Origin: Fidelibacterota bacterium TCS55
GTDB lineage: Bacteria; Fidelibacterota; Marinisomatia; Marinisomatales; TCS55
DNA: 64,000 bases
Direction of reading: 5' to 3'
Assembly: GCA_001577025.1 (NCBI GenBank)
Contig: LSCF01000002.1
Span: 1 to 64,000, forward strand
The notes beneath the pieces are model-generated. The model searched no databases. It saw nothing but the letters and a program-made list of their open reading frames with translations, and was not told where the DNA came from. Both the position numbers and the translations under genes were made by a program. Shown in pieces: positions 1 to 64,000 of this stretch. Every line of letters starts with the position of its first letter. Positions within the stretch are counted from its first letter, which is position 1.

Positions 1-183
1 CAAAAGACACACCAACGATCAGAAGAACCAAATCCATCCTATGGTCCAATAATCCAATTGGAACGAATCGGTTATCAAGGTGAACGAATTAAGATCTATA
101 AATTCAGGACCATGCATCCCTATAGTGAATTTATTCAAAAGGAAGATACGAACCCAAATTTAATCCCATTCTCAAATGGCTGA
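1..183 (+). pseudogene. C-terminally truncated bacterial sugar transferase fragment (window edge)
   Basis: Frame 1 is open from the window edge to a TGA at 181-183. Residues around 28-46 read RIGYQGERIKIYKFRTMHPYS-like, the hallmark of the membrane-associated undecaprenyl-phosphate sugar transferases that start exopolysaccharide synthesis. In this family the sequence should continue for more than 80 residues, through an RxTxWGRFFR-type and a DELPQL motif. Here the recognisable part stops near base 135-140, and the tail is unrelated because it reads antisense through the 3' end of the neighbouring outer-membrane gene. The gene therefore looks cut at its 3' side. Its 5' part lies outside the window. 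A truncating rearrangement and a contig-join artefact are both possible. Confidence 0.6.
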
Positions 184-350
184 ATATAACGGCAAACCCC
201 ATTGCTGCAATAGACGCCCCCTCGTTGTGAACCATAAGAAATACTCAATCGATTATTTTGATTCAGATTTAACACCATTTCAATATTGCCCCAGGTTAAA
301 GATGTATCCCAAATGGAATCCAATGCATTTTCGAGGGCGTTCTTTTGTCG
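135..350 (-). pseudogene. C-terminal segment of the DUF6029-like protein, beyond an in-frame TAA
   Basis: This stretch is in the same reading frame as the gene at 351-1838 and is separated from it only by the TAA at 351-353. It encodes about 71 further residues. These include the motif GSQRGGVYCSNGVCRYIQPF (about 190-249) and end in a terminal Phe, as outer-membrane beta-barrels usually do. Together the two parts make about 567 residues plus the stop, a plausible full-length protein. The segment could be dead, translated by readthrough of UAA, or split only by a sequencing error. It has no obvious start site of its own. Confidence 0.6.
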
Positions 351-1838
351 TTACTGCTCGATAACCGCTCTTTCTTCTGTATCAGCATAATCGACACTGA
401 GTGAGACAGACCATTTTGGTGATTTTGCAATCCCAATACTGAGGAATCGATTAATTTGCTTATCCTTTAGATATAAAGATGTGAACATATCCTGATTCAT
501 AGAAGGGAGACTCGAAAAAGTTTTTACCCCCTTTTTCTTTTCCTGGTATTCAAACAAAATATCTATACTGTATGACTTATCAAACCGGTAGGTAAAATGG
601 GTTGGTATGGTCATCGCGTTTAAAAATTCGTAGCTGAAAGATTTATGATTATCAATTTCACTATTCAAATAAATATCCAATACATCCTGAGTCTTGGCCA
701 AGCCGATTACATAGTAAAGTTGTTGATTCATGGCATATCCATTAAGCTCGCCATAAAATTCCTGAAATGGATTCATCAGGGAATTATCTGAAGGTAGGAA
801 TACTTCCTTTCCAGATTGCCAAATCCAGTCCGCATCGGTGTACCATTCGTTATGGCGACTAGATTTTGCCCATTCAAATGTGAATAAGGCATCAGTAAAA
901 ACTGGACCTGAAACGGTTAAATACGTGCCCACTTCATCATTAAAATCAATAACATGGGTTATTTTTCCCAACAAACTGGTATTATGTGTTTTAAAACCAG
1001 TGGGCATTTGTTGAATGGTTAATGCACCACCGGTGTTATTCACAAAATCCCAACGATCTAATGGCGATCTTGAATCGAATGAATAATTCTTATATGTAAA
1101 TCCTAAAGACCACTCTGCAACAAACAGATTTATATTGGAATACAAACCAAATCCATTTTTGTCCTTTTTTACGTAATCAATATTCAAATCCAAATTGTCT
1201 GCAAAGTATTGAATCGTGGTCCCAAACATCATATGGGACACGTCTTCATTGATACTCTTCGCCGGATTTGGATGATTCTCATTACTCTTAAGAAACTGGA
1301 CACTTCCCTGCCATTGATCGCGATTCAATACAATTCGTCCACCGAACATTTGATGATCTACTTTATAATTGGGAATGCGATCGTCAAAGTCCTGCACTTG
1401 ATTGGTCAATCGCCATATGGTTTGATTCCCTCCCAATAATTCAGCTGAAATGATATTATTGGACCATTGTATTTGACCACCGCGAATACCTGTATCCAAA
1501 TCAATGGATTGATCATCAACCATGTTTAGCATTAACCCTCGTCCCCAATATTCGTATAAATCACCGACCTTAAAGGAGAAATTATCTTTTACATAGTCTA
1601 TACGAAATTTGCGAAGCCCTATACTCTCTCTCCCTAATTGGGGCGGTTTTCCATATTCGAATTGGATCCAGCCTGTCCATTCATTCCAATTTCCATTCAG
1701 ATCAATACGATGCTCAGAAAATTTGAAATCATTTTCGCTGTCCCCATACTCTAGAGAAGCTGTACCGAAAATATTCATTTGAGCCAATAACATTTGACTG
1801 AATAGACATCCTGCCAATAAGCACTTTAAACGGATCAT
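351..1838 (-). CDS. DUF6029-like outer-membrane beta-barrel protein, interrupted
   Basis: The protein has 495 residues up to an in-frame TAA. It opens with a Sec signal peptide (MIRLKCLLAGCLFSQMLLAQ), followed by alternating hydrophobic and polar beta-strand sequence rich in Tyr, Trp and Phe. I assign it to the DUF6029-type outer-membrane proteins of the FCB group. The family's conserved C-terminal strands occur just past the stop, in the same frame (135-350), so the natural product is probably about 567 residues. It lies 7 bases downstream of the tlpA-like gene and is probably in the same operon. The function is unknown. A large secreted or outer-membrane barrel is clear; the family name is from memory of motifs. 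Confidence 0.7.
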   Translation of the reverse strand: MIRLKCLLAGCLFSQMLLAQMNIFGTASLEYGDSENDFKFSEHRIDLNGNWNEWTGWIQFEYGKPPQLGRESIGLRKFRIDYVKDNFSFKVGDLYEYWGRGLMLNMVDDQSIDLDTGIRGGQIQWSNNIISAELLGGNQTIWRLTNQVQDFDDRIPNYKVDHQMFGGRIVLNRDQWQGSVQFLKSNENHPNPAKSINEDVSHMMFGTTIQYFADNLDLNIDYVKKDKNGFGLYSNINLFVAEWSLGFTYKNYSFDSRSPLDRWDFVNNTGGALTIQQMPTGFKTHNTSLLGKITHVIDFNDEVGTYLTVSGPVFTDALFTFEWAKSSRHNEWYTDADWIWQSGKEVFLPSDNSLMNPFQEFYGELNGYAMNQQLYYVIGLAKTQDVLDIYLNSEIDNHKSFSYEFLNAMTIPTHFTYRFDKSYSIDILFEYQEKKKGVKTFSSLPSMNQDMFTSLYLKDKQINRFLSIGIAKSPKWSVSLSVDYADTEERAVIEQ

Positions 1839-1845
1839 TATTCAC

Positions 1846-2334
1846 CTAAGAGGTGAGTTTCAGTGCAGTCTTTATTTCTGTTTCCATATTCTTCTCATCC
1901 CCGGGGAGATAGCCATAATGACGCCAGAGGATATTTCCATCCTGGCCCACCAAAATATTAGTGGGCATGAGGTTGCCATTCAGTTGTTTAAAAATTTGGC
2001 GATTAGGATCTATGAACACATCAAAAGTGTACTTTTTTGCACGGATATAACTACGAACGCTTGAAAGCGTTTTTGGGCTGTCTGTACTAATAGATAAAAT
2101 TGAGAATCCTTGTTTGGCATATTTTTTTTCAAATTGATTCAGATAGACCATTTCTTTTTTGCACGGAGCACACCATGTCGCCCAAAAATTGATTAATACG
2201 GGACCTTCTTTCAAATAGGAATAAAGTTGAGCCGTTTGGCCATTTAATTTTGTAAGTCGGATATCAGGTACTTTATTTTGTCCGACCAAAACAGTACTTA
2301 ATATGATGACGATTAACAATAATCGTTTAATCAT
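1846..2334 (-). CDS. TlpA/ResA-like periplasmic thioredoxin
   Basis: A thiol-disulfide oxidoreductase of the AhpC/TSA-Redoxin (TlpA) type. The start at 2334 gives MIKRLLLIVIILSTVLVGQ, a clean signal peptide; the longer open frame from 2379 would place 15 extra residues before it and overlap the upstream gene. The thioredoxin fold follows, with the redox motif WCAPC in FWATWCAPCKKEM and a cis-Pro region near MPTNILVGQDG. Proteins of this class keep cysteines of exported proteins reduced, for example in cytochrome maturation. The start lies 10 bases after the stop of the CsgG-like gene and the stop lies 7 bases before the DUF6029-like gene, whose C-terminal segment has a CSNGVC cysteine pair. 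A substrate relationship is only inference. Confidence 0.88.
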   Translation of the reverse strand: MIKRLLLIVIILSTVLVGQNKVPDIRLTKLNGQTAQLYSYLKEGPVLINFWATWCAPCKKEMVYLNQFEKKYAKQGFSILSISTDSPKTLSSVRSYIRAKKYTFDVFIDPNRQIFKQLNGNLMPTNILVGQDGNILWRHYGYLPGDEKNMETEIKTALKLTS

Positions 2335-2344
2335 GATGAAAGGA

Positions 2345-3637
2345 TTAGAGTATTTTATTGAGGAAGGTGTGAAGTTCATTCTCAGGAATGAACTTGAGAC
2401 TCACGCGACTGATCTTATTGGCTGAATTCACATCCATCTTAAATGTGTATTCCACGGGAATATCTACTGTTTCAAGAGATACTTGCATTGACCAGCCACC
2501 TACGGCAAAATCTATAAGTGGAGAGAAAAATCGAAATGGTTTAAACAAGACACGGTCGCTTTGCAACCCATGAATACCTTGGTCAGGCGAATCCACCAAT
2601 ACAGCCAACGGTTTCCCTGTTTGATCTAGAAGCTGCACAACAGGGATGGATCGATAGGTACCCAATTGTATTTTTTCGGAAATGTCTTTTGGGAAATTAT
2701 ATTTATCGCGGTTGAAATAAAACACAGTCAAATTCCCATCCTGCTTCAATCCAGAATAGGGCAATGACTTAAGCATATCTTTAATGATACTGCCCTTCAA
2801 TTGGTATTGGACAGGTAAACTAATTTGGAATTCTTTTCGGTTATCCGGATCATAATTGAACTGTGGGCGCTCTAATTTTACCTCATAAGGATTGGACATA
2901 AGGCTACCCAGCACATCCACCATCATGGTGGTGTTAAATTGATTTTCTGGACGGGAATCTTCATAACTTTTTGGGGATATATCCAGAACCCACTCTCCAT
3001 TTTCTTCACGTAATGCTTTTGGGTCTTCTTCCCCTCTCGCACCGATATTGAGATCCAGTTTTTTCTCTAGCTCTAAAATGGCGTCATCAATGGATGAACT
3101 CACATCAATTGCTTTTTCGGCATAAGTGGGTGGCGTGCGCATCCGCTTTCCTTCAGTCAAAGTTGGATATGGACTTTTTATTGGTTTGGGCAAATAAGGT
3201 GTGAGCATCATATTTACTGATTCCGTGAGCAGGCGATTCATGCCCGTAACATCATTATAATCACCCCGCATTTTCCGGCGATCCAATTCATCCCAAGATG
3301 CAATATCGATCAACTGAAGTGAAATAGAAATTTTGGCTAAAGATCGTTCAAACTTCCCCAGCATGAGTAAATTTTTCGTCCCTGGGCGTTGCTGGAGCAA
3401 TAATGATCGATTGGTCATTACTTCTTCGAGGCCTGCCTTATCTTTTAAATAGATGCGGTCATGCTGGCTCAGCTCTTTATTCACCATTTCTGCAAAGGCA
3501 TCGGACAGCCAACTGATGGCCACATCATCTTTAATATTATCAAATGGAATAACATAAACATTCAGTACCGGCGGTGAAGCAACCAGAATGCTGCAGACCG
3601 AAATAAGGGTAAAAAGGGATTTATTTTTCGTGCGCAT
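2345..3637 (-). CDS. Exported CsgG/FlgO-like N-domain protein of unknown function
   Basis: The protein has 430 residues and an N-terminal signal segment (about 1-22). It is followed by a domain resembling the CsgG/TolB-N/FlgO fold: a VYVIPFDN strand, then a WLSDAFAEMVNKEL helix, then a LKDKAGLEEVM segment (about residues 27-75), ending near 150. The remaining 280 residues match no family I know and look beta-rich, with many charged turns. It is the first gene of a three-gene set with tlpA and the DUF6029-like barrel, 40 bases downstream of glnS. The CsgG-like part suggests an outer-membrane or periplasmic role. The exact function cannot be read from the sequence. Confidence 0.6.
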   Translation of the reverse strand: MRTKNKSLFTLISVCSILVASPPVLNVYVIPFDNIKDDVAISWLSDAFAEMVNKELSQHDRIYLKDKAGLEEVMTNRSLLLQQRPGTKNLLMLGKFERSLAKISISLQLIDIASWDELDRRKMRGDYNDVTGMNRLLTESVNMMLTPYLPKPIKSPYPTLTEGKRMRTPPTYAEKAIDVSSSIDDAILELEKKLDLNIGARGEEDPKALREENGEWVLDISPKSYEDSRPENQFNTTMMVDVLGSLMSNPYEVKLERPQFNYDPDNRKEFQISLPVQYQLKGSIIKDMLKSLPYSGLKQDGNLTVFYFNRDKYNFPKDISEKIQLGTYRSIPVVQLLDQTGKPLAVLVDSPDQGIHGLQSDRVLFKPFRFFSPLIDFAVGGWSMQVSLETVDIPVEYTFKMDVNSANKISRVSLKFIPENELHTFLNKIL

Positions 3638-3677
3638 GAATGTTCAAGTTATGAGATTTTTATGTCCATTCTCAATG

Positions 3678-5354
3678 CTATTTTTTCTGTCCGGATTGAT
3701 TCTGCTTTTCAATCTTAGCCCAGGCATCCCTCAGGGGAACGGTTCGATTAAAGATTGGGAATTCGTTTGTATCTGAATCTTTGCAAAAATACCCCAATCG
3801 CTCAAACTGGACAGGAACGCCCACTTCAGCATTAATCAATGATGGCTCCAGTTTGCATCCATTCATCACCCGGAGGGATTCTGGGTTTAGAGCATCAATA
3901 AAATTTTCTTCCCCATCAGGAGACGGCACCTTAAACAGGCGATCATACAATCTCACCTCAGCATCAACAGCATGATGTGCGGAGACCCAATGCAATGTAG
4001 CTTTTACTTTCCGTCCATCGGGGGCATTACCACCTTTAGTTTCCGGATCGTAAGTGCAATGCAACTCAGTAATAGTCCCATTATCATCTTTAATGACATC
4101 ATTACATGTAATAAAATATGCATATCGAAGTCGCACTTCTCTTCCAGGGCCGAGACGGAAAAATTTCTTCGGAGGGTCTTCCATAAAGTCGTCACGCTCT
4201 ATATATAACTCATTTGAGAATGGTACTTCTCGACGTCCTGCCGATTCATTTTCTGGATTATTTACCGCACTTAACGTTTCCGACTCATCTTCTGGATAAT
4301 TGGTAATCACTACTTTCAATGGGTTTAACACTGCCATCCGTCGTTCACATCGCTTATTTAAATCTTCACGAAGGGTCGACTCCAACTTCGTCACTTCCAT
4401 CACATTGTCCCGCTTGGCTACCCCGATCTCATCCATAAATTTTCTGATGGATGCAGGCGTATAACCCCGCCGTCGATAACCGGATATGGTGGGCATCCGA
4501 GGATCATCCCAACCGGATACATGTCCATCTTCAACCAAGCGTTTTAGTTTCCGTTTGGACATAACCGTATAACTCAAGTTTAAGCGAGCAAACTCAATTT
4601 GTTGCGGATGGTATACATCCAATTCATCTAAGAACCAGTCATAGATGGGCCGATGGTCTTCAAACTCCAAAGAACACAATGAATGGGTAATACCTTCGAT
4701 AGAATCTTCAAGCCCATGGGCCCAATCATACATGGGATAAATACACCAATCATCTTTCGTACGATGGTGATACGCTTTGAGGATACGGTAAATCACAGGA
4801 TCACGCATATTCATATTGGGATGGGCCATATCAATTTTGGCACGGAGGGTCCGTGAGCCATCTTCAAATTCACCATTGGCCATCCGTTGGAATAAATCTA
4901 GATTTTCCGCAACGCTCCGATCTCTAAATGGACTGTCTTCACCTGGCTGGGTTAAAGAACCTCTAGTCTTTCGGATTTTTTCAGGAGTCAAATCACAAAC
5001 GTAAGCGCTGCCTTTGTTGATAAGATCCACCGCATAATCATGCATTTGCTGGAAATAATCCGAGGCAAAGCAGAGATTATCCCACGCATAGCCTAACCAT
5101 TCCACATCCGCTTGTATTGATTGTACAAACTCTTCTTCTTCGGCAATAGGATTCGTATCATCGAACCTGAGATTGCATTTACCCCCAAATTCGTCTGCAA
5201 TGCCAAAACTTAAACAAATGGCTTTTGCATGACCAATATGAAGATATCCATTGGGTTCTGGCGGAAATCGGGTATGCACTCGATTTTCGAATTTTCCAGT
5301 TACATTATCTTCATCGATAATGCGTTGAATAAAATGTCGTGGTTTATTTTCCAT
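3678..5354 (-). CDS. glnS: Glutamine--tRNA ligase
   Basis: A class I aminoacyl-tRNA synthetase charging tRNA-Gln directly. The length of 558 residues is normal for bacterial GlnRS. The catalytic domain starts with [17 protein letters not shown] (HIGH motif, about residues 31-47), and the second signature is VMSKRKL (about 267-273). The C-terminal half has the GlnRS anticodon-binding beta-barrels, ending in a typical [11 protein letters not shown]. Its ATG (5352-5354) shares one base with the TAA of gltX (TAATG), so the two are probably translationally coupled. Many bacteria lack GlnRS and amidate Glu-tRNA-Gln with GatCAB; this organism seems to use direct charging. Confidence 0.97.
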
Positions 5355-6763
5355 TATGATGGTAATACGTTTAGAGCGGTTTCAATTCTGTTTATTGTAT
5401 CTTCTTTGCCCAAATGGTCCAGTATTTCAAATACGTTTGGTCCAGTCAATCCACCGCTGACAGCCAATCGAATCGGCATAATAATTTTTCCCATTCCCAA
5501 TTCATGTGCTGCAGCGTAAACCTTTAATGCCTTTTCAATATTTTCTTTTCGCCAAATGGATATTTCATTCAAAACGGATTGAATATCCTCCACGCGATTA
5601 TTCACATTTTTGTCTGGCCATCCCCTTTTTAATCCAGCCGTATCATAGGATTCTGGCGCGTGAAAGAAATAGTGGGATTGAGCAATAAATTCTGTTAGTG
5701 ATTTGGCGCGCTGCTTTAGCATTTCAATGATGGAGATAAGATAAGATATATCGCTACCTTTACCCCAATTAGGATTAATACGCCTGATGGATTCTAAAAT
5801 AAAATCTGTATTCGCCTGCATCATATGCTGACCACTCACCCAGTGGAGTTTTTTCTCATCCCACACTGCACCTTTTTTCTGAACTTGTACCAAATTAAAC
5901 TTTTGGACCAATTCATCCATGGATAATATTTCTTCTTCCGTGCCAGGATTCCATCCCAATAGTGCCAAATAATTATTTAAACTTTCAGGAAGATAACCTT
6001 CATCCTGAAAAGATTGTACACCGGGCGCACCATGTCTTTTGCTCAATCGCTTTTTATCATGGCCCAAAATCATAGGTAAATGAGCAAATGTGGGAACGTC
6101 AAAACCCAATGCTTGATAAAGCAATATTTGTTTTGGTGTATTTGAGATATGATCTTCACCCCGAATTACATGGGTGATATTCATATCATGGTCATCAATC
6201 ACAGCAGTAAAATTGTAGGTTGGCGAGCCATCAGATCGAACCACAATAAAATCGTCCACTTCACCATGGTTAACTGTAATTGGACCATAGATTAAGTCTT
6301 CATAATGTGTCTCTCCATCGGGAATTCGAATGCGGTAGGTAAATCCAATCCCCTGATTCAGACGCTGCTTGACACCTTCATCTGTTAAATTTCGACATGT
6401 CCCCGGATATTGATAATGCCCTTCGTCTCGGGCAGACTGCAAGTCATCTTTAGAGCAAAAACATCGGTAAACCTGACCTGTACCTAACAGGTTGGTGATA
6501 TGGACCTTATAATCATCAAATCGCTTTGATTGATATACAAGCGGTTCATCCCATTTTAGACCCAACCATTTCAAAGCTGCTAATATTTGATCTGTATATT
6601 CGTCTTTTGATCGAACCAAATCCGTATCTTCAATACGCAAGAAAAATTGGCCACCTTGATTTTTCGCAAACAACCAATTGAATAGTGCAGTGCGCGCACC
6701 ACCCAAATGAAGTTCACCTGTAGGGCTGGGGGCAAATCGAACGCTGACGGATGAATGTGACAT
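5354..6763 (-). CDS. gltX: Glutamate--tRNA ligase
   Basis: A class I synthetase ligating glutamate to tRNA-Glu in the cytoplasm. The 469 residues are the usual length. The motifs are [20 protein letters not shown] (HIGH region, residues 9-28) and [10 protein letters not shown] (KMSKS region, about 235-244). A Zn-site-like Cys pair (RCFCS) lies near residue 105. The C-terminal anticodon-binding alpha-helical cage follows, with [12 protein letters not shown]. It begins 176 bases downstream of the tRNA-Ser gene, past a strong hairpin, so it probably has its own promoter. Its TAA overlaps the ATG of glnS. With glnS present, this is most likely the discriminating type that charges only tRNA-Glu; that is inference. 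Confidence 0.96.
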
Positions 6764-6833
6764 AAAATTAGACGGTGAAATTAAGCAATCATACGCATGA
6801 AAATAGAGGAGAATTCATATAAAAATGATGAAA

Positions 6834-6863
6834 CTGAAAAGCCTCCAGAAGGAGGCTTTTCAG
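6834..6863. terminator. Perfect 13-bp hairpin, likely rho-independent terminator
   Basis: The arms 6834-6846 and 6851-6863 are perfect inverted complements (CTGAAAAGCCTCC and its reverse complement) around an AGAA loop. Each orientation has a run of four T in the distal arm. It lies between tRNA-Ser (minus, ending 6939) and gltX (minus, starting 6763), so it most likely ends the tRNA transcript. Confidence 0.75.
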
Positions 6864-6938
6864 TCTGTCGATAATATCGGACAAACAGTAGGTCTAAAGA
6901 TGTCTGTCCGAGCATTGCACTGCGCTTTGCGCATCGCG

Positions 6939-7027
6939 CGGAGGGGGTGGGATTCGAACCCACGTTAGGATATTTCACCTAAAACACCTTAGCAGGGTGC
7001 CGCCTTAAGCCACTCGGCCACCCCTCC
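6939..7027 (-). tRNA. tRNA-Ser (anticodon GCT)
   Basis: On the minus strand the acceptor arm GGAGGGG (7021-7027) pairs with CCCCTCC (6940-6946), followed by discriminator G (6939), as expected for serine. The D arm GCCGAGTGGCTTAAGGC, the anticodon loop CTGCTAA (anticodon GCT, reading AGC/AGU), a long class II variable arm and the T arm GTGGGTTCGAATCCCAC are all present. CCA is not encoded. The gene lies between dprA and gltX and has the hairpin at 6834-6863 downstream. Confidence 0.96.
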
Positions 7028-7096
7028 ATTTCAAACTTTATTGATGAAATAATTGATTCAAATTTAATGGTTTTCATAACCGGAACACAAAGTATT

Positions 7097-8191
7097 CTAA
7101 GCCCTTGCAAATTGTTTTCCACTTAACTGAACCACAGCGCCTTTTAATTCTAATTTTAACAATAATGTCAATGCTGTTGTCACATCTAAATTACTCCCAG
7201 ACACAATATCATCAATGTGCATTGGGTCTTCTTCAAGCAACTTTACCATGGCATGCTCCGCCTTGGTTAAATTTAATTTGATCTGCTGCTGGACTGGTTC
7301 CTTTGGTGAAAATAGTTGAGCTTGTATGTGATCTAAAATTTGTTTTCCATTTTCAACAGGGATCGCCCCATTACGAATCAGACGGTTACATCCTATACTC
7401 ATTTTATCTGTGAGTCGGCCGGGCAAGGCGAAAACTTCTCTATTCTGATCAATTGCATTTAATGCGGTCAAAATAGCGCCACTTCTATTCCCAGCTTCAA
7501 TTACAATGGTACCATGGCTCAAACCGCTAATGATCCGGTTCCGTTGAGGAAAATTACCTGCATCTGGATTCGTACCAATCGCGAATTCAGAAACGATAGT
7601 TCCATGTTCACAAATGGATGCTGCCCATGCCTTATTTTCTGCTGGATAAACAAAATCAATACCATTACCCAATACGGCAATAGTCTGCCCGCCACAAGCT
7701 ACAGTTTCTTTATGGGCAACACTATCCACACCTCTTGCTAGACCGCTGATGACGGTGAGATTAAATGATACCAGTTCACTCACAATATTTTTCGTCATTT
7801 TTCGGCCATAAGGTGTAATGTTCCTTGTACCTACCACGCCTATGCCATCAATTTCTTTTTGAAGTTGTTTCCCCTTTGTATAGAGTAAAACAGGTGGATC
7901 ATAAATCTTTTTGAGCAGGACCGGAAAATCTTCATCCCAAAATGTGGTAATATCCGCCTTTATCTTTTCACAACGGTTTAATTCCTGTTCACCAAACCCA
8001 TCAGGATTATATTGATGAATGGCTGATGCAGATTTTAAATCAATGCCCGGTGCTTGACATAATTCTGATTTAGAGAGGGAGAATATATCTGTTTCTTTAG
8101 GAAAATATGACACTATAGATCGTACCCGTTGCGGGCCCAATCCTTTGACTTTAGTCAAGTTTAATAGCTGAATGATGAATTCAGACGTCAT
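7097..8191 (-). CDS. dprA: DNA-protecting/processing protein DprA
   Basis: Loads RecA onto incoming single-stranded DNA during natural transformation. The 364 residues show three parts. An N-terminal helix-hairpin-helix region (about 1-60) contains KGLGPQRVRSIV. The Rossmann-like DprA core (about 65-285) contains GVVGTRNITPYG, VISGLARGVDSVAHKE and FPQRNRIISGLS. A C-terminal winged-helix domain (about 300-360) follows. Its ATG (8189-8191) lies inside the 3' end of obgE, an 11-base overlap. A competence role fits the ComEA-like gene further upstream (14300-14707), although dprA is also kept in non-competent bacteria. Confidence 0.95.
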   Translation of the reverse strand: MTSEFIIQLLNLTKVKGLGPQRVRSIVSYFPKETDIFSLSKSELCQAPGIDLKSASAIHQYNPDGFGEQELNRCEKIKADITTFWDEDFPVLLKKIYDPPVLLYTKGKQLQKEIDGIGVVGTRNITPYGRKMTKNIVSELVSFNLTVISGLARGVDSVAHKETVACGGQTIAVLGNGIDFVYPAENKAWAASICEHGTIVSEFAIGTNPDAGNFPQRNRIISGLSHGTIVIEAGNRSGAILTALNAIDQNREVFALPGRLTDKMSIGCNRLIRNGAIPVENGKQILDHIQAQLFSPKEPVQQQIKLNLTKAEHAMVKLLEEDPMHIDDIVSGSNLDVTTALTLLLKLELKGAVVQLSGKQFARA

Positions 8192-9155
8192 TTAACCGAT
8201 TGGCTATTTCACGAACCAGTTCAGTGAGGCCCGTTTGAGAGACGGATGATATTTCCATGAGGTATTCAGGAATGGATTCCCATTTAGTTTCATCTACGTC
8301 GTTCAAAGTATCGCCTTTAGTTCGCACCAAAACTATAGGTTTGAGGAGGAGTGCTTCATTATAAGTTTTCAATTCATTTTTTAATGCATTAAAGACATTC
8401 GATGGCTCCTCTTCATTACCATCAATCAAATATAAAAGTAATCGATTCCTTTCAATGTGGCGCAAAAACTGATGTCCCAATCCTTTTCCTTTACTTGCCC
8501 CTTCAATAAGACCGGGAATATCTGCCATGAGAAATGATTGGTATTCACCTGTTTTTACAATACCCAAGTGTGGTTCTAATGTCGTGAAGGGATAATCAGC
8601 AATTTTGGGTCTAGCCTTAGATAAAACGGATAGTAAAGTTGATTTTCCTGCATTGGGCAACCCTACCAGACCCACATCCGCCAGTACTTTTAATTCAAAT
8701 TCGAATTCCCCTGTTTCGCCCTCAGTACCAGGCTGTGCATAGCGTGGCGTTTGATGGGTAGATGATTTAAAATTTATATTTCCTTTACCTCCAATACCAC
8801 CTTTACAAATTACAACTTCATCCCCGTCTTCCACCATATCAGCTGCTACCATTCCGGATGTAACATTTCGAATCAATGTACCTAGAGGAACACGGATAAT
8901 GATATCTTCCCCATCTTTCCCGGTTTTCATGCTGGATAAACCAGGTGTCCCATTTTTTGCAGTATAAATTCGTGAATATCGAACATCTTGAAGGGTATGA
9001 AGGTTACTATCCCCTTGGACAATGATATTACCGCCTCGACCGCCGTTACCACCATCGGGGCCACCTTTTGGTATGTATTTCTCCCGTCGGAATGAAACGC
9101 ATCCCGGACCGCCTTTGCCGGCGTGAAGTTCTACTTTAGTATAATCAACAAACAT
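8181..9155 (-). CDS. obgE: GTPase Obg/CgtA
   Basis: An essential ribosome-associated GTPase linked to large-subunit assembly and stress control. The 324 residues hold the glycine-rich Obg fold (about 1-158; KGGPDGGNGGRGGNI) and the G domain (about 159-324). The G1 motif is GLPNAGKST, the G2/switch region is YPFTTLEPHLG and the G3 motif is DIPGLIEGA. The usual NKxD (G4) motif appears as the variant RTKGD, and SSVSQTGL is the likely G5. The extra C-terminal domain of some Obg proteins is absent, which is common. Its 3' end overlaps dprA, and upstream it is separated from icd by a terminator hairpin. Confidence 0.96.
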   Translation of the reverse strand: MFVDYTKVELHAGKGGPGCVSFRREKYIPKGGPDGGNGGRGGNIIVQGDSNLHTLQDVRYSRIYTAKNGTPGLSSMKTGKDGEDIIIRVPLGTLIRNVTSGMVAADMVEDGDEVVICKGGIGGKGNINFKSSTHQTPRYAQPGTEGETGEFEFELKVLADVGLVGLPNAGKSTLLSVLSKARPKIADYPFTTLEPHLGIVKTGEYQSFLMADIPGLIEGASKGKGLGHQFLRHIERNRLLLYLIDGNEEEPSNVFNALKNELKTYNEALLLKPIVLVRTKGDTLNDVDETKWESIPEYLMEISSVSQTGLTELVREIANRLNDV

Positions 9156-9166
9156 GATTCATAATA

Positions 9167-9198
9167 AAAAAGGTGTGTAATAGCTTACACACCTTTTT
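9167..9198. terminator. Rho-independent terminator after icd
   Basis: A perfect 14-bp inverted repeat (arms 9167-9180 and 9185-9198; arm core GGTGTGTAA) with a TAGC loop. On the minus strand the 3' arm ends in a run of U, giving a classical terminator for icd, 23 bases past its stop codon. The A/T symmetry means it could also work for plus-strand transcripts. Confidence 0.85.
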
Positions 9199-9221
9199 CC
9201 ATATAATGCTTCATGAATTGT

Positions 9222-10454
9222 TTACATATTGGCAATAATGGCCTCACCAAATCCTGAGCAAGATACTTTTGTAGCACCATCCATTAATCGGTGGAAATCA
9301 TAGGTAACTGTTTTGTCATTGATCGCCCCTCCAATACCTTTGGTAATAAGGTCGGCTGCTTCTTGCCACCCCATATGCTCAAGCATCATGACACCAGATA
9401 AAATTACAGATGACGGATTCACCATATCCTTACCTGCATATTTTGGTGCCGTACCATGGGTTGCTTCAAAAATAGCGTGGCCAGAATCATAATTAATGTT
9501 CGCGCCTGGAGCAATGCCAATACCGCCTACAATGGCTGCCAATGCATCGGAGATATAGTCCCCATTTAAATTGAGTGTGGCTATTACATCATATTCAGCA
9601 GGACGAAGTAAAATTTGCTGCAAAAATGCGTCGGCAATCACATCTTTAACGATAAGTTGTTTTCCATTATTATCGATTACCTGCCAAGGACCGCCTTTAT
9701 AATCCGTTGCCCCATATTCACGTTTCGCCAATTCATAGCCCCAGGCTTTGAACTGCCCCTCTGTGAATTTCATAATATTACCTTTATGAACAAAAGTAAC
9801 TGTATTACGATTATGAGCGATTGCATAGTCCAATGCAGCTTTTACAATCCGTTCCGTCCCTTCTATAGATACCGGTTTTACACCCAATGATGCAGTGTCA
9901 GGAAAGCGAATATTGGTAACACCCATTTCGTTCTTCAAAAATGATTTCACTTTTTCTACTTCATCAGTGCCATGCATCCATTCAATTCCAGCATAAATAT
10001 CTTCTGTATTTTCACGAAAGATAACCATCTCAACCAATTCTGGTTTTTTCACTGGTGAAGGCACACCTTCAAACCAGCGGACAGGTCGCACACAAGCATA
10101 CAAATCTAATATTTGTCTTAGCGCTACATTCAATGAACGAATACCGCCCCCAACCGGTGTAGTCAGAGGACCTTTAATTGCAATTAAATATTCACGAATC
10201 GTATCTAACGTTTCATCAGGTAGCCATGTGCCGGTTGCTTCATTAGCCTTTTCTCCAGCCAAAACTTCTGTCCAAACTATTGAGCGATCTCCTCCATACG
10301 CTTTTTCAACAGCTGCATCAAATACCATTTGAGATGCATGCCAAATATCCGGACCGATACCGTCTCCCTCAATAAATGGAATGACTGGATGGTCTGGCAC
10401 ATTTAGTTGTCCATTTTCAAGTGTAATTTTTTCACCCTGTATAACGTTATTCAT
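9222..10454 (-). CDS. icd: NADP-type isocitrate dehydrogenase
   Basis: Oxidatively decarboxylates isocitrate to 2-oxoglutarate in the citric acid cycle. The 410 residues match the bacterial homodimeric type. Visible motifs are [12 protein letters not shown] near the N-terminus, the substrate loop [20 protein letters not shown] (Ser and Arg ligands), [29 protein letters not shown] and the Asp-rich metal region [22 protein letters not shown], followed by the NADP-loop [11 protein letters not shown]. The His-Gly-Thr-Ala-Pro-Lys-Tyr pattern is typical of NADP specificity. It follows fmdB with a TAATG overlap and is closed by the terminator at 9167-9198. Confidence 0.96.
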
Positions 10455-10714
10455 TATGTCGTACTTTCTTTTACCGGTTTCTTTTTTGCTTCTTTTTTGG
10501 GTTTTGTTTCTGTCTTGCTATTGGATGAATCTTTTTTTGCATAGTCTGTAAGATAAAATCCGCTTCCTTTAAAGATTAAACCTGATCCCCCACTCACCAA
10601 ACGCCTTACGTTTCCCTCACATTGGGGACATATTTCTAATGGTGCATCAGTCATAGCTTGAAAATATTCAAAGGTGTGACTGCATGCGTTGCACTTATAA
10701 TCGTATGTAGGCAT
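10454..10714 (-). CDS. FmdB-family zinc-ribbon protein
   Basis: A small protein of 86 residues. [19 protein letters not shown] and [18 protein letters not shown] form a four-cysteine zinc ribbon (Cys8, Cys11, Cys29, Cys32). The family was named for a putative regulator of formamidase/amidase genes, but its general function is poorly defined. The C-terminal 30 residues are a Lys/Ser/Thr-rich tail. Its stop overlaps the icd start (TAATG), so the pair is probably co-transcribed. A formamidase-family gene does occur in this window (63612 onwards) but is 53 kb away, so the name should not be read as a functional link. Confidence 0.9.
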
Positions 10715-10802
10715 TTGGCTAATTTTCTATGAAAAATTGACAGGAAATTTAATAAAAATAGAGAAGATTTGCTTTCGCAAAAGTAACAGAGATTAAAATA
10801 TT

Positions 10803-11285
10803 TTAGGGCAAATTATATTTTACTTTTAGTTGATCCATTACGTTATTAGGGACAAATTTCGAAATGTCGCCTTTTAACCGGGCCACATCTTTAACCACAC
10901 TTGAATTTAAATGAATGAATTTTTCAGATGTAACCATTAATAAAGTTGATACATCTGAATTAAGATGATGATTCATTGTGGCCATTTGGAATTCAAACTC
11001 AAAATCGGAAACATGACGTAATCCTCGGATTAAGGCCGCGGCTCGATGTTTTCGGGCAAAATCGGCGATCAAACCATCCGTAGAAAATGCTTCGACATTC
11101 GGAACATGTTCCGTTGATTTCATAATCATTTCAATCCGCTCTTTCGGACTAAATAATGGATTTTTCTCCGCATTCGCTGCTACTGCAAATATGAGTTTAT
11201 CAAAAAGAGTCGCAGCCCGTTCCGCGATATCTAAATGTCCGTTGTGTATGGGATCAAAAGTGCCTGGATATATTACGATTCTCAT
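10803..11285 (-). CDS. coaD: Pantetheine-phosphate adenylyltransferase
   Basis: Transfers AMP from ATP to 4'-phosphopantetheine to give dephospho-CoA, the fourth step of CoA synthesis. The preferred start is the ATG at 11283-11285, giving 160 residues beginning MRIVIYPGTFDPIHNGH; this ATG overlaps the rsmD stop as ATGA. The open frame extends five codons further (to 11300), but that would add MEKRT before the first beta-strand. The nucleotidyltransferase motifs are HNGH (ATP binding), LIRGLRHVSDFEFE and LMVTSEKFIHLNSSVVKDVA. The rsmD-coaD pair is a widely conserved arrangement. Confidence 0.96.
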   Translation of the reverse strand: MRIVIYPGTFDPIHNGHLDIAERAATLFDKLIFAVAANAEKNPLFSPKERIEMIMKSTEHVPNVEAFSTDGLIADFARKHRAAALIRGLRHVSDFEFEFQMATMNHHLNSDVSTLLMVTSEKFIHLNSSVVKDVARLKGDISKFVPNNVMDQLKVKYNLP

Positions 11286-11794
11286 TGTTCGTTTTTCCAA
11301 AAGGATAGCTGTGTTTCACCATAATCCTTTACTCTGAAGGGAGAAATTGGGAATTCTCTTGGTGAAGATTCAAGAATTAAAATGCCATCCGAATTTAACC
11401 GGGACAAGGCCAATGAAACGAAATGATCCGTATCATGATATCGATATGGCGGATCGGCAAAAATAATGTCATAGGGATTACATGAATCTAAAAATTTAAT
11501 CGCATCCTGTCGGAAATAATGGAATGGTGTATTCTTAAACAGTGCACCATTCATTTTCAATAACGCATTCACTCTCATACTGGATTCTACAAATGTTACG
11601 GACTCTGCTCCTCTGCTGGCTGCTTCAAAACCAACAATACCGGATCCTGCAAATAAGTCTAATACCGATTTCCTTGAAATATCCCTCAAAATATCAAACA
11701 GACTTTTTCGTACCAAGGATGTGGTGGGTCGGTACGGTGCATTTTTAACCGTTTTCACACGGCGGCCTTTATATTGGCCTGCCTGAATTTGCAT
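11282..11794 (-). CDS. rsmD: 16S rRNA (guanine(966)-N2)-methyltransferase
   Basis: An SAM-dependent enzyme that methylates G966 of 16S rRNA during 30S assembly. The 170 residues have the usual N-terminal RPTTSLVRKSLFDIL motif, the SAM-binding loop LDLFAGSGIVGFEAASRGA (about 41-59) and the amino-methylase catalytic motif ADPPYRYH (about 113-120; the DPPY signature). It lies 3 bases downstream of the PilM-like gene and overlaps coaD, so it is likely in a long polycistronic unit. Confidence 0.95.
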   Translation of the reverse strand: MQIQAGQYKGRRVKTVKNAPYRPTTSLVRKSLFDILRDISRKSVLDLFAGSGIVGFEAASRGAESVTFVESSMRVNALLKMNGALFKNTPFHYFRQDAIKFLDSCNPYDIIFADPPYRYHDTDHFVSLALSRLNSDGILILESSPREFPISPFRVKDYGETQLSFWKNEQ

Positions 11795-11797
11795 GAT

Positions 11798-13510
11798 TTA
11801 TCCTTGTGGCTCTGGTTGGGTTTTACCATAAATGGATATATAATAAATAGCAGATGGCTGCACTGAATCTGTGCCACCCTTATATACAAATTTTTCTAAT
11901 GCAATATTTTGTCCATTAGATAGCAAATGGTTCAAAAGTGTTTGAATATAATTATCCCCACTGACCCTAACAATTACTGGCGTAATTGAACGACCATCCT
12001 TCTCAATAGAATCTAATGCTTTGAAAAATGATTGCTGAATATTTCCAACATGGGCTTCAAAATCTTCAAGCGATTGTGCCATCTCAGGGCTGAATGATGT
12101 GACGGAAACGTATTGCACGAGATATCCATGCTCAAATCGCTCATCACCTGCCACTTGCCGAAGTGAATAGTTTAGCACATCACCAATTGAATCAATTGAC
12201 GCATCCATGGTTTTATCACCAAGCAATTCTAAATCCATTCGCCCGTCGCTAATGGATAACAATAATATTTGATGTTGATCCGTCAAGCTCAGAGTTTTAA
12301 GTGCGGTTGCAATTAAACTTTGGGATTTGACCAGATATTTCGGCAATGCCTTTACTGGCTCAGTTTTCACTACTGGCGTTTGCGTAGTCGATTTAATTTC
12401 CGCTTTGTGTATTTCGGATTCTACCCATTTGAGTTTGGGGATAATATCTGTAAATAATTCTGGTTTTTGATCATAAATAAGCATGATCCCAATGGTAACA
12501 AAAAAGAAAATGTACAGTATAGTTTTCAGTCCATTTCCCGAACTCTTCTTGACTACAATTTTTGGCTCTTTTTTCTTTTTTATCTTTTTTTCTTCTTTTG
12601 GTTTTGGTTCAACTTTTGGTCCAGGTGGTTGATAGCTAAATGGTTGAAAACCCGGTTGATCAAAAAAGTTTAACGCCACCCCTTTGACAGTTCCAGTAGC
12701 AACTGCCGTAAAACAGTAAAGGTCTTCTTCAGTTATAGATTTGGGTATAATATCGCCTTCTATATTGATGCCTGTCAAAGATACCATTTGCTTGATTCGG
12801 CGTCCTTTAAAATGGGCTTTTCGCTGATCAGATAATTTCCCGGCTGCTAAAAGTTGGCCTTTAAATGCTTCTTTAGGATTACTGCTCCCATTAGCGGCAT
12901 GGAGCACCCATTCCCCTTTGAGAAACCTGGCCGTGCCATTTTGAAATTCAGATTGAGAATATTGATGGTAATTATATCCAGTTTTTTCGATTTGAAATAC
13001 GGTACAACCTTTTTCAGGGTTTAATCCAAAAAAGGTACTGGATTCTGTCCCCATCCAATAGGCTTCTCCACCCAATTCTTGAATAGCCATTTTAATGGGT
13101 TCAGTGAAGGTGGATGATACACGTACAGCATATACATGTCGATTATTCTCACCAAAAGATCGGCCAAAATATTCATGATTTTTGTCTGTAGACCAACGCT
13201 GATTCAGCGTCCATTTGGCGAAAGACCATCCGTCATTTTCCGTCATATCTTGTTCAAAAGGGACGAATACAGATTGGGTGAATTCATCGGGAATAGTCAC
13301 AAAGACTTTTTCACCTTCAAACGGAATATCTTCTCGGATTAAATGGAGACCGGCGTTGAGAACAGAAACAATTTCACTCTCAACAGAATTCAAAAGACTT
13401 AAGGGCCTTGGGAGTGATTTATAGGATATAGAAGAAAGTAACGGTTTCGCATCTTTCTCAGTCCATTGTGCACAAAAAAGATGGCTATCCGATATTGCGA
13501 GATGGATCAC
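11798..13510 (-). CDS. PilM/GspL-like single-pass inner-membrane protein
   Basis: The start is GTG (13508-13510). The 570 residues divide into three parts. A cytoplasmic part (about 1-280) has a pattern like the actin-like PilM/GspL fold: MIHLAISDSHLFCAQW at the start, then VFVTIPDEFTQSVFVPFEQ. A long Pro/Lys/Glu-rich linker (about 295-325) leads to one transmembrane helix near 332-350. A periplasmic part (about 380-570) has two alpha/beta units, like the ferredoxin-like domains of PilN/PilO/GspL. This layout matches type II secretion GspL or a PilM-PilN fusion. No other secretion or pilus gene except a ComEA-like protein is near. The architecture is seen; the family call is inference. Confidence 0.5.
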   Translation of the reverse strand: MIHLAISDSHLFCAQWTEKDAKPLLSSISYKSLPRPLSLLNSVESEIVSVLNAGLHLIREDIPFEGEKVFVTIPDEFTQSVFVPFEQDMTENDGWSFAKWTLNQRWSTDKNHEYFGRSFGENNRHVYAVRVSSTFTEPIKMAIQELGGEAYWMGTESSTFFGLNPEKGCTVFQIEKTGYNYHQYSQSEFQNGTARFLKGEWVLHAANGSSNPKEAFKGQLLAAGKLSDQRKAHFKGRRIKQMVSLTGINIEGDIIPKSITEEDLYCFTAVATGTVKGVALNFFDQPGFQPFSYQPPGPKVEPKPKEEKKIKKKKEPKIVVKKSSGNGLKTILYIFFFVTIGIMLIYDQKPELFTDIIPKLKWVESEIHKAEIKSTTQTPVVKTEPVKALPKYLVKSQSLIATALKTLSLTDQHQILLLSISDGRMDLELLGDKTMDASIDSIGDVLNYSLRQVAGDERFEHGYLVQYVSVTSFSPEMAQSLEDFEAHVGNIQQSFFKALDSIEKDGRSITPVIVRVSGDNYIQTLLNHLLSNGQNIALEKFVYKGGTDSVQPSAIYYISIYGKTQPEPQG

Positions 13511-13520
13511 TTACAGATTG

Positions 13521-14294
13521 TTACCTATCCCAACTTTTTGTGCCATCGTTGATGAAACCATGATTATCCGCTTTAAATGCAAAAATCACATACCGTTTGC
13601 GCACAACGGTTTCTTCAATAGGACTATCTACTCGCACTGCATTCCCTTCATCTTTAACCGAAATAAGGTACGGTTTTTCGACGACTGGACAGAAATACAT
13701 TAATGAATCGGGCATATAGGAATCGTAGTAATTCACCACTTCAACCCGTTCAGTTTCTACTTCTTCCAACAATGAAACAAAATTGCTGTCCGCCATAAAT
13801 TGGGCAAGCCTTTTCTTTTGCACATAGGATGTATCATTCCGGGAAAGATCTTCGGAGAACATTACAATAGTGGCCGTCGTATCCAATACAGTATCTCGAC
13901 GTGTCATTGGGAAACCAAAGGTTGTATCAAACTCAATATCGTATCCTTTGGGTACATTAACAGTAAACGTTTTATTATCCAGGGTTATGGATTGTTCTCC
14001 CAGATATGTGGAATCCCCTGTAAGTGAATCTCGCACAGAGTTCACTACTTTAGTTGCCCACAGTCCATCCGGATTGTATTCACCCATTATGGATTTATAA
14101 AACGATTGCACATCAAACATATTTTCCATGTGGAATTGACTCTGATTTGCATATTTTTCTTCTTCATCCCAAATGGCTCTTGGCACATAAATACTGATGA
14201 TTAAGAATAAAAAGGCAAATACGATTGCCAACTCAAGTAGATCGGAATGCTGTTTCCGTTTTTTTGTTAATTCTGATTGATTCTTTTCAGACAT
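13521..14294 (-). CDS. Single-pass membrane protein of unknown function
   Basis: The protein has 257 residues. A short cytoplasmic segment rich in Lys (SELTKKRKQH) precedes one transmembrane helix (LLELAIVFAFLFLIISIYVP, about 20-38). The rest, about 215 residues, would be periplasmic, acidic and beta-rich. I recognise no domain. It lies 10 bases upstream of the PilM/GspL-like gene and 5 bases downstream of the ComEA-like gene. A PilN/PilO-like or GspM-like partner of the PilM/GspL-like protein is a reasonable guess from position and topology, but no motif proves it. Confidence 0.55.
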   Translation of the reverse strand: MSEKNQSELTKKRKQHSDLLELAIVFAFLFLIISIYVPRAIWDEEEKYANQSQFHMENMFDVQSFYKSIMGEYNPDGLWATKVVNSVRDSLTGDSTYLGEQSITLDNKTFTVNVPKGYDIEFDTTFGFPMTRRDTVLDTTATIVMFSEDLSRNDTSYVQKKRLAQFMADSNFVSLLEEVETERVEVVNYYDSYMPDSLMYFCPVVEKPYLISVKDEGNAVRVDSPIEETVVRKRYVIFAFKADNHGFINDGTKSWDR

Positions 14295-14299
14295 CTATG

Positions 14300-14707
14300 T
14301 CAATCCTCTGTCTTGATAAACGGTTTAATTTTTTCAAATGTTTTTGGGCCAATTCCCCTCACCTCTAATAATGCTTCAACGGATTGAAATAATCCAAAGT
14401 CTTGCCGGTGTATCATAATACGTTCAGCAGTAACAGGCCCAATGCCGGGTATTGTCATCAAATCAGCTTTATTCGAAGTATTGATATTAACACTTTTTAC
14501 AATTGGATTCTTCTTCTTTTCATCCGGATTTTTAGCTTTTTCATCTTGAACTTGTTGCGCTACTGCTTTGAATGCCAAAATATCATCTTCAATGGATGGT
14601 ACTGGGTCAGCAAACCACAAACGGTACCCTTTTATCAATAATCCAACTGTAATGATGCCCAACAGAAAATTAATAATCATTTTTTCCTGTTGCGTAAATG
14701 GATTCAA
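14300..14707 (-). CDS. ComEA-like helix-hairpin-helix DNA-binding protein
   Basis: The protein has 135 residues. An N-terminal membrane anchor (MIINFLLGIITVGLLIKGYRLWF) and a polar linker (about 45-70) precede a ComEA-type double helix-hairpin-helix domain (about 72-133), with VNINTSNKADLMTIPGIGPV and then VRGIGPKTFEKIKPF. ComEA binds double-stranded DNA outside the cytoplasmic membrane during uptake. The first possible start is TTG (14705-14707), overlapping the dnaJ stop as TTGA; an ATG at 14680 is an alternative. Translational coupling to dnaJ is odd for a competence gene and suggests constitutive expression. Confidence 0.82.
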   Translation of the reverse strand: MNPFTQQEKMIINFLLGIITVGLLIKGYRLWFADPVPSIEDDILAFKAVAQQVQDEKAKNPDEKKKNPIVKSVNINTSNKADLMTIPGIGPVTAERIMIHRQDFGLFQSVEALLEVRGIGPKTFEKIKPFIKTED

Positions 14708-15828
14708 TCCAAATCAACTCGTGTAAATGATGGCTCAGCCTGACCATTGATATTGGCCATTTCTTCCAGCAATTTCTTTTGCTGCTTTGATAAGGATTTT
14801 GGTGTTACCACTTGTATTCGCACCAATTGGTCTCCCCGAGAAGAGCCGCGGACTTTTGGGAATCCTTTTCCGCGCATTCGTAAAATTTGTCCCGATTGAA
14901 TTCCTGCAGGGATTTTGAGTTTTGCTTTCCCTTCTAAGGTTGGGACTTCTAAAGAAATCCCCAAGGCAGCTTGATAAATCTGTATTTTAGCTTCCGTGAT
15001 GACATCTTCCCTATTTCGAGTGAAAACAGGATGAGGCTTCTCCTCAAAGAATATAATTAAATCGCCGGACTCATACCCTTTAGGACCTTTATTGCCTTGG
15101 CCATTTAATGTCATGTAATTCCCTTCCGCAACACCCATTGGAACCTTTACTTTAATTTCGACTGTTTTACGTTGAATTCCATTACCACCACAACCACGAC
15201 AGGGGTTTTCAATCATTTCTCCGGACCCATTACACACCGGACATTCTCTGACAGTTACCGATTGACCAAAAAATGATTGGGACATTTGTCTAATTTGGCC
15301 TGAGCCACTGCACTGTCGACATGATGTGGGCATTGTACCCACCTGAGCACCACTTCCTTTACATGTATCGCAGGTTTCGTGCCTTTTGATTTTTATCGTC
15401 TTATCAGTCCCTTTAACAATATCTGTGTAGTCCAATGCTAGACTCACCTTCAAATCTCTGGCTTTTTTTACGCGACGCCGACGGCCACCCCCACCAAAAA
15501 TGCCGCCAAATGGGTCAAAGTCTCCTCCAAATATATCGCCGAAACTACTGAAAATATCTTCCATGGACATGCCCCCATGAAATCCACCTCCACCAGGGCT
15601 ATCTCCCATACCCACGCCTGCATGGCCAAATTGATCGTATTGTCGTCTTTTCTGATCATCAGAAAGAACCGAGTATGCTTCAGCTGCTTCTTTAAATTGT
15701 CGCTCTGCCTCTGCATCTCCGGGATTTTTATCCGGATGATATTTCATGGCTATTTTACGATAGGATTTTTTTATATCGTTGTCCGATGCGCCTTTGTCGA
15801 CGCCAAGAATGTCGTATAAGTCTCTCAT
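14704..15828 (-). CDS. dnaJ: Chaperone protein DnaJ
   Basis: An Hsp40 co-chaperone that stimulates the DnaK ATPase and delivers unfolded clients. The 374 residues show an N-terminal J domain (about 1-70, with YHPDKNPGD containing the HPD motif), then a Gly/Phe-rich region (about 75-115). The zinc centre has four CxxCxGxG repeats (CDTCKGSG, CRQCSGSG, CPVCNGSG, CRGCGGNG; about 133-206), followed by the C-terminal substrate-binding domains. It starts with ATG overlapping the grpE stop (ATGA) and ends overlapping the ComEA-like gene. dnaK is not in the window. Confidence 0.97.
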   Translation of the reverse strand: MRDLYDILGVDKGASDNDIKKSYRKIAMKYHPDKNPGDAEAERQFKEAAEAYSVLSDDQKRRQYDQFGHAGVGMGDSPGGGGFHGGMSMEDIFSSFGDIFGGDFDPFGGIFGGGGRRRRVKKARDLKVSLALDYTDIVKGTDKTIKIKRHETCDTCKGSGAQVGTMPTSCRQCSGSGQIRQMSQSFFGQSVTVRECPVCNGSGEMIENPCRGCGGNGIQRKTVEIKVKVPMGVAEGNYMTLNGQGNKGPKGYESGDLIIFFEEKPHPVFTRNREDVITEAKIQIYQAALGISLEVPTLEGKAKLKIPAGIQSGQILRMRGKGFPKVRGSSRGDQLVRIQVVTPKSLSKQQKKLLEEMANINGQAEPSFTRVDLD

Positions 15829-16367
15829 GACGGTGTTTGATTTACCACCACTTTCGCATGACGGATGACACGATCCTTATAACGATACCCCATTTCGAAT
15901 ACCTCTAATATTTCATTTTCGGCCTTCCCTTCTTCACTGCGCATCATCAGGGCATCATGAAGTTCAGGATCAACAGTATCCCCCGGCTTGGTAAAAGGCT
16001 TTACTTCCATTTCATCAAATCGTTTATTGATTTTATTTATAATTAATTCAATACCTTCATGAAGCGTCTCTTTGTTGGACTCTCCATTCTCCACAGATGC
16101 AGATTCCAAACGACCTAAGTCATCCAATACAGATAAAAATTGTTTGATGACTGCTTCACCATCATATTTCAGAAGATTCGATGTTTCCTCCTGCTTACGG
16201 CGACGGTAATTATCGAATTCTGCTTTTAAACGCAAAAATCTGTCGGAATGATTTTCCACCTCCGATTTAAGCGATTTTATTTCTTCCTTCAGTTTGGCTG
16301 TAGGCGATAATTTAGGTGCTTTTTTCTTTGGCGCACTCTTATTTGTTTTTTTTTGTTTAGATGGCAC
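15825..16367 (-). CDS. grpE: Nucleotide exchange factor GrpE
   Basis: Releases ADP from DnaK. The N-terminus is a Lys-rich disordered segment, followed by a long coiled coil (KLKEEIKSLKSEVENHSDRFLRL, given here in part) and the conserved FDNYRRRKQEE. The C-terminal beta domain has PGDTVDPELHDALM and GYRYKDRVIRHAKVVVN. No ATG is available. A GTG at 16365-16367 has GGAG (16378-16381) ten bases upstream, while the TTG at 16374-16376 is only one base from that GGAG, so I prefer GTG. The gene overlaps hrcA by about 11 bases and dnaJ by 4 bases. Confidence 0.94.
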   Translation of the reverse strand: MPSKQKKTNKSAPKKKAPKLSPTAKLKEEIKSLKSEVENHSDRFLRLKAEFDNYRRRKQEETSNLLKYDGEAVIKQFLSVLDDLGRLESASVENGESNKETLHEGIELIINKINKRFDEMEVKPFTKPGDTVDPELHDALMMRSEEGKAENEILEVFEMGYRYKDRVIRHAKVVVNQTPS

Positions 16368-17388
16368 TTTGTACAATCTCCGTAAATTTTTCTAATAGGG
16401 CTTTAAGTGAGAAATAGGGTACTCGCTTTGGACCGATTACACCAATTCTCCCCTGCATCATACCGCTATCAAATTGGGTTGTGATGATGGCACAGTCTTC
16501 TAAACGAATATCGCCATTCTCTGTACCGATTAATGTATTGTTCGAGTTCAAATGAAAATTTTCTTTAAAATGATCATTCAAAAATGGTTTTTCCAATACA
16601 GGCAAAACCCGCTGATAGGATGTTAAATCCTGGAATTCAGGCTGATCAAGTAACACATTCGTAGATGAAGTATATATTTTGTTATTGCTATCGATAGTAA
16701 AATATGAATACCGTTCATTTATCAGGATTTGAACCAATTCATGGTCATACATTTCTGCATCGTTTAACCGATGTTTCATCGTGGATTGGATTTCTTTTAA
16801 TGTTAATCCAATCAATCGATCTTTCAATAATTGAGTAATATTTTGAATTCGCTTACTGTTTATGTGAATATCCAGATTTAATACGATAGATTTGACTAAA
16901 CCAGTATCTAATGCCAGAACAAACATAATCCGATCCCCTTGGATGGGCACCAACTCAATATCTGTCAACTTACTCTGCTGGTATCCAGAAATGGTCACCA
17001 CACCAAACATACTGCTTATTTTAGCCAACATTTCTGCTGTTGCCCCTAGTAGTTCGTCTACATTGTTTGAAATGGTCAATAGCTCTTTCCTAATATCCTG
17101 GCCCAAAGGAATATCCATCGTGTGTACGGAATTAAGTCGACTTATATAAAAACGATATCCTATATCCGTTGGCACACGCCCACCGGAAGTATGCAGATGA
17201 GTGAGGAATCCTTTTTCCTCAAGAGAGGCCATCTCATTCCGGATGGTGGCCGGTGATACGTTCAGTTGATTGTTATCTTTGATAAAACCGGATGATACGG
17301 GCATACCATTATCAATATACCCCTCTATCACAGCCGTTAGAATTGCTGCTTCTCTATCAGTCAAATTATGGTTTTTAGGTTCAGACAT
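16357..17388 (-). CDS. hrcA: Heat-inducible transcription repressor HrcA
   Basis: The repressor of class I heat-shock operons, which binds CIRCE elements and is kept folded by GroE. The 343 residues show the N-terminal winged helix (about 1-75) with LTDREAAILTAVIEGYIDNG, VSPATIRNEMASLEEKGFL and HLHTSGGRVPTDIGYRFYI. GAF-like and inserted dimerisation domains follow, ending in GRIGVIGPKRVPYFSLKALLE. It heads hrcA-grpE-dnaJ, a classical arrangement. I could not find a CIRCE repeat (TTAGCACTC-N9-GAGTGCTAA) in the 57-base gap upstream, so the control region may lie further upstream, or the site may have diverged. Confidence 0.95.
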   Translation of the reverse strand: MSEPKNHNLTDREAAILTAVIEGYIDNGMPVSSGFIKDNNQLNVSPATIRNEMASLEEKGFLTHLHTSGGRVPTDIGYRFYISRLNSVHTMDIPLGQDIRKELLTISNNVDELLGATAEMLAKISSMFGVVTISGYQQSKLTDIELVPIQGDRIMFVLALDTGLVKSIVLNLDIHINSKRIQNITQLLKDRLIGLTLKEIQSTMKHRLNDAEMYDHELVQILINERYSYFTIDSNNKIYTSSTNVLLDQPEFQDLTSYQRVLPVLEKPFLNDHFKENFHLNSNNTLIGTENGDIRLEDCAIITTQFDSGMMQGRIGVIGPKRVPYFSLKALLEKFTEIVQSAI

Positions 17389-17445
17389 AATTGGAAAAAT
17401 TAGACGGTTTACAATTCATCAGTCAAGCAAGGAATCGATGATTTA

Positions 17446-18315
17446 TTATTTTAAATATTTGGAAATGGCTCGACTGCTGCCTACCAAACTTATTAAGATA
17501 CCTGTACCGCACAATACGGAAATTAGAAACAATGTATCGTACTGCAATTTCAAACCAGTAACGGACTGTAAAATGCCTTCACCTAAAGACAATCCGCCAA
17601 TGAGTAAAATTGAAGCGAGTATTGCACCAATTAAACCGTGGAATACGCCTTCAATCACGAAAGGTGCCTTCACAAAAGCCCGAGTCGCTCCAATGAGTTG
17701 CAGTGCCTTAATTAATTCCTCCTTGGCAAAAATGGTTAATCGAACCGTGTTGGAAATTATTAAAACGGATATGAGCAGGACCAAAATTAATAGACCCGTC
17801 ATCCCTTTTACAAATTTTTGGTAATATGATTCGATTCGGTTTATGAGACGTCCCTGATAATTCACCTCATCTACTTCAGGATAAGTTCGAAGACGGTCAA
17901 TAATAGGGCGAATTTTGACAGCATCCGGTTGATTTTTTACAATGTTTAACACGCAGCTGGCCGGCAATGGATTGTATCCAACCATATCCAAAATATTTTC
18001 ACCAAATTGGGATTTAAATATTTTTTCTGCATCGGATTTGGTAATGACTGTGGTGGATCGGATTCCTCTGATTGAGTTGAACTCTTTAGCCAAGGCTACT
18101 ACACGGTCATCGGATATATTCTGCTTAAAAAACACTTCAATTTTGTACTTATCCCGTAAGTATTCAATAACCTTACTTGTATTCTCAGTGGCAATGATCA
18201 GTGAGCCCGTAACAGAGAGGGTTAGAAATGTGGAAAAAATTGCTGAAAATGCAGTGAGTTTATGTCGCCACAGATTTTTCAATCCCTCAGAAAATAGAAA
18301 AATCATTTTATCCAT
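17446..18315 (-). CDS. ftsX: Cell-division permease FtsX
   Basis: The membrane partner of FtsE, which activates peptidoglycan hydrolases at the septum. The 289 residues have the typical layout. A first transmembrane helix near 20-40 is followed by an extracytoplasmic domain (about 45-165) with SDAEKIFKSQFGENILDMVGYNPLPASCVL. Three more helices lie between 170 and 285. RLTIFAKEELIKALQLIGAT is the conserved FtsX loop. Its ATG overlaps the ftsE stop by one base (TGATG), indicating coupled translation. It is 57 bases upstream of hrcA. Confidence 0.95.
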   Translation of the reverse strand: MDKMIFLFSEGLKNLWRHKLTAFSAIFSTFLTLSVTGSLIIATENTSKVIEYLRDKYKIEVFFKQNISDDRVVALAKEFNSIRGIRSTTVITKSDAEKIFKSQFGENILDMVGYNPLPASCVLNIVKNQPDAVKIRPIIDRLRTYPEVDEVNYQGRLINRIESYYQKFVKGMTGLLILVLLISVLIISNTVRLTIFAKEELIKALQLIGATRAFVKAPFVIEGVFHGLIGAILASILLIGGLSLGEGILQSVTGLKLQYDTLFLISVLCGTGILISLVGSSRAISKYLK

Positions 18316-18968
18316 CAGGATTGCCTCACCGTTCCATTTTGGATTTCAATAATGCGATGCCCTCTTCCCTTAATCAAGTTATAATTATGGGATGCCATTA
18401 GAATGGCCGCTCCCTCTCGATTGACCTCTTCTAATAATTTGATGAGCTCGAAAGACGTTACAGGATCCAAATTGCCTGTAGGTTCATCCGCAAGAATAAT
18501 ATCCGGATCTTTTACCAATGCTCGTGCGACACAGGCTCGCTGCTGCTCTCCACCCGACAACTCCATGGGAAAGTGATTTTCTTTGCCTTCCAAACCTACT
18601 TCTTCAATAGAATCATTTACGCGTTCAACAATTTCATCTTTTTCAACGCCGATCACATGGAGAGGCAGGGCAATATTTTCAAATAAATTTCGATCATCCA
18701 ATAAATGATAATCTTGAAAAACCATACCAATTTTTCTGCGCAAGTATGGAATCTTTCTTCGTTTGATTTTGTCCGATTTGAATTTATCAATTTCCACTTT
18801 GCCCACTTGTGGAAATAGATCTAAATAAATCAAACGAAGCAGTGTGGTTTTACCTGAACCTGTGGGGCCAATTAAAAAAGCGTATTCATCATCTCCCAAA
18901 GACAGGTTCACATTTGACACACCGCCCCCTTTCTCGTAGGTATAGGAAACGTTATCAAGGCGAATCAT
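18315..18968 (-). CDS. ftsE: Cell-division ATP-binding protein FtsE
   Basis: The ABC ATPase of the FtsEX complex. The 217 residues are the normal length. The Walker A motif is GPTGSGKTTLL (about 34-44), the Q-loop is VFQDYHLL and the signature is LSGGEQQRACVARAL. The Walker B region is DIILADEPTGNLD, with its catalytic Glu, and the switch His is in ASHNYNLI. It lies 28 bases downstream of the antiporter gene and overlaps ftsX. The FtsEX pair is placed between nadD/antiporter and hrcA-grpE-dnaJ. Confidence 0.95.
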   Translation of the reverse strand: MIRLDNVSYTYEKGGGVSNVNLSLGDDEYAFLIGPTGSGKTTLLRLIYLDLFPQVGKVEIDKFKSDKIKRRKIPYLRRKIGMVFQDYHLLDDRNLFENIALPLHVIGVEKDEIVERVNDSIEEVGLEGKENHFPMELSGGEQQRACVARALVKDPDIILADEPTGNLDPVTSFELIKLLEEVNREGAAILMASHNYNLIKGRGHRIIEIQNGTVRQS

Positions 18969-18996
18969 GTGATTAATCTAATTGCATTTATTAGAG

Positions 18997-19917
18997 TTAA
19001 AACAGTAGATAAATAAAAAATATATATCCTGCAAGCAATATGCCGGATGTGAGTCGAGTGATAGGCTGAGGCATTTTTGATATGACAAACATGGCGATAC
19101 CATATGCAATCATGAATATCACTTCCTTGCCCAAAATTTCTTTTGGCGATTCTAACGGATGAATCAATGAAGCAATACCAAGAACGGATAAAATATTGAA
19201 AATGTTTGATCCAACAATATTCCCCACCGAAATGGCGCTTTCTCTTCTGAAAGCCGCCATAGCTGACGTCGCTAATTCAGGCAGAGATGTACCAAATGCC
19301 ACCACGCTCATTCCAATGACCACTTCAGATACCCCTAAGTTTCGCGCCAGAAAAATAGCCCCATCCACGAATAAATCAGCCCCAAATGACAAAAGAACGA
19401 TGCCGCCTATGATTAATCCAATCAGTTTCCACATACTGCCTTCTAAGACTTCTTCAGTTTTGGTTTCTTCGCCTGTGGGTGATTTAATGCAGAGTAAGAT
19501 GTAAAAAACCAGACTAATAAATAGGACCATACCTTCAAATTGACTTAAGCGCTCATCAAATGCAAAAAAGATAAACAACGCACAAACGGCAAGGTAAATA
19601 AAGAAATCTCTTTTTAGATGATCATAATTCACTGTAATTGGAAAAATGAGCGCACTTAATCCCAATACCAAGCCCACATTTGCCACATTCGAGCCCACCA
19701 CATTGCCTATAGCTATGGCCGAACTCCCTTCTAATGCAGCGATAACACTGACTATTAATTCGGGCAGAGAAGTGCCAAATGCCACTACGGTCAGTCCAAT
19801 GACCAATGTGGGGATACCCAATCGAGTGGCAATAGTTGCACCCCCTTTAACAATCCATTCTGCCCCATAATAGAGCATGGCAGATCCGGCGATGAGAAAA
19901 AGAATACTATATAGCAT
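18997..19917 (-). CDS. Calcium/sodium antiporter (CaCA family, YrbG-like)
   Basis: An inner-membrane cation/proton or Na+/Ca2+ exchanger of 306 residues with about ten predicted helices in two inverted halves. Each half carries the alpha-repeat signature: FGTSLPELIVSVIAALEGSS followed by NVVGSNVANVG (about 47-85), and FGTSLPELATSAMAAF followed by GNIVGSNIFNI (about 208-242). The acidic Glu in each GTSLPEL is the ion ligand. It starts 5 bases downstream of nadD in the same orientation, so it is likely in that operon. The transported ion cannot be fixed from sequence alone. Confidence 0.92.
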   Translation of the reverse strand: MLYSILFLIAGSAMLYYGAEWIVKGGATIATRLGIPTLVIGLTVVAFGTSLPELIVSVIAALEGSSAIAIGNVVGSNVANVGLVLGLSALIFPITVNYDHLKRDFFIYLAVCALFIFFAFDERLSQFEGMVLFISLVFYILLCIKSPTGEETKTEEVLEGSMWKLIGLIIGGIVLLSFGADLFVDGAIFLARNLGVSEVVIGMSVVAFGTSLPELATSAMAAFRRESAISVGNIVGSNIFNILSVLGIASLIHPLESPKEILGKEVIFMIAYGIAMFVISKMPQPITRLTSGILLAGYIFFIYLLF

Positions 19918-19922
19918 CTGAA

Positions 19923-20504
19923 TTAATACAGATTCTGTTCATTAATAAATTCCCAAACAGGTTGCGTTACCATATATCGAATGGTTTTATCTTCTACCCA
20001 CCGTTCACGAATTTGGGTGGATGATATTTCAATTCTAGGGATGTTGGCAAATTGGATTTTTGCCAAAATCCAGTTGGGAATGTCACTGGGACGGAAACCA
20101 GGGCGAATAGCCACAATTAATCGGCATTCCTCTAAGATTTCTTTTGGATTTTGCCACGTATGGAATTGTTTCAATGAATCACTTCCAATAAGATAAAAAA
20201 GATCTTTTCTATCAATACCTGTTTCTTCTTTGTACGCCCGAATAGTATCCAAAGAATATGAAATACCACCTCGGCTAATTTCTATATCGGATATAATGAA
20301 ATTTGGATTATCCTGAGTGGCTATATCCAACATTTTTAACCGATTATCAACAGAGGATATTTTCATTCCCTTTTTATGGGGAGGCAGATGAGCAGGGACA
20401 AAAACAATTTGGTCAAAATGTTCCGCCTCGAAAATGGTTTGGGCAACGATAAGATGACCAAAATGAGGCGGATCGAATGTGCCGCCAAAAAGACAGGTTT
20501 TCAT
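19923..20504 (-). CDS. nadD: Nicotinate-nucleotide adenylyltransferase
   Basis: Forms deamido-NAD+ from nicotinate mononucleotide and ATP, a key step of NAD synthesis. The 193 residues begin MKTCLFGGTFDPPHFGHLIV, with the nucleotidyltransferase (H/T)xGH motif. They continue with FVPAHLPPHKKGM, DLFYLIGSDSLKQFHTWQ and, near the C-terminus, IEISSTQIRERW, the SxTxxR motif. The ATG overlaps the stop of the BamD-like gene (ATGA). Confidence 0.95.
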   Translation of the reverse strand: MKTCLFGGTFDPPHFGHLIVAQTIFEAEHFDQIVFVPAHLPPHKKGMKISSVDNRLKMLDIATQDNPNFIISDIEISRGGISYSLDTIRAYKEETGIDRKDLFYLIGSDSLKQFHTWQNPKEILEECRLIVAIRPGFRPSDIPNWILAKIQFANIPRIEISSTQIRERWVEDKTIRYMVTQPVWEFINEQNLY

Positions 20505-21268
20505 TCTAATTCGATTCTATCAAACACACGTTTTTGCTCAAACCAAGCATCCACTAAATCATCCATTTTAATCTTTTCAATATGTTTGTGATTCGTATCA
20601 TAATAGGTTTTGGCTTGATCAAATTCATCGCGCTCGATATGGCATGCAATTATCTTCATATGAGCCAATTCAATATAATCAGTATCATAATATAAATCGG
20701 TCACTTGTTTAAATGCCAACATGGCTGCCTTATACTCCTCCATTTTCATATAGAGGACACCAGATTCGTATGCTTTGTTAGACAATTTACCGCGAAGGAT
20801 TAAAATATCTTCTTGTGCTGTTTCCCGCTTATCCGAATTGGGATAGTCATCGATATATTCCTGGAGCTTTTCGATAGCTTTTTCTGAATAAGTTTGATCT
20901 CTAAAATATTTCGGTGACATAATCACATATGATTCACAAATACGATACCGAGCCTTCTCAACAAATGGACTAAAAGGCATCCGCCGAATAAGCCGGTCGT
21001 ATTCAGCAATAGCCAGCAAATATTCATTTTTACTCAAGAAATAGGATTCTCCAAGATAATACATGGCATCATCCCCTAACTCAGTATGAGAAGCGGCAAT
21101 AACCACGCGATTAAAGTGATCTTGTGCACGGACATATTTTTTTTTGGCTAACGCGATTTTACCTTTTTCGAATTCAGATTCATAATCAATATCCCGATTG
21201 CTTTTATTCCCCGCACATCCGGACATAACTATGGTAATACAAAAAATTAATGAGACTGCGATTCGCAT
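20501..21268 (-). CDS. bamD: BamD-like outer-membrane assembly lipoprotein (TPR)
   Basis: A lipoprotein of the BamD/YfiO family that helps the BAM complex insert outer-membrane proteins. The start at 21268 gives MRIAVSLIFCITIVMSGCAG, a lipoprotein signal peptide with lipobox MSGC; the frame is open to 21331, but the longer start would bury the signal. After the Cys the protein has about five TPR repeats (YYLGESYFLSKNEYLLAIAEYDRLIRR is given here in part), with the family's typical FYxRDQTxxxKAI region at YFRDQTYSEKAIEKLQEYI. It lies downstream of a cluster of barrel proteins and is coupled to nadD. Confidence 0.85.
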   Translation of the reverse strand: MRIAVSLIFCITIVMSGCAGNKSNRDIDYESEFEKGKIALAKKKYVRAQDHFNRVVIAASHTELGDDAMYYLGESYFLSKNEYLLAIAEYDRLIRRMPFSPFVEKARYRICESYVIMSPKYFRDQTYSEKAIEKLQEYIDDYPNSDKRETAQEDILILRGKLSNKAYESGVLYMKMEEYKAAMLAFKQVTDLYYDTDYIELAHMKIIACHIERDEFDQAKTYYDTNHKHIEKIKMDDLVDAWFEQKRVFDRIELE

Positions 21269-21305
21269 TAAAATGGTTCTTTCTATCAAATTTTGAGCCT
21301 GGAAT

Positions 21306-22133
21306 TTACCACGCATAAGTGATTCGTACACCCCCTACTCCCCACTTATTTACCGGATTATAATTCAAATCCAGTTTTGGAATGTTTTTAGATTGATTAT
21401 TGGCCGTCCAAGCAGCTTCCAATCCACTCACAAGGTGGTTAAACATTACCACGGAAACGGCGTAGCGGGAATAATGTTTCAAAATATTACTTTCATGGCG
21501 CTGATCTCGGTAATCGTCTTTCCGTTTGGTGAGTATAATTGATTCAACACTTCCCTTTTGGACAGTGTACCAATTTCCTACCGCATCGAAGGGATCATCA
21601 TACGGATCATCCCATCCACCTACAAATTGATCATACTTTCCAATATTTTCGTAAAAATCTCTGTCCCTAATAACAGCAATCTCTGACCACGCATATTGCT
21701 GCACCAATTGGGCCAATTGATCGGTAAAATAGTAGCTACCTCCAATTTTTAATCCCAATTTATGTGTACCAATAAGGATTTCTTCCCAGCGATCAGGGAA
21801 AATAGTTTTTGTATTATTATACCATCGTTCCAACGACCAATGAGCATCTCCATAAGCTTCAAATTGACGTCGAATATCTTCTGCTCGTTTCCCATAATTG
21901 AAGGACGAAATAATTCCAATTGTTTCAATCCCTGCAAAAAGTACCGGTTTCCACCAGTGATCTTGGTTTTGAATTTGACCCAATCCTGGGACTAAGAATG
22001 ATTTAAACATCGCTTTTACCGGCTTTGGCAAACCGATTGAATCTCTTTCAACCGGATAATTTGCCAAGTCGTAAGAATCAAATTGAGCGAAGCCAATGGA
22101 CATAAATATGAATAAAGATAATATTCGATTCAT
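21306..22133 (-). CDS. DUF5683-like exported membrane-associated protein
   Basis: The start at 22133 gives 275 residues starting MNRILSLFIFMSIGFAQ, a signal peptide; a longer open frame (to 22217) only overlaps the upstream gene. The segment AMFKSFLVPGLGQIQNQDHWWKPVLFAGIETIGII (about residues 37-71) is the hallmark of DUF5683-type proteins of the FCB group: a short hydrophobic PGxGQ-xx-W segment. The C-terminus is NKWGVGGVRITYAW, like a barrel-closing strand. The function is unknown. It is separated by one base from the protease-barrel fusion gene and precedes bamD, so it belongs to the envelope cluster. Confidence 0.65.
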   Translation of the reverse strand: MNRILSLFIFMSIGFAQFDSYDLANYPVERDSIGLPKPVKAMFKSFLVPGLGQIQNQDHWWKPVLFAGIETIGIISSFNYGKRAEDIRRQFEAYGDAHWSLERWYNNTKTIFPDRWEEILIGTHKLGLKIGGSYYFTDQLAQLVQQYAWSEIAVIRDRDFYENIGKYDQFVGGWDDPYDDPFDAVGNWYTVQKGSVESIILTKRKDDYRDQRHESNILKHYSRYAVSVVMFNHLVSGLEAAWTANNQSKNIPKLDLNYNPVNKWGVGGVRITYAW

Positions 22134-22134
22134 A

Positions 22135-25065
22135 TTAAAATCCGAACAGAACCGTGAAATATATTCGATTTTCATGACCGTATTGAATGGGATTTCCATC
22201 GCCAATATCCATTTCAAATGTATCTAGCCCCCGATGGTATTCAAACCCAATGGAGGTTGGATAATTATAAAAAGAAGCACCAGACATTCTCCATTCTATC
22301 CCCGACGATCGTTTCGCCTTAAAATCTGAATGATCACGATTCCATGCATCACCCATTTGTCCAATCAATCCTATGGTGGAATGTTGAAGTGTAAACCATC
22401 CCATAGGGATGTGTTTTTCCCTGAACAGTGGAATGCGCAGACCTACTTCTCCTATAGCCATATTTGTACCTTCTAATGAATAGAACGGATAACCCTTTAA
22501 ACCGGGCATACCACCAGCAAAAAAGTGGAAAAATGAATCTGCCATTGTATTGGATATCCAACCGGCCTGACCGCCCAATGAAATAGTCCATCGGTTAGTG
22601 TTGGGAATTTCCCATAAATATTTTCCTCTCAATTCAGTTCGAACCAAATTATGATTGTTGAATTTTGATACCAACGTCCCAGATTCGGATAGATCTAATC
22701 CATCAATGAATTGGTTCAACTCCTTTGCCACTGTAAAATTAATTTCATACCCCACGGGATTGATATTTTGATCAATCCTTCGTTTAAATTGTTTCAGATT
22801 CCACTTCAATCCTGCTTCTTTGCCGCGAAAATAATCATAACCTATTCCAGATTTTAATTGAGGTTTACCCACCACCTGCTCTTTGATGGAAGCACGATAT
22901 TGGGCCCATTTACCATACAATTCGAATTGAGTGCCATAGAAGGGAATTTGCACCCCCCCACGGAATTCGACTAACCTAAATTTCAGATTATTATCCAGTT
23001 TATATACTGAATAGGCTGTCCGCTCCTCTGTATTTCGTGTGAGGTAAAAAGTCTCAAAAAACAAGGTTGGAAATAAATGTCGATACTCAAATAAAAAGAA
23101 TAAATCCAAATCCTTTGATTGATTCATGGAAGCTCCACCAATGAGGGACACTTTATCTAAAATATCAGATGAATAGAAATAAAACCCCGGTTTAAAGGAT
23201 TCATAATCCATAGTCATGCGCGGCATGGTAAACATGGGTGGAAAATGGTCCTTATATTTTTTTGGCTCCGATTGAATTGTTGAAGTGAGAGGTGGATTTA
23301 AATTTTTGTTCCGCTGAAAATATAACGGTGTATATCCTACTGTGTTATCATCCACAATTTGGAGTGAATCTAAAACCGCCAATTTATACTGGCCATTTTC
23401 ATAAAGGGAGTATACAATCTTCCCACTATCATGGATATCAGACATGAATGCGCCACCGGGTACATTGGTCAAATAGCCCTGCATCTCGCTGCCAATAAAA
23501 TATAGATTAAAAATTCCAGATCTGTCGTCACTGTAAACCATACCCCATTTTGAATTATCACTTTGTCGCTCATCCCACAATTCATTATTCAAAATCGCGC
23601 CAGATGTAGAGTCCAACAAACTTAAGTAATGGATATTTCTAAAATGGTGAGTAGTCATGTCAAAAACAAGACGATGATTCTCTCCATCATACTTCAATCC
23701 GCCAATAATTTCACGGTTATTAAAATTAGTAATTTTTACGGTGGATTTAGATTTGAGATCAATCTTGAAAATATTTTGGGTCCCGTCATATGTGGCCAAA
23801 TAAAATAGCGCACTGTCATTAGATACAAACACAGGTGAAAATGCACGGACGTCCCTTGTCAGTTGAAATTCTTTATTGGTCGTTAAATCGTATTCGTATA
23901 AGTCATAATACTTTGATCCAACTTTATTAGGCATCTTTGCTTTTTTAGAATAATATATCGATTCACCATTCCATGAAGGCCTTGAGTACACCCCATCTAC
24001 GATCTTTCGAGATGTGTTGGTTTCTACATCCATAACAAAAAGATCCGTATTCCCGAAATAATCATGATCTTGATTGGATAGATAAGCAATCTTGGTGCCA
24101 TTTTCATTCCAAGTCGGAAAAAGATTGGCCGTACCTTTATCTTGAATGACCCTGCCTTTAACTTCATTTTCAATTACCGATTCAGTTAGTGTTTCATATC
24201 GTGATTCCAAGACAGATAAAAAATTATCATAAACTTGGTTTCCATCTTTCCCCGTGGCATCCTTCATGGCTTTATTGACTGAATAGTTCATAGGCTTGCT
24301 GAGAGATGACATTATCTTTTCAAGAGACTCCGGACCATATTTCACTGCCAAATAACGAGACAAGGCAAAACCCGAATTATATACGGATTCATTCCCGATG
24401 CCGCTTTTTCCGAATGTATTCATCTCCCGCCAAGAGAGCATATTATGCTTCAATATTCTGTCCCGCAAAATCATATCACGGATGGAATCCCAATTATCCC
24501 AGTCAGCACCGGGATACATATACTGTGCCGCCCCTTCTGCCAGCCACGGTGGTACGGCCGTCCCGGGGATGGGATAACTCACCAACGTATTGGGATAGCC
24601 ATAAAGAACATCGGGCCTTTTTTCCTTTTCGTAGCCAATCCATTGTACGTATCCACCAGGAATAGACTTCCCAAATTTCTGTGCCCGTTGGATGGACACA
24701 ATATGAGCGAATTCATGGGTAATCACATTTTGAAGCCACCGATGGGAACCTCTCAGTTCAAACTCAAGGGGACTCGTCCAAATGATGATTTTGTTGTCAT
24801 AAAAATAGGCGGCACCGTTGGATATATCGTCTACGTCAGTAAAAACAATATCAGTCTTATCAAATGGCTCGAATTGGTAGAGTTCTGTTATAAATGAATA
24901 TATTTGTTCTGCAACATTGGCTCCCTCCCTTGCGGACTGCTCAGTTTCGGAATAAAAATGGATTCTGAAATGGTCCGTTTCAATGGATTGCCAATCTAAC
25001 TCAGGATGATTGTAATTCACCTGAGCGAAACCAAAAGAAATCAAAAATAGAAAACAAAGTTTCAT
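22135..25065 (-). CDS. Gluzincin metallopeptidase / beta-propeller / outer-membrane barrel fusion
   Basis: The protein has 976 residues. A signal peptide (about 1-15) precedes a peptidase domain with HEFAHIV (His117, Glu118, His121) and WLAEGAAQY (Glu177), a complete gluzincin zinc site. Residues about 310-600 form PD40/TolB-like repeats, for example FPTWNENGTKIAYLSNQ and RPSWNGESIYYSKK. The last third (about 640-976) is beta-barrel-like, resembling the BamA/surface-antigen barrel, with GGMPGLKGYPFYSLEG and a final RIYFTVLFGF. This predicts an outer-membrane-anchored, surface or periplasmic peptidase. Its ATG overlaps the upstream stop (TAATG). The domain order is seen; the substrate is unknown. 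Confidence 0.75.
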   Translation of the reverse strand: MKLCFLFLISFGFAQVNYNHPELDWQSIETDHFRIHFYSETEQSAREGANVAEQIYSFITELYQFEPFDKTDIVFTDVDDISNGAAYFYDNKIIIWTSPLEFELRGSHRWLQNVITHEFAHIVSIQRAQKFGKSIPGGYVQWIGYEKEKRPDVLYGYPNTLVSYPIPGTAVPPWLAEGAAQYMYPGADWDNWDSIRDMILRDRILKHNMLSWREMNTFGKSGIGNESVYNSGFALSRYLAVKYGPESLEKIMSSLSKPMNYSVNKAMKDATGKDGNQVYDNFLSVLESRYETLTESVIENEVKGRVIQDKGTANLFPTWNENGTKIAYLSNQDHDYFGNTDLFVMDVETNTSRKIVDGVYSRPSWNGESIYYSKKAKMPNKVGSKYYDLYEYDLTTNKEFQLTRDVRAFSPVFVSNDSALFYLATYDGTQNIFKIDLKSKSTVKITNFNNREIIGGLKYDGENHRLVFDMTTHHFRNIHYLSLLDSTSGAILNNELWDERQSDNSKWGMVYSDDRSGIFNLYFIGSEMQGYLTNVPGGAFMSDIHDSGKIVYSLYENGQYKLAVLDSLQIVDDNTVGYTPLYFQRNKNLNPPLTSTIQSEPKKYKDHFPPMFTMPRMTMDYESFKPGFYFYSSDILDKVSLIGGASMNQSKDLDLFFLFEYRHLFPTLFFETFYLTRNTEERTAYSVYKLDNNLKFRLVEFRGGVQIPFYGTQFELYGKWAQYRASIKEQVVGKPQLKSGIGYDYFRGKEAGLKWNLKQFKRRIDQNINPVGYEINFTVAKELNQFIDGLDLSESGTLVSKFNNHNLVRTELRGKYLWEIPNTNRWTISLGGQAGWISNTMADSFFHFFAGGMPGLKGYPFYSLEGTNMAIGEVGLRIPLFREKHIPMGWFTLQHSTIGLIGQMGDAWNRDHSDFKAKRSSGIEWRMSGASFYNYPTSIGFEYHRGLDTFEMDIGDGNPIQYGHENRIYFTVLFGF

Positions 25066-27872
25066 TATTTAATGACACCCACTTTGATGATCTTTTCTTC
25101 GGATTTACCATCGGCACTTACAATTACTCTTGCTAGATAAACGCCGGATTCAATCTTGGATACATCCCAAGAAACTTCTACCAATTCTTTCAAGGTGTAT
25201 TTAGTAGAAGGAAAATAATGTGGTTGAAAATCTGTATTGATACTTTCGACAGGGTATCCAGCCAAATCAAATATATTAATATTAATGTTTTCGGCTCGAC
25301 CAACTTGAATGCGAAAAGTAACAATGTCGCCATAACTGGGATTAGGGTATGCATACGTCAAATCTAAATCTATCAGATACGCATCCGGAGGATTGGACTT
25401 CTCATTCTTAAATATTCTTGAATAATCAGGAGAACTATATGTGTAATTCCACTCGTTACCATTCGTGATAGAATTTTTTTTGAACTGAATAATTTTGGTT
25501 TCTGTTATAATTACTTGATTACCATTATATGAACCTACACCAATTAATTTGTCTCCAGTCATAATCCGGTCTATCTCTATACCTTCATTATTAAGACTTA
25601 GGATATTACCGTCAGCATTTTGAAACACTAATTCTGGGTTTTCATCATTTAATAGATCAACCCCTAAAATGGGACTTATAGCATTGGCATCAATTGGGAA
25701 ACCGTTTTTATAGATAAACCTAGAATCCAACGCATGGATATTGCCTTGATCATCTGTAAGAATTAATTCAGCATCCCCATCATTTTCAAAGTCTAGTAAT
25801 GACAGATAATCAAAACTTCCCTTAAAGACAATATTTTCAGGTTTTGAATTTTCAGTAAAAGAAATGCCATTAGTACTTAAATAATATCTATCTCCATGAT
25901 GAGTGCCAGTATATGGTATGTTGTCTTGGGGAGAATTCAAATTTTCAATTTTATTTTGAGTAACAACATATGTTGATTCTTCGGTAGATATCCAAATTTG
26001 GGATTTTTGCCCATCTCCCTTTAAAAGTTTTACATTTTTGGAACTTGAGATTCTATTTTCCCATTTCTTCGAAAAGGACTTAGAATCATTATCAAATTCA
26101 AACCATTCAACTACCCAATCATTCTCAACAGATTTTACCGTGGCTAAAGCAGTGGGGTTTGAATTCTGCACCACACAAACTTGTAGATTTTCTCCCTCAT
26201 TTTTATATAATGCATTGATATCATTTAAGTCATCTCCCCACCAGAGTGAATCCCCTTCACCCACAAAATCCAAATCGCCGTCCCCATCCACATCCCATTG
26301 AAACAGAATGGATTTTTTTTCATCCGTCAAATAGGCTAAATCATAACTGGATGAGAAGTTGAATGTCATGGTCTTTCCAGCGCGTGAAATATTGCTGATA
26401 TTGAGCCCTGAATTCGCCCCAGAATTGGATTTTGTATTGGGATAGGTAAAGGAAGTAAAATCCATACTCCCTTCCGCATTGGCACGGATGTATTCTTTAT
26501 TTTCAGCAAACCACATATCCCCCCAATAGCCGGAAGATGGGTCAGTAAGCAGATTAGATACATAACCAATATCCTGAGCCCCGTCTGCCTCTTCAAGGTC
26601 TACACCTCGATGCTTTCGATCACCATTGATTGAGAATGAATTAATCCCTTCATTGATTTTCTGTTCATCAATATGCCAGATTAAGAGTCCTGAACTGGGA
26701 AGACCCAAATCATAATTGAGGACTTCTGTAATGACACCATACTCATTCTGCTTCACGCCCACGGAATCAAAAAGGATGTCTATTGTTGATGGATGTTTAT
26801 TTGTTTTTTCCCATACCGCATATCGCGCTGAATCGATACTCACCCCATCTCGAAACCAATTATTTCGATTTTCGATTAAATAATATTCATCATGACTGAT
26901 GGGAATTTTCACTATTCCATTTTCCACCCCACTTTGAATGGTAATTTTCCCGGGATACTTTACGGTAGTGGCCGTTTCCCATCCCGCATAGATTCGCGTC
27001 CATGCATCCGGTGGTGCAGGCACGATGCCGTTTCCATTGTTGGATCCCTGATCCATAAGACTAAATACACCCACACCGGACAAACCTGTTTCTAAATCCC
27101 ATAAGGGAGGCAGTCCAATAGCAAATCCGATCATCAATGCCCATGTACCTGTGATACTAAACTGTACATTACATGGATTGGTCAATGCATCATGGATCGA
27201 TGAATCCATAAGGATATGGTTTTGTGATTCTGGAAGAATAATCCCAGATGGAATGGATGCACTACCAATTTGAATTGCACCGCCTAAATGGGTGTTCACC
27301 ATATTTTTGTCAACAAATGTAGATGGTATATCCTCAGGGGTTGGATCGAGGAATGGAAGTTTAAAATCTTGCCCCACGCCGGGATGAATAATTGTCACCA
27401 GATCAAATGAACTAAAATCAATTTGATCTATATCAAATGCAGCTTTGACGCCATCTCGCAATAATTCCGTTATCCTTTTTTCGTGTGCATCCTCCTGTCC
27501 CAATTCATTATAATAATTCATCGGTTTTTGAATAACATAACTGCCTTCATTGTCACTGGGGAAAACTGTTGATTGGGATAAGTCTAATCCAAATTTTCCA
27601 TGAGAAACTGATCTGAAATATTGGTCCACTGCCGCTACATGAGAATTAAAATAGTTTAAATCATGAGGCGTTGGATCGATGGTATAGTCGCCGCATATAT
27701 TATTTTGAACCATTTCAAAGTTGCCACTTCCTGTAAATCCGGGATAATCACCTTCTGGAAAAGATACCCGAATAAATGCCACCTTTAGATTACCTAAAAT
27801 TTGAGCATTAAGTGGAAATAACGAGAAAAGCAGAAAGGCCAAAGCCAATCTGCATTGGAGAAAACGGTTCAT
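25065..27872 (-). CDS. M6-like secreted protein with degenerate zinc site and T9SS-type sorting domain
   Basis: The protein has 935 residues with a signal peptide (about 1-24). The first 500 residues follow the immune-inhibitor-A/M6 peptidase pattern. At the place of the usual AHEFGHALGLPDLYD it reads ALMIGFAIGLPPLWD (245-259), so the HEFGH zinc and catalytic residues are replaced by LMIGF. The next M6 features, FSLMDQGSNNGNG and APPDAWTRIYAGW, are kept. Residues about 530-840 have FG-GAP/VCBS-like repeats (FQWDVDGDGDLDFVGEGDS). The last 90 residues (AYPNPSYGDIVTFRI onward, to KVGVIK) match a type A T9SS sorting domain. It is probably a secreted, catalytically inactive binding or structural protein. 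Confidence 0.72.
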   Translation of the reverse strand: MNRFLQCRLALAFLLFSLFPLNAQILGNLKVAFIRVSFPEGDYPGFTGSGNFEMVQNNICGDYTIDPTPHDLNYFNSHVAAVDQYFRSVSHGKFGLDLSQSTVFPSDNEGSYVIQKPMNYYNELGQEDAHEKRITELLRDGVKAAFDIDQIDFSSFDLVTIIHPGVGQDFKLPFLDPTPEDIPSTFVDKNMVNTHLGGAIQIGSASIPSGIILPESQNHILMDSSIHDALTNPCNVQFSITGTWALMIGFAIGLPPLWDLETGLSGVGVFSLMDQGSNNGNGIVPAPPDAWTRIYAGWETATTVKYPGKITIQSGVENGIVKIPISHDEYYLIENRNNWFRDGVSIDSARYAVWEKTNKHPSTIDILFDSVGVKQNEYGVITEVLNYDLGLPSSGLLIWHIDEQKINEGINSFSINGDRKHRGVDLEEADGAQDIGYVSNLLTDPSSGYWGDMWFAENKEYIRANAEGSMDFTSFTYPNTKSNSGANSGLNISNISRAGKTMTFNFSSSYDLAYLTDEKKSILFQWDVDGDGDLDFVGEGDSLWWGDDLNDINALYKNEGENLQVCVVQNSNPTALATVKSVENDWVVEWFEFDNDSKSFSKKWENRISSSKNVKLLKGDGQKSQIWISTEESTYVVTQNKIENLNSPQDNIPYTGTHHGDRYYLSTNGISFTENSKPENIVFKGSFDYLSLLDFENDGDAELILTDDQGNIHALDSRFIYKNGFPIDANAISPILGVDLLNDENPELVFQNADGNILSLNNEGIEIDRIMTGDKLIGVGSYNGNQVIITETKIIQFKKNSITNGNEWNYTYSSPDYSRIFKNEKSNPPDAYLIDLDLTYAYPNPSYGDIVTFRIQVGRAENININIFDLAGYPVESINTDFQPHYFPSTKYTLKELVEVSWDVSKIESGVYLARVIVSADGKSEEKIIKVGVIK

Positions 27873-27884
27873 AAAGAACGAACG

Positions 27885-29246
27885 TTAGAACTGAACATTC
27901 ATGGAGAACCGCATGGTATTGGTCAATGGGTGACCGGGTTCTCCTGATGTATAACCAAAATCAAAACCGTAATTAGAGAATCGTAATCCTACACCAAATG
28001 TGGGATTAGAAATTTTTCCTGTTTTGTCGAAATAATATCCACCGCGCAAAGCAAAATATGATGAATACCAGTATTCCATTCCAAAGTTATGGACCAGTTT
28101 ATCTAACTCATCCTGAATCGAACGATCACCTGCAGAGCCCACTTCCTTTTGCCCCCATTGGTTATAGGTACCCCATTTATCATCACCAAACTTTGCACCG
28201 TACTCTTTGGCCGTATCTACCATTTCTTCCGGGTCGCGTTTACCATTTCCATTCGCATCGCCTGCCCATTCCCAACCGCCAATTTTACGGTCTGCATCTT
28301 CACCGGAAGGCGCACGGTCAATATCACCACCCAAAAGCCAATCGTCTACCCATGAGGTAAATATCGCTATATATATAGGATCTTTATGAGCCACTTCTAA
28401 ATCACCACTTTTGTTATAGTCGTTATTTTTGGCGCTTTCATTGCCGTCTTTATTGTAACCACCTATCATACCGTCTCCATCCCAATCCATATCCGGATAG
28501 GATGCCACCAGTAGTTTGTCTACATCATAGACCAACGTAAAACTGTTTACTTCATTTTTAAATACTTCATAAGCCAATCCAAATGTGAGGTTTGTGGGTT
28601 GAGGATCCGCCTGATCAGGATCGATAAAAGATACTTTGGGGCCGATATTGGTCATGGTAATTCCCAAATCCATTCTCGGCGTTAGCCATCCTTTTTTCAT
28701 GTAACCAAGGTCAAAGCCAAAGTCGGTGGATGTACCTTTCCCCTTTTCAGATCCCGTTCCCAACTCAACCAAATGCTGATAGGATATTTTTGCATTCATT
28801 CCGAAGGAAGATGTAGAAGATAATTTGGTACTATACGAAATGGCCGCTGCCATCATATAAGATGTGAATTTTCCTTGGAATTGGGCATATTCATCCATAC
28901 GAATTTGTTCACCCAAATTCAGGTAAATCAAATGCCCTCCTAAGGTGCCCAATTTGGGAAATTCTTTTCTAAATCCCATGAATTCATAGTAGAGATCATC
29001 AGCCAAATTGGGTAACCAATTGACATGCATAATAGCCAACTCAGTTCCTTGTTGAAACGCAAGTCCGGCCGGGTTCCAATAACTGGCATAAGCATCATTA
29101 GCCACAGCCACCTGTGCTTCTCCCATGCCGCCGGCACGAGCACCAGGTGATATCAGCAGAAATATTGCACCTGCTTCACTTTGAGCATTGAGGGACGAAC
29201 TGCCGATCAGCAGAAGCGCCGCCACAATTGAATATATCCGTTTCAT
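27885..29246 (-). CDS. PorV/PorQ-family outer-membrane barrel with EF-hand-like insert
   Basis: The protein has 453 residues with a signal peptide (about 1-22). The family start is clear: GARAGGMGEAQVAVANDAYASYWNPAGLA (about 35-63, given here in part), the UPF0164/PorV signature. The rest alternates as beta-strands and ends in NTMRFSMNVQF. PorV-type proteins carry type IX secretion cargo at the cell surface. Unusually, an acidic insert (about 252-350) has three calcium-loop-like segments: DWDGDGM at 254, DYNKSGDLE at 276 and DANGNGKRDPEE at 330-341. It lies 12 bases upstream of a protein with a T9SS-like sorting domain. An RBS-like GGAAAGGAC precedes its ATG. Confidence 0.85.
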   Translation of the reverse strand: MKRIYSIVAALLLIGSSSLNAQSEAGAIFLLISPGARAGGMGEAQVAVANDAYASYWNPAGLAFQQGTELAIMHVNWLPNLADDLYYEFMGFRKEFPKLGTLGGHLIYLNLGEQIRMDEYAQFQGKFTSYMMAAAISYSTKLSSTSSFGMNAKISYQHLVELGTGSEKGKGTSTDFGFDLGYMKKGWLTPRMDLGITMTNIGPKVSFIDPDQADPQPTNLTFGLAYEVFKNEVNSFTLVYDVDKLLVASYPDMDWDGDGMIGGYNKDGNESAKNNDYNKSGDLEVAHKDPIYIAIFTSWVDDWLLGGDIDRAPSGEDADRKIGGWEWAGDANGNGKRDPEEMVDTAKEYGAKFGDDKWGTYNQWGQKEVGSAGDRSIQDELDKLVHNFGMEYWYSSYFALRGGYYFDKTGKISNPTFGVGLRFSNYGFDFGYTSGEPGHPLTNTMRFSMNVQF

Positions 29247-29406
29247 AAATTGTCCTTTCCCCGGATTGGGGTATAATGTTGTTAGAGCTTAATGCCCTGT
29301 TAGCGTGAGAAACGATTCAACCGTTAGCGTTTATTTATATGCACTCCTGTGTCATTTAATTGAAATTACTCTTTTCTGCTCAAACGAGGCAAGGAATTCA
29401 AGAATT

Positions 29407-31191
29407 CTAATTCCCGGGCCATGTTGACAGAATCGGTATGTAAGTTATAGCCAAAACACTTACCAGCATGACTATAAAAAATGGTAACGTAGATTTATAA
29501 ATTGTAGGCATATCTTCCTCGAATCTATAGGCGGATAAAAATAGATTGATACCGACAGGAGGCGTCAGAAAACCCAACTCAAGATTAGCGATAAATATAA
29601 TGGCCAAATGAACCGGGTCAATGCCGAAATATGCACCCAAAGGTGTAATTAAAGGAACAACAATAATGATAGCTGAAAAGATATCCATCATACACCCCAC
29701 AGCAAGGAGGAATATATTTAACATAAGAAGGAATAATATTTTTGATTCGATCGTTGATTTTACCCATTCCAAAAGGTGTAAAGGAATCTGCGCATCCACA
29801 AGATAACTTGTGAGCCCCATGGCCACACCCAAAATGATTAATACACCACCAATGAGTGTGGCGCAATCCAAAATAATGGTTTTCATATTGGACCATTCCA
29901 AATCTTTGTGCACAAATACTTCAATGATAATTACATAGACGGCGGTCATGGCTGCCGTTTCTACCAATGTGGTAAATCCGCCAAAGATTCCAAAAAGAAT
30001 GAAAACCGGAATCACAGCTTCCCATTTCGCTTCCCATAGAGATGATTTTATATCCGCCCATTTTAAAGAATGTCTTTTTACCGCTTGCACCTTCCCCTGC
30101 CATACAGCCCATCCACCAATCATGGATATCCGGATTAATCCCGGCACAATTCCAGCAAGGAATATGGCCTTTACCGATACACCTGCAGTGACACCATAAA
30201 TAATCAACGGAAGGCTCGGTGGGAATAATAAGCCCAACGATCCTGCAACAGTGATAAGTCCCAAACTGAATAATTTGGAATAGCCTTCTTTAATCAAGAG
30301 GGGCATGAGTAATCCGCCCAAGGCCAAAATGGTCACACCGGATCCACCTGTTAGGGCAGTGAAAAATCCGCATAAAAGCACCAAGACCACTGGAGTGCCG
30401 CCGGGAATCCATCCGAATGCAGCGCGAAATAATTTCACTAACCTTTCTGATGCATTACTTTCTGCCAATAAATATCCGGCTAATGTGAATAATGGGATAG
30501 TGGGCAATGTAGGTGAAACAACAATCCGATAGGCCTCTGCAGGGATAGCAGAAAGCGGTGTCCAATCCCGCCAGAAAAAGAGAATTGCTAATCCTCCCAG
30601 TCCAATAAAAATGGGCGCACCTTTTACTAAAGCAAATAGTATTGCAATAATTGCGACCCACATAAATAATGTAGATTCTTGAAGTGGAGCAACATACCAA
30701 ACCGTCATCGTTAATAAGATACCTCCTATCAACAGGATTCCGCGATCTCTCCATGTTTCATAGCTATTCATGACCATATGAATCGCAACTAATAAGAACC
30801 CTACCGGCATGATTAGTTGGGCAACCCATCTGAAAAGAAATGGTGCAATATGAACAGGAAATTCTTTTTCTATTTTGACCAATTCCCATGCCCCATAAGC
30901 CAGAGCCATCACAATAAAGATCGTGGTGACTTTCGCCATAAATTTAAACCAATCTATTTCTTCTTCTGACGAGAACAGCGGTGTTGAAGTAAGGGATAAT
31001 AATCGATTTCGCCGTGCAGCAACCATGGCGCCTAAAAAGCCAATCCACAACGTCAGATGTTGAACCAATACCGGGGATGCAACTACACCTGTGGTGCCGA
31101 ATAATCGGGTTAATACTTCAATGGCAGGGAGCAATACGAGGGCAATAAATACAAATAGGGTAATGCCCCTTTCTATAGGTTTAATATTCAT
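29407..31191 (-). CDS. TRAP transporter, fused small and large permease (DctQM)
   Basis: The protein has 594 residues. Residues about 1-165 form four membrane helices like the DctQ small subunit. A helical linker leads to the DctM-type large permease (about 180-590) of roughly twelve helices, with ALTGGSGVTILALGGLLMPLL, SLGLLFPPSLPLIIYG and LGFLTPPVGINLFLSAYRF, all conserved in DctM. TRAP permeases use the sodium gradient to import organic acids or similar solutes delivered by a periplasmic receptor. It is the last gene of glyA-tatT-dctP-dctQM. The substrate is not evident. Confidence 0.93.
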   Translation of the reverse strand: MNIKPIERGITLFVFIALVLLPAIEVLTRLFGTTGVVASPVLVQHLTLWIGFLGAMVAARRNRLLSLTSTPLFSSEEEIDWFKFMAKVTTIFIVMALAYGAWELVKIEKEFPVHIAPFLFRWVAQLIMPVGFLLVAIHMVMNSYETWRDRGILLIGGILLTMTVWYVAPLQESTLFMWVAIIAILFALVKGAPIFIGLGGLAILFFWRDWTPLSAIPAEAYRIVVSPTLPTIPLFTLAGYLLAESNASERLVKLFRAAFGWIPGGTPVVLVLLCGFFTALTGGSGVTILALGGLLMPLLIKEGYSKLFSLGLITVAGSLGLLFPPSLPLIIYGVTAGVSVKAIFLAGIVPGLIRISMIGGWAVWQGKVQAVKRHSLKWADIKSSLWEAKWEAVIPVFILFGIFGGFTTLVETAAMTAVYVIIIEVFVHKDLEWSNMKTIILDCATLIGGVLIILGVAMGLTSYLVDAQIPLHLLEWVKSTIESKILFLLMLNIFLLAVGCMMDIFSAIIIVVPLITPLGAYFGIDPVHLAIIFIANLELGFLTPPVGINLFLSAYRFEEDMPTIYKSTLPFFIVMLVSVLAITYIPILSTWPGN

Positions 31192-31214
31192 TATAAATTA
31201 AAGGGACTCGCTCT

Positions 31215-32210
31215 TTAGCGAGAGTCCATTTCTTTTTTAATCTCCATGAGACGATCAAAAGCTTTTTCATCGATAACCGTACCGCGAAAATCAGGTGCCA
31301 TTCCCTCAATTAAATTTTTCCAAGCATCCACTTGTTCCGTCGTGGGTGTATTGACTGTTAATCCATGCTGTTTCATTACATCAACGGCTTTATCCGATTC
31401 ATGACGATTTTTACTTTGAAATCGATTGCCAATTTTTTTGGACGCGGTCAACATGGCCTCTTGGTGTTTGGGTTTAATCCTGCGCCATGTTTTCATATCA
31501 ATAATCACAGCGGCAGTAAGATTGCCCCATTTCATATCCAGCATATTGTCTGCTATCCCGAATAGCTGTTGCGCCAAAGCATACATGGGGTTAAAACCAA
31601 TGGATGTGATTAAACCCGTTTGAAGGGCTGAAAGGACATCAGTCATGGCTAAGGGCACTGGGTGATATCCATTTTTCTCATATAGTTGGGCAGATTTATA
31701 ATCTCCAGCCCAAATAAACAACTTAGTCTTTTTCAAATCTTCCGGGGTATAAATCGGTTCAGTCGAAAACCAGTAGGCCCATCCAACATCCACCATGGTC
31801 ATGATCTTGAAACCGTTTTCTTCTGTTTCAGATAATAATTCGTGGCTGAGTTTTTCCCGGACGAAATCCACATCATCATAGGATTGATACATTAAAGGCA
31901 TGAAAAAGGTAGTGAAATATGGATTGATTTCAGTCATTCCTTCGGTGGATATGGCGGCACCTTGAATCTGACCGATCCGCATTTTACGAATCATATCTCT
32001 TTCATCGCCCACCACACCGCCGGGATAAATGCGCAATCGAACTTCACCATCGGTCGCATCGGTCCAAGCTTGACCCATTTCAACTAAAATGCCGTGCCAA
32101 TCAGTTCCTTCAGGGGCGAGGGTAGCCATTTTAATTATAATCTTTTTAGCCCAAAGCAATTGAGTAAAAGCACATACTATAATTATGGATATGAGATATT
32201 TTTTCATCAT
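31215..32210 (-). CDS. dctP: TRAP transporter solute receptor DctP
   Basis: A periplasmic binding protein of 331 residues with a signal peptide (about 1-21; MMKKYLISIIIVCAFTQLLW). The core shows the family start IIIKMATLAPEGTDWHGI, then VRLRIYPGGVVGDERDMIRKMRIGQIQGA (about 55-83, given here in part), then AYWFSTEPIYTPEDLKKTKLFIW and the arginine or aromatic ligand region. TRAP receptors usually bind carboxylates through a conserved Arg. The gene starts one base after the TatT stop and is followed by the permease, 23 bases on. The ligand is not predictable here. Confidence 0.93.
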   Translation of the reverse strand: MMKKYLISIIIVCAFTQLLWAKKIIIKMATLAPEGTDWHGILVEMGQAWTDATDGEVRLRIYPGGVVGDERDMIRKMRIGQIQGAAISTEGMTEINPYFTTFFMPLMYQSYDDVDFVREKLSHELLSETEENGFKIMTMVDVGWAYWFSTEPIYTPEDLKKTKLFIWAGDYKSAQLYEKNGYHPVPLAMTDVLSALQTGLITSIGFNPMYALAQQLFGIADNMLDMKWGNLTAAVIIDMKTWRRIKPKHQEAMLTASKKIGNRFQSKNRHESDKAVDVMKQHGLTVNTPTTEQVDAWKNLIEGMAPDFRGTVIDEKAFDRLMEIKKEMDSR

Positions 32211-33098
32211 CTAATAAAAGAATTCATCTATGTTATCTAACAACCATTGGGTTCTATTTCGGTTAATTTGGTTCGTCAAACGTAAATCAGGGTCACTGTT
32301 TATATCAATATTTAATGCTTTATATAATAAATTGGTGAATTCATTCTTATTTTGTGTCGGAATGCATACACTTTCAGCCATCGCAACATAGGGTCCTAAG
32401 TCTAATCTATTGGATGCATCCACTGCTTTTTCAAAATAAGATTCGGCAATTTCAATTTTATTTTCAGGCGCATCGTGGCGAATCATCGTATAAGAGATCA
32501 TACCACTATAGAGTGCACCTTTATTCCAATTTGGATCAAGGTCTAACGCCGCTTCGAGCAACTTTCCTACCCTTGGTAATAAGATCACCCATTCCGGATT
32601 TCCACGACTGGATTTAATGGCGCCTCCATAAGCACCTGCCGTCCAAAATAAATAGTGAATATCCTCTTCAACAAATTTTGGGGATTTGTTTGACTCACCC
32701 TTCACCCAGGCCGAATATCCAGGATATTTAATTTCTAATGCGCGATCACCATATGAAACTGCTTTCGAAAATGCTTCATTAGCTGATACATACAGTGCTT
32801 TCCCTCCTTTGTAATCCTCCATAACCAATCGATCTGCTTCTTCCATGGTGAATCCAAAACTGAACTGAGTTAAAGATTTACATCCTGCGATTAATTTTTT
32901 AGGATCATTTGGAGATTTAGCAATTTTCTTTTCAGCCCGTTCTGTAAAATATTTGAACGATGTCTTTGCCATGTCTGGGTTATGGGCAAGCATAACTGCC
33001 GCTGGACTGCATGCCAGTCCAGCAAGTATGATTATACTAAAGAGAGGAAAAAAGAAAGGGCGAAACGCGGTGAAACGGAACTTAATCGTGTAATTCAC
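32211..33098 (-). CDS. TRAP-associated TatT-type TPR lipoprotein
   Basis: A TPR lipoprotein of the TatT family, first known from the Treponema TRAP systems, where a trimer docks to the solute receptor. No ATG lies close. A GTG at 33096-33098, inside the glyA 3' end, gives about 295 residues whose N-terminus has a hydrophobic stretch and the lipobox LAGLACSP. The open frame runs to an ATG at 33152, which adds 18 residues before the signal. The family features [35 protein letters not shown] and [18 protein letters not shown] are seen. It is directly followed by dctP. Confidence 0.8.
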
Positions 33099-34401
33099 GA
33101 TAAAGTGGAAAAGAATTACAAAGAGATTGGACCTCGGATTTAACCTGTTCAATGGTTACCTCATTATCGATGTCGCTCACCACTCGATCAATGAGATCTA
33201 CAATGGTCCGCATCTCATCTACGCCCATACCGCGTGTGGTAATTGCTGGCGTTCCAACCCGCATACCACTGGTGACGAATGGACTTCTTTCATCAAATGG
33301 CACCATATTCTTATTCACGGTGATTCCAGCACGTTCCAACGCTTTTTCGGATGCTTTGCCCGTTACCCCTTTATTTGATAAATCAATTAGGATAACATGT
33401 GTGTCAGTTCCACCGGAAACTAGATGATAATCTTTCTCAAGTAATGCTTCGGCCATGACTTGGGCATTATCTACAATTTGCTGGGCATAGGATTTGAATT
33501 CAGGTTTTAATGCTTCACCAAATGCGATGGCTTTTGCAGCGATAATATGCATGAGTGGCCCACCTTGAATTCCTGGCATAACCGTCGAATCTAGTAATTC
33601 GGATATCATTTTAGTTCGTCCAGACTTCGGCGCCACTTTTCCCCATGGATTTTCAACATTTCTGCCCATCATTATCATACCGCCACGGGGACCCCGAAGG
33701 GTCTTATGCGTGGTGGTGGTCACCACATCACAATATGGCATGGGTGAAGGATGTAATCCGGTAGCAACTAATCCAGCGGGGTGAGCGATGTCAGCCATAA
33801 GGAATGCACCAATTTCATCAGCGATCGCTCTAAACTGTTCAAATTCAATATGCCTCGGGTAAGCACTTCCCCCACAGATGATTAGTTTGGGCTTATGGGT
33901 TTTTGCCATTTCACGGACTGAATCAAAATCCACCCGACCTGTATCCCGATCCACTTGATATGAGACAACATTATACAATTGTCCAGAGAAGTTTACAGGA
34001 CTGCCATGGGTTAAATGACCACCGTGCGCTAAATCCAATCCCATGATCGTATCACCTGTATTTAAAAAAGTCATGAGAGCAGCCATATTGGCCTGAGATC
34101 CTGAGTGGGGTTGAACATTGGCATATTCGCAATTGAATAATGCCTTAGCGCGATCTCGGGCGAGATTTTCAGCTTCATCAACATGTTCACAACCACCATA
34201 GTAACGTGCGCCAGGGTACCCCTCTGCATACTTGTTGGTCATGACGCCACCGGCCATTTCCAATACAGGATAGCTGACGAAGTTTTCAGATGCGATTAAC
34301 TCAAGGGTTTGATCCTCCCTTGAGACTTCTCGCATTAAAATGTCATATATTTCAGAATCTGCATTTTGAATAAATGAAAATACATCTTTGGTTAGAGTCA
34401 C
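33082..34401 (-). CDS. glyA: Serine hydroxymethyltransferase
   Basis: A PLP enzyme interconverting serine and glycine with tetrahydrofolate, the main source of one-carbon units. The 439 residues are the normal length. Motifs are [37 protein letters not shown], the folate region, and [18 protein letters not shown] with the PLP lysine (HKT). It lies 3 bases downstream of a TPR lipoprotein gene and its 3' end contains the probable GTG start of tatT. Coupling with TRAP genes could suggest that a one-carbon or amino-acid-like compound is transported, but this is speculative. Confidence 0.96.
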
Positions 34402-34404
34402 AGA

Positions 34405-35670
34405 CTACCAGCCTTTACCTTTATTTAATTTTTCATTTACCCATCTATAACAGGCGCTAGATGCTTTTACATAACCTTTATTTTTTACTTCTGCATCCAT
34501 CATAAACCATTGGCCTCTTCCGAAAAGAACTTCATTTTCTTTCAACCATTCTTTTGAACGGTTATAACGCGAAAATCCTTTTTGCTCTGCTTCATCAAAA
34601 TATTTATACGCGAGAGTTGCGACGACTCTGTCATCCACAGATATTTCGCCGGAACGGCAGGATTGAAATGCCTTGTAATATACATTCCCTTTTGCGCCAA
34701 ATGCTTCTCCCTCTCCAGAGAGTGTGGCGGCTTTATCTGCCCAATCGAACGCAGAGGCATAGTCTTGGTCTTCTACATAGACTTCTGAGATTTTTATAGC
34801 CACACGAAAATCACGTGGATCTAATTTAAATAATCGTTCATAGGTTCGCGCTGCATCACCCAAACGGTCTGCAGAATCATATGCTTGAGCTAATTTTCGG
34901 TATGCCACTTTGCTGGTTGGATCAACATCTACAACCTGCTGTAACACGTCGGTGGCATCATCAGGGCGATCAGCAGCAATCAGTTTATCGGCATAATCTA
35001 ATCCATAACTCACATTATCAGGATTATTATCAAACCGATTTTTGTATACATCCAATGGGTCACGGCCGCTTTTTTCGTAAGCCCGAGCCAAATCACTTTG
35101 GGCACCTTCATTGTTGGGTTGAATTTCTAAAAGGTCCTTCAATACAGCGATTTGATCGGCATATCGGTCTTGCTCACCATACAATTTGGCCAACTTGTTT
35201 TTGATTTCTACATCTTCAGGTGCAAGAAATGAAAGACGATCCAATTCATCCATATGGAGATTTGTTTTACCTTGCTTTTCATAAGCAAATGCAAGACGCT
35301 TTCTTAAATCTACATTGTCAGGGAGAAATGTCAGTCCTTTCAAGAGAACAGTTGCAGAACTATCATATTTCCCCATGTATTCATACGCGATTGCATAATA
35401 GAGATATACTTCTTGAGGATCTTCTCTATCGCAACCCAAGTCAGTAAGCTCATCATAAGCACGGACTGTTGCTTCCCAATCTCTATTTTTATAAAATTCG
35501 GCTGCGCTGCTAAACACTCTAGGGCATCTAACTTTTCGGATTGAATCTACACGGGCCTGCTCGACTGCATCAGCATCAGCATCTGATTGTTCTGGTGGTG
35601 TACACATGGTCATAAAAATGGATGCAACACCTAGTAATAACAGCTTTTGAATAAAATTGTTTTTTCTCAT
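34405..35670 (-). CDS. TPR-repeat lipoprotein
   Basis: The protein has 421 residues and begins with a lipoprotein signal (MRKNNFIQKLLLLGVASIFMTMC), with lipobox MTMC at about 20-23. About seven tandem TPR repeats follow (for example RVFSSAAEFYKNRDWEATVRAYDEL and SKVAYRKLAQAYDSADRLGDAARTYERLF, given here in part), then a helical C-terminus containing YVKASSACYRWVNEKLNKGKGW. It should lie in the periplasm attached to a membrane and serve as a scaffold. The start codon overlaps the upstream barrel gene (ATGA). The exact partner is unknown. It looks like FCB-group proteins of this type found next to barrels. Confidence 0.75.
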   Translation of the reverse strand: MRKNNFIQKLLLLGVASIFMTMCTPPEQSDADADAVEQARVDSIRKVRCPRVFSSAAEFYKNRDWEATVRAYDELTDLGCDREDPQEVYLYYAIAYEYMGKYDSSATVLLKGLTFLPDNVDLRKRLAFAYEKQGKTNLHMDELDRLSFLAPEDVEIKNKLAKLYGEQDRYADQIAVLKDLLEIQPNNEGAQSDLARAYEKSGRDPLDVYKNRFDNNPDNVSYGLDYADKLIAADRPDDATDVLQQVVDVDPTSKVAYRKLAQAYDSADRLGDAARTYERLFKLDPRDFRVAIKISEVYVEDQDYASAFDWADKAATLSGEGEAFGAKGNVYYKAFQSCRSGEISVDDRVVATLAYKYFDEAEQKGFSRYNRSKEWLKENEVLFGRGQWFMMDAEVKNKGYVKASSACYRWVNEKLNKGKGW

Positions 35671-36926
35671 TGTTTACCTCTTCTTCTGAGGAACCAAATA
35701 TCCCCCAGGCTAACTCCTACTGTAACTTCTCTAAATATTTCTTTTTGGGTTTCATCGAATGTTCGTGAACCATTTCGGAATGAAAAATCAATCTGATTTC
35801 CGGTGGCGGCGAATTTAAATCCAAATCCTACTGAGATACCATTCTCAATTAAGGATTTCCCAGAGTAAATGAATTGATATGTATCTCTATGCAATCCCAA
35901 TCTAAAGGTAAGTCTATCCTGCCAGTTTCTTGCCCCCATCCTGCCAAACCGTACCAGACCTGAACCCACATGTGTTTTACTTCCAATCTGATCTGTGTGA
36001 ATACTGGCAAAACTCATATTGGTGGCTTCATCATTCCATAGTTCAAACTCACCAAAAATATTGAAATCATTTTTAAAACTCGCATTAATACCAAAACTGA
36101 AACTATTGGGCGCATATATATTTGTGACATCAATGGTATCTACATCAACCTCACTGGGATAATCACCTGTATCAAACGAATAATTGTTATTCGTGTCTTC
36201 AAATAAATCAAACTGATACAATGATCCGGATACGGGTTTATTTGTCATACTAACTCGAGCAAAGGTGAGCAGCATCATTTTATCATTTTTAAATAGTCGA
36301 CCGGCGAAATCAACGGAAAAAGTTGAACCACTGTATGTACGAATATTAAATAATCGATAATAAGTATCATTTAATACCATAGAATGTTCATCTCGTGAGG
36401 ACCCAAATAAAGCATTGTATGACAATCCAATTCCCATATGTTGATTCAGTGGTAGTGCAATGCCAAATGACCCAGACATAATTCCACCTCCTGATCGAAA
36501 TTCTTTATTGGACCGAAGAGTTTTTCCTTCAAAATCCATTGAAACTGTATCTGTACTGAAAAAAGCATTATGACTATTTAATGGTTTCAGTGAAATCCCA
36601 AAACCAAATCGCTCTTTAATGGGAACAACAAATTGAATATTATTAAATCCTGCCGATTGATTGGTAACTCCGGCATTATTTAATCCATGTGCTTGATTAG
36701 AAAATGATCCACTCACGTATGTGAATTTTAAACCGGGCCAGGTTGCGGGATTATCCATAGATACACCAGGATGAAATGTAGGGACAAGACCTATACTCCC
36801 TGCGCCATTGACTGATGTATGAAAGGATGTTCGTGATAACCCCAACCCATAAGCGTTAAAGACAGATTGGCCAAACATAATCGTGGAGACTGAAACAGTC
36901 ATCAAAAATATTTTACGGATGGACAT
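35667..36926 (-). CDS. Outer-membrane beta-barrel protein, PorV/FadL-like start
   Basis: The protein has 419 residues with a signal peptide (MSIRKIFLMTVSVSTIMFGQ). The mature start, NAYGLGLSRTSFHTSVNGAG followed by PGVSMDNPATWPGL, resembles the FadL/PorV layout, in which an N-terminal hatch precedes the barrel. The rest is regular short beta-strands with aromatic girdles (GFGISLKPLNSHNAFF, MGIGLSYNALFGSS), ending in VSLGDIWFLRRRGKQ, which is not a classical closing strand. A 14-base overlap with the upstream lipoprotein gene and an ATGA overlap with the downstream TPR gene make one operon. The transported or bound substance is unknown. Confidence 0.65.
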   Translation of the reverse strand: MSIRKIFLMTVSVSTIMFGQSVFNAYGLGLSRTSFHTSVNGAGSIGLVPTFHPGVSMDNPATWPGLKFTYVSGSFSNQAHGLNNAGVTNQSAGFNNIQFVVPIKERFGFGISLKPLNSHNAFFSTDTVSMDFEGKTLRSNKEFRSGGGIMSGSFGIALPLNQHMGIGLSYNALFGSSRDEHSMVLNDTYYRLFNIRTYSGSTFSVDFAGRLFKNDKMMLLTFARVSMTNKPVSGSLYQFDLFEDTNNNYSFDTGDYPSEVDVDTIDVTNIYAPNSFSFGINASFKNDFNIFGEFELWNDEATNMSFASIHTDQIGSKTHVGSGLVRFGRMGARNWQDRLTFRLGLHRDTYQFIYSGKSLIENGISVGFGFKFAATGNQIDFSFRNGSRTFDETQKEIFREVTVGVSLGDIWFLRRRGKQ

Positions 36927-38142
36927 ATATCACTCTCATAATGGGATAGGCATCATCGCTATTCAGGTTATGGAATAATACGGTAGTGAATGGATCATTA
37001 TTCATCCCGGGAATTATTTTAAACCCATAATTAACTTTTTTACCTCGACCAATTTCTGTAGAAATTTTTCTATAATTAATTTTTAGGATATTCTCTACAA
37101 CTGAAGATGATACACCAAATTCCGTATCATTTGTATAAGGATCGGATTCATAAGTTTTAAAAATAGAATAGTCTCCTGTGCCTGTAATCGGATAGGATGA
37201 AACGGAATATCCTGTAAGTGTATCCGCTTGAGATCGAGTATAAATTAATTCCGCCGAGCTGATAATCCCTTTTGATGGCAACACCCATTCGCCCATATCT
37301 ACCTTGACTAACGACCGAAGTCCTTTTCCAATACTGACCGCCAAACTACTCGTATCATCTAAAGTGATTGCTGGGGGCTCCACCACTGATAAATCTTGAA
37401 TGGCTACAAAATCATGCTCAGACGTATCGCTCACCACCGAATCTGATAATAATTTTCTATAGAAAACAGTGAGTTTGGGTGATTCGCCTTCTGATTTATT
37501 TGAACTATGAAACTTGAATTCGGATGTAGAATTGTTTTTTAATTCTACCAAAAATGAATGATTAAAATTGATATGAGAGGTATCCTTCAAAACATTAATG
37601 ATAGTGGTATCCATCAAAAAGTTGAGCATAATTTTTGTGCTTACGGTATCATTAGAATCAGTCACCATTTCAGCCGAGGAGATTACGGGCGATGCTGTAT
37701 TTCTATCAAAATTAAGATAATGGGTCATGGTTTCATTAAAAACAGAATCGCCACCATTGGGAAAATAACGCAGTTGGAATTCTGCATTCTCATCTAAACT
37801 ATCTACAGAAAATCGCATGGATAACCGCATACTATCTGCCACAATTAGTGAATCATTATATCGATCAAACGTAAAAAGGTTAGTCGTATTTAGACTGTCG
37901 AAGCGAATGAGATTATATAAATATTTATATCCGTCTTTTTCACCAAAATAAAGATAATCTGTACCACCCAATTCCGGGGGGACTTGATAAGTCACAGTCT
38001 GTATTACTGGGAATGATATGGTATCCAATTTCATGGGGATACCGCTATCTTCAACAGGGACGGCTGCTTCTTCACACGCTGAGAAGATCAGGACACCCAT
38101 TAGACATAGTCCAACAGCGAGATTAAAAAATGGTTTATTCAT
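36913..38142 (-). CDS. DUF4270-like surface/periplasmic lipoprotein
   Basis: The protein has 409 residues with a lipoprotein signal (MNKPFFNLAVGLCLMGVLIFSAC), with lipobox FSAC at about 20-23. The mature protein is entirely beta-rich with many Asp, Ser and Thr. It is followed 32 bases upstream on the chromosome by the short GT5-like 'starch synthase' gene. In many Bacteroidota a DUF4270 lipoprotein sits next to exactly such a GT5 gene, and the length and composition here agree. The assignment rests mostly on that context. No catalytic motif is seen. Confidence 0.5.
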   Translation of the reverse strand: MNKPFFNLAVGLCLMGVLIFSACEEAAVPVEDSGIPMKLDTISFPVIQTVTYQVPPELGGTDYLYFGEKDGYKYLYNLIRFDSLNTTNLFTFDRYNDSLIVADSMRLSMRFSVDSLDENAEFQLRYFPNGGDSVFNETMTHYLNFDRNTASPVISSAEMVTDSNDTVSTKIMLNFLMDTTIINVLKDTSHINFNHSFLVELKNNSTSEFKFHSSNKSEGESPKLTVFYRKLLSDSVVSDTSEHDFVAIQDLSVVEPPAITLDDTSSLAVSIGKGLRSLVKVDMGEWVLPSKGIISSAELIYTRSQADTLTGYSVSSYPITGTGDYSIFKTYESDPYTNDTEFGVSSSVVENILKINYRKISTEIGRGKKVNYGFKIIPGMNNDPFTTVLFHNLNSDDAYPIMRVIYVHP

Positions 38143-38174
38143 GGGAAAATTGTGCAGCTACTTTTTACGAAGTC

Positions 38175-39002
38175 TTAAACGAAATGTTTCGTTAATTCTT
38201 CATTGAGCGCACTGGCTGTTGCTTCAAAATTTGGAGTTTCTTCATCGTCAATTGAAATAGATACCAATTTTTTCTTATGTGCTTTTACTCCGGGCAAGGC
38301 CAACAATTTTTCAGCTACATTATTATCGGGTGAATTCACAGCAACAATTAAATCTGCAAATGGGGCAGCTGCTTCATAACAATTGACCTTATTACCAGTC
38401 ACATTATCCGGCAAGGTTACACCAACCTTATCATAAGCAGCTCGAGAGAACTCGCTATATTCATCAACAGAATGAACTGTTAATACTGTTTTTATGTCAC
38501 CATAAAATTCTTTTGAATCGTAAATCTGTTGATAGATTAATGGCACATATGCACTTTGCCAATCGTTACATATTAATATGTCTGGTTTCCAAAATAAATG
38601 AGGTAATGTGGCGATCGCCGCTTTAGAAAAATAGGCATATCGTTCATCATTATCTGGTAAGACTCTGCCATTTTTTGCCTTATAAAGCAGATTGGATAAC
38701 CCTTTAAACCATTTCACATTTTCTAAAAAATATACCTGTACTCTTGTTTTGGGTATAAAGGCACTTTTAGCAGAAGTCATCACATCTTCCCCATCATATT
38801 CAAAGGGGATTTCTCTAAGACGAATAACTTCTCTTAAAATATATTTACGTTCACTGACAAACCCATATTTAGGGATCATGGTTCGCACATCGTGCCCCAT
38901 AGTTTGAAGGGCCAATGGGACATCCACAGAATATTGACCCAAATGGGAGGTATTCGCGAATGGTTTAATCTCTGTGGTGAGATAAAAAAGTTTTAAAGAC
39001 AT
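38175..39002 (-). CDS. GT5 N-domain protein (short glycogen/starch synthase-like)
   Basis: The protein has 275 residues and corresponds only to the N-terminal Rossmann domain of GT5 glycogen/starch synthases. The features are MSLKLFYLTTEIKPFANTSH at the start, PLALQTMGHDVRTMIPKYG, DERYAYFSKAAI, PDILICNDWQSAYVPL and TVLTVHSVDEYSEF. Full enzymes have about 480 residues; here the C-terminal domain, which binds most of the ADP-glucose, is missing. The catalytic KxGGL loop near the N-terminus reads KPFANTSHLG. A normal synthase activity is therefore doubtful. Short GT5 proteins of this kind are known in Bacteroidota beside DUF4270 genes. The gene is complete, with no frameshift nearby. Confidence 0.8.
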   Translation of the reverse strand: MSLKLFYLTTEIKPFANTSHLGQYSVDVPLALQTMGHDVRTMIPKYGFVSERKYILREVIRLREIPFEYDGEDVMTSAKSAFIPKTRVQVYFLENVKWFKGLSNLLYKAKNGRVLPDNDERYAYFSKAAIATLPHLFWKPDILICNDWQSAYVPLIYQQIYDSKEFYGDIKTVLTVHSVDEYSEFSRAAYDKVGVTLPDNVTGNKVNCYEAAAPFADLIVAVNSPDNNVAEKLLALPGVKAHKKKLVSISIDDEETPNFEATASALNEELTKHFV

Positions 39003-39013
39003 AATTGGTATTC

Positions 39014-39835
39014 TTACTGTACGTTGAGTTGTTTGAGAGATTCCCTTGCTTTCTCAAAAAATTCTGAGCCAGGGAAATAATCGATCAATCGCTGATATTC
39101 TTCACGTGCTTTATCTATATTGCCCATACTGCGGTGACAATGGCCCAATTTCAATTGCGCATCATCATCTTTATCCGTCCCGGGAAATGTGAAAACTTTT
39201 TCAAACTCAATGACGGCACGTTTATAGTTTTTCATTGTATAATAACACTCAGCCAACCAGTATTGACTGTTATCCGCTAAATCATTACCGGGGTCACTCA
39301 TAACCAATCCGGCAAAACCAGTGACTGCTTTTTCAAACTCGCCATTTTGATAATTGGATAATGCATCAATATAAGATTTCTTGTATTCTGCAGGGCTAAT
39401 TTTTGCACTTACCTTATCATTCACCCGATTGTTCTTCAGGTTATACATTTCGGTAAAACTATTGGTCAGAGTCACAATTTTATTTTCAATCATGACCAGT
39501 TGAGCGAGAATTTCAAAATTCACACTATCGATATAGGCGGCTTTATCTTCCATGAGTCGCATTTTATTTTGGATTGTATTGATTCTATTGATCAAGAGAA
39601 TCGCAACAGAATCGGTTTGTTCTTTTGCCTTCAAATTTGCTTTCAATGCATTTTGAAGCTCAGGAAGCAACATCCTAATTTGAGTATCTAGTGAATCAAC
39701 ACGCACATTTTGGCGGTCAATTTTTGCATTCAGTCGTTTCATTTCACGCTTGGTGGCTGCATCTTGCGCAGTCACTATTGAAAATGAAGCCAGTATCAAT
39801 ATGGTTGCTATGGATTTAAACAATCGATTCATCAT
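39014..39835 (-). CDS. CpoB/YbgF-like periplasmic coiled-coil TPR protein
   Basis: The protein has 273 residues with a signal peptide (about 1-23). A long coiled coil (about 27-125; MKRLNAKIDRQNVRVDSLDTQI at its start) precedes a C-terminal TPR domain (about 150-273) with three repeats: YQNGEFEKAVTGFAGL, YTMKNYKRAVIEFEKVF and SMGNIDKAREEYQRLIDYFP. This matches CpoB (YbgF), which links peptidoglycan synthesis with outer-membrane constriction in other bacteria. It sits beside the rodA/mrdA operon, though no tol-pal gene is in the window. The trailing TPR pattern is clear. The specific role is inferred. Confidence 0.8.
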   Translation of the reverse strand: MMNRLFKSIATILILASFSIVTAQDAATKREMKRLNAKIDRQNVRVDSLDTQIRMLLPELQNALKANLKAKEQTDSVAILLINRINTIQNKMRLMEDKAAYIDSVNFEILAQLVMIENKIVTLTNSFTEMYNLKNNRVNDKVSAKISPAEYKKSYIDALSNYQNGEFEKAVTGFAGLVMSDPGNDLADNSQYWLAECYYTMKNYKRAVIEFEKVFTFPGTDKDDDAQLKLGHCHRSMGNIDKAREEYQRLIDYFPGSEFFEKARESLKQLNVQ

Positions 39836-39923
39836 GAAGTTTAGCCTTGGATTTAATAATCAAATTGTGGCAGGGAATTTACCGCTTTTATTCCCTTCCC
39901 GGCATTATCTTTTTCGAATAGAA

Positions 39924-41150
39924 TTAATCTAATTCTTCACGACCGAAGTTCAGCACTAATCCAATCATCATAAAACTGGATAACAAAAACGAACCCCCAT
40001 AAGAAACAAAGGGCAAGGGCAATCCTTTCACTGGTATCATTCCGGCCGTCATTGCACAATTCACAAATATATGAGCCATAAATATCGTGGAAATACCAAT
40101 AAGAATGAGTCCAGAAAAACGGTCGGATGCATTTAATCCTAATTTAATAATTTTCACGATCAACCAAGAAAAGAGGACAAGCATAATGAATAACATAACG
40201 AAACCAAACTCTTCTCCGATTACACTCACAATGAAGTCCGATTCCTGTACCGGGAGGAATTTCAAATGGGTTTGCGTACCTTGACCCCACCCTTTTCCAA
40301 ATAAACCGCCGGACCCTAAAGCTGTTTTACTTTGAATAATTTGATATCCGGCACCTAAGGGATCTAAATCAGGATTGATAAGAGTTAATACGCGTTTTTG
40401 CTGAAAAGGACGTAGAGTATTCCACATAAGTGGAAAAATCAATCCTAAAAATATATTGCCGAAATAAATACCAACCCCATGCCATAGTTGGGGTTTTGCC
40501 ATGTAGATGACAATTGCCAATATTGCTGCCCAAATTGTGAAAGTAAACTCATTTGATGCGGCCAATATGCTAAATAATGGGGCGACTATTAGAAATAAAT
40601 GATATGGTCGCGCACCCACCCAGAACAACATGGGAATCACTGGGGTCATCATCACAAATGCTGTACCTAAATCTGGCTGATTTAACACAATGAAAGTAGG
40701 TAGGATAGCAATCGCAAAAGGAACTAGGTTTGACGCAAAATTATTCATCTGCAAATTGTGATCAGATAAATATCTCGCCAATGTAATTACAATCACCCAT
40801 TTTGCGATTTCAGATGGCTGCAACCCAAAGGGTAATCCCAGATTAATCCAACGGTATGTACCGGCCACCTTTTCACCAAAAAATGGTATAAAAACAGCCA
40901 AAACAATAAATCCGTATCCCAAATATATATATTTATGGACCAACCCTTTTGAAACGAGGGTCATGAAAATCATCAAGATGGTGGCAGGAATTAAAAATAT
41001 CATCTGCTTCGAAAATGCATTCGGTGGAGTCTGTGCTTGAACTTGAGCAATGCTGTAAAGTGTGACCAACCCTATTAACAATAATAAACCCACAACGAGC
41101 AAAAGGCTTAATGGCGAATTTTTAATTTTATACCAAAACTCTGCAAACAT
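39924..41150 (-). CDS. rodA: Rod-shape peptidoglycan polymerase RodA
   Basis: A SEDS-family glycosyltransferase that polymerises lipid II with PBP2 during elongation. The 408 residues have about ten membrane helices. The conserved segments are AGTYRWINLGLPFGLQPSEIAKW (around residue 95-117, given here in part), LNQPDLGTAFVMM, GWGQGTQTHLKFLPVQESDFIVSVIGEEFG and LPFVSYGGSFLLSSF near the C-terminus. The PESDF-type loop is GQGTQTHLKFLPVQESDF. Its ATG overlaps the mrdA stop (TAATG). It is the last gene of mreB-mreC-mreD-mrdA-rodA. Confidence 0.96.
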   Translation of the reverse strand: MFAEFWYKIKNSPLSLLLVVGLLLLIGLVTLYSIAQVQAQTPPNAFSKQMIFLIPATILMIFMTLVSKGLVHKYIYLGYGFIVLAVFIPFFGEKVAGTYRWINLGLPFGLQPSEIAKWVIVITLARYLSDHNLQMNNFASNLVPFAIAILPTFIVLNQPDLGTAFVMMTPVIPMLFWVGARPYHLFLIVAPLFSILAASNEFTFTIWAAILAIVIYMAKPQLWHGVGIYFGNIFLGLIFPLMWNTLRPFQQKRVLTLINPDLDPLGAGYQIIQSKTALGSGGLFGKGWGQGTQTHLKFLPVQESDFIVSVIGEEFGFVMLFIMLVLFSWLIVKIIKLGLNASDRFSGLILIGISTIFMAHIFVNCAMTAGMIPVKGLPLPFVSYGGSFLLSSFMMIGLVLNFGREELD

Positions 41151-42916
41151 TACTTAGACACCAGCTTTGTAGTTTTCGGACCATAATAATGTTGAAACAT
41201 TCTTTTTGCGATAGGTGCAGCGACTTCCCCACCGCTACCACCATTTTCAATCAAAATGGTAATCGTAATCATTTCATCATCTTTTTCACCGTAAGCAATA
41301 AACCATGCGTGGGGTTCACCATGTGGATTTTCTGCTGTCCCCGTTTTGCCACCAATTCTCAGACCAGGAATTTTTGGATTAGACCAACGGCCCGTCCCAT
41401 TGGATTGGGTAATAGTGAGCTCCATATAATCTTGAATACGATTCCATGTTCTACTTCGTATAGCCGGTGCATCAATCATTTCATTTTGCGATTGTACGAG
41501 GTGCAATGGGTATGTTTTTCCCCGTGTGGCTAGCAGATTTGTATAAGCCACCATTTGCAATGGTGTTACCAATATTTCACCTTGACCAATAGATAGGTTT
41601 AACATGGCACCCTTGGACCATCCATAACGTCCATGTAGTTTATTCATAAACTGGCGATCCGGCACCCTTCCCTTCATTTCTGTAGGTAAATCAATTGCTG
41701 TTATCAAGCCATGTAAAAATTGTTTTGATCGAATCGCTAAATCATTGATATCCACATTTTGGATGGCCTGATAAAAATACACATCACAAGACTGTACGAT
41801 GGCTTGTTCTAAATTTATTTTTCCGTGTCCGTTCTCATTCCAACAACGAAATGTGCGATCGTAAAATTCATATTCTCCTGTACAAAAAACAGACCAATCT
41901 GTTGTAACCAATTGCTTTTCTAATAGCTCAACACCAACCACCATTTTATAGATGGATCCCGGAGGATAGGTTCCATTGGTTACACGGTTTAATAAAGGTC
42001 GGTTTGAATCAGCAATAACGGTCTTCCAATCTTTACTGGATATCATTCCTGTAAATAAGTCTGGTTTATAGTCTGGGGCACTCACATAAGCCAAAATACC
42101 GCCAGTCCTTGGATTGGATACAATAGCTGTTCCTTTTTTATCGTTAAATTCATTTTCTAATAAAGCCTGAATGGATACATCCAAAGTGGTGTGAATATCA
42201 TTCCCGGGATTGGGTAAAATATTATCATGGCCTTCCACAGGTCCAGCTTCACGCCCAAAAGCATCCACTTGATAATAGGCAACCCCTTTTTCTCCCCGTA
42301 ACTGCGATTCATATTGACGTTCTAACCCGGACCAGCCCACGAGATCGCCATATTGATAATCACTTTGTTCATCCATGTCAACCATCATGCCTTGATCAAT
42401 TTCCTTTAAATAACCCAAGACGTGAGATGCACGAATTTTTGAATTGAATATTCTTTCAGGAAATTGTGAATAGACGATGCCCGTCAGCTCGTCTTTTGCT
42501 TCCTCTAATCGACTCAATTGCCCAATGGTAAGGTCTTTTGCCAATCGCGTGGGTAAAAACCGGTTTCGATAATAGTTTTTGTAATTTTGTTTTAAAATGG
42601 CTGTATCTATTCCGGTGGCAGCGCTGATGACTTTATAGTTTTTTTCTTTTTCAACTATTTCAGCCCCAATGGCCGACACAATGTAGGTGGGATAATTATC
42701 TACAATAATTTCACCATGTCGATCCAGGATTAATCCTCTGGGTGCAGGAATCGAGGTGGCACGAATGCGATTATTTTCTGCGCGTCGGCTATATTCGTTA
42801 TGATCCAATACTTGTAACTGAAAAAATCGATACGCCAACACTAAGTGCACAAATATGACAAATCCAGCCAAAAACCAAAATTTTGATTTTGAGACGGTAT
42901 TAGCGGATTTCAGCAC
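41150..42916 (-). CDS. mrdA: Penicillin-binding protein 2
   Basis: The elongasome transpeptidase that cross-links peptidoglycan. The 588 residues have one N-terminal membrane helix (about 12-32), a pedestal/dimerisation domain (about 50-230) with IPAPRGLILDRHGEII, and the transpeptidase domain. The catalytic motifs are Ser321 in GSIYKM (SxxK), a VQSCDVYFY segment holding the SxD/SxN element (SCD), and GGKTGTAENP (KTG). It follows mreD with a 17-base overlap and is coupled to rodA. The arrangement is the classical rod-shape operon. Confidence 0.96.
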   Translation of the reverse strand: MLKSANTVSKSKFWFLAGFVIFVHLVLAYRFFQLQVLDHNEYSRRAENNRIRATSIPAPRGLILDRHGEIIVDNYPTYIVSAIGAEIVEKEKNYKVISAATGIDTAILKQNYKNYYRNRFLPTRLAKDLTIGQLSRLEEAKDELTGIVYSQFPERIFNSKIRASHVLGYLKEIDQGMMVDMDEQSDYQYGDLVGWSGLERQYESQLRGEKGVAYYQVDAFGREAGPVEGHDNILPNPGNDIHTTLDVSIQALLENEFNDKKGTAIVSNPRTGGILAYVSAPDYKPDLFTGMISSKDWKTVIADSNRPLLNRVTNGTYPPGSIYKMVVGVELLEKQLVTTDWSVFCTGEYEFYDRTFRCWNENGHGKINLEQAIVQSCDVYFYQAIQNVDINDLAIRSKQFLHGLITAIDLPTEMKGRVPDRQFMNKLHGRYGWSKGAMLNLSIGQGEILVTPLQMVAYTNLLATRGKTYPLHLVQSQNEMIDAPAIRSRTWNRIQDYMELTITQSNGTGRWSNPKIPGLRIGGKTGTAENPHGEPHAWFIAYGEKDDEMITITILIENGGSGGEVAAPIAKRMFQHYYGPKTTKLVSK

Positions 42917-43391
42917 GAGAGGCTTCTCTTACTGGATAGAAAAATTGAATGATGAAAAAAAATATCATGGTATATCCGAAAGATAATAGCCACTTCATTC
43001 CAAACTCAACCCAATCTGATACCATTACGGTTTGGAACCGAACATATGTCATCATAAAGAAGTGAAATCCGATTATTCCAATCCAAAATAAATGAAATAC
43101 ATAAGGTAATAAGCGTTCATATTTTCCATTTAAATACCCCGTTAAATATGCCGTAATAGACAGGGTTAATGGACCTAACCCGAAGTGAGAGCCCACTCCT
43201 GTAAGATCTGATAATAATCCAATAGTAAACCCCATTATAATTCCTGGTGCTCTCCCAAACATCAAGCTAAAATAAAATACATAAATCACAATAAAATCCG
43301 GGCGAATCAAATTAATTGATAAAAAATCAACCAAAAGAAATTGAATTAGAAAAACCATGAGTGGCGGAATAATTCGATTAATCCAAACCAT
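42900..43391 (-). CDS. mreD: Rod-shape-determining protein MreD
   Basis: A small inner-membrane protein of the elongasome. The ATG at 43389-43391, preceded by GGGAG, gives 163 residues beginning MVWINRIIPP; a longer frame (to 43418) lacks a better site. About five membrane helices are present, with the family pattern FGRAPGIIMGFTIGLLSDL near residue 45-63 and a final charged tail REASRAEIR. It overlaps mreC by 14 bases and mrdA by 17 bases. Sequence conservation in this family is low, so position supports the call. Confidence 0.9.
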   Translation of the reverse strand: MVWINRIIPPLMVFLIQFLLVDFLSINLIRPDFIVIYVFYFSLMFGRAPGIIMGFTIGLLSDLTGVGSHFGLGPLTLSITAYLTGYLNGKYERLLPYVFHLFWIGIIGFHFFMMTYVRFQTVMVSDWVEFGMKWLLSFGYTMIFFFIIQFFYPVREASRAEIR

Positions 43392-44178
43392 CTTGGTCTC
43401 CCATAACGATAAACACATACATCAACGCACCTAGATTTGGTTTAATTCGAACCCGTGCGACTTTTTGAAAGCTATTTCTTTCGTCTAACACTTCTATTAC
43501 TTCACCTACAGGTAAATTCTTAGGGTAAATTTGACTAAACCCGGAGGTTACCACTTTATCGCCAATAGAAATTTCAGCATTCTTTTGCAGTTCTCTCACT
43601 TCACAAATGTTATTATTTAAAAACTGAAGTATACCCACACTACCTGATGGTATAATCCGTACAGACAATCGATAATTAACATCATTAATAATTTGGACCA
43701 CAGTGGTGTTTTTCCCTACCACAACCGTCTTACCGACTACACCACCGGGCACCACAACTGGCTGACCAACCTTCACACCATCATTAGACCCAATATCTAT
43801 GGTAATAGAAGAAAGGTTTGATGATGCACCCATGTTGACCACTTGACCAGCTATCAGAGTTAGACTACTATCCTGCTTAAATCCCACCAATTTGCGCATG
43901 TCGTGGAATTGCGCTTCAGATTGAAGCATGGCTTCCATTTGTAAAGTTAATTGGACATTTTTTTCACGGAGCAGTTGTGTTTCATCTTGGAGCTGTATCA
44001 TACTCCGCATCCATGCAAAGGGTGATGAAATAATGGAAAATGTATCACTAAATTTTCCTCGAATGATATGCACATTCGGAGAATCGTTTTTTAAAAGGAT
44101 TGTGAGGGATAGCGAGACCGCTACCAGTAGAATAAAATGATCTTTATATTTTAGAAGAGCTAGGACAAAATTCCGCAT
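43378..44178 (-). CDS. mreC: Rod-shape-determining protein MreC
   Basis: A bitopic protein that scaffolds PBP2 and MreB. The 266 residues have one N-terminal helix (about 13-30), then a coiled coil (about 60-90; QDETQLLREKNVQLTLQMEAM, given here in part). The double beta-barrel domain (about 110-260) follows, with SITIDIGSNDGVKVGQPVV and GVVGKTVVVGKNTTVVQII, both conserved in MreC. It starts 7 bases after mreB. Confidence 0.95.
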   Translation of the reverse strand: MRNFVLALLKYKDHFILLVAVSLSLTILLKNDSPNVHIIRGKFSDTFSIISSPFAWMRSMIQLQDETQLLREKNVQLTLQMEAMLQSEAQFHDMRKLVGFKQDSSLTLIAGQVVNMGASSNLSSITIDIGSNDGVKVGQPVVVPGGVVGKTVVVGKNTTVVQIINDVNYRLSVRIIPSGSVGILQFLNNNICEVRELQKNAEISIGDKVVTSGFSQIYPKNLPVGEVIEVLDERNSFQKVARVRIKPNLGALMYVFIVMGDQDGLD

Positions 44179-44185
44179 TCAAGGC

Positions 44186-45214
44186 TTAAATCAGGACGGA
44201 CTCGTATTTTTTAACATCTTCGAGTACTTTACCTGTACCTCTCACTACGGATAAGAGCGGTTCTTCAGCAATATTAACAGGTACGTTTGTCCGCTCTCTA
44301 ATGAGTTGATCAATACCTTTTAACATACTGCCGCCACCGGTCATGATAATTCCACGATCCAAAATATCAGCAGATAATTCTGGAGGTGTCTGTTCTAATG
44401 CACGCTTTACCGCTTCGACAATGGCGTTGATTGGATCCTTTAATGCCTGCCGAATTTCATCAGATGATACTTCGATTGTTTTTGGAATCCCAGAAACAAG
44501 ATCACGACCTTTTACCCCAATCATTTCACTTTTAACACGCATGGCCGAACCAACGGATTTTTTAATATTTTCTGCGGTTGATGAACCAATATCCAATTTA
44601 TGTTCATTGCGGAACCACTGAATGATGGCTTCATCCATTTCATCACCAGCAACACGGATAGCCTCTTTTGTCACCACACCATCCAATGCTATAACAGCAA
44701 TCTCAGTGGTACCACCACCAATATCAATGATGATGTTTCCGATGGGCTTTGAAATGTCCAATCCGATACCGATTGCAGCAGCCACCGGTTCTTCGATGAG
44801 ATAGACTTCTCTGGCATTTGCTCTTTCGCCAGAATCCCGTACAGCACGACGTTCTACTTCTGTGACGCCAGAAGGAACACAAATAACCATCCTTGGGCGC
44901 GCCAAACGGTTCATATTAATCTTATTGATGAATCCTTGCAGCAATCCATCAGTCATATTGAAATCGGCAATCACGCCATCCCGTAAGGGGCGAATCGTTT
45001 CAATTTCACGATGAGTTCTGCCGACCATGGCCTTTGCTTCATATCCAACGGCAATAATTTTATCATCATGGACAGATTTAGCAACAATGGATGGCTCATT
45101 AATCAGTACACCCTTCCCCTTAATGTACACCAAGGTGTTTGCAGTGCCCAAATCAATGGCAATATCGCCGGATACCCAGCTCAGTGGATTGGTAAGGGAA
45201 TTAAATAAGCCCAT
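44186..45214 (-). CDS. mreB: Rod-shape-determining protein MreB
   Basis: A bacterial actin that directs cell-wall elongation. The 342 residues are the usual length. The phosphate-1 motif is DIAIDLGTANTLVY, phosphate-2 is IIIDIGGGTTEIAV, and the adenosine motif is IIMTGGGSMLKGIDQLI. The conserved RPMVICVPSGVTEVERRAV appears as RPRMVICVPSGVTEVERRAV. It heads the operon; the 94 bases upstream, up to rnhA, should hold the promoter. Confidence 0.97.
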   Translation of the reverse strand: MGLFNSLTNPLSWVSGDIAIDLGTANTLVYIKGKGVLINEPSIVAKSVHDDKIIAVGYEAKAMVGRTHREIETIRPLRDGVIADFNMTDGLLQGFINKINMNRLARPRMVICVPSGVTEVERRAVRDSGERANAREVYLIEEPVAAAIGIGLDISKPIGNIIIDIGGGTTEIAVIALDGVVTKEAIRVAGDEMDEAIIQWFRNEHKLDIGSSTAENIKKSVGSAMRVKSEMIGVKGRDLVSGIPKTIEVSSDEIRQALKDPINAIVEAVKRALEQTPPELSADILDRGIIMTGGGSMLKGIDQLIRERTNVPVNIAEEPLLSVVRGTGKVLEDVKKYESVLI

Positions 45215-45308
45215 GAATTCTTCTAATTATATCTTTGAACTCGGATTAATGACGCCAAAGTTAATCTAAAAGTCTGTATCGATTCATTAAATAAAAGCGG
45301 AAAAGGAA

Positions 45309-45818
45309 TTATTTTTTCCCCAAGGCTCGACCGGCATTGGCCAATTTATCTGCTACCGTATTTTTGTCTCTCAGTACATGGGAAAATGTGTACTGCTCCA
45401 GTTGATTAAATAACGCCATGGCCTGATTGTAGAGTTTTTGCATTCGGGGATTTTTTACCTTGTATTGACCATTGATTTGTTTTACGACCAGTTCACTATC
45501 CGAAAAGATTTGTACAGACAATTGACCTAATGCAATTAGATGCTCAAGTCCTCGAATCAATGCAGTGTATTCTGCTTCGTTATTGGTGGCATCATCCATA
45601 TATTCAGAAAAGGAAATTAATTCCTCATTATTGCGATAAATAACGCCGCCGATGCCAGCAGTTTTAGAATGCAGATCGGCTGCACCATCAATATATAATG
45701 ATATTTCATCACCTCCATCTATTCGGTCGAATAATGATTTCAATATTTTATTCCTTCTATTTGATGGATTGGATAGTAAAGTTTTTAGCGCGTCTATTTC
45801 GTTTTTTTCTAATTTCAT
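45309..45818 (-). CDS. rnhA: Ribonuclease HI-type protein
   Basis: Degrades RNA in RNA-DNA hybrids. The 169 residues have an N-terminal extension (about 1-38), then an RNase H fold with the four acidic residues in YIDGAAD, NNEAEYTAL, FSDSELVVKQINGQYKV and NTVADKLAN. The segment order is that of the short 'reverse-transcriptase-like' RNase HI proteins common in bacteria. It lies 6 bases downstream of the PD-(D/E)XK nuclease gene, so the two nuclease genes form a small operon. Confidence 0.9.
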   Translation of the reverse strand: MKLEKNEIDALKTLLSNPSNRRNKILKSLFDRIDGGDEISLYIDGAADLHSKTAGIGGVIYRNNEELISFSEYMDDATNNEAEYTALIRGLEHLIALGQLSVQIFSDSELVVKQINGQYKVKNPRMQKLYNQAMALFNQLEQYTFSHVLRDKNTVADKLANAGRALGKK

Positions 45819-45824
45819 TTCGAA

Positions 45825-46613
45825 TTAAATGTATGGGTTGGTACCACCCTTTGCTGAACATTCTTCCCAGTAATAGCACCAGTTGCAAAGGATGCTTTCT
45901 TTCGGTGCGAACGCACCCCCATTTTGGATGTGCCCTCTGATTTCATCAATTCGTGATTTAGTTTGATACACTAATTGGGTAATCTGCGCGGATGTTCGAG
46001 CAGAGTGCACCTCTAAATTATGCTGTAAAAAATGCCATACCAATTTGACGGAGGATACATCTGACTTGGATTGCTCTAGTGCCACCTGATATGTTGCCAA
46101 TTGTCCATCCCGATCTGCATTGTATTGATTCATGGCTCTTTTTCCACTTTTATAATCATGGATTTCATAATTGCCATTTCCATCGTGGTCAATCCGATCT
46201 ACAATACCTTTCATCATGTAATCATCTGAGTTGTCGATTGAAAAGATAAATTCAACTTCTGTACCGATCACCGGTTCAGCAAAAGGACTGTGTGTGCGGT
46301 AAAATGCAGCAATACATCTTTCACCCAATTCATAGTAAAACTTTTCTGAATTCTCTTTTCGAACAATGGCAATACGATCATGCCAATGGGATTCCCATAC
46401 TTCATGATATTTTTCTATCACCCTATCCAAAAACGGCAATCGACTGGCCAAAACTTCATCATAGAGATATTCTAATGCTTCGTGGACGCTTTTACCCATA
46501 AATGCCTCAATGCCTTCATCTCGCTTAATTACCTTATCGATATATCGAAATCGAAACTGGGCAGGGCATTTTTTATAGGTTTCTAGACTACTGTATGAAA
46601 ATCGTTCAATCAT
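45825..46613 (-). CDS. PD-(D/E)XK nuclease with Fe-S cysteine motif (AddB/Cas4-like)
   Basis: The protein has 262 residues. It starts with the RecB-nuclease family segment FSYSSLETYKKCPAQFRFRYI (first Cys about 16) and MGKSVHEALEYL. The catalytic core reads GIVDRIDHDGNGNYEIHDYKSG, with its D and DxK. The C-terminus has CNWCYYWEEC, giving three more Cys for a 4Fe-4S cluster like that of AddB and Cas4. No cas genes or CRISPR repeats are near, so a stand-alone repair nuclease or exonuclease is more likely than Cas4. It is followed directly by the RNase HI gene. Confidence 0.88.
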   Translation of the reverse strand: MIERFSYSSLETYKKCPAQFRFRYIDKVIKRDEGIEAFMGKSVHEALEYLYDEVLASRLPFLDRVIEKYHEVWESHWHDRIAIVRKENSEKFYYELGERCIAAFYRTHSPFAEPVIGTEVEFIFSIDNSDDYMMKGIVDRIDHDGNGNYEIHDYKSGKRAMNQYNADRDGQLATYQVALEQSKSDVSSVKLVWHFLQHNLEVHSARTSAQITQLVYQTKSRIDEIRGHIQNGGAFAPKESILCNWCYYWEECSAKGGTNPYI

Positions 46614-46723
46614 TAATTAATTAATATTTTATCGAGGCGAAAGATACGTCGAGACCAATGTCTGATTCTACGATAGAAGCGGAATTAGGAAATAATTTTT
46701 ATAAAATACAGAGGGGCTGGTTA

Positions 46724-47989
46724 TTACCAGCTCTGTCCGCGGAAAAATGGTGTTGTCAATCGATAGTCACCAAATCCTTGCTCATCTACAAAATCAAAGT
46801 ATTTATTAATCCGATAATAATGCCACCGTTGAGAATAATACCGCGTCATAGGATCATTATACGTTTCCAAGTCATCCGGTGGGCCGAATAAAATATATAT
46901 CATACCCATATCCGTTTTCCATCCATGGGTATACCCCTTAAAATTTGCATTGGAATAACTTACACGAGAAAAATATTCGTCCATCAATTCATTTTCCGGC
47001 GTATCAGGCGTGGGGTCTTTTCCATTCCAATATTCTAAGAAAAGGGTTTCTTGGTCATCCCCTTTTGCCTTGCTCAATGTTTTCCATTCATCATCTTCTA
47101 AAATATATCTCATATTCTGAACAGCTTGAGAAATATCACCTATAGACCTAGAAATCCCTTGGCGAGAGATGGCCAGCATGACAGATGCCTTTTTCTTCTC
47201 ACCTCCCTGTTTCAACTCAATATCAACCCGTTTTCGAAGGCCCTGCTTGGCCACTTCTTCAGGAATGATAATCCGCTGATGAAAATAATTTTCTGATGCA
47301 GTAGACTGAAATGTCTTTTTCCATAATTCTTTTTTCTTTGAATTACGTATGACAATTTCCAAGTCATAAGGCCCTTTTTCCACTTTACCTGAAATGAATA
47401 TAGATGTACGTGTTAGTTTTTCTCCAAGCATGCTTTGAAATAATGGAATTTCATTATCATTCAATCCCCACCGTCCGGATAAATAATCCAGGAAAAAAGG
47501 TGTATAAAGGGCGATTTTCTCTCTATGCTTTTGAAATTTGAGCTCTTTATTACGGACGCCACTATTATTGGAGTCTCTGTCTAATAATTCAGCGGAGATG
47601 ACATAATCCCCCGGGGGCACTTTGAATTCATAAAAATGGATGGTAAAGATATCACGGGAAGCAGATTCGAGATAATTTTCTGTTTGGAGCGATTTGGCCC
47701 AGTGTTTCCGGCCCACTCGAACACCTTTTTTCTCCTTTAATGAAATTGTGGCTTCATATTCAGCTTCAAAACCATTTCCGGATTTTATGAATTGAAGCAC
47801 ATGATTGGGCACGGATAAATAAGATAAGATACGTATGGAATCAGAATATGCATCCGCAACGCTGTAAACAAAAAATCCATACTGGCGGATTACATCTTTT
47901 TCCCGTTTGCTAGACGGATTTATCTGAGCTGATAAATGGGCGGCCAGCATCAAGCAACCAACTATAGCTATTCTAAATTTATTCTTCAT
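46724..47989 (-). CDS. GWxTD-domain exported protein
   Basis: The start at 47989 overlaps the upstream stop (ATGA) and gives about 421 residues with a signal peptide MKNKFRIAIVGCLMLAAHLSAQ (given here in part). The C-terminal GWxTD domain is clear: YTHGWKTDMGMIYILFGPPD (about residues 350-369), followed by a Tyr/Trp-rich stretch (YYSQRWHYYRINKYFDFVDE). The N-terminal part is beta-rich. GWxTD domains occur mainly in FCB-group bacteria and some Acidobacteriota; their function is not established. The neighbouring propeller gene is coupled to it, so the two probably act together. Confidence 0.85.
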   Translation of the reverse strand: MKNKFRIAIVGCLMLAAHLSAQINPSSKREKDVIRQYGFFVYSVADAYSDSIRILSYLSVPNHVLQFIKSGNGFEAEYEATISLKEKKGVRVGRKHWAKSLQTENYLESASRDIFTIHFYEFKVPPGDYVISAELLDRDSNNSGVRNKELKFQKHREKIALYTPFFLDYLSGRWGLNDNEIPLFQSMLGEKLTRTSIFISGKVEKGPYDLEIVIRNSKKKELWKKTFQSTASENYFHQRIIIPEEVAKQGLRKRVDIELKQGGEKKKASVMLAISRQGISRSIGDISQAVQNMRYILEDDEWKTLSKAKGDDQETLFLEYWNGKDPTPDTPENELMDEYFSRVSYSNANFKGYTHGWKTDMGMIYILFGPPDDLETYNDPMTRYYSQRWHYYRINKYFDFVDEQGFGDYRLTTPFFRGQSW

Positions 47990-49617
47990 TTGTATCGATA
48001 CGAAGTGAGGCCTTCGGATGTTCCCATCCAAATTTTTCTACCATGAATATACATGTCGTTCACCTGTCCAATGAACGGATAATTATAGATATCCATTAAA
48101 TGTTTTTTCATCTCATACTTTGTAATGCCATTTACTGTTGAAATGAATATTGTATTTTTGTCCACTGCCATTGCTTTCACATCTATTCCACCATAAATAC
48201 TCGCATCAACTGCATTAGACCATTGGCGGTTCCGAAGATTAAATTTTAAAATACTTGAGCGATTTGCAATATATATATTGCCTTTATCTTGAGTGATGGC
48301 TGTGTAGTCATCGTGCCGGACAGGATATATAAATTCTTTAGGCTTATAACCAAATGATTCACCATCATATAATTTTTGATTTTTTGTATCAAAGATAAAT
48401 AAGCCTGTTTCTGTACCTATAAAGATTAAGTTGTTACTAAATGTCAAATCATGGATATAAACATTGTTAAATTGATTGATGAGTTCATGGTCCACTTGCT
48501 GTTTATCTTTAATATTTAATAATGCAAGACCATTAGGAGAACCAATCCATACTTGCCCATCCACTTCAATCATATCAGTCACCCAATTTTTCCCCCCGCC
48601 GAGACTTAATCCATAATTTCGCCAATATTCCTTTTTCTTATGATAAACCAAAATGCCATCCTCTCCACCAAACCAAACCTCTTTCTTCAATTCAAGGATG
48701 GAAAATATTGAAATGGGATCCATATTGATACGATCTTCAAATACATAAATATCCGAAATTTCACGATCTGAATCAAAACAGGTAATACCATCAGTTTGGC
48801 TATTTAGCAATCCTCCAATCCAAAACGAATCTTTCCCCCCTATAGATTGAATATCCACTTGCCCTAGTCCAAAATGATAAGGTGTAAAAGTTTTCATGGT
48901 TGGATCTCCACGAAAGAATGTACCATCCTCTGTACCAATCCACAGTTCACCCATCCGGTTGCGGGCATAAGTGGTTAATCGCATTTGCCGACCATCCGGA
49001 TTAAATAGGGAATGGAGGTCAGTCATCCACCCATCGGTGATTGAATATTCAATCAATTCGTTAGATAAATCGATATGAAAACGAGCCAATCCTGAACTCC
49101 ATTGCACCGGTTCATCAGGATTCGGCATGATACCCAATTGAACACCTGTTAATGGATCAATACGACGGACTTCAGATCCTAAATCAAGCCAAATATAATT
49201 ATTGGATTCTCCTATCCTTTCCACAAATTGGTTAGAGAAAAAACCAAAATGGTTATTTGCCATAAACCGCCAATTCCCAGCTTCGTCATAACTATGCTCG
49301 ACACCAAATGGTGTGGCCACCCATAAAACACCATTCGTAGCACGGTGAACTGCTGTTATTGAATTACTCTTTAATCCTTGGGCACGGGTAATGGGTTCTT
49401 CAAATCGATTAGAAAATATATTAAACCGCTGAACACCGCCGTGGTGCGTGCCGATATAAGCATACTGATCACTAAAAGAAATTGAATTTACTTGTCCCGG
49501 TTTTCGGTATTGCACAAAATCAAATGGATGAAACCGAAGATCAGGTTGAGCGAATGTCGCTCCTATAAATGATATGATTACCCAAAATTGACGAAATGAT
49601 GTATTTCCGTAAGACAT
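47986..49617 (-). CDS. Exported beta-propeller protein (two-component-regulator-propeller type)
   Basis: The protein has 543 residues with a signal peptide (about 1-23). It is built of repeats of about 40 residues with the motif xxxGxxWIGTxxGVxxxxxx, for example GVLWVATPFGVEHSYDEAG, GELWIGTEDGTFFRGD, EVWFGGEDGILVYHKK and QVWIGSPNGLALLNIKD. At least ten such blades are visible, giving one or two propellers. No transmembrane helix, kinase or T9SS sorting tail follows, so it is a secreted or periplasmic sensor-like or scaffold protein. It overlaps the GWxTD gene by 4 bases, suggesting joint function. Confidence 0.75.
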   Translation of the reverse strand: MSYGNTSFRQFWVIISFIGATFAQPDLRFHPFDFVQYRKPGQVNSISFSDQYAYIGTHHGGVQRFNIFSNRFEEPITRAQGLKSNSITAVHRATNGVLWVATPFGVEHSYDEAGNWRFMANNHFGFFSNQFVERIGESNNYIWLDLGSEVRRIDPLTGVQLGIMPNPDEPVQWSSGLARFHIDLSNELIEYSITDGWMTDLHSLFNPDGRQMRLTTYARNRMGELWIGTEDGTFFRGDPTMKTFTPYHFGLGQVDIQSIGGKDSFWIGGLLNSQTDGITCFDSDREISDIYVFEDRINMDPISIFSILELKKEVWFGGEDGILVYHKKKEYWRNYGLSLGGGKNWVTDMIEVDGQVWIGSPNGLALLNIKDKQQVDHELINQFNNVYIHDLTFSNNLIFIGTETGLFIFDTKNQKLYDGESFGYKPKEFIYPVRHDDYTAITQDKGNIYIANRSSILKFNLRNRQWSNAVDASIYGGIDVKAMAVDKNTIFISTVNGITKYEMKKHLMDIYNYPFIGQVNDMYIHGRKIWMGTSEGLTSYRYK

Positions 49618-49649
49618 GGTTAGGAATTTAATATAGAAAAAAAGGGAAA

Positions 49650-50627
49650 TTAAATGCTGTTATGGTGTTCCACCATTTCATTCAGCATTGTGAGCGTAAT
49701 GGGTACAACACCTGCTTCTTCACATACTCGACCGGCAGCATAATTAGAAAGCGCCACTGATTCTTCGGGTGAAGCGCCACATAGGTCTGCCAAAGTAAAT
49801 GTAGCGATAACTGTATCCCCGGCACCGGAGACATCATGTACACGCCGCGCTTTTGTAGGGATATGATGATAGTCAGAACCGGCAAATAATGAAACACCGT
49901 CTGCACCGCGAGTAATCATCAAAATTTCTGCATTCAACTCATTTTTCAAATTGAATCCAGCTACCTCTAAGGCATCCTGTTCATCAAAGGCATTTCTGAA
50001 TTCAACTAGATTAGGCTTGAATAATCTTACATTTTTATAAGCTTTAAAATTGGTTTTTTTCGGATCTACATAAATGGGGATTTTTCGATCATTTGCCATT
50101 TGAATTAATGACTCAATTGAGATAGAGTTCAGTACACCCTTGTTGTAATCTTCTAAAACAATTGCATCCATTTGATCTAAGCTGGAATTCACTGATTCAG
50201 CCAATGCTTTATTGGATGTTTCAGACAAATCTATATTCACTTCTCGATCGGCCCGGACTACCTGCTGGTTTTGGGCCATAATACGTGACTTAACTGTAGT
50301 TGGCCGTTGATCACTTTCTACCAAATTAGTGCAAACGATATTCCGACGATCCAATTGGTCTGCCAAAATTTTACCTTCGGGATCTGATCCGATTAATCCA
50401 ATAACGGATACTTCACACCCCAAGGAGGCCAAATTCAATGCTACATTTGCTGCACCGCCGGGGTTGTGTTCAATTTTATTCACCTGAACCACAGGTACAG
50501 GCGCCTCAGGTGAAATACGATCTGTATGTCCCCAAAGATACGTATCAAGCATTAAGTCGCCGACAACCAGCACCTTTTTACTCGAGAATAAGGATGTAAT
50601 TTCTTGGAATCGTTCTTTTTGCATCAT
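49650..50627 (-). CDS. D-glycero-beta-D-manno-heptose-7-phosphate kinase (RfaE1 domain)
   Basis: A PfkB-family kinase of 325 residues, corresponding to the kinase half of HldE (RfaE domain I) with no nucleotidyltransferase half. Features are VGDLMLDTYLWGHTDRISPEAPVPVV (given here in part), NPGGAANVALNLASLG and the ATP/anion-hole motif SGAGDTVIATF. It would phosphorylate heptose-7-phosphate at C1 for lipopolysaccharide heptose synthesis, so the organism probably makes an LPS inner core. The partner enzymes are not in the window. Its ATG overlaps the PspC stop (TAATG). Confidence 0.9.
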   Translation of the reverse strand: MMQKERFQEITSLFSSKKVLVVGDLMLDTYLWGHTDRISPEAPVPVVQVNKIEHNPGGAANVALNLASLGCEVSVIGLIGSDPEGKILADQLDRRNIVCTNLVESDQRPTTVKSRIMAQNQQVVRADREVNIDLSETSNKALAESVNSSLDQMDAIVLEDYNKGVLNSISIESLIQMANDRKIPIYVDPKKTNFKAYKNVRLFKPNLVEFRNAFDEQDALEVAGFNLKNELNAEILMITRGADGVSLFAGSDYHHIPTKARRVHDVSGAGDTVIATFTLADLCGASPEESVALSNYAAGRVCEEAGVVPITLTMLNEMVEHHNSI

Positions 50628-51250
50628 TAAATGTCTTCAGTCATGATGGTTCGTTCAGGCAATACAACGGCCAGGATGATATATAATAATAGACCAATGC
50701 CGATACTCATGAGGGACCCAAAAACCCACAGGGCACGAATGATGGTTGGGTCTATACCCAAAGATACACCTAAACCGCCACACACACCGGCTAATTTTTT
50801 ATCTTGGTCAGATAAATGAAGCGGCTCCCAATCTTGAGTATCCTCACTGGATCCGTTTACCGTTGTGGATCGGGAATAGAGTAAAAATATACCCGAACCC
50901 ACCAAAAATAATGCCACAAAAATATTGAGTAGGTTATCCCAGAAAATATCCCAAATGATGAATAATGCATGATCAAAACGAATAAAAACGGCGATGCCTG
51001 CAATAATCAATAAAATTCCCCAAAGTGGATTTTGTTTTATGGAATCTAGATTAAACTTTTTGGGTGTCTCTGACTCGTCAGGGATCATTATCCATGACAC
51101 AACATAGGCCAATATACCTGCACCACCAAAAATGGTGAAGAATACCAATACCAAGCGCACCAAAGTGGGATCAATGGAGAAATATTGAGCCAGACCGCCA
51201 CACACACCGGCGATCAATCGGTCAGAATCTGATCTGTAGATACGTTTCAT
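50627..51250 (-). CDS. Tandem PspC-domain membrane protein
   Basis: The protein has 207 residues with two PspC domains. The first is at about 1-60 ([20 protein letters not shown]) and the second at about 143-205 ([19 protein letters not shown]). Each is followed by hydrophobic helices; two more membrane helices fill the middle (about 80-125). PspC domains occur in phage-shock-type envelope-stress proteins. A duplicated PspC in one short protein is less usual. It shares a TAATG overlap with the kinase gene and lies 27 bases downstream of the ABC ATPase. A role in membrane stress is inferred from the domain only. Confidence 0.85.
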
Positions 51251-51277
51251 TACAGAAATTTACATCATTTATTCAGA

Positions 51278-52027
51278 TTAGCGCGCTGATCTTTGTCTTG
51301 GCTGCCTTCTTCTTTTATTTTTCCGTCCGGATTGCTGAGGCCGCTGTTGGCTTGTCCCTTTGCCTTTCCCAACCCCAGGTCTAATTTTCGCAATATGGCC
51401 ATTATCCAAATAAATCAATACAGATGCAATTAATTTCAAATGCTGATCGTGTGGTGAAGATAAGAGAATGGTTGTCCCTTGATCCTTATTCATTCGATTC
51501 AACCGTTTCCGGAATTCTGATTCCATATCCTTATCAAAATAAATGCCATAATCATCAACCAATAACACTCTGGGATCGGATTCAATCGCCAATGCCATAT
51601 TAATACAGGCCACCTCGCCCTTGGACAAGTCAGAGACTGATCGATCCAACAATGACTTCCAAGTGCCATTATGAATATAGCGAGAAAGAATCTGATCCGC
51701 GGACTTATCCTTAAACAAATCAGAAACTTTACTCCCTTTTAAATCCCCACCCAAACAGGATAGTTTTATCTCAGGGTTGGATTTGACTTTCCCAAGCCAA
51801 TTGGTCTCAAAGGTTGCATTATCGTATTTAAGCGTTCCTTCTGATTCTTTTTCCAATCCAGCCATGATATTCATCAATGTGGATTTTCCAGATCCAACTG
51901 ACCCCACAATACCATACACCGTCCCCCGGTGAAATTGGAGTCTACCTACATTAAGAACTGTTTCATTGTTATAAGACTTTTTAAGGCCTTTTAACTCATA
52001 TATTAAAGTGGATCGTTGATTCATCAC
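51278..52027 (-). CDS. Orphan ABC-type ATPase with basic C-terminal tail
   Basis: The protein has 249 residues. The Walker A motif is GSVGSGKSTLM (about 36-46). The signature-like segment is VSDLSKGEV instead of LSGGQ. The Walker B region is RVLLVDDYG, where the catalytic Glu is Asp. The His switch is in SSPHDQ. The last 30 residues are Lys/Arg/Gln/Gly-rich (GRKNKRRRQPRQRSAR at the end), like an RNA- or membrane-binding tail. No permease or substrate-binding gene is adjacent; the neighbours are trxB and PspC. It may act without a transport partner. Confidence 0.75.
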   Translation of the reverse strand: MMNQRSTLIYELKGLKKSYNNETVLNVGRLQFHRGTVYGIVGSVGSGKSTLMNIMAGLEKESEGTLKYDNATFETNWLGKVKSNPEIKLSCLGGDLKGSKVSDLFKDKSADQILSRYIHNGTWKSLLDRSVSDLSKGEVACINMALAIESDPRVLLVDDYGIYFDKDMESEFRKRLNRMNKDQGTTILLSSPHDQHLKLIASVLIYLDNGHIAKIRPGVGKGKGTSQQRPQQSGRKNKRRRQPRQRSAR

Positions 52028-52063
52028 TTCTCCTCAAAAGTTAATGATGAATCGATTGGTTAT

Positions 52064-52993
52064 CTAACTGTGCTGAGCCTCTAAGTATCGTTCAGCATCA
52101 ATGGCAGACATACATCCGGAACCGGCAGCGGTGACCGCTTGTCGATAGACGTTATCCTGTACATCTCCACAAGCAAAAACGCCTTCGATATTTGTGGCTG
52201 TACTGCCATTTTTCGTGACCAAATATCCTGATTGGTCCGAATCTAAATAATCTCCAAATAAATCCGTATTTGGCTTGTGACCGATGGCCATAAAAACGCC
52301 ATCACATGCTTCCTCTCTCGTCTCACCATTTTGAGTATCTTTTAATGTGACAGCATGGACACCTTTTTCTTGGGACCCTAAAATCTCATATACGGTGGAA
52401 TTCCATGCCACGGTAATTTTAGGATTAGCCAGCGCACGATCGACCATAATTTTTGATGCACGAAACTCTTCGCGTCGATGCACAAGTACCACTTCAGACG
52501 CAAACTTCGTTAAATAAGTTGCTTCTTCCATGGCCGAATCTCCACCACCAACGACCAGTACTTTCTTATCTTTAAAAAAGAACCCATCACAAGTTGCACA
52601 TGCAGATACACCGTAGCCCATAAGTTCTGATTCACTTTTTAGGCCGAGCATTTTTGCTGATGCACCGGTGGCAATGATTAATGAATCTCCCATGTACTGT
52701 TCATCCCCTACCCATACTTTGAATGGGCGTTCACTAAGATCCACTTTTGTCACATGCTTAAAATGGCACTCGGCACCAAAACGGGTGGCTTGTTTACGGA
52801 ATTGTTCCATTAATTCCGGCCCCATAATGCCTTCAGGGAATCCGGGATAATTTTCAACATCAGTTGTAATCGTAAGCTGTCCGCCCGGTTGGTTTCCCTC
52901 AAGTACCAACGGATTTAAATTTGCTCGGGCCGTATATAAAGCTGCAGTAAGCCCTGCAGGGCCTGAGCCAATAATGATAACCTTTCGATTCAT
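52064..52993 (-). CDS. trxB: Thioredoxin-disulfide reductase
   Basis: An NADPH- and FAD-dependent enzyme reducing thioredoxin. The 309 residues are the normal length. The FAD site is [18 protein letters not shown] at the N-terminus. The redox motif is CATC in [13 protein letters not shown] (about 132-144), the NADPH site is [14 protein letters not shown] and the last motif is [11 protein letters not shown]. It starts 19 bases after trxA, which gives the classic trxA-trxB operon. Confidence 0.96.
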
Positions 52994-53012
52994 TCTATTG
53001 GTTAATTAATTT

Positions 53013-53339
53013 TTAAACAACTGTATCGAGTAGATCAGTTATTTTAGTTTTGGGCACAGCGCCTACAATTTGATTCACCACTGCACCATTGTTGAATATG
53101 AGAAGCGTAGGGATACTCCTTACGCCAAACTGACTGGCCACTTGATTATCGGTGTCGACATTTAGTTTTCCCACCTTTACGGTTTCGGAATAATCGTCGG
53201 CCACTTCATCGACTACCGGCGCGATTGCGCGACAAGGTCCGCACCATTCCGCCCAGAAATCAATAAGCACTGGCGTATCGGACTGCAATACCTCAGCGTC
53301 AAAATTCGCTGCGGTAAATTCTTTGACATTTTTAGACAT
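53013..53339 (-). CDS. trxA: Thioredoxin
   Basis: A small cytoplasmic disulfide reductase of 108 residues. The active site WCGPCRAIAPVVDEV sits in a typical fold, with IDFWAEWCGPC (about 26-36) and the cis-Pro region SIPTLLIFNNG (about 75-85). It is the first gene of the trxA-trxB operon. A probable promoter lies at 53420-53447, and an imperfect hairpin (around 53382-53395) lies in its leader. Confidence 0.97.
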   Translation of the reverse strand: MSKNVKEFTAANFDAEVLQSDTPVLIDFWAEWCGPCRAIAPVVDEVADDYSETVKVGKLNVDTDNQVASQFGVRSIPTLLIFNNGAVVNQIVGAVPKTKITDLLDTVV

Positions 53340-53419
53340 ATCTTCTCCATATTTCGGACTTAAAAAACGGTTAGAAACTTAGGGAATTTAATTCCTTGTA
53401 AAAAATACCAATTTCTTAA

Positions 53420-53447
53420 ATTATAATTTTTCTGAATATTTGTTCAA
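53420..53447 (-). promoter_or_regulatory. Sigma70-type promoter of trxA
   Basis: On the minus strand TTGAAC (53442-53447) and a perfect TATAAT (53420-53425) are 16 bases apart. The site is about 80 bases upstream of the trxA ATG (53339) and partly inside the 3' end of the phosphatase gene. It is one of the better promoter matches I noticed by eye. Confidence 0.55.
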
Positions 53448-55051
53448 TTTGTAATAGGAATGGGCTTCCCATCCAGATCATCCGGATAGGGCACGCCTAA
53501 CAATTTTGCCACTGTCGGTGCAATATCAACCGAAAAAACTTTTTTAGATATACTTTTACCCTTTTCTCCCCCTTTTGCGATAATGAAGGGTACATGTGCA
53601 TCATAGTCATAATGTGTACCATGGCTAGATCCAGCCTGATAGCGCCAGGTCCAGTATTTTTTAGGTATTAAATACACATCCGGGCTTTTTTGAGGATGAA
53701 TCATATTATTCAAACGTATTTCCAATTCTGAATCCCCCCCTCTTAATATTTCTTCCCTTGTTAAAACTGCAGAAACACCTGGAATCTTCAAAAATGTATT
53801 TTTCAAAATTTTTGTGGCTCTACGCTTAGCAAAGTATCCCATTTTTTCATTATAATAGAAATTATTTCCGTATTGAATTACCTGATTCGGACCGATTTTT
53901 GATTCTATTTCTTTTAATGCACTTTCATACATAGCATTCCTTGTTGCTTTTTGGATCCTACCAGCATCTTTACCTTGAGACTGTGCATATTCTGGTAAAT
54001 CAACTGCACCATGGTCACTCGTTAGTATATATAACACATTCCCCTTACCGATAGATTCTTCTAAACTCTGAATTAATATTCCAAGCTGTTTATCTAACCT
54101 CAAGTAATTATCCATCTGTTCATGAGAATGAGGACCAAAGCTGTGACCAATACCATCAGTGGCTGATAATCCTAAAAAGAGAATATCTATATACGAATCC
54201 ATTCCCATCTCATAGATTTCTATAGCCTTTTTTCCAAGCTGTATAGTTAACTCATCCCCATATGGAAGTGAATAATAAAATCCCAAAAATTCAGATAATT
54301 CAACTTCATTAAATTTAATTGGGAATATTGGGTTATAACCATTTTTCATAGTATAATCCGCTTCTCCGTAAGTATAATCATCTCGCGTGTTTTTATTATA
54401 AATTTTTTCAGGCAAAATACGATTCCATATGGAATCTCTATAAGCAGGTATGTTTCTTTTTTTAGTTTCTTCTTTAACCCATAATGGTAAAGAATCTGCA
54501 TAATAGGTGGATGTAGTATAGCTTCCCATTCGATCATCCCATAAGACCATATTTGGATTTTTTCCGCCCATGAAGACTGCAGCGCGATCCTTACCTGATA
54601 TAGAAACGATTTTAGAATTGGGAGTGCTTTCTTTCAACCAATCACCTAAAGCAGTAACATTTATATTTTTATAAGAGCGACCCGTTGAGGAATCAGATAA
54701 TTCTATAGAAGTTGTATCCTCAACACAATACCAGACTCGATTTAAATTTCTATCATACCATTCATTGGCGATTATTCCCTCTTTGCCTGGATAACGGCCA
54801 GAGACTATAGAATAATGACCTGGTCCAGTAACCGTATGACCATGATTATGGAAAACATTTTCAAATTGGATCCCATGGTCCATGAGCCAACGTAACCCAC
54901 CGTAAAATAAATGGTCGTATTTCTTCAGCAGGCTGGGCATTCCTTGATCAACAGAAATGAATACAACCAATTTCGGTTTATCAATAGATTTTATTTTAAA
55001 GCCATAAAAGAAAAATGCCGCTGCTAACGGCATTAAAAACCACTTTTTCAT
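53444..55051 (-). CDS. PafA-like alkaline phosphatase/phosphodiesterase
   Basis: An exported phosphatase of 535 residues with an N-terminal signal segment. The alkaline-phosphatase-superfamily core includes FISVDQGM (metal Asp), GHTVTGPGHYSIVSG with the Thr nucleophile, LSATDGIGHSFGPHSHEQMD (metal Asp/His), SDHGAVDLPEY and SSHGTHYDYDAHVPF (His). This pattern is closest to PafA and related phosphate-monoester hydrolases that free phosphate in the periplasm. The start overlaps the tyrS stop (ATGA). The substrate range is not set by sequence. Confidence 0.85.
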   Translation of the reverse strand: MKKWFLMPLAAAFFFYGFKIKSIDKPKLVVFISVDQGMPSLLKKYDHLFYGGLRWLMDHGIQFENVFHNHGHTVTGPGHYSIVSGRYPGKEGIIANEWYDRNLNRVWYCVEDTTSIELSDSSTGRSYKNINVTALGDWLKESTPNSKIVSISGKDRAAVFMGGKNPNMVLWDDRMGSYTTSTYYADSLPLWVKEETKKRNIPAYRDSIWNRILPEKIYNKNTRDDYTYGEADYTMKNGYNPIFPIKFNEVELSEFLGFYYSLPYGDELTIQLGKKAIEIYEMGMDSYIDILFLGLSATDGIGHSFGPHSHEQMDNYLRLDKQLGILIQSLEESIGKGNVLYILTSDHGAVDLPEYAQSQGKDAGRIQKATRNAMYESALKEIESKIGPNQVIQYGNNFYYNEKMGYFAKRRATKILKNTFLKIPGVSAVLTREEILRGGDSELEIRLNNMIHPQKSPDVYLIPKKYWTWRYQAGSSHGTHYDYDAHVPFIIAKGGEKGKSISKKVFSVDIAPTVAKLLGVPYPDDLDGKPIPITN

Positions 55052-56253
55052 TTCACTCTCAAAAATCTTCGTTTGCCGACTTTAATCACCATTTCATTTC
55101 CTTTAGAAATAACTAAATCTATATCCGTAACCTTTTCATTATCGATTCGAACTGCGCCTTGTTTCATCATTCTTCGTGCTTCACCTTTACTTTTAGTCAT
55201 TCCGCTATCTGCAATAATATCAATTATTGAACAATTTTTACTTAGAATAATTTCATCCATATCTTCGGGTGCATCTTTATTCACAATCACCTGATCAAAA
55301 TGCTGTTCCGCTTGATGCGCAGCATCTTTGCCATGGTACAGTTCAACCAGTGCTCGGCCTAATGCCCGCTTCACATCTCTCGGATTTACGGTTGTATCAC
55401 TCAATTGCGCTTTCACTTCTGACATGGTTGCTTCATCTGCATCGGCAGCCAATAAAAAATACTTTTCAATCATATCATCAGAAATGGACATGGATTTACC
55501 ATACATATCTTCAGGAGAATCCGTAAGCCCAATATCATTACCATATGATTTTGACATCTTCTCATGGCCATCTGTCCCTTCAAGTAATGGGCAAGTGACA
55601 ATAGCTTGAGGGGATTGATCGTATTCCCGCTGAAGGTCGCGGCCCACAAGTAAATTAAACTTTTGATCTGTACCACCCAATTCTACATCGGCTTGTAATT
55701 CTACAGAATCCATCCCTTGGGCTAGAGGATACATAAATTCATGAATGGAAATAGGTGTTTCAGATTTATATCGTTTTGTAAAGTCATCTCTCTCAAGCAT
55801 ACGGGCCACTGTGTAATGGCTAGATAGGCGTATTACATCACTAAAATTCATAACATTAAGCCAATCAGAGTTATAAACGATTTTTAATGTATCGATATTG
55901 AGAATATGTCCCGCTTGATCAATATAAGATTGTGCATTCGCCTTTGCTTCCTCTAATGTTAATTGGGGGCGCGTTTTATTTCGCCCAGAAGGATCGCCAA
56001 TCATTGCGGTGAAATCACCGATCACGAGTATTGCCTCATGCCCCAAATCCTGAAAATGGCGTAATTTACGAAGAACAACCCCATGACCTACGTGGAGATC
56101 AGGACGACTTGGATCACATCCCAACTTTACCACCAATGGCTTTCCAGTGGATTTTGATTTCTCCAGTTTGGATTTTAAATCATTTTCAGGAATAATTTCT
56201 TCAGCACCGCGGCTGATTAACTCCCATTGTGCATCTACCGATTTAAATGTCAT
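55048..56253 (-). CDS. tyrS: Tyrosine--tRNA ligase
   Basis: A class I synthetase for tyrosine, cytoplasmic, 401 residues. The catalytic core shows HVGHGVVLRKLRHFQ (HIGH region, about 55-69) and HEKMSKSYGNDIGL (KMSKS, about 231-244). A C-terminal S4 RNA-binding domain (about 340-400) has KGEARRMMKQGAVRIDNEKV. The length and the short HVGH motif match the TyrRZ-type enzyme. It overlaps smpB (ATGA) and the phosphatase gene. Confidence 0.95.
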   Translation of the reverse strand: MTFKSVDAQWELISRGAEEIIPENDLKSKLEKSKSTGKPLVVKLGCDPSRPDLHVGHGVVLRKLRHFQDLGHEAILVIGDFTAMIGDPSGRNKTRPQLTLEEAKANAQSYIDQAGHILNIDTLKIVYNSDWLNVMNFSDVIRLSSHYTVARMLERDDFTKRYKSETPISIHEFMYPLAQGMDSVELQADVELGGTDQKFNLLVGRDLQREYDQSPQAIVTCPLLEGTDGHEKMSKSYGNDIGLTDSPEDMYGKSMSISDDMIEKYFLLAADADEATMSEVKAQLSDTTVNPRDVKRALGRALVELYHGKDAAHQAEQHFDQVIVNKDAPEDMDEIILSKNCSIIDIIADSGMTKSKGEARRMMKQGAVRIDNEKVTDIDLVISKGNEMVIKVGKRRFLRVK

Positions 56254-56714
56254 CTTCTTCTATTCCGTAATTCTCTTTGTGCATCACGCTTAATATCTCG
56301 TTCTTTGATGGCATCTTTCTTATCAAAAGTCTTTTTTCCTTTGGCCAATCCAATTTCTAATTTGGCTCTACCCTTGTTATTAAAATATATTTTTAGGGGT
56401 ATAGCCGTCAATCCCTTTTGATCTAGGGATGCCTGTATTTTTGAAATTTCCCTCTTATGGAGCAATAACCTCCGATTTCGTACCGGATCATGCCCTTCAG
56501 TTCCCGTATGGGAATATGGGTTAATATGCACGCCAACCACCCATGCTTGTCCTTTTCGGATCACTACATAGGCTTCCTTTACATTGGCATTACCTTCTCT
56601 GAGACTTTTTACCTCACTACCCAATAATTCAATACCTGCTTCATAGGTATCCAGAATGTGATATTCGTGGAAGGCTTTGCGATTGGTGGCGACAACCTGA
56701 TTATCCATAGTCAA
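56250..56714 (-). CDS. smpB: SsrA-binding protein SmpB
   Basis: The tmRNA partner in trans-translation, which frees stalled ribosomes. The 154 residues have the usual OB-like fold with VATNRKAFHEYHILDTYEAGIEL (given here in part), GSEVKSLREGNANVKEAYV, VRNRRLLLHKREI and the basic C-terminal tail GKKTFDKKDAIKERD... that inserts into the ribosome. The ssrA RNA gene itself was not found nearby. The gene is coupled to tyrS. Confidence 0.96.
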   Translation of the reverse strand: MTMDNQVVATNRKAFHEYHILDTYEAGIELLGSEVKSLREGNANVKEAYVVIRKGQAWVVGVHINPYSHTGTEGHDPVRNRRLLLHKREISKIQASLDQKGLTAIPLKIYFNNKGRAKLEIGLAKGKKTFDKKDAIKERDIKRDAQRELRNRRR

Positions 56715-56810
56715 AATTCTGACAGCAAAAATACGGAATTCGCCTTTCCGCTTCCAAGTTTATTCCTTGCCGATCGAACATACAAAAATGTAATTTTCTG
56801 TCGCTTTTTT

Positions 56811-56894
56811 GCCCGGGTGGCGGAATTGGTAGACGCGCACGGTTCAGGTCCGTGTGTCCTAAAAGACGTGCTGGTTCGACTCCAGTCTCGGGCA
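56811..56894 (+). tRNA. tRNA-Leu (anticodon CAG)
   Basis: The acceptor GCCCGGG (56811-56817) pairs with CTCGGGC (56887-56893, one G-U), with discriminator A (56894). The D arm GGCGGAATTGGTAGAC, the anticodon stem CACGG/CCGTG with loop TTCAGGT (anticodon CAG, reading CUG), a class II variable arm and the T arm GCTGGTTCGACTCCAGT are visible. CCA is not encoded. It lies divergent from smpB, and a GIY-YIG gene begins six bases after it. Confidence 0.95.
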
Positions 56895-56900
56895 CAAACA

Positions 56901-57140
56901 ATGTATTTTACTTATGTACTTCGATCAGCCGACGGAAAACATCGATATGTTGGCCATTGCAAGAATCTTCGATCTCAACTCAATCAGCACAATGCGAGGA
57001 ATGTAAAAGCGACACGAGAACATCGCCCTTGGGAAATGGTTTATTCGGAAAAATTCAATTCAGAAAAAGAGGCTGTCTTTCGAGAACGGTTCTTTAAGTC
57101 AACAGCAGGGCAAAAATGGCTGGGTGAACGGAAAATTTAA
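56901..57140 (+). CDS. GIY-YIG nuclease-domain protein
   Basis: A stand-alone GIY-YIG domain of 79 residues. MYFTYVLRSADGKHRYVGHCKNL holds the GIY-like (TYVL) and YIG-like (RYVGH) strands, followed by a conserved Arg/Asn helix (LRSQLNQHN). The metal Glu lies in FNSEKEAVFRERFFKSTAGQKWL. Such proteins are small nucleases of largely unknown role, often seen in FCB bacteria. The ATG is six bases downstream of the tRNA-Leu 3' end, so the mRNA would be nearly leaderless after tRNA processing. The frame is also open upstream through the tRNA gene, but that longer reading is not credible. Confidence 0.85.
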   Translation: MYFTYVLRSADGKHRYVGHCKNLRSQLNQHNARNVKATREHRPWEMVYSEKFNSEKEAVFRERFFKSTAGQKWLGERKI

Positions 57141-57176
57141 TATTTTTCATCTATTTCGTAGTCTAGACAACCAAAA

Positions 57177-58139
57177 TCAAAATAAATCGTATTTTCCTTT
57201 GTTTGCCCGTTTTACAATATATTGAATTTTCCTATTTACAGATTTGATTTCACTTTTGGTCAAACCGATCTGAATAATATTTCCTTCTTGGCGAACCCCT
57301 CTATTCGGTTTTAGGTTTTTGGTGGGCTCTACCACTTCAACACCATTGTCTGTAACATACAACTGAGCCACAACACCCAATTGCCTATTCAAATCATCCA
57401 GCGTGATGGTTTTTAATTTATCGATGGTCTTTTTCGGTAACTTTTTGACATGGAGATTTCGCCAAATCGTACCTTTATCACTTTCTGGACTACTAAATGT
57501 CACCCCATTATCTACTGAGAATACTCGGGGATTATCCCCATTGATTGAGGTGAGTAAATTTCCTTCGTTACTATCCTTGTGACTAATGATGAAAGTCATG
57601 ATATTGGTATTGGCAAAATGTTTTGCATATACTGCATTCGTATTGAATTTTTCTTTATCATAGATTTCACCCCCAATAGATACTTCATTTAACCAGTATT
57701 GCATCATCACCAATACAACATTTGATTTTTTGAAAGTGGGAACAGCTTCTTTTTCTATGGATAAATATTCTGATAATAGAAATCCTCTTGCTACTGTAGG
57801 CGGCACCACAAAATCACTCTCATCCAGAAATAGTTTTTGTAATTCATAGGCTGCAATTTCAAAACGAGGTGCATTATTAAACACGTGGCCTTCATTTAAT
57901 GCACGACGCCATTTGATTTGCAAATCCTTTCCATCGTCATACTTAAGAATGACTCGTTTCCCAATATCTCCTTTAAATCGTAAATCGCGGAATTTAAAAA
58001 TTTCAAAATCCTCATGGATGAGCTTACGCTCGATTTCGTCTACAGGATAGGTTATATTGACATCTTGTGCCCAAGGAATGCTTAAAACAAAAACTAAGCA
58101 TGCTGGTAAATAAAGTCTGCGTTTACATGAATAAGACAT
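57177..58139 (-). CDS. Exported kinase-fold protein (FAM20/PI3-4K-like)
   Basis: The start at 58139 has a strong RBS (GGAGG) and gives 320 residues with a signal peptide (about 6-24). Residues K76 in LQIKWRR, E99 in the AAYELQKLF helix, the VVPPTVARG strand, the catalytic loop SHKDSNEGNLL (H187, D189, N194) and the metal motif VFSVDNGVTF (D210) follow the order of a protein-kinase-like fold. The DNG form is like FAM20 and PI3/4-kinase relatives. This is unusual for an exported bacterial protein. The substrate is unknown. A lipid, sugar or protein kinase are all possible, as is an inactive relative. Confidence 0.6.
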   Translation of the reverse strand: MSYSCKRRLYLPACLVFVLSIPWAQDVNITYPVDEIERKLIHEDFEIFKFRDLRFKGDIGKRVILKYDDGKDLQIKWRRALNEGHVFNNAPRFEIAAYELQKLFLDESDFVVPPTVARGFLLSEYLSIEKEAVPTFKKSNVVLVMMQYWLNEVSIGGEIYDKEKFNTNAVYAKHFANTNIMTFIISHKDSNEGNLLTSINGDNPRVFSVDNGVTFSSPESDKGTIWRNLHVKKLPKKTIDKLKTITLDDLNRQLGVVAQLYVTDNGVEVVEPTKNLKPNRGVRQEGNIIQIGLTKSEIKSVNRKIQYIVKRANKGKYDLF

Positions 58140-58145
58140 TTCATT

Positions 58146-58151
58146 CCTCCT
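58146..58151 (-). promoter_or_regulatory. Strong ribosome-binding site of the kinase-like gene
   Basis: AGGAGG on the minus strand, six bases before the ATG at 58137-58139, decides that start over the ATG at 58175. Confidence 0.75.
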
Positions 58152-58253
58152 TTTGATGTCTGGACAATTCCACAAATCAATTTAATCATATAGAATAGTG
58201 TCTAAAAAGGTTAATATTCTTCCTCCTGTACCTATACAGCTATAACTTTCATA

Positions 58254-59354
58254 ATGCACATTTTACTTCTTGAACCCTATTTCACAGGGTCCCATCTGGC
58301 TTGGGCTGAAGGGTTGCAAAGCTATTCAAAAAATGAAATTGATATATTGTCCCTAAAGGGTCAATTTTGGAAATGGCGATTGCACGGCGGTGCTGTTTCC
58401 TTAGCAAATCAATTTAATGGCTTAGAACGATCACCCGATTTAATCTTCGCAACGAGCATGCTGGACTTAACAACATTCCTTGCTTTAACACGAAAGAAAT
58501 CAAAGGACATTCCCATCGCCATCTATTTTCATGAAAATCAGCTTTCCTATCCGTGGTCACCTACTGATCGTGACGTCATTGAAAATAGGAATAAACATTA
58601 TGGATTTATCAATTACGCCTCGGCCTTGGCTGCAGATCACGTATTATTTAATTCAAAATACCATAAAAATTCATTTATAAAAGAATCGAAAAATTTGCTA
58701 AAACATTTCCCCGATTATAATGAATTGGACTCAATCTCCGCTATTGAGAATAAGAGCACTGTTCTTCACCTTGGACTTGATCTGAATCGATTTGATCCGT
58801 TTAAAACGAACCATGATGGGCCACCACTTATCCTTTGGAACCACCGGTGGGAATATGACAAAAATCCAGAGGACTTTTTTCACACATTATTCCGGCTTCA
58901 AGATAAAGGAATTGAATTCCAATTGGCGGTACTTGGGGAGAATTTTAAATCGACACCATCCATTTTTGATGAGGCCAAGGAAAAGCTATCTGAAAAGATT
59001 GTCCACTTTGGCTTTTGTAAATCGTTTGAAACCTATGCCCAATGGCTGTGGAATGCGGATATATTACCCGTCACCAATATCCAAGATTTCTTCGGTATCA
59101 GCATTATTGAAGCGATTTATACTGACACATATCCCCTTTTGCCTAATCGGCTTACTTATCCTGAACTACTGCCGGAAAAATACCATAAAAATCACATTTA
59201 TATAGATGAATCAGATCTTTATGAAAAACTCAAATCAGCCATCATGGATATTTCACATGTAAGAACATGTAAATTTTCGGCAATTGCTGAACCATTTGAC
59301 TGGAGTAATATGGCACCAGTATATGACGAGTTATTTTCGACTTTTATAGATTAA
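58254..59354 (+). CDS. DUF3524 glycosyltransferase, QTMAN/GTDC1-like
   Basis: A GT-B glycosyltransferase of 366 residues. The N-terminal DUF3524 domain is clear: MHILLLEPYFTGSHLAWAEGL, KWRLHGGAVSLANQF (given here in part) and IAIYFHENQLSYPW. A GT4-like C-terminal domain (about 180-350) has LILWNHRWEYDKNPEDFF and DFFGISIIEAIY. The vertebrate relative GTDC1 is tRNA-queuosine alpha-mannosyltransferase. Bacterial relatives are known by sequence, and their role in queuosine mannosylation is inference here. No queuosine genes are nearby. The stop overlaps that of the convergent DegT gene, sharing TTAA. Confidence 0.85.
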   Translation: MHILLLEPYFTGSHLAWAEGLQSYSKNEIDILSLKGQFWKWRLHGGAVSLANQFNGLERSPDLIFATSMLDLTTFLALTRKKSKDIPIAIYFHENQLSYPWSPTDRDVIENRNKHYGFINYASALAADHVLFNSKYHKNSFIKESKNLLKHFPDYNELDSISAIENKSTVLHLGLDLNRFDPFKTNHDGPPLILWNHRWEYDKNPEDFFHTLFRLQDKGIEFQLAVLGENFKSTPSIFDEAKEKLSEKIVHFGFCKSFETYAQWLWNADILPVTNIQDFFGISIIEAIYTDTYPLLPNRLTYPELLPEKYHKNHIYIDESDLYEKLKSAIMDISHVRTCKFSAIAEPFDWSNMAPVYDELFSTFID

Positions 59355-60577
59355 TCCTGAAATGATTCAGGTGATGTTCTGAGTGCAGACGTCACTTTCT
59401 CAAATGCATCAATAATATCTTGCGCATCCTGTGCATCGCCTAGTAAATGATTTTGTTTTAACCAGACAGCTTCTTCGTCGGCAATTCGCTCTGTGACGGG
59501 CATACTCAATGAACTATAATCATACCCTTTGAGCCATGGATATTCATCCACATCCGTAACAAATAATTTCTCCCGATACAATGGCGTATAGCCCATATAT
59601 GTATAAATACCCTCCGCTTGCATAGCTTTGAAGAATTTCTCCCTCGGTATGCCATGAAATGCGTCCGCATTGTACCGCGTTAGATAAATATGATTAGCCT
59701 GTCGTGTGGTTCCCTCATAAGTCCCATTTAACGTGATGCCGTCGATTTGCCCGATGGCATCATCCAATCTTTGTCGATTTGCATCTCGTAATGCCATATC
59801 ATTAAAAATGGAATCTATCTGGGGCATAAGCATACTGGTGGCCATGGCATTCAGTCGAAAATTTCCACCAAGAAATGAATGCTCATAAAATTCGCCTCCT
59901 TTTGTCCGACCGCAGTTATGATAAGAAAAACACTTTTCATAAAATGTTTCGTCGTTGGAGACAATGGCTCCACCTTCGCCGGCGGACATATTTTTTGATG
60001 TTTGAAAACTAAAAATACCACCGAGGCCCAATGCACCCACTTTCGTCCCTTTCCATTCTGAACCATGGGCTTGGGCTGCATCTTCAAGAATGGGGATATC
60101 ATGTTTTTGCCCAATCGCTAAAATGGCATCCATGTCTGCAGGATTCCCTGCAATGTGGACAGGCATAATGGCCTTTGTTTTTTCGGTTATGGCATCCTCA
60201 ATCAAATTGGGATCAAGGTTAAATGTATTTTCGTCTATATCCACAAAAACAGGTACCGCATTGGCCATGAGAACAGCGGAAGCAGTGGCGATAAAAGTAT
60301 AGGGTGGTATAATCACTTCATCTCCAGCCTTCACACCGGCTGCTTTGAGCATGACCCAAAGGGCTGTGGTGCCGGAACTGGTGCTGATACAATGTTTCGC
60401 ATCTTGGAATCTAGCAAATTGTTCTTCAAACCGACTGATAGCCGCGCTGCCTACACCCCACCCATCATTCTCTAATGTTGAAATGATAGCATCTTTTAAG
60501 TCGGATGTGGGTCTTGGCCATTCTGGGAATGGCTTGGTTCGAATCGGGTCACCGCCGTGAATTGCAAGTTTAGACAT
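59351..60577 (-). CDS. DegT/DnrJ/EryC1-family sugar aminotransferase
   Basis: A PLP-dependent aminotransferase acting on nucleotide-linked keto-sugars, 408 residues. Motifs are GWGVGSAAISRFEEQFARF, STSSGTTALWVMLKAAGV, DEVIIPPYTFIATASA, PILEDAAQAHGSEWKG and the PLP lysine in FSFQTSKNMSAGEGGAI. It is likely to make an amino sugar for surface polysaccharide. It is transcribed convergently with the DUF3524 gene. The flanking region at 60578-60811 is shared with hsp20. Confidence 0.93.
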   Translation of the reverse strand: MSKLAIHGGDPIRTKPFPEWPRPTSDLKDAIISTLENDGWGVGSAAISRFEEQFARFQDAKHCISTSSGTTALWVMLKAAGVKAGDEVIIPPYTFIATASAVLMANAVPVFVDIDENTFNLDPNLIEDAITEKTKAIMPVHIAGNPADMDAILAIGQKHDIPILEDAAQAHGSEWKGTKVGALGLGGIFSFQTSKNMSAGEGGAIVSNDETFYEKCFSYHNCGRTKGGEFYEHSFLGGNFRLNAMATSMLMPQIDSIFNDMALRDANRQRLDDAIGQIDGITLNGTYEGTTRQANHIYLTRYNADAFHGIPREKFFKAMQAEGIYTYMGYTPLYREKLFVTDVDEYPWLKGYDYSSLSMPVTERIADEEAVWLKQNHLLGDAQDAQDIIDAFEKVTSALRTSPESFQD

Positions 60578-60811
60578 GGTGTGTTATATAATTCCTTAAT
60601 TATTTGAACGGAATATTACTGAATTATACAAATGCTGGCCAATTAACTATTCATTTCCGCCTGATTTTCAGAACCCCATGCCATATGTTCACACCCCACT
60701 GACATATAGACAGTATAAAATGAAATATAGGCAATATTCTATTTATGGCACAGACATTGTCATTATTGGGGTGAAATATTTTGAAAACTAAACAAAACAA
60801 AGGAGTCACAA
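60578..60811. promoter_or_regulatory. Divergent intergenic region upstream of hsp20 and the DegT gene
   Basis: This 234-base region is AT-rich and holds no gene. Towards hsp20 it has a TGGCAC-N5-TTGT element (60746-60760), similar to a sigma54 site except for the -12 GC, and an RBS AAGGAG (60799-60804). A loose inverted pair, CACCCC near 60693 with GGGGTG near 60768, may be an operator. None is proven. Confidence 0.3.
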
Positions 60812-61246
60812 ATGACTTTAGTAAAATGGAACCCAACTCGTTCATTAATTACCGATTTTGACCGGATGCTGGACGGCATCTTTAACGATGGATGGAATTT
60901 GAATCCGACGATTCGAACCAATGCCATCCCTGTTGACATTTCGGAAAATGACAATGCATTCATATTAAATGCGGACTTTCCGGGATTTGACAAAACAGAT
61001 GTAAATCTCACTATTGAAGAAGGTGTATTAACATTGAGTGCCAATCGGGAATTGGATAACAAATCTAATGATGGTGCTTACCGCATTCGGGAAAGACGTG
61101 CCGGATCATTTAGTCGCAGTTTCACACTTCCAGAAAATGTGTTGGCGGATGATATCAATGCCAAATTCAAAAATGGCACATTATCTGTTACCATTCCCAA
61201 AGCAGAAGAAGTTAAACCGGACGTTCGTCAGATCAAGATCGGTTAA
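60812..61246 (+). CDS. Hsp20/alpha-crystallin small heat-shock protein
   Basis: An ATP-independent holdase of 144 residues. The N-terminal WNPTRSLITDFDRMLDGIF arm precedes the alpha-crystallin domain (about 45-140), with VDISENDNAFILNADFPGF, EGVLTLSANRE, GSFSRSFTLPENV and AKFKNGTLSVTIPKAEEVK; the IxI-type tail is QIKIG. It has its own RBS (AAGGAG at 60799-60804) and a strong terminator. It is one of the few plus-strand genes. Confidence 0.96.
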   Translation: MTLVKWNPTRSLITDFDRMLDGIFNDGWNLNPTIRTNAIPVDISENDNAFILNADFPGFDKTDVNLTIEEGVLTLSANRELDNKSNDGAYRIRERRAGSFSRSFTLPENVLADDINAKFKNGTLSVTIPKAEEVKPDVRQIKIG

Positions 61247-61256
61247 AATGAAAACC

Positions 61257-61287
61257 AAAAGGGGCGCGAAATAGCGCCCCTTTTTTT
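61257..61287 (+). terminator. Rho-independent terminator of hsp20
   Basis: The stem GGGGCGC (61261-61267) and GCGCCCC (61274-61280) closes a GAAATA loop, extended by four A-T pairs and followed by a seven-base T run (61281-61287). It sits 10 bases past the hsp20 stop, and its T run overlaps the stop of the convergent FMN reductase gene. Confidence 0.9.
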
Positions 61288-61780
61288 AAACAATATCAAT
61301 TAATCTTTTTAGAATTCTAATTGCTGATTCTTCATTCAGCGGAGTCTGTTTTGTCACAGAAATTGATCGTGCCAATACATTCGTTCCCATATACTCTAAC
61401 TGAGATCGAAATGCAGCAATGAATCGATGTCCTGATCCCCAACTTTGGGTGGCAATGAGAGCAAACTTACCAATAAATGCATCACGCCAATTTTTGGATT
61501 TTACCGTTACCCAGGTAATGGCATTGGATAAAATAGGCGGTACACCTCCATTGTATTCAGGTGAACAAAATATAAACCCATCCGCTTCATTTAAGGCTTC
61601 AACCAGACCATTAATAGATTCACCATCCAAGGATGCATCGCCACTGTATAATGGTAATGGATGATCTTCCAGACAAATTAAATTTGCTTCCTGCCCCTCG
61701 CCTTTGAGTAATGATTGTAGATTTTTGGCTAACGTCAGGTTATTGTCTTTTGTGGCAGAAATGATTAATAGTTTACCCAT
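61286..61780 (-). CDS. NADPH-dependent FMN reductase family protein
   Basis: A flavodoxin-like oxidoreductase of 164 residues. MGKLLIISATKDNNLTLAKNL is the N-terminal strand with the phosphate loop. FCSPEYNGGVPPILSNAITW is the SPEYNGxxPxxLKNAIDW family signature, and SWGSGHRFIAAFR follows. Such enzymes reduce flavins, quinones or azo compounds with NAD(P)H. The ATG overlaps the fabG stop (TAATG). Confidence 0.92.
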   Translation of the reverse strand: MGKLLIISATKDNNLTLAKNLQSLLKGEGQEANLICLEDHPLPLYSGDASLDGESINGLVEALNEADGFIFCSPEYNGGVPPILSNAITWVTVKSKNWRDAFIGKFALIATQSWGSGHRFIAAFRSQLEYMGTNVLARSISVTKQTPLNEESAIRILKRLIDIV

Positions 61781-62508
61781 TATACGACCACACCTCCATC
61801 CACATTGATAACCGTACCACTGATATAAGATGCCTCATCGCTGGCCAAAAAACAATAAGCGTTGGCTACATCTTCTGGCTTACCCCATCTTTTTACAGGC
61901 ACCTTGTTCCCCATCATCTTGATAATTTTTTCCGGCATTTGGGCCGTCATATCTGTTTTGATGAATCCCGGTGCTACCGCATTCACGCGGATGCCATCTT
62001 TGCCTAGTTCACGGGACCACACTTTTGTCATGCCAATGACACCTGATTTTGTGGCCACATAGTTGGTTTGACCAAAATTCCCATAATGCCCCACCACTGA
62101 AGACGCATTTAATATAACACCGCTCCCCTGTTCTTTCATGATCGGTGCCACGGCCTGTGTACACAGATAAACACCTTTTAAATTGACTTCAATCACCCGA
62201 TCAAATTGTGCTTCTTCCATTTTCACCAATGTGCTATCCATGAGGATACCTGCATTATTCACTAATACGTCCACGCGGCCATAAGCATCCATGGTGGACT
62301 GAATCAAGGAATCCACACTCTTTTTATCAGCCACATCCGTTTTGACAAATAATCCGCCCACTTCATCCGCAGTGGACTTTCCGGATGTTTCTTCGAATTC
62401 TGCTACCACAACTTTGGCACCCTCTTTCGCAAATTGTTTTGCAGTAGTTTTTCCAATGCCTCGACCGCTACCCGTAATAACGCAAACTTTACCATCTAAT
62501 AAGTTCAT
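61780..62508 (-). CDS. fabG: 3-oxoacyl-ACP reductase FabG-type SDR
   Basis: A short-chain dehydrogenase of 242 residues. The start at 62508 has GGAG (62517-62520) eight bases before; a longer frame to 62622 runs into the divergent gene. Motifs are ITGSGRGIGKTTAKQF (NAD(P) site TGxxxGxG), VLVNNAGILMDSTL (NNAG), ASSVVGHYGNFGQTNYVATK (Ser-Tyr-Lys triad), and NAVAPGFIKTDMTAQMP. These agree with FabG. It may serve fatty-acid or PHB-type synthesis. No other fab gene is near, so the substrate could differ. Confidence 0.9.
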   Translation of the reverse strand: MNLLDGKVCVITGSGRGIGKTTAKQFAKEGAKVVVAEFEETSGKSTADEVGGLFVKTDVADKKSVDSLIQSTMDAYGRVDVLVNNAGILMDSTLVKMEEAQFDRVIEVNLKGVYLCTQAVAPIMKEQGSGVILNASSVVGHYGNFGQTNYVATKSGVIGMTKVWSRELGKDGIRVNAVAPGFIKTDMTAQMPEKIIKMMGNKVPVKRWGKPEDVANAYCFLASDEASYISGTVINVDGGVVV

Positions 62509-62530
62509 TAGCATAACTCCATCATAAATT

Positions 62531-62558
62531 AAGTAATTTCGATACATTAAAATTACTT
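62531..62558. repeat. Inverted repeat in the fabG / cystathionine beta-synthase intergenic region
   Basis: AAGTAATTT (62531-62539) and its exact complement AAATTACTT (62550-62558), spaced by 10 bases. It lies in the 79-base divergent region, where a regulator binding site is more likely than a terminator. Confidence 0.5.
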
Positions 62559-62587
62559 GTTGAAATTGAATTAAAGAAAGCAATCCA

Positions 62588-63541
62588 ATGATTTTAGAAA
62601 ATATTTTAGGTGCTATTGGCAATACACCAGTCGTTAAGCTTCATTCTTTTGCTAACAAATTGAATTGTGAATTATATGCCAAATGTGAATTTTTTAATGC
62701 AGGCGGTTCTGTAAAAGACCGGATCGGTCTGCGGATGGTCGAGAATGCCGAAAAATCAGGAAGAATCAAACCAGGAGATACTCTTATTGAGCCAACATCT
62801 GGAAATACTGGTATTGGATTAGCTTTGGCGGCGGCAGTAAGAGGATATAAAATGATAATTGTAATGCCAGAAAAGATGAGCATGGAAAAGGAAGTAACCC
62901 TTCGTGCTTTAGGTGCTGAAATTATTCGAACGCCGACAGAAGCAGGCCACGATGACCCTGAGGGGTTGTTTGAGGTCTCAAAACGATTGAATAAAGAGAT
63001 CCCAAACTCTCACATCCTAGATCAATATGGCAACCCAGACAATCCAAATGCACATTATGAAGGGACTGCAGAAGAAATATGGGATGAATTTGGATCTGAT
63101 CTGGATATGGTTGTTGTCGGGGTCGGTACGGGAGGTACGATAACAGGTATTGCAAAAAAGCTAAAGGAAATGAATCCAAATATTAAAATTGTAGGTGCAG
63201 ATCCTTACGGTTCCATTCTTGGAGGTGGAGATGAAATTTTTCCATATCAGGTTGAAGGTATAGGATACGATTTTTTCCCTGATGTTCTTGACAATTCTCT
63301 AGTAGACCAGTATATAAAGGTTGATGACCAAAATTCTTTTGTTATAGCGCGAAAATTGATTAAAGATGAGGGGCTTCTTTGTGGTGGATCAAGTGGCACA
63401 GTAGTTTGGGCTGCACTCCAAGCGGCTCAAACTTTATCTGAAGGACAAAAATGCCTATGTATACTCGCAGACGGAATTCGAAACTATTTAAGCAAATTTA
63501 TTGATGATAAGTGGATGAAAGAAAAAGGATTCAGTATTTAG
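62588..63541 (+). CDS. Cystathionine beta-synthase-like PLP enzyme
   Basis: A fold II PLP enzyme of 317 residues. [36 protein letters not shown] (PLP Lys), [31 protein letters not shown] and [10 protein letters not shown] are shared with cysteine synthase. The C-terminal half has [33 protein letters not shown] and [18 protein letters not shown], which match the CBS core more closely than CysK. No heme or CBS regulatory domains are present. It could make cystathionine or cysteine; no partner gene is adjacent. Confidence 0.85.
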
Positions 63542-63611
63542 TTATGATCAAATAAAAGCGAATCTGCACCTCGAAGTTTTAGGCAGCTTATTCTAATATC
63601 AAGTTCAAAAA

Positions 63612-64000
63612 TTAAAGCTGACTTAATATGGATTTTGGGAAGTGCATTGTGACAAGCATATTGGGCACATCTACAACCTCAGCGATCTTTAAATCGCCGA
63701 TCAAAGAACAAAGCATATAAGCTTCTTCTTCCGTCAAATCATAATTACTTGAGAGGTGATCTACCATATAATTTACTGCTTTTTTTGTAGCAATATCGAT
63801 GGTTTCACCAAAGCCGGTAACTGCATAGATTTCATCATTTTCATATTGGGGTTCTGGAATGGGGACCTTACCCTTCAATACCCTTACTCGATAAGTGATG
63901 GTCATGGGTGATTCTAAAGCGGTACCACAAACCTCTCCCAATCCTTGTACTGCATGTGTATCACCAATAGAAAAAAGGGCACCATCAACCAGCACAGGAA
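63612..64000 (-). CDS. Acetamidase/formamidase family protein (partial, window edge)
   Basis: The C-terminal about 128 residues of a gene that continues past the right edge; the frame runs open to 64000. DGALFSIGDTHAVQGLGEVCGTALES is the hallmark of the FmdA/AmdA family (here given in part), followed by YAVTGFGETIDIATKKAV and a helical EEEAYMLCSLIGDLKIAEVVD. The enzyme hydrolyses short amides to acid and ammonia. The 70-base gap to the convergent CBS-like gene shows nothing clear. Confidence 0.9.
   Translation of the reverse strand, partial: PVLVDGALFSIGDTHAVQGLGEVCGTALESPMTITYRVRVLKGKVPIPEPQYENDEIYAVTGFGETIDIATKKAVNYMVDHLSSNYDLTEEEAYMLCSLIGDLKIAEVVDVPNMLVTMHFPKSILSQL

Follow-up and report, generated by a model that had tools for sequence, protein, structure and literature searches.

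A private in-frame TAA divides a DUF6029 gene beside a suspect joint at the start of a draft contig from Fidelibacterota bacterium TCS55

A single private stop in a gene with intact homologues, next to a foreign joint, is what is seen both in nonsense-interrupted pseudogenes and in consensus errors at contig ends, and the split DUF6029 gene described here shares all of these features with them and shows no difference from them. It also shares with programmed readthrough and selenocysteine recoding a conserved coding tail past a stop, but differs from those systems in that the stop is TAA, is unshared and is without unusual RNA structure. The split gene is itself an ordinary finding. Two described protein families bear on the locus. 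Candidate export barrels are reported to have HHpred similarity to DUF6029, and a role in polysaccharide secretion has been suggested in the part of that account drawn on here (PMC9603273). The hypothetical protein GOS_C with a UxxC motif, for which the NCBIfam model NF045500 (Omp28-related selenoprotein) is given in the excerpt of PMC13188914 used here, is a distant relative of the product of the gene that follows DUF6029 in relatives.

The window, meaning the whole 64,000-nucleotide stretch of DNA that was analyzed, comes from a draft genome of 98 contigs and 1,723,005 bases that is 91.87% complete, and its base 1 is the first base of the contig that holds it (C12). The first 495 codons of the DUF6029 protein, counted from an ATG start, lie at 354-1838 on the minus strand according to the ORF list, the translation and Pfam; the N-terminus of the protein has the look of a signal peptide, as judged by eye only. 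Next comes the in-frame TAA at 351-353, 351 bases in from the first base of the contig, and then a C-terminal tail at 135-350 on the same strand, which consists of 71 codons read from 350 down to 138 and a terminal TGA at 135-137. The original prediction had described this TAA as the sole break between a 495-residue frame and 71 further codons, with no frameshift needed, and on translation the description is exact: body and tail share one minus-strand frame, and no other stop is found in the remaining 566 codons. Upstream of the DUF6029 gene, at 1846-2379 on the minus strand, the ORF list and a profile scan place a ResA/TlpA-like thiol-disulfide oxidoreductase, whose real start is possibly more internal. 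The same order, ResA/TlpA-like gene and then DUF6029 gene, is also found in loci L005 and L035.

Assignment to DUF6029 (Pfam PF19494, with a profile length of 538 and a cut-off of 27 bits) was made with the protein read through, the stop being represented as X. This form scored 57.2 bits over profile positions 60-538, in agreement with the earlier naming of the protein as DUF6029-like. The 495-residue form alone scored 32.9 bits, its best stretch being profile positions 60-334. The tail is thus part of the protein, because the end of the profile is reached only when both parts are joined. Compared with the family, the locus is like other members in its full C-terminal coverage of the profile when read through, and unlike them in having a frame that ends 71 codons early.

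We searched for DUF6029 in 61 genomes including the window's own, the comparison genomes being one per species, and obtained matches in 47. Thirty of these matches, from loci L004-L033, were aligned, giving the window row and 29 homologue rows. The tail is reached by 28 of the 29 homologue rows, the exception being L013, which is cut off ahead of the stop site, and the motif C-x-N-G-[VI]-C-R is present in all 28, so that the tail is no chance extension. A natural protein of 495 residues with an unrelated sequence downstream is extremely improbable, and nothing was found in favor of it: the last position of PF19494 is attained only with the tail, and the 28 rows have it in one unbroken frame. 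The short form as a natural protein is excluded by this Pfam coverage together with the uninterrupted tail in homologues.

At the site of the TAA itself, a sense codon is found in 27 of the 29 homologue rows, with a gap in L027, no tail in L013 and a stop in none. Among the residues that occupy it are Glu, Asp, Asn, Gly, Lys, Ser, Thr, Val and Leu, and it is a variable, non-conserved position. In the nearest relative (G005, 72% identical) the codon is one for glutamate, which a single substitution would turn into a stop. The codon comparison proposed with the original prediction thus returned sense codons in every relative with an aligned residue. Intact orthologues of this sort are what is expected of relatives if the window's copy is a pseudogene. 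The only other stop flagged in the DUF6029 search, a TGA in G014, falls at the first aligned residue and is at or ahead of the gene start. Judged from these alignments, the TAA is not native to the DUF6029 gene.

The original prediction had also raised programmed readthrough, by which the stop would yield short and long forms of the barrel, and this part of it was not upheld. The continued conservation of the sequence past the stop speaks for such a mechanism, but the stop is confined to one genome (the position is never a stop in the 27 homologue rows where a residue aligns with it), the site is variable, and TAA ends more frames on the contig than either other stop: among 58 frames of at least 200 codons on C12, TAA ends 37 (the disputed frame included), TGA 11 and TAG 10. 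We also looked for a stimulatory RNA structure near the TAA in one 123-nt stretch around it, using 200 shuffles and pseudoknot-free folds, and found none above the shuffles, the fold z-score being +0.92 with 170 of the 200 shuffles at least as stable. Programmed readthrough is accordingly regarded as very unlikely on these counts. Reassignment of TAA to an amino acid in the source organism has a vanishingly small probability and nothing found in its favor, given that the same 37 of 58 long frames, the disputed one among them, terminate in TAA and that the recoded codon in relatives is TGA, not TAA; stop usage on the contig rules out a code change. What recoding is likely in this neighborhood concerns the TGA of the next gene in relatives, unlike the TAA here.

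A pseudogene would be expected to show relaxed constraint past its stop. Our test for decay used pN and residue identity only, dS being near or past saturation. Against G005, pN was 0.099 for the 71 codons of the tail, 0.164 for the preceding 71 codons and 0.172 for the body; residue identity was 0.82, 0.77 and 0.71, respectively. The tail pN is thus below that of the body, the reverse of the relaxation looked for in a pseudogene. Other 71-codon windows of the body ranged from 0.56 to 0.86 in identity to G005, and the tail is among the better-kept stretches, yet not unique. Tail identities of the window and of G005 to outgroup genomes were 0.73 and 0.73 for G007, 0.75 and 0.76 for G012, and 0.69 and 0.75 for G006. 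The lower similarity to G006, together with tail positions 8 and 21, where the window residues deviate although five compared relatives are constant, mildly favors some real relaxation. Decay of the tail after the stop was therefore not clearly seen by pN and residue identity over 71 codons. The lack of a clear loss of constraint points to a recent, a false or a bypassed stop, among which 71 codons with near-saturated synonymous sites cannot discriminate, and an absence of relaxation is also to be expected if the stop arose very recently.

Comparison with homologues places a joint at 136-142, where the end of the DUF6029 gene meets a fragment of a sugar-transferase gene. The fragment, at 1-141 on the plus strand, was recognized in profile scans as a WcaJ-type sugar transferase piece by weak PF02397 and TIGR03023 matches: the plus-strand frame 1-183 scored 22.6 bits for Bac_transf against a cut-off of 27, and WcaJ-type models matched residues 13-45, far under their cut-offs. 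This frame passes the joint and stops at 181-183 within antisense DUF6029 sequence, and the transferase piece is truncated twice, by the contig start and by the joint. When its first 46 residues were compared with 37 genomes, matches with E values of 1 or less came from 18, and the sole strong match besides the window's own genome was in G048 (E 6.7e-14, with 62% identity over residues 5-46, against 0.004 for the next best). HPYSEFIQK is common to the G048 enzyme and the window; after it the G048 sequence goes on as transferase, while that of the window passes into antisense DUF6029. About four to six bases at the joint (AAAA to AAAAGG) are compatible with either side. The DUF6029 gene ends there in TTTTAG in four relatives and in TTTTGA in the window, whose terminal TGA was probably contributed by the transferase side.

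The left end of the contig is chimeric or rearranged. The rest of the transferase was not found in the assembly, whose one further Bac_transf match, on C70, is weak at 11.2 bits, and of the partner gene that lies downstream in relatives the window's own genome yielded no more than a paralogue at C12:74543-75193. Assembler k-mers are longer than an overlap of four to six bases. Because the overlap is below that length, the joint probably derives from a real molecule, be it a chimeric read or genuinely rearranged DNA. The distance from the stop to the joint is about 210 bases, and a chimeric or rearranged end makes an error at 351-353 more likely; a real rearrangement beside a dying gene would look identical.

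We also examined the remainder of contig C12 for comparable pairs of same-frame neighbors, taking a first stop-to-stop segment of at least 100 codons and a second of at least 30. Eight of the 26 pairs obtained scored above the DUF6029 pair as a coding continuation, and the Pfam check covered these eight. The halves match different families in five of them, one of these matches (Por_Secre_tail) being below cut-off. The first half is without a Pfam match in the other three, which are window 62644-63009 with 61783-62640, window 11801-13510 with 11285-11797, and L079:14986-15771 with 15775-16449. Among the second halves of these three are a short-chain dehydrogenase match and a Cons_hypoth95 match, both nearly full-length, and a beta-helix match over part of the frame; the second frame of the beta-helix pair begins at a start of its own that has, by eye, a signal-peptide look. 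These three pairs are probably also separate genes, less firmly than the other five. Among the nine best pairs, DUF6029 alone is shown as one family across the stop.

Two further features of the contig are relevant. An 86-nt direct duplication, 77% identical and not a multiple of three in length, lies at L079:16264-16435 (C12:80264-80435) near the right end of the contig and shifts the frame of the beta-helix gene there; it is a second suspect joint, and possibly a join of two strains. In addition, a second copy of the gene cluster lies at L079:8878-13012 (C12 about 72.9-77.0 kb) and comprises a ResA-like gene, an Omp28-like gene and a DUF6029 paralogue that is 36% identical. The Omp28-like paralogue in this second cluster has Cys and a T9SS sorting domain. 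Elsewhere, at window 25068-29288 on the minus strand, a PorV-like protein is followed by a large protein with a Por_Secre_tail match below cut-off, a pair that may point to a type IX secretion system.

We consider it very probable that the TAA is a premature stop private to one genome's copy of an otherwise ordinary DUF6029 gene, arising from an error or from recent nonsense mutation and having no programmed role. The original prediction had named this pair of causes, and the pair agrees with sense codons in 27 of the 29 homologues and stops in none. The two are about equally probable. The TAA may be a wrong consensus base within the unreliable first few hundred bases of the contig, a sequence or assembly error at a chimeric and perhaps low-coverage end, to which we give slightly less than an even chance. 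The position of the locus at contig base 1, the foreign joint at 136-142, the failure to find the downstream partner gene and the transferase remainder in the assembly, the second suspect join near the right end and a tail without clear decay all argue in this direction, but the remaining 566 codons are free of other stops, and a single substitution equally resembles a real mutation. A genuine nonsense mutation at the codon after 495, fixed or at strain level, whose recency we infer and which may have gone with loss of the downstream partner by rearrangement, likewise falls a little short of even odds. DUF6029 loss could be tolerated because a second DUF6029 copy, with its ResA-like and Omp28-like companions, is present on the contig, and the joint could be a real rearrangement; on the other side, the tail bears no clear sign of decay, and an error is compatible with all of the evidence. 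If the stop is real, the 495-residue product would be without the conserved last 71 residues and, if made, would most likely be non-functional. The case warns against taking the opening few hundred bases of draft contigs as biology.

In relatives, TGA often interrupts the gene that follows DUF6029. The 37 genomes searched for this gene yielded 27 matches, and in 18 loci, for example L039 (G005:C44:105688-106743) and also L042, L049, L050, L052, L053, L056 and L059, the TGA stands in one and the same alignment column, where it opens the motif U-x-x-C. Cys takes its place in four loci (L038, L051, L054, L058). The remaining five (L057, L060, L062, L063, L064) match mainly through the Ig-like region; the TGA column holds Thr or Lys in three and is not reached in two, and L060, L062 and L063 have neither U nor Cys there. 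By coordinates, 16 of the 18 TGA loci adjoin a DUF6029 match, the exceptions being G018:C53 and G005:C6. Pfam analysis of P0002 and P0003 placed Big_2 above cut-off and DUF1223 below it, with Omp28 also below and in P0003 only. Of six TGA homologues examined, five matched NF045500, with 29.4 to 47.5 bits against a cut-off of 200 bits, and the sixth, P0002, did not. The TGA homologues are thus distant relatives of a known selenoprotein and not new in kind; our literature search pairing selenoprotein with Omp28 or with DUF1223 found no paper.

A potential selenocysteine insertion element was examined downstream of the TGA. Ten post-TGA sequences, a subset of the 18 TGA loci made up mostly of the more alike ones, share a six-pair hairpin in which 60 of 60 cells pair and three pairs show compensatory changes; its covariation score was reached by none of 500 shuffles, and slid controls were far off. 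When the same columns were read ungapped in all 18 TGA loci, six pairs formed in 11, five in four (L042, L049, L050, L053), four in two (L055, L056) and two in one (L059). Other hairpins fold nearby in L056 and L059, and the minimum-energy fold of L046 differs. In the hairpin a 6-bp stem carries a loop of 3 nt that opens with GG and lies 17 nt past the UGA, a geometry within the bacterial SECIS limits quoted in the part of PMC13188914 used here. As for the decoding machinery, tRNA-Sec was above cut-off in 31 of the 37 genomes and SelB in 32, the window's own genome having both, and among 14 control genomes SelB was above cut-off in two and tRNA-Sec in five. G005 has two TGA loci and no SelB above cut-off. 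In G016, SelB-like matches fall in two pieces at G016:C28:1278-3094 with one TGA and one TAG inside, representing either a broken gene or an assembly fault; an Omp28-like gene with a TGA is present in this genome, in which no tRNA-Sec was above cut-off. The conserved column, the hairpin and the machinery suggest that the gene after DUF6029 in relatives probably encodes a selenoprotein.

Structure prediction gave little further guidance on DUF6029. AlphaFold2 modeling of the intact L035 homologue from a three-row alignment (the L035 and L034 proteins and the window's 495-residue form) had a mean pLDDT of 35.2, and searching solved structures with a profile of that alignment brought up nothing useful, the best E being 0.16. 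From gene content, we tentatively propose, at somewhat less than even probability, that we have here, in broken form, a conserved Neomarinimicrobiota envelope redox cluster comprising a ResA-like thioredoxin, the putative DUF6029 barrel and an Omp28-like U-x-x-C selenoprotein, the TAA being incidental. In relatives, the probable Omp28-like selenoprotein has a Big_2 domain in front in several genomes. If this proposal is true, the putative DUF6029 barrel would partner a selenium-dependent surface thiol-redox protein, a role that differs from the one in polysaccharide secretion suggested in the portion of PMC9603273 cited above. The probable Sec-containing neighbor would give the uncharacterized DUF6029 protein a testable functional context.

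Follow-up and report, generated by a model that had tools for sequence, protein, structure and literature searches.

Bacterial phosphorylation with ATP is usually taken to be a cytoplasmic matter because ATP is scarce outside, and the bacterial periplasm is normally taken as ATP-free. A gene in the DNA analysed here, a 64,000-nucleotide stretch from Fidelibacterota bacterium TCS55 that we refer to as the window, encodes a protein with both a predicted signal peptide and the motifs of a kinase. This raised the question of whether such a protein could be an active kinase working beyond the cytoplasm, what it would phosphorylate and how it would obtain ATP.

Results

An exported protein with a predicted kinase fold

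The gene (57177..58139, minus strand) encodes 320 amino acids followed by a stop codon, and its open reading frame, alignment, AlphaFold2 model and Foldseek matches together describe a putative exported kinase resembling Fam20 and PI4K. The reading frame is not a chance one, since relatives within the phylum are 60-69% identical, the rates of substitution indicate constraint and the predicted fold matches those of kinases. Against these relatives dN is about 0.2-0.3 and dS is mostly saturated, and selection therefore acts on the kinase protein. The Shine-Dalgarno region (58140..58160, minus strand) places AAAAGGAGGAATGAA ahead of the ATG, with AAAGGAGG read a few bases 5' of the start codon, in agreement with the strong ribosome binding site claimed by the original prediction, which had been made from the sequence of the window. 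The same prediction had proposed a signal peptide, and we find its design in all 20 homologues, as judged by hydropathy and charge. In the window protein the N-terminus is MSYSCKRRLYLPACLVFVLSIPWA followed by QD, giving a positive n-region, a hydrophobic core and an A/QD junction. The coding stretch for residues 1-24 covers 58068..58139 (minus strand), with a cut predicted before Q25-D26 from hydropathy and conservation of the junction. Export of the kinase is thus supported by a conserved predicted signal peptide.

Using an alignment of 20 sequences we obtained an AlphaFold2 model of good confidence (pLDDT 86.8, pTM 0.86), which contains a two-lobed kinase core with strands and helices in the correct order. 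Three N-lobe strands (residues 46-52, 60-66 and 72-79, the last containing K76) precede helix C (91-101, holding E94), and these are followed by strands 115-121 and 141-148, helices 162-167 and 169-184, and C-terminal helices with strands (258-291). A first run with 8 close homologues had given a poor model (pLDDT 56.5), and its structural matches were discarded. The best PDB match of the confident model in Foldseek was Hydra Fam20 (E 3e-7), followed by zebrafish DrFam20C (1e-6), a Golgi casein kinase structure carrying Mn/ADP (1e-6) and PI4KIIalpha (5e-6), each with a probability of 1.00. Fam20 structures occupied ranks 1-6, at a TM of about 0.5 and 11-15% identity, and PI4K, PI3K, DAPK and MK2 kinases were also among the matches. 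The modelled protein thus supports the kinase fold of FAM20/PI3-4K kind that had been proposed. Comparison with Fam20C, PI4K and HipA had been suggested at that stage; the first two were matched and HipA was absent from the 50 best structural matches listed.

Sequence comparison gave a fainter picture of the same kind. PDB sequence searches with the kinase returned no real match, and the Fam20 profile PF06702 was silent across the genomes of the phylum and equally in the control genomes, so that its silence carries no weight. PF00454 matched weakly in 16 of the 20 family members (best 2.7e-5), and TIGR03843, the SCO1664 family, in 17 (best 1.9e-6), across the catalytic and metal loops. For the window protein the scores were 16.0 bits with PF06702 (curated cut-off 26.8), 16.5 with PF00454 (27.1) and 17.2 with TIGR03843 (172.4). 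The profiles alone therefore stay under every curated cut-off, as evidence that is weak but consistent with a kinase.

Within the predicted active site K76, E94, H187, D189, N194, D210 and N211 are invariant across 20 homologues from two phyla, down to 37% identity. The Lys/Glu pair, the catalytic aspartate with an asparagine five residues on, and the metal aspartate were found in all 20. The catalytic loop, H187-K-D189-S-N191-E-G193-N194 (57558..57581, minus strand), is also invariant at N191 and G193, and in the metal motif D210-N211-G212 (57504..57512, minus strand) position 212 is otherwise conserved and is serine in two of the 20. K76, D189, N194 and D210-N211-G212 had all been placed correctly by the original prediction, but its helix-C glutamate, E99, had to be rejected, as residue 99 varies between E, Q, R, K, A and I. 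The alignment instead identifies E94, within the motif N-N-x-P-R-x-E, as the invariant helix-C glutamate. Five residues before it N89 is also invariant in the 20 sequences. Neither of the two outcomes named at the outset as fatal to the original prediction, a fold lacking the kinase core and variation at K76, D189 or D210 among homologues, was observed.

An optional gene in two phyla

Of the 245 genomes of the window's phylum, Marinimicrobia (Neomarinimicrobiota), 9 encode close relatives of the kinase at 60-69% identity; these 9 include the window's own genome and belong to two genera of one family. In a second phylum the family is present in 8 of 82 genomes, and a single genome can contain as many as five copies or fragments; relatives sought in phages, plasmids and viral contigs were not found. 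In the tree, taken as unrooted, the Marinimicrobia sequences form one supported group, and their neighbours are the second-phylum copies of G396 and G397. From the sequences, this placement fits a transfer between phyla. One Marinimicrobia-type copy lies on a contig labelled Thaumarchaeota archaeon SAT137 (L007) and gives a match equal to that of L006 from Neomarinimicrobiota; the contig probably owes its archaeal label to faulty binning. At another locus, L049, a shortened second kinase copy lies near a full copy (792-1223 and 4108-5118, plus strand), separated from it by a gene for a Pkinase/PD40 protein.

In the Marinimicrobia loci that we read, the kinase gene stands between smpB and a gene of the tRNA-queuosine alpha-mannosyltransferase family. 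In the window Pfam identifies the latter as a divergent neighbour (58254..59354, plus strand; PF12038, 199 bits) and smpB on the other flank (56250..56714, minus strand), with a tRNA-Leu and a GIY-YIG gene between kinase and smpB (ARAGORN, Pfam). We regard both flanking genes as context. The order of mannosyltransferase and kinase is kept in L002, L005, L056 and L057. The same flanks are found in three sister-species relatives, G091, G092 and G095, with the kinase missing, an empty site, and the kinase is therefore an optional gene. In the window organism it stands alone among housekeeping genes, and neither there nor in its relatives does a phosphatase or transporter gene adjoin it.

Linkage to an exported phosphatase in the second phylum

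In the second phylum the surroundings of the gene are different. Six of the eight kinase carriers have a PPP phosphatase gene near a kinase copy, adjoining it or one gene away. The exported phosphatase lies directly downstream on the same strand in L046, L048, L051, L053 and L054, with a gap of about 20 bases or less, or an overlap, and in L045 it follows one gene after the kinase, with a transporter gene between. Six of the twelve full-length loci (L044, L047, L049, L050, L052 and L055) have no adjoining phosphatase gene, and in most of these the genome has another, linked kinase copy. Across genomes the phosphatase is present in seven of eight kinase carriers (G415 being counted from its locus), whereas at most one of the 74 other genomes of that phylum has it (Fisher p about 2e-9 to 2e-8, kinship ignored). 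The sole match in a non-carrier, G408, is weaker and differently built.

Among solved structures the catalytic domain of this phosphatase is closest to the Shewanella PPP tyrosine phosphatases (E about 1e-63). It resembles that of the Shelphs, the Shewanella-like group of PPP phosphatases (PMC535813), and matches Shewanella PPI, but the protein differs from Shelphs in having some 110 additional residues at the N-terminus and in its linked kinase gene. In G420 the phosphatase lies elsewhere, downstream of a different protein. Here a gene for a membrane-anchored PI3/PI4-kinase-like protein (G420:C74; L074 2997-3914, minus strand, the same as L090 5570-6487, minus strand; PF00454 34.1 bits, above the cut-off) is directly upstream of the same exported phosphatase type, making this a second kinase type paired with it. 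A profile comparison of the window kinase family with this protein was not significant. The window genome (G000) contains one Shelph that we could find, shorter and distant (G000:C3; L078 1333-2382, plus strand), with a signal-peptide-like start and on a separate contig from the kinase. Such short Shelphs do not co-occur with the kinase, G095 and G097 having one while the kinase is absent.

A possible ATP carrier

In L044 and L045 the kinase gene is followed by one for a TLC-type ATP/ADP carrier-like protein with HEAT repeats (PF03219, 29.8 and 21.3 bits, cut-off 21), so that the order in L045 is kinase, carrier, phosphatase. These two TLC carriers stand in the genomes whose kinase copies are closest to that of the window. 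In the second phylum a carrier was present in 7 of 7 sampled kinase carriers against 14 of 74 other genomes (p 3e-5). We take this as weak support for a module, because the carrier family is widespread: it is common in both phyla, a TLC-like carrier occurs in 20 of the 22 Marinimicrobia genomes searched whether or not they have the kinase, and it scores far below true NTP/NDP exchangers. A relative of the TLC-HEAT type is also encoded in the window genome, elsewhere from the kinase (G000:C48:5594-6853, plus strand).

Discussion

What might the kinase do?

Our favoured reading, which we hold with some but not great confidence, is that the gene encodes an active exported Fam20/PI4K-like kinase that phosphorylates a target in the cell envelope or a secreted one. 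A cleaved signal peptide would take the protein across the inner membrane; there K76 and E94 would hold ATP, D189 would act as the base, N194 and D210 would serve for the metal, and the phosphate would pass to the envelope or secreted target. In the second phylum the exported Shewanella-like PPP phosphatase of the same gene cluster may remove it again, and the TLC-type carrier may deliver ATP. Use of ATP by exported enzymes has a precedent, as bacteria export alarmone synthetases that consume it (PMC12691689). We infer the activity itself, the substrate, whether protein or glycan, the supply of ATP, and that the Marinimicrobia copy works in the same way with no adjoining phosphatase. The adjacency of kinase genes to an exported phosphatase, and sometimes to an ATP-carrier-like transporter, suggests reversible phosphorylation outside the cytoplasm, and we tentatively propose that some bacteria possess such a system, built from kinase, phosphatase and ATP-supplying carrier, though we think the complete system somewhat doubtful.

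Within the favoured reading the nature of the substrate allows a variant that we consider possible though less likely than not, namely that the enzyme phosphorylates a small molecule or an envelope glycan or lipid, with a specificity like that of Fam20B or PI4K. Fam20B is a xylose kinase, which is the more ancient of the animal activities (PMC5865150); in structure a Fam20B-like Hydra Fam20 matches best, with PI4KII next, and PF00454 is the commonest profile match. However, the characterised enzymes nearest to the partner phosphatase are protein-tyrosine phosphatases. We think it unlikely that the protein is instead an exported pseudokinase, or a kinase fold that does not phosphorylate but binds nucleotide or some other ligand beyond the cytoplasm, AMPylates or carries out some other transfer. 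The usual scarcity of ATP in the periplasm would suit such a protein, as would the replacement by N89 of an acidic residue of active Fam20 (PMC5865150); SidJ, a polyglutamylase with a kinase fold, was matched weakly, and by the discarded model alone. Against this, invariance of the canonical catalytic and metal residues, E94 included, at such low identity would be unusual for a pseudokinase, and co-occurrence with a phosphatase favours phosphate transfer.

It is rather improbable that the kinase is released and works outside the cell, where other microbes or a eukaryotic partner might be its targets. In favour of this are the signal peptide, with no retention anchor that we could recognise, the possibility of extracellular ATP as donor and the parallel of the exported alarmone synthetases (PMC12691689); against it, we recognised no additional secretion tag, and the gene lies among housekeeping genes. 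A functional partnership with the queuosine mannosyltransferase or with SmpB can be dismissed as very improbable despite the conserved position of the kinase between them, because the same flanks enclose kinase-empty sites in three genomes, both proteins do their work in the cytoplasm and the kinase genes of the second phylum have different surroundings.

Comparison with known kinases

Returning to the active exported kinase that we favour, the closest likeness is to animal Fam20, which includes the xylose kinase Fam20B and the Golgi casein kinase Fam20C. The two share a predicted fold, a non-cytoplasmic site, the beta3 lysine, the catalytic aspartate and the metal aspartate, and E94 takes the place of E218, the canonical helix-C glutamate of worm Fam20. 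Fam20 proteins have four conserved disulfides (PMC5865150), in contrast to the zero to two cysteines per mature chain of the window family, none of them common to all. Active Fam20 also carries an acidic residue five positions before the helix-C glutamate (E213 in the worm protein) that matters for activity, and the pseudokinase Fam20A has glutamine at that position (PMC5865150); assuming that E94 aligns with E218, N89 replaces this residue. With roughly 11-15% identity and a score under the PF06702 cut-off, the window protein is a fold relative of Fam20 and not a member, since it lacks both the conserved cysteines and the acidic residue specific to Fam20.

PI4KII shares the Asp-x4-Asn catalytic loop and is the second-best structural match, and PF00454 is the profile matched most often, but the window protein falls under the gathering score and is soluble and exported. 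The SCO1664 family is matched weakly by 17 of 20 members, and the window protein stays far below its cut-off, at 17 bits where 172 are required. Bacterial atypical kinases near the Fam20/CotH group were already known (PMC9758233, PMC12189002); the CotH spore-coat kinases and the Legionella families that cluster with FAM20/CotH belong to the same broad branch. CotH is a Bacillus spore-coat protein, and the window family has no CotH profile match. We found no report of a CotH or Legionella-family kinase in a cluster with phosphatase and carrier, nor, in a literature survey whose scope left out most subscription journals and preprints, a paper that describes those partners for an exported Fam20-like kinase of bacteria.

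A signal-peptide-bearing Fam20-like kinase, an exported phosphatase and sometimes a carrier-like transporter offer a defined set of genes with which the idea of phosphorylation in the bacterial envelope can be tested. If our reading is true, this would be a bacterial counterpart of the phosphorylation in the secretory pathway of animals, and would bear on the origin of the animal secretory kinases.
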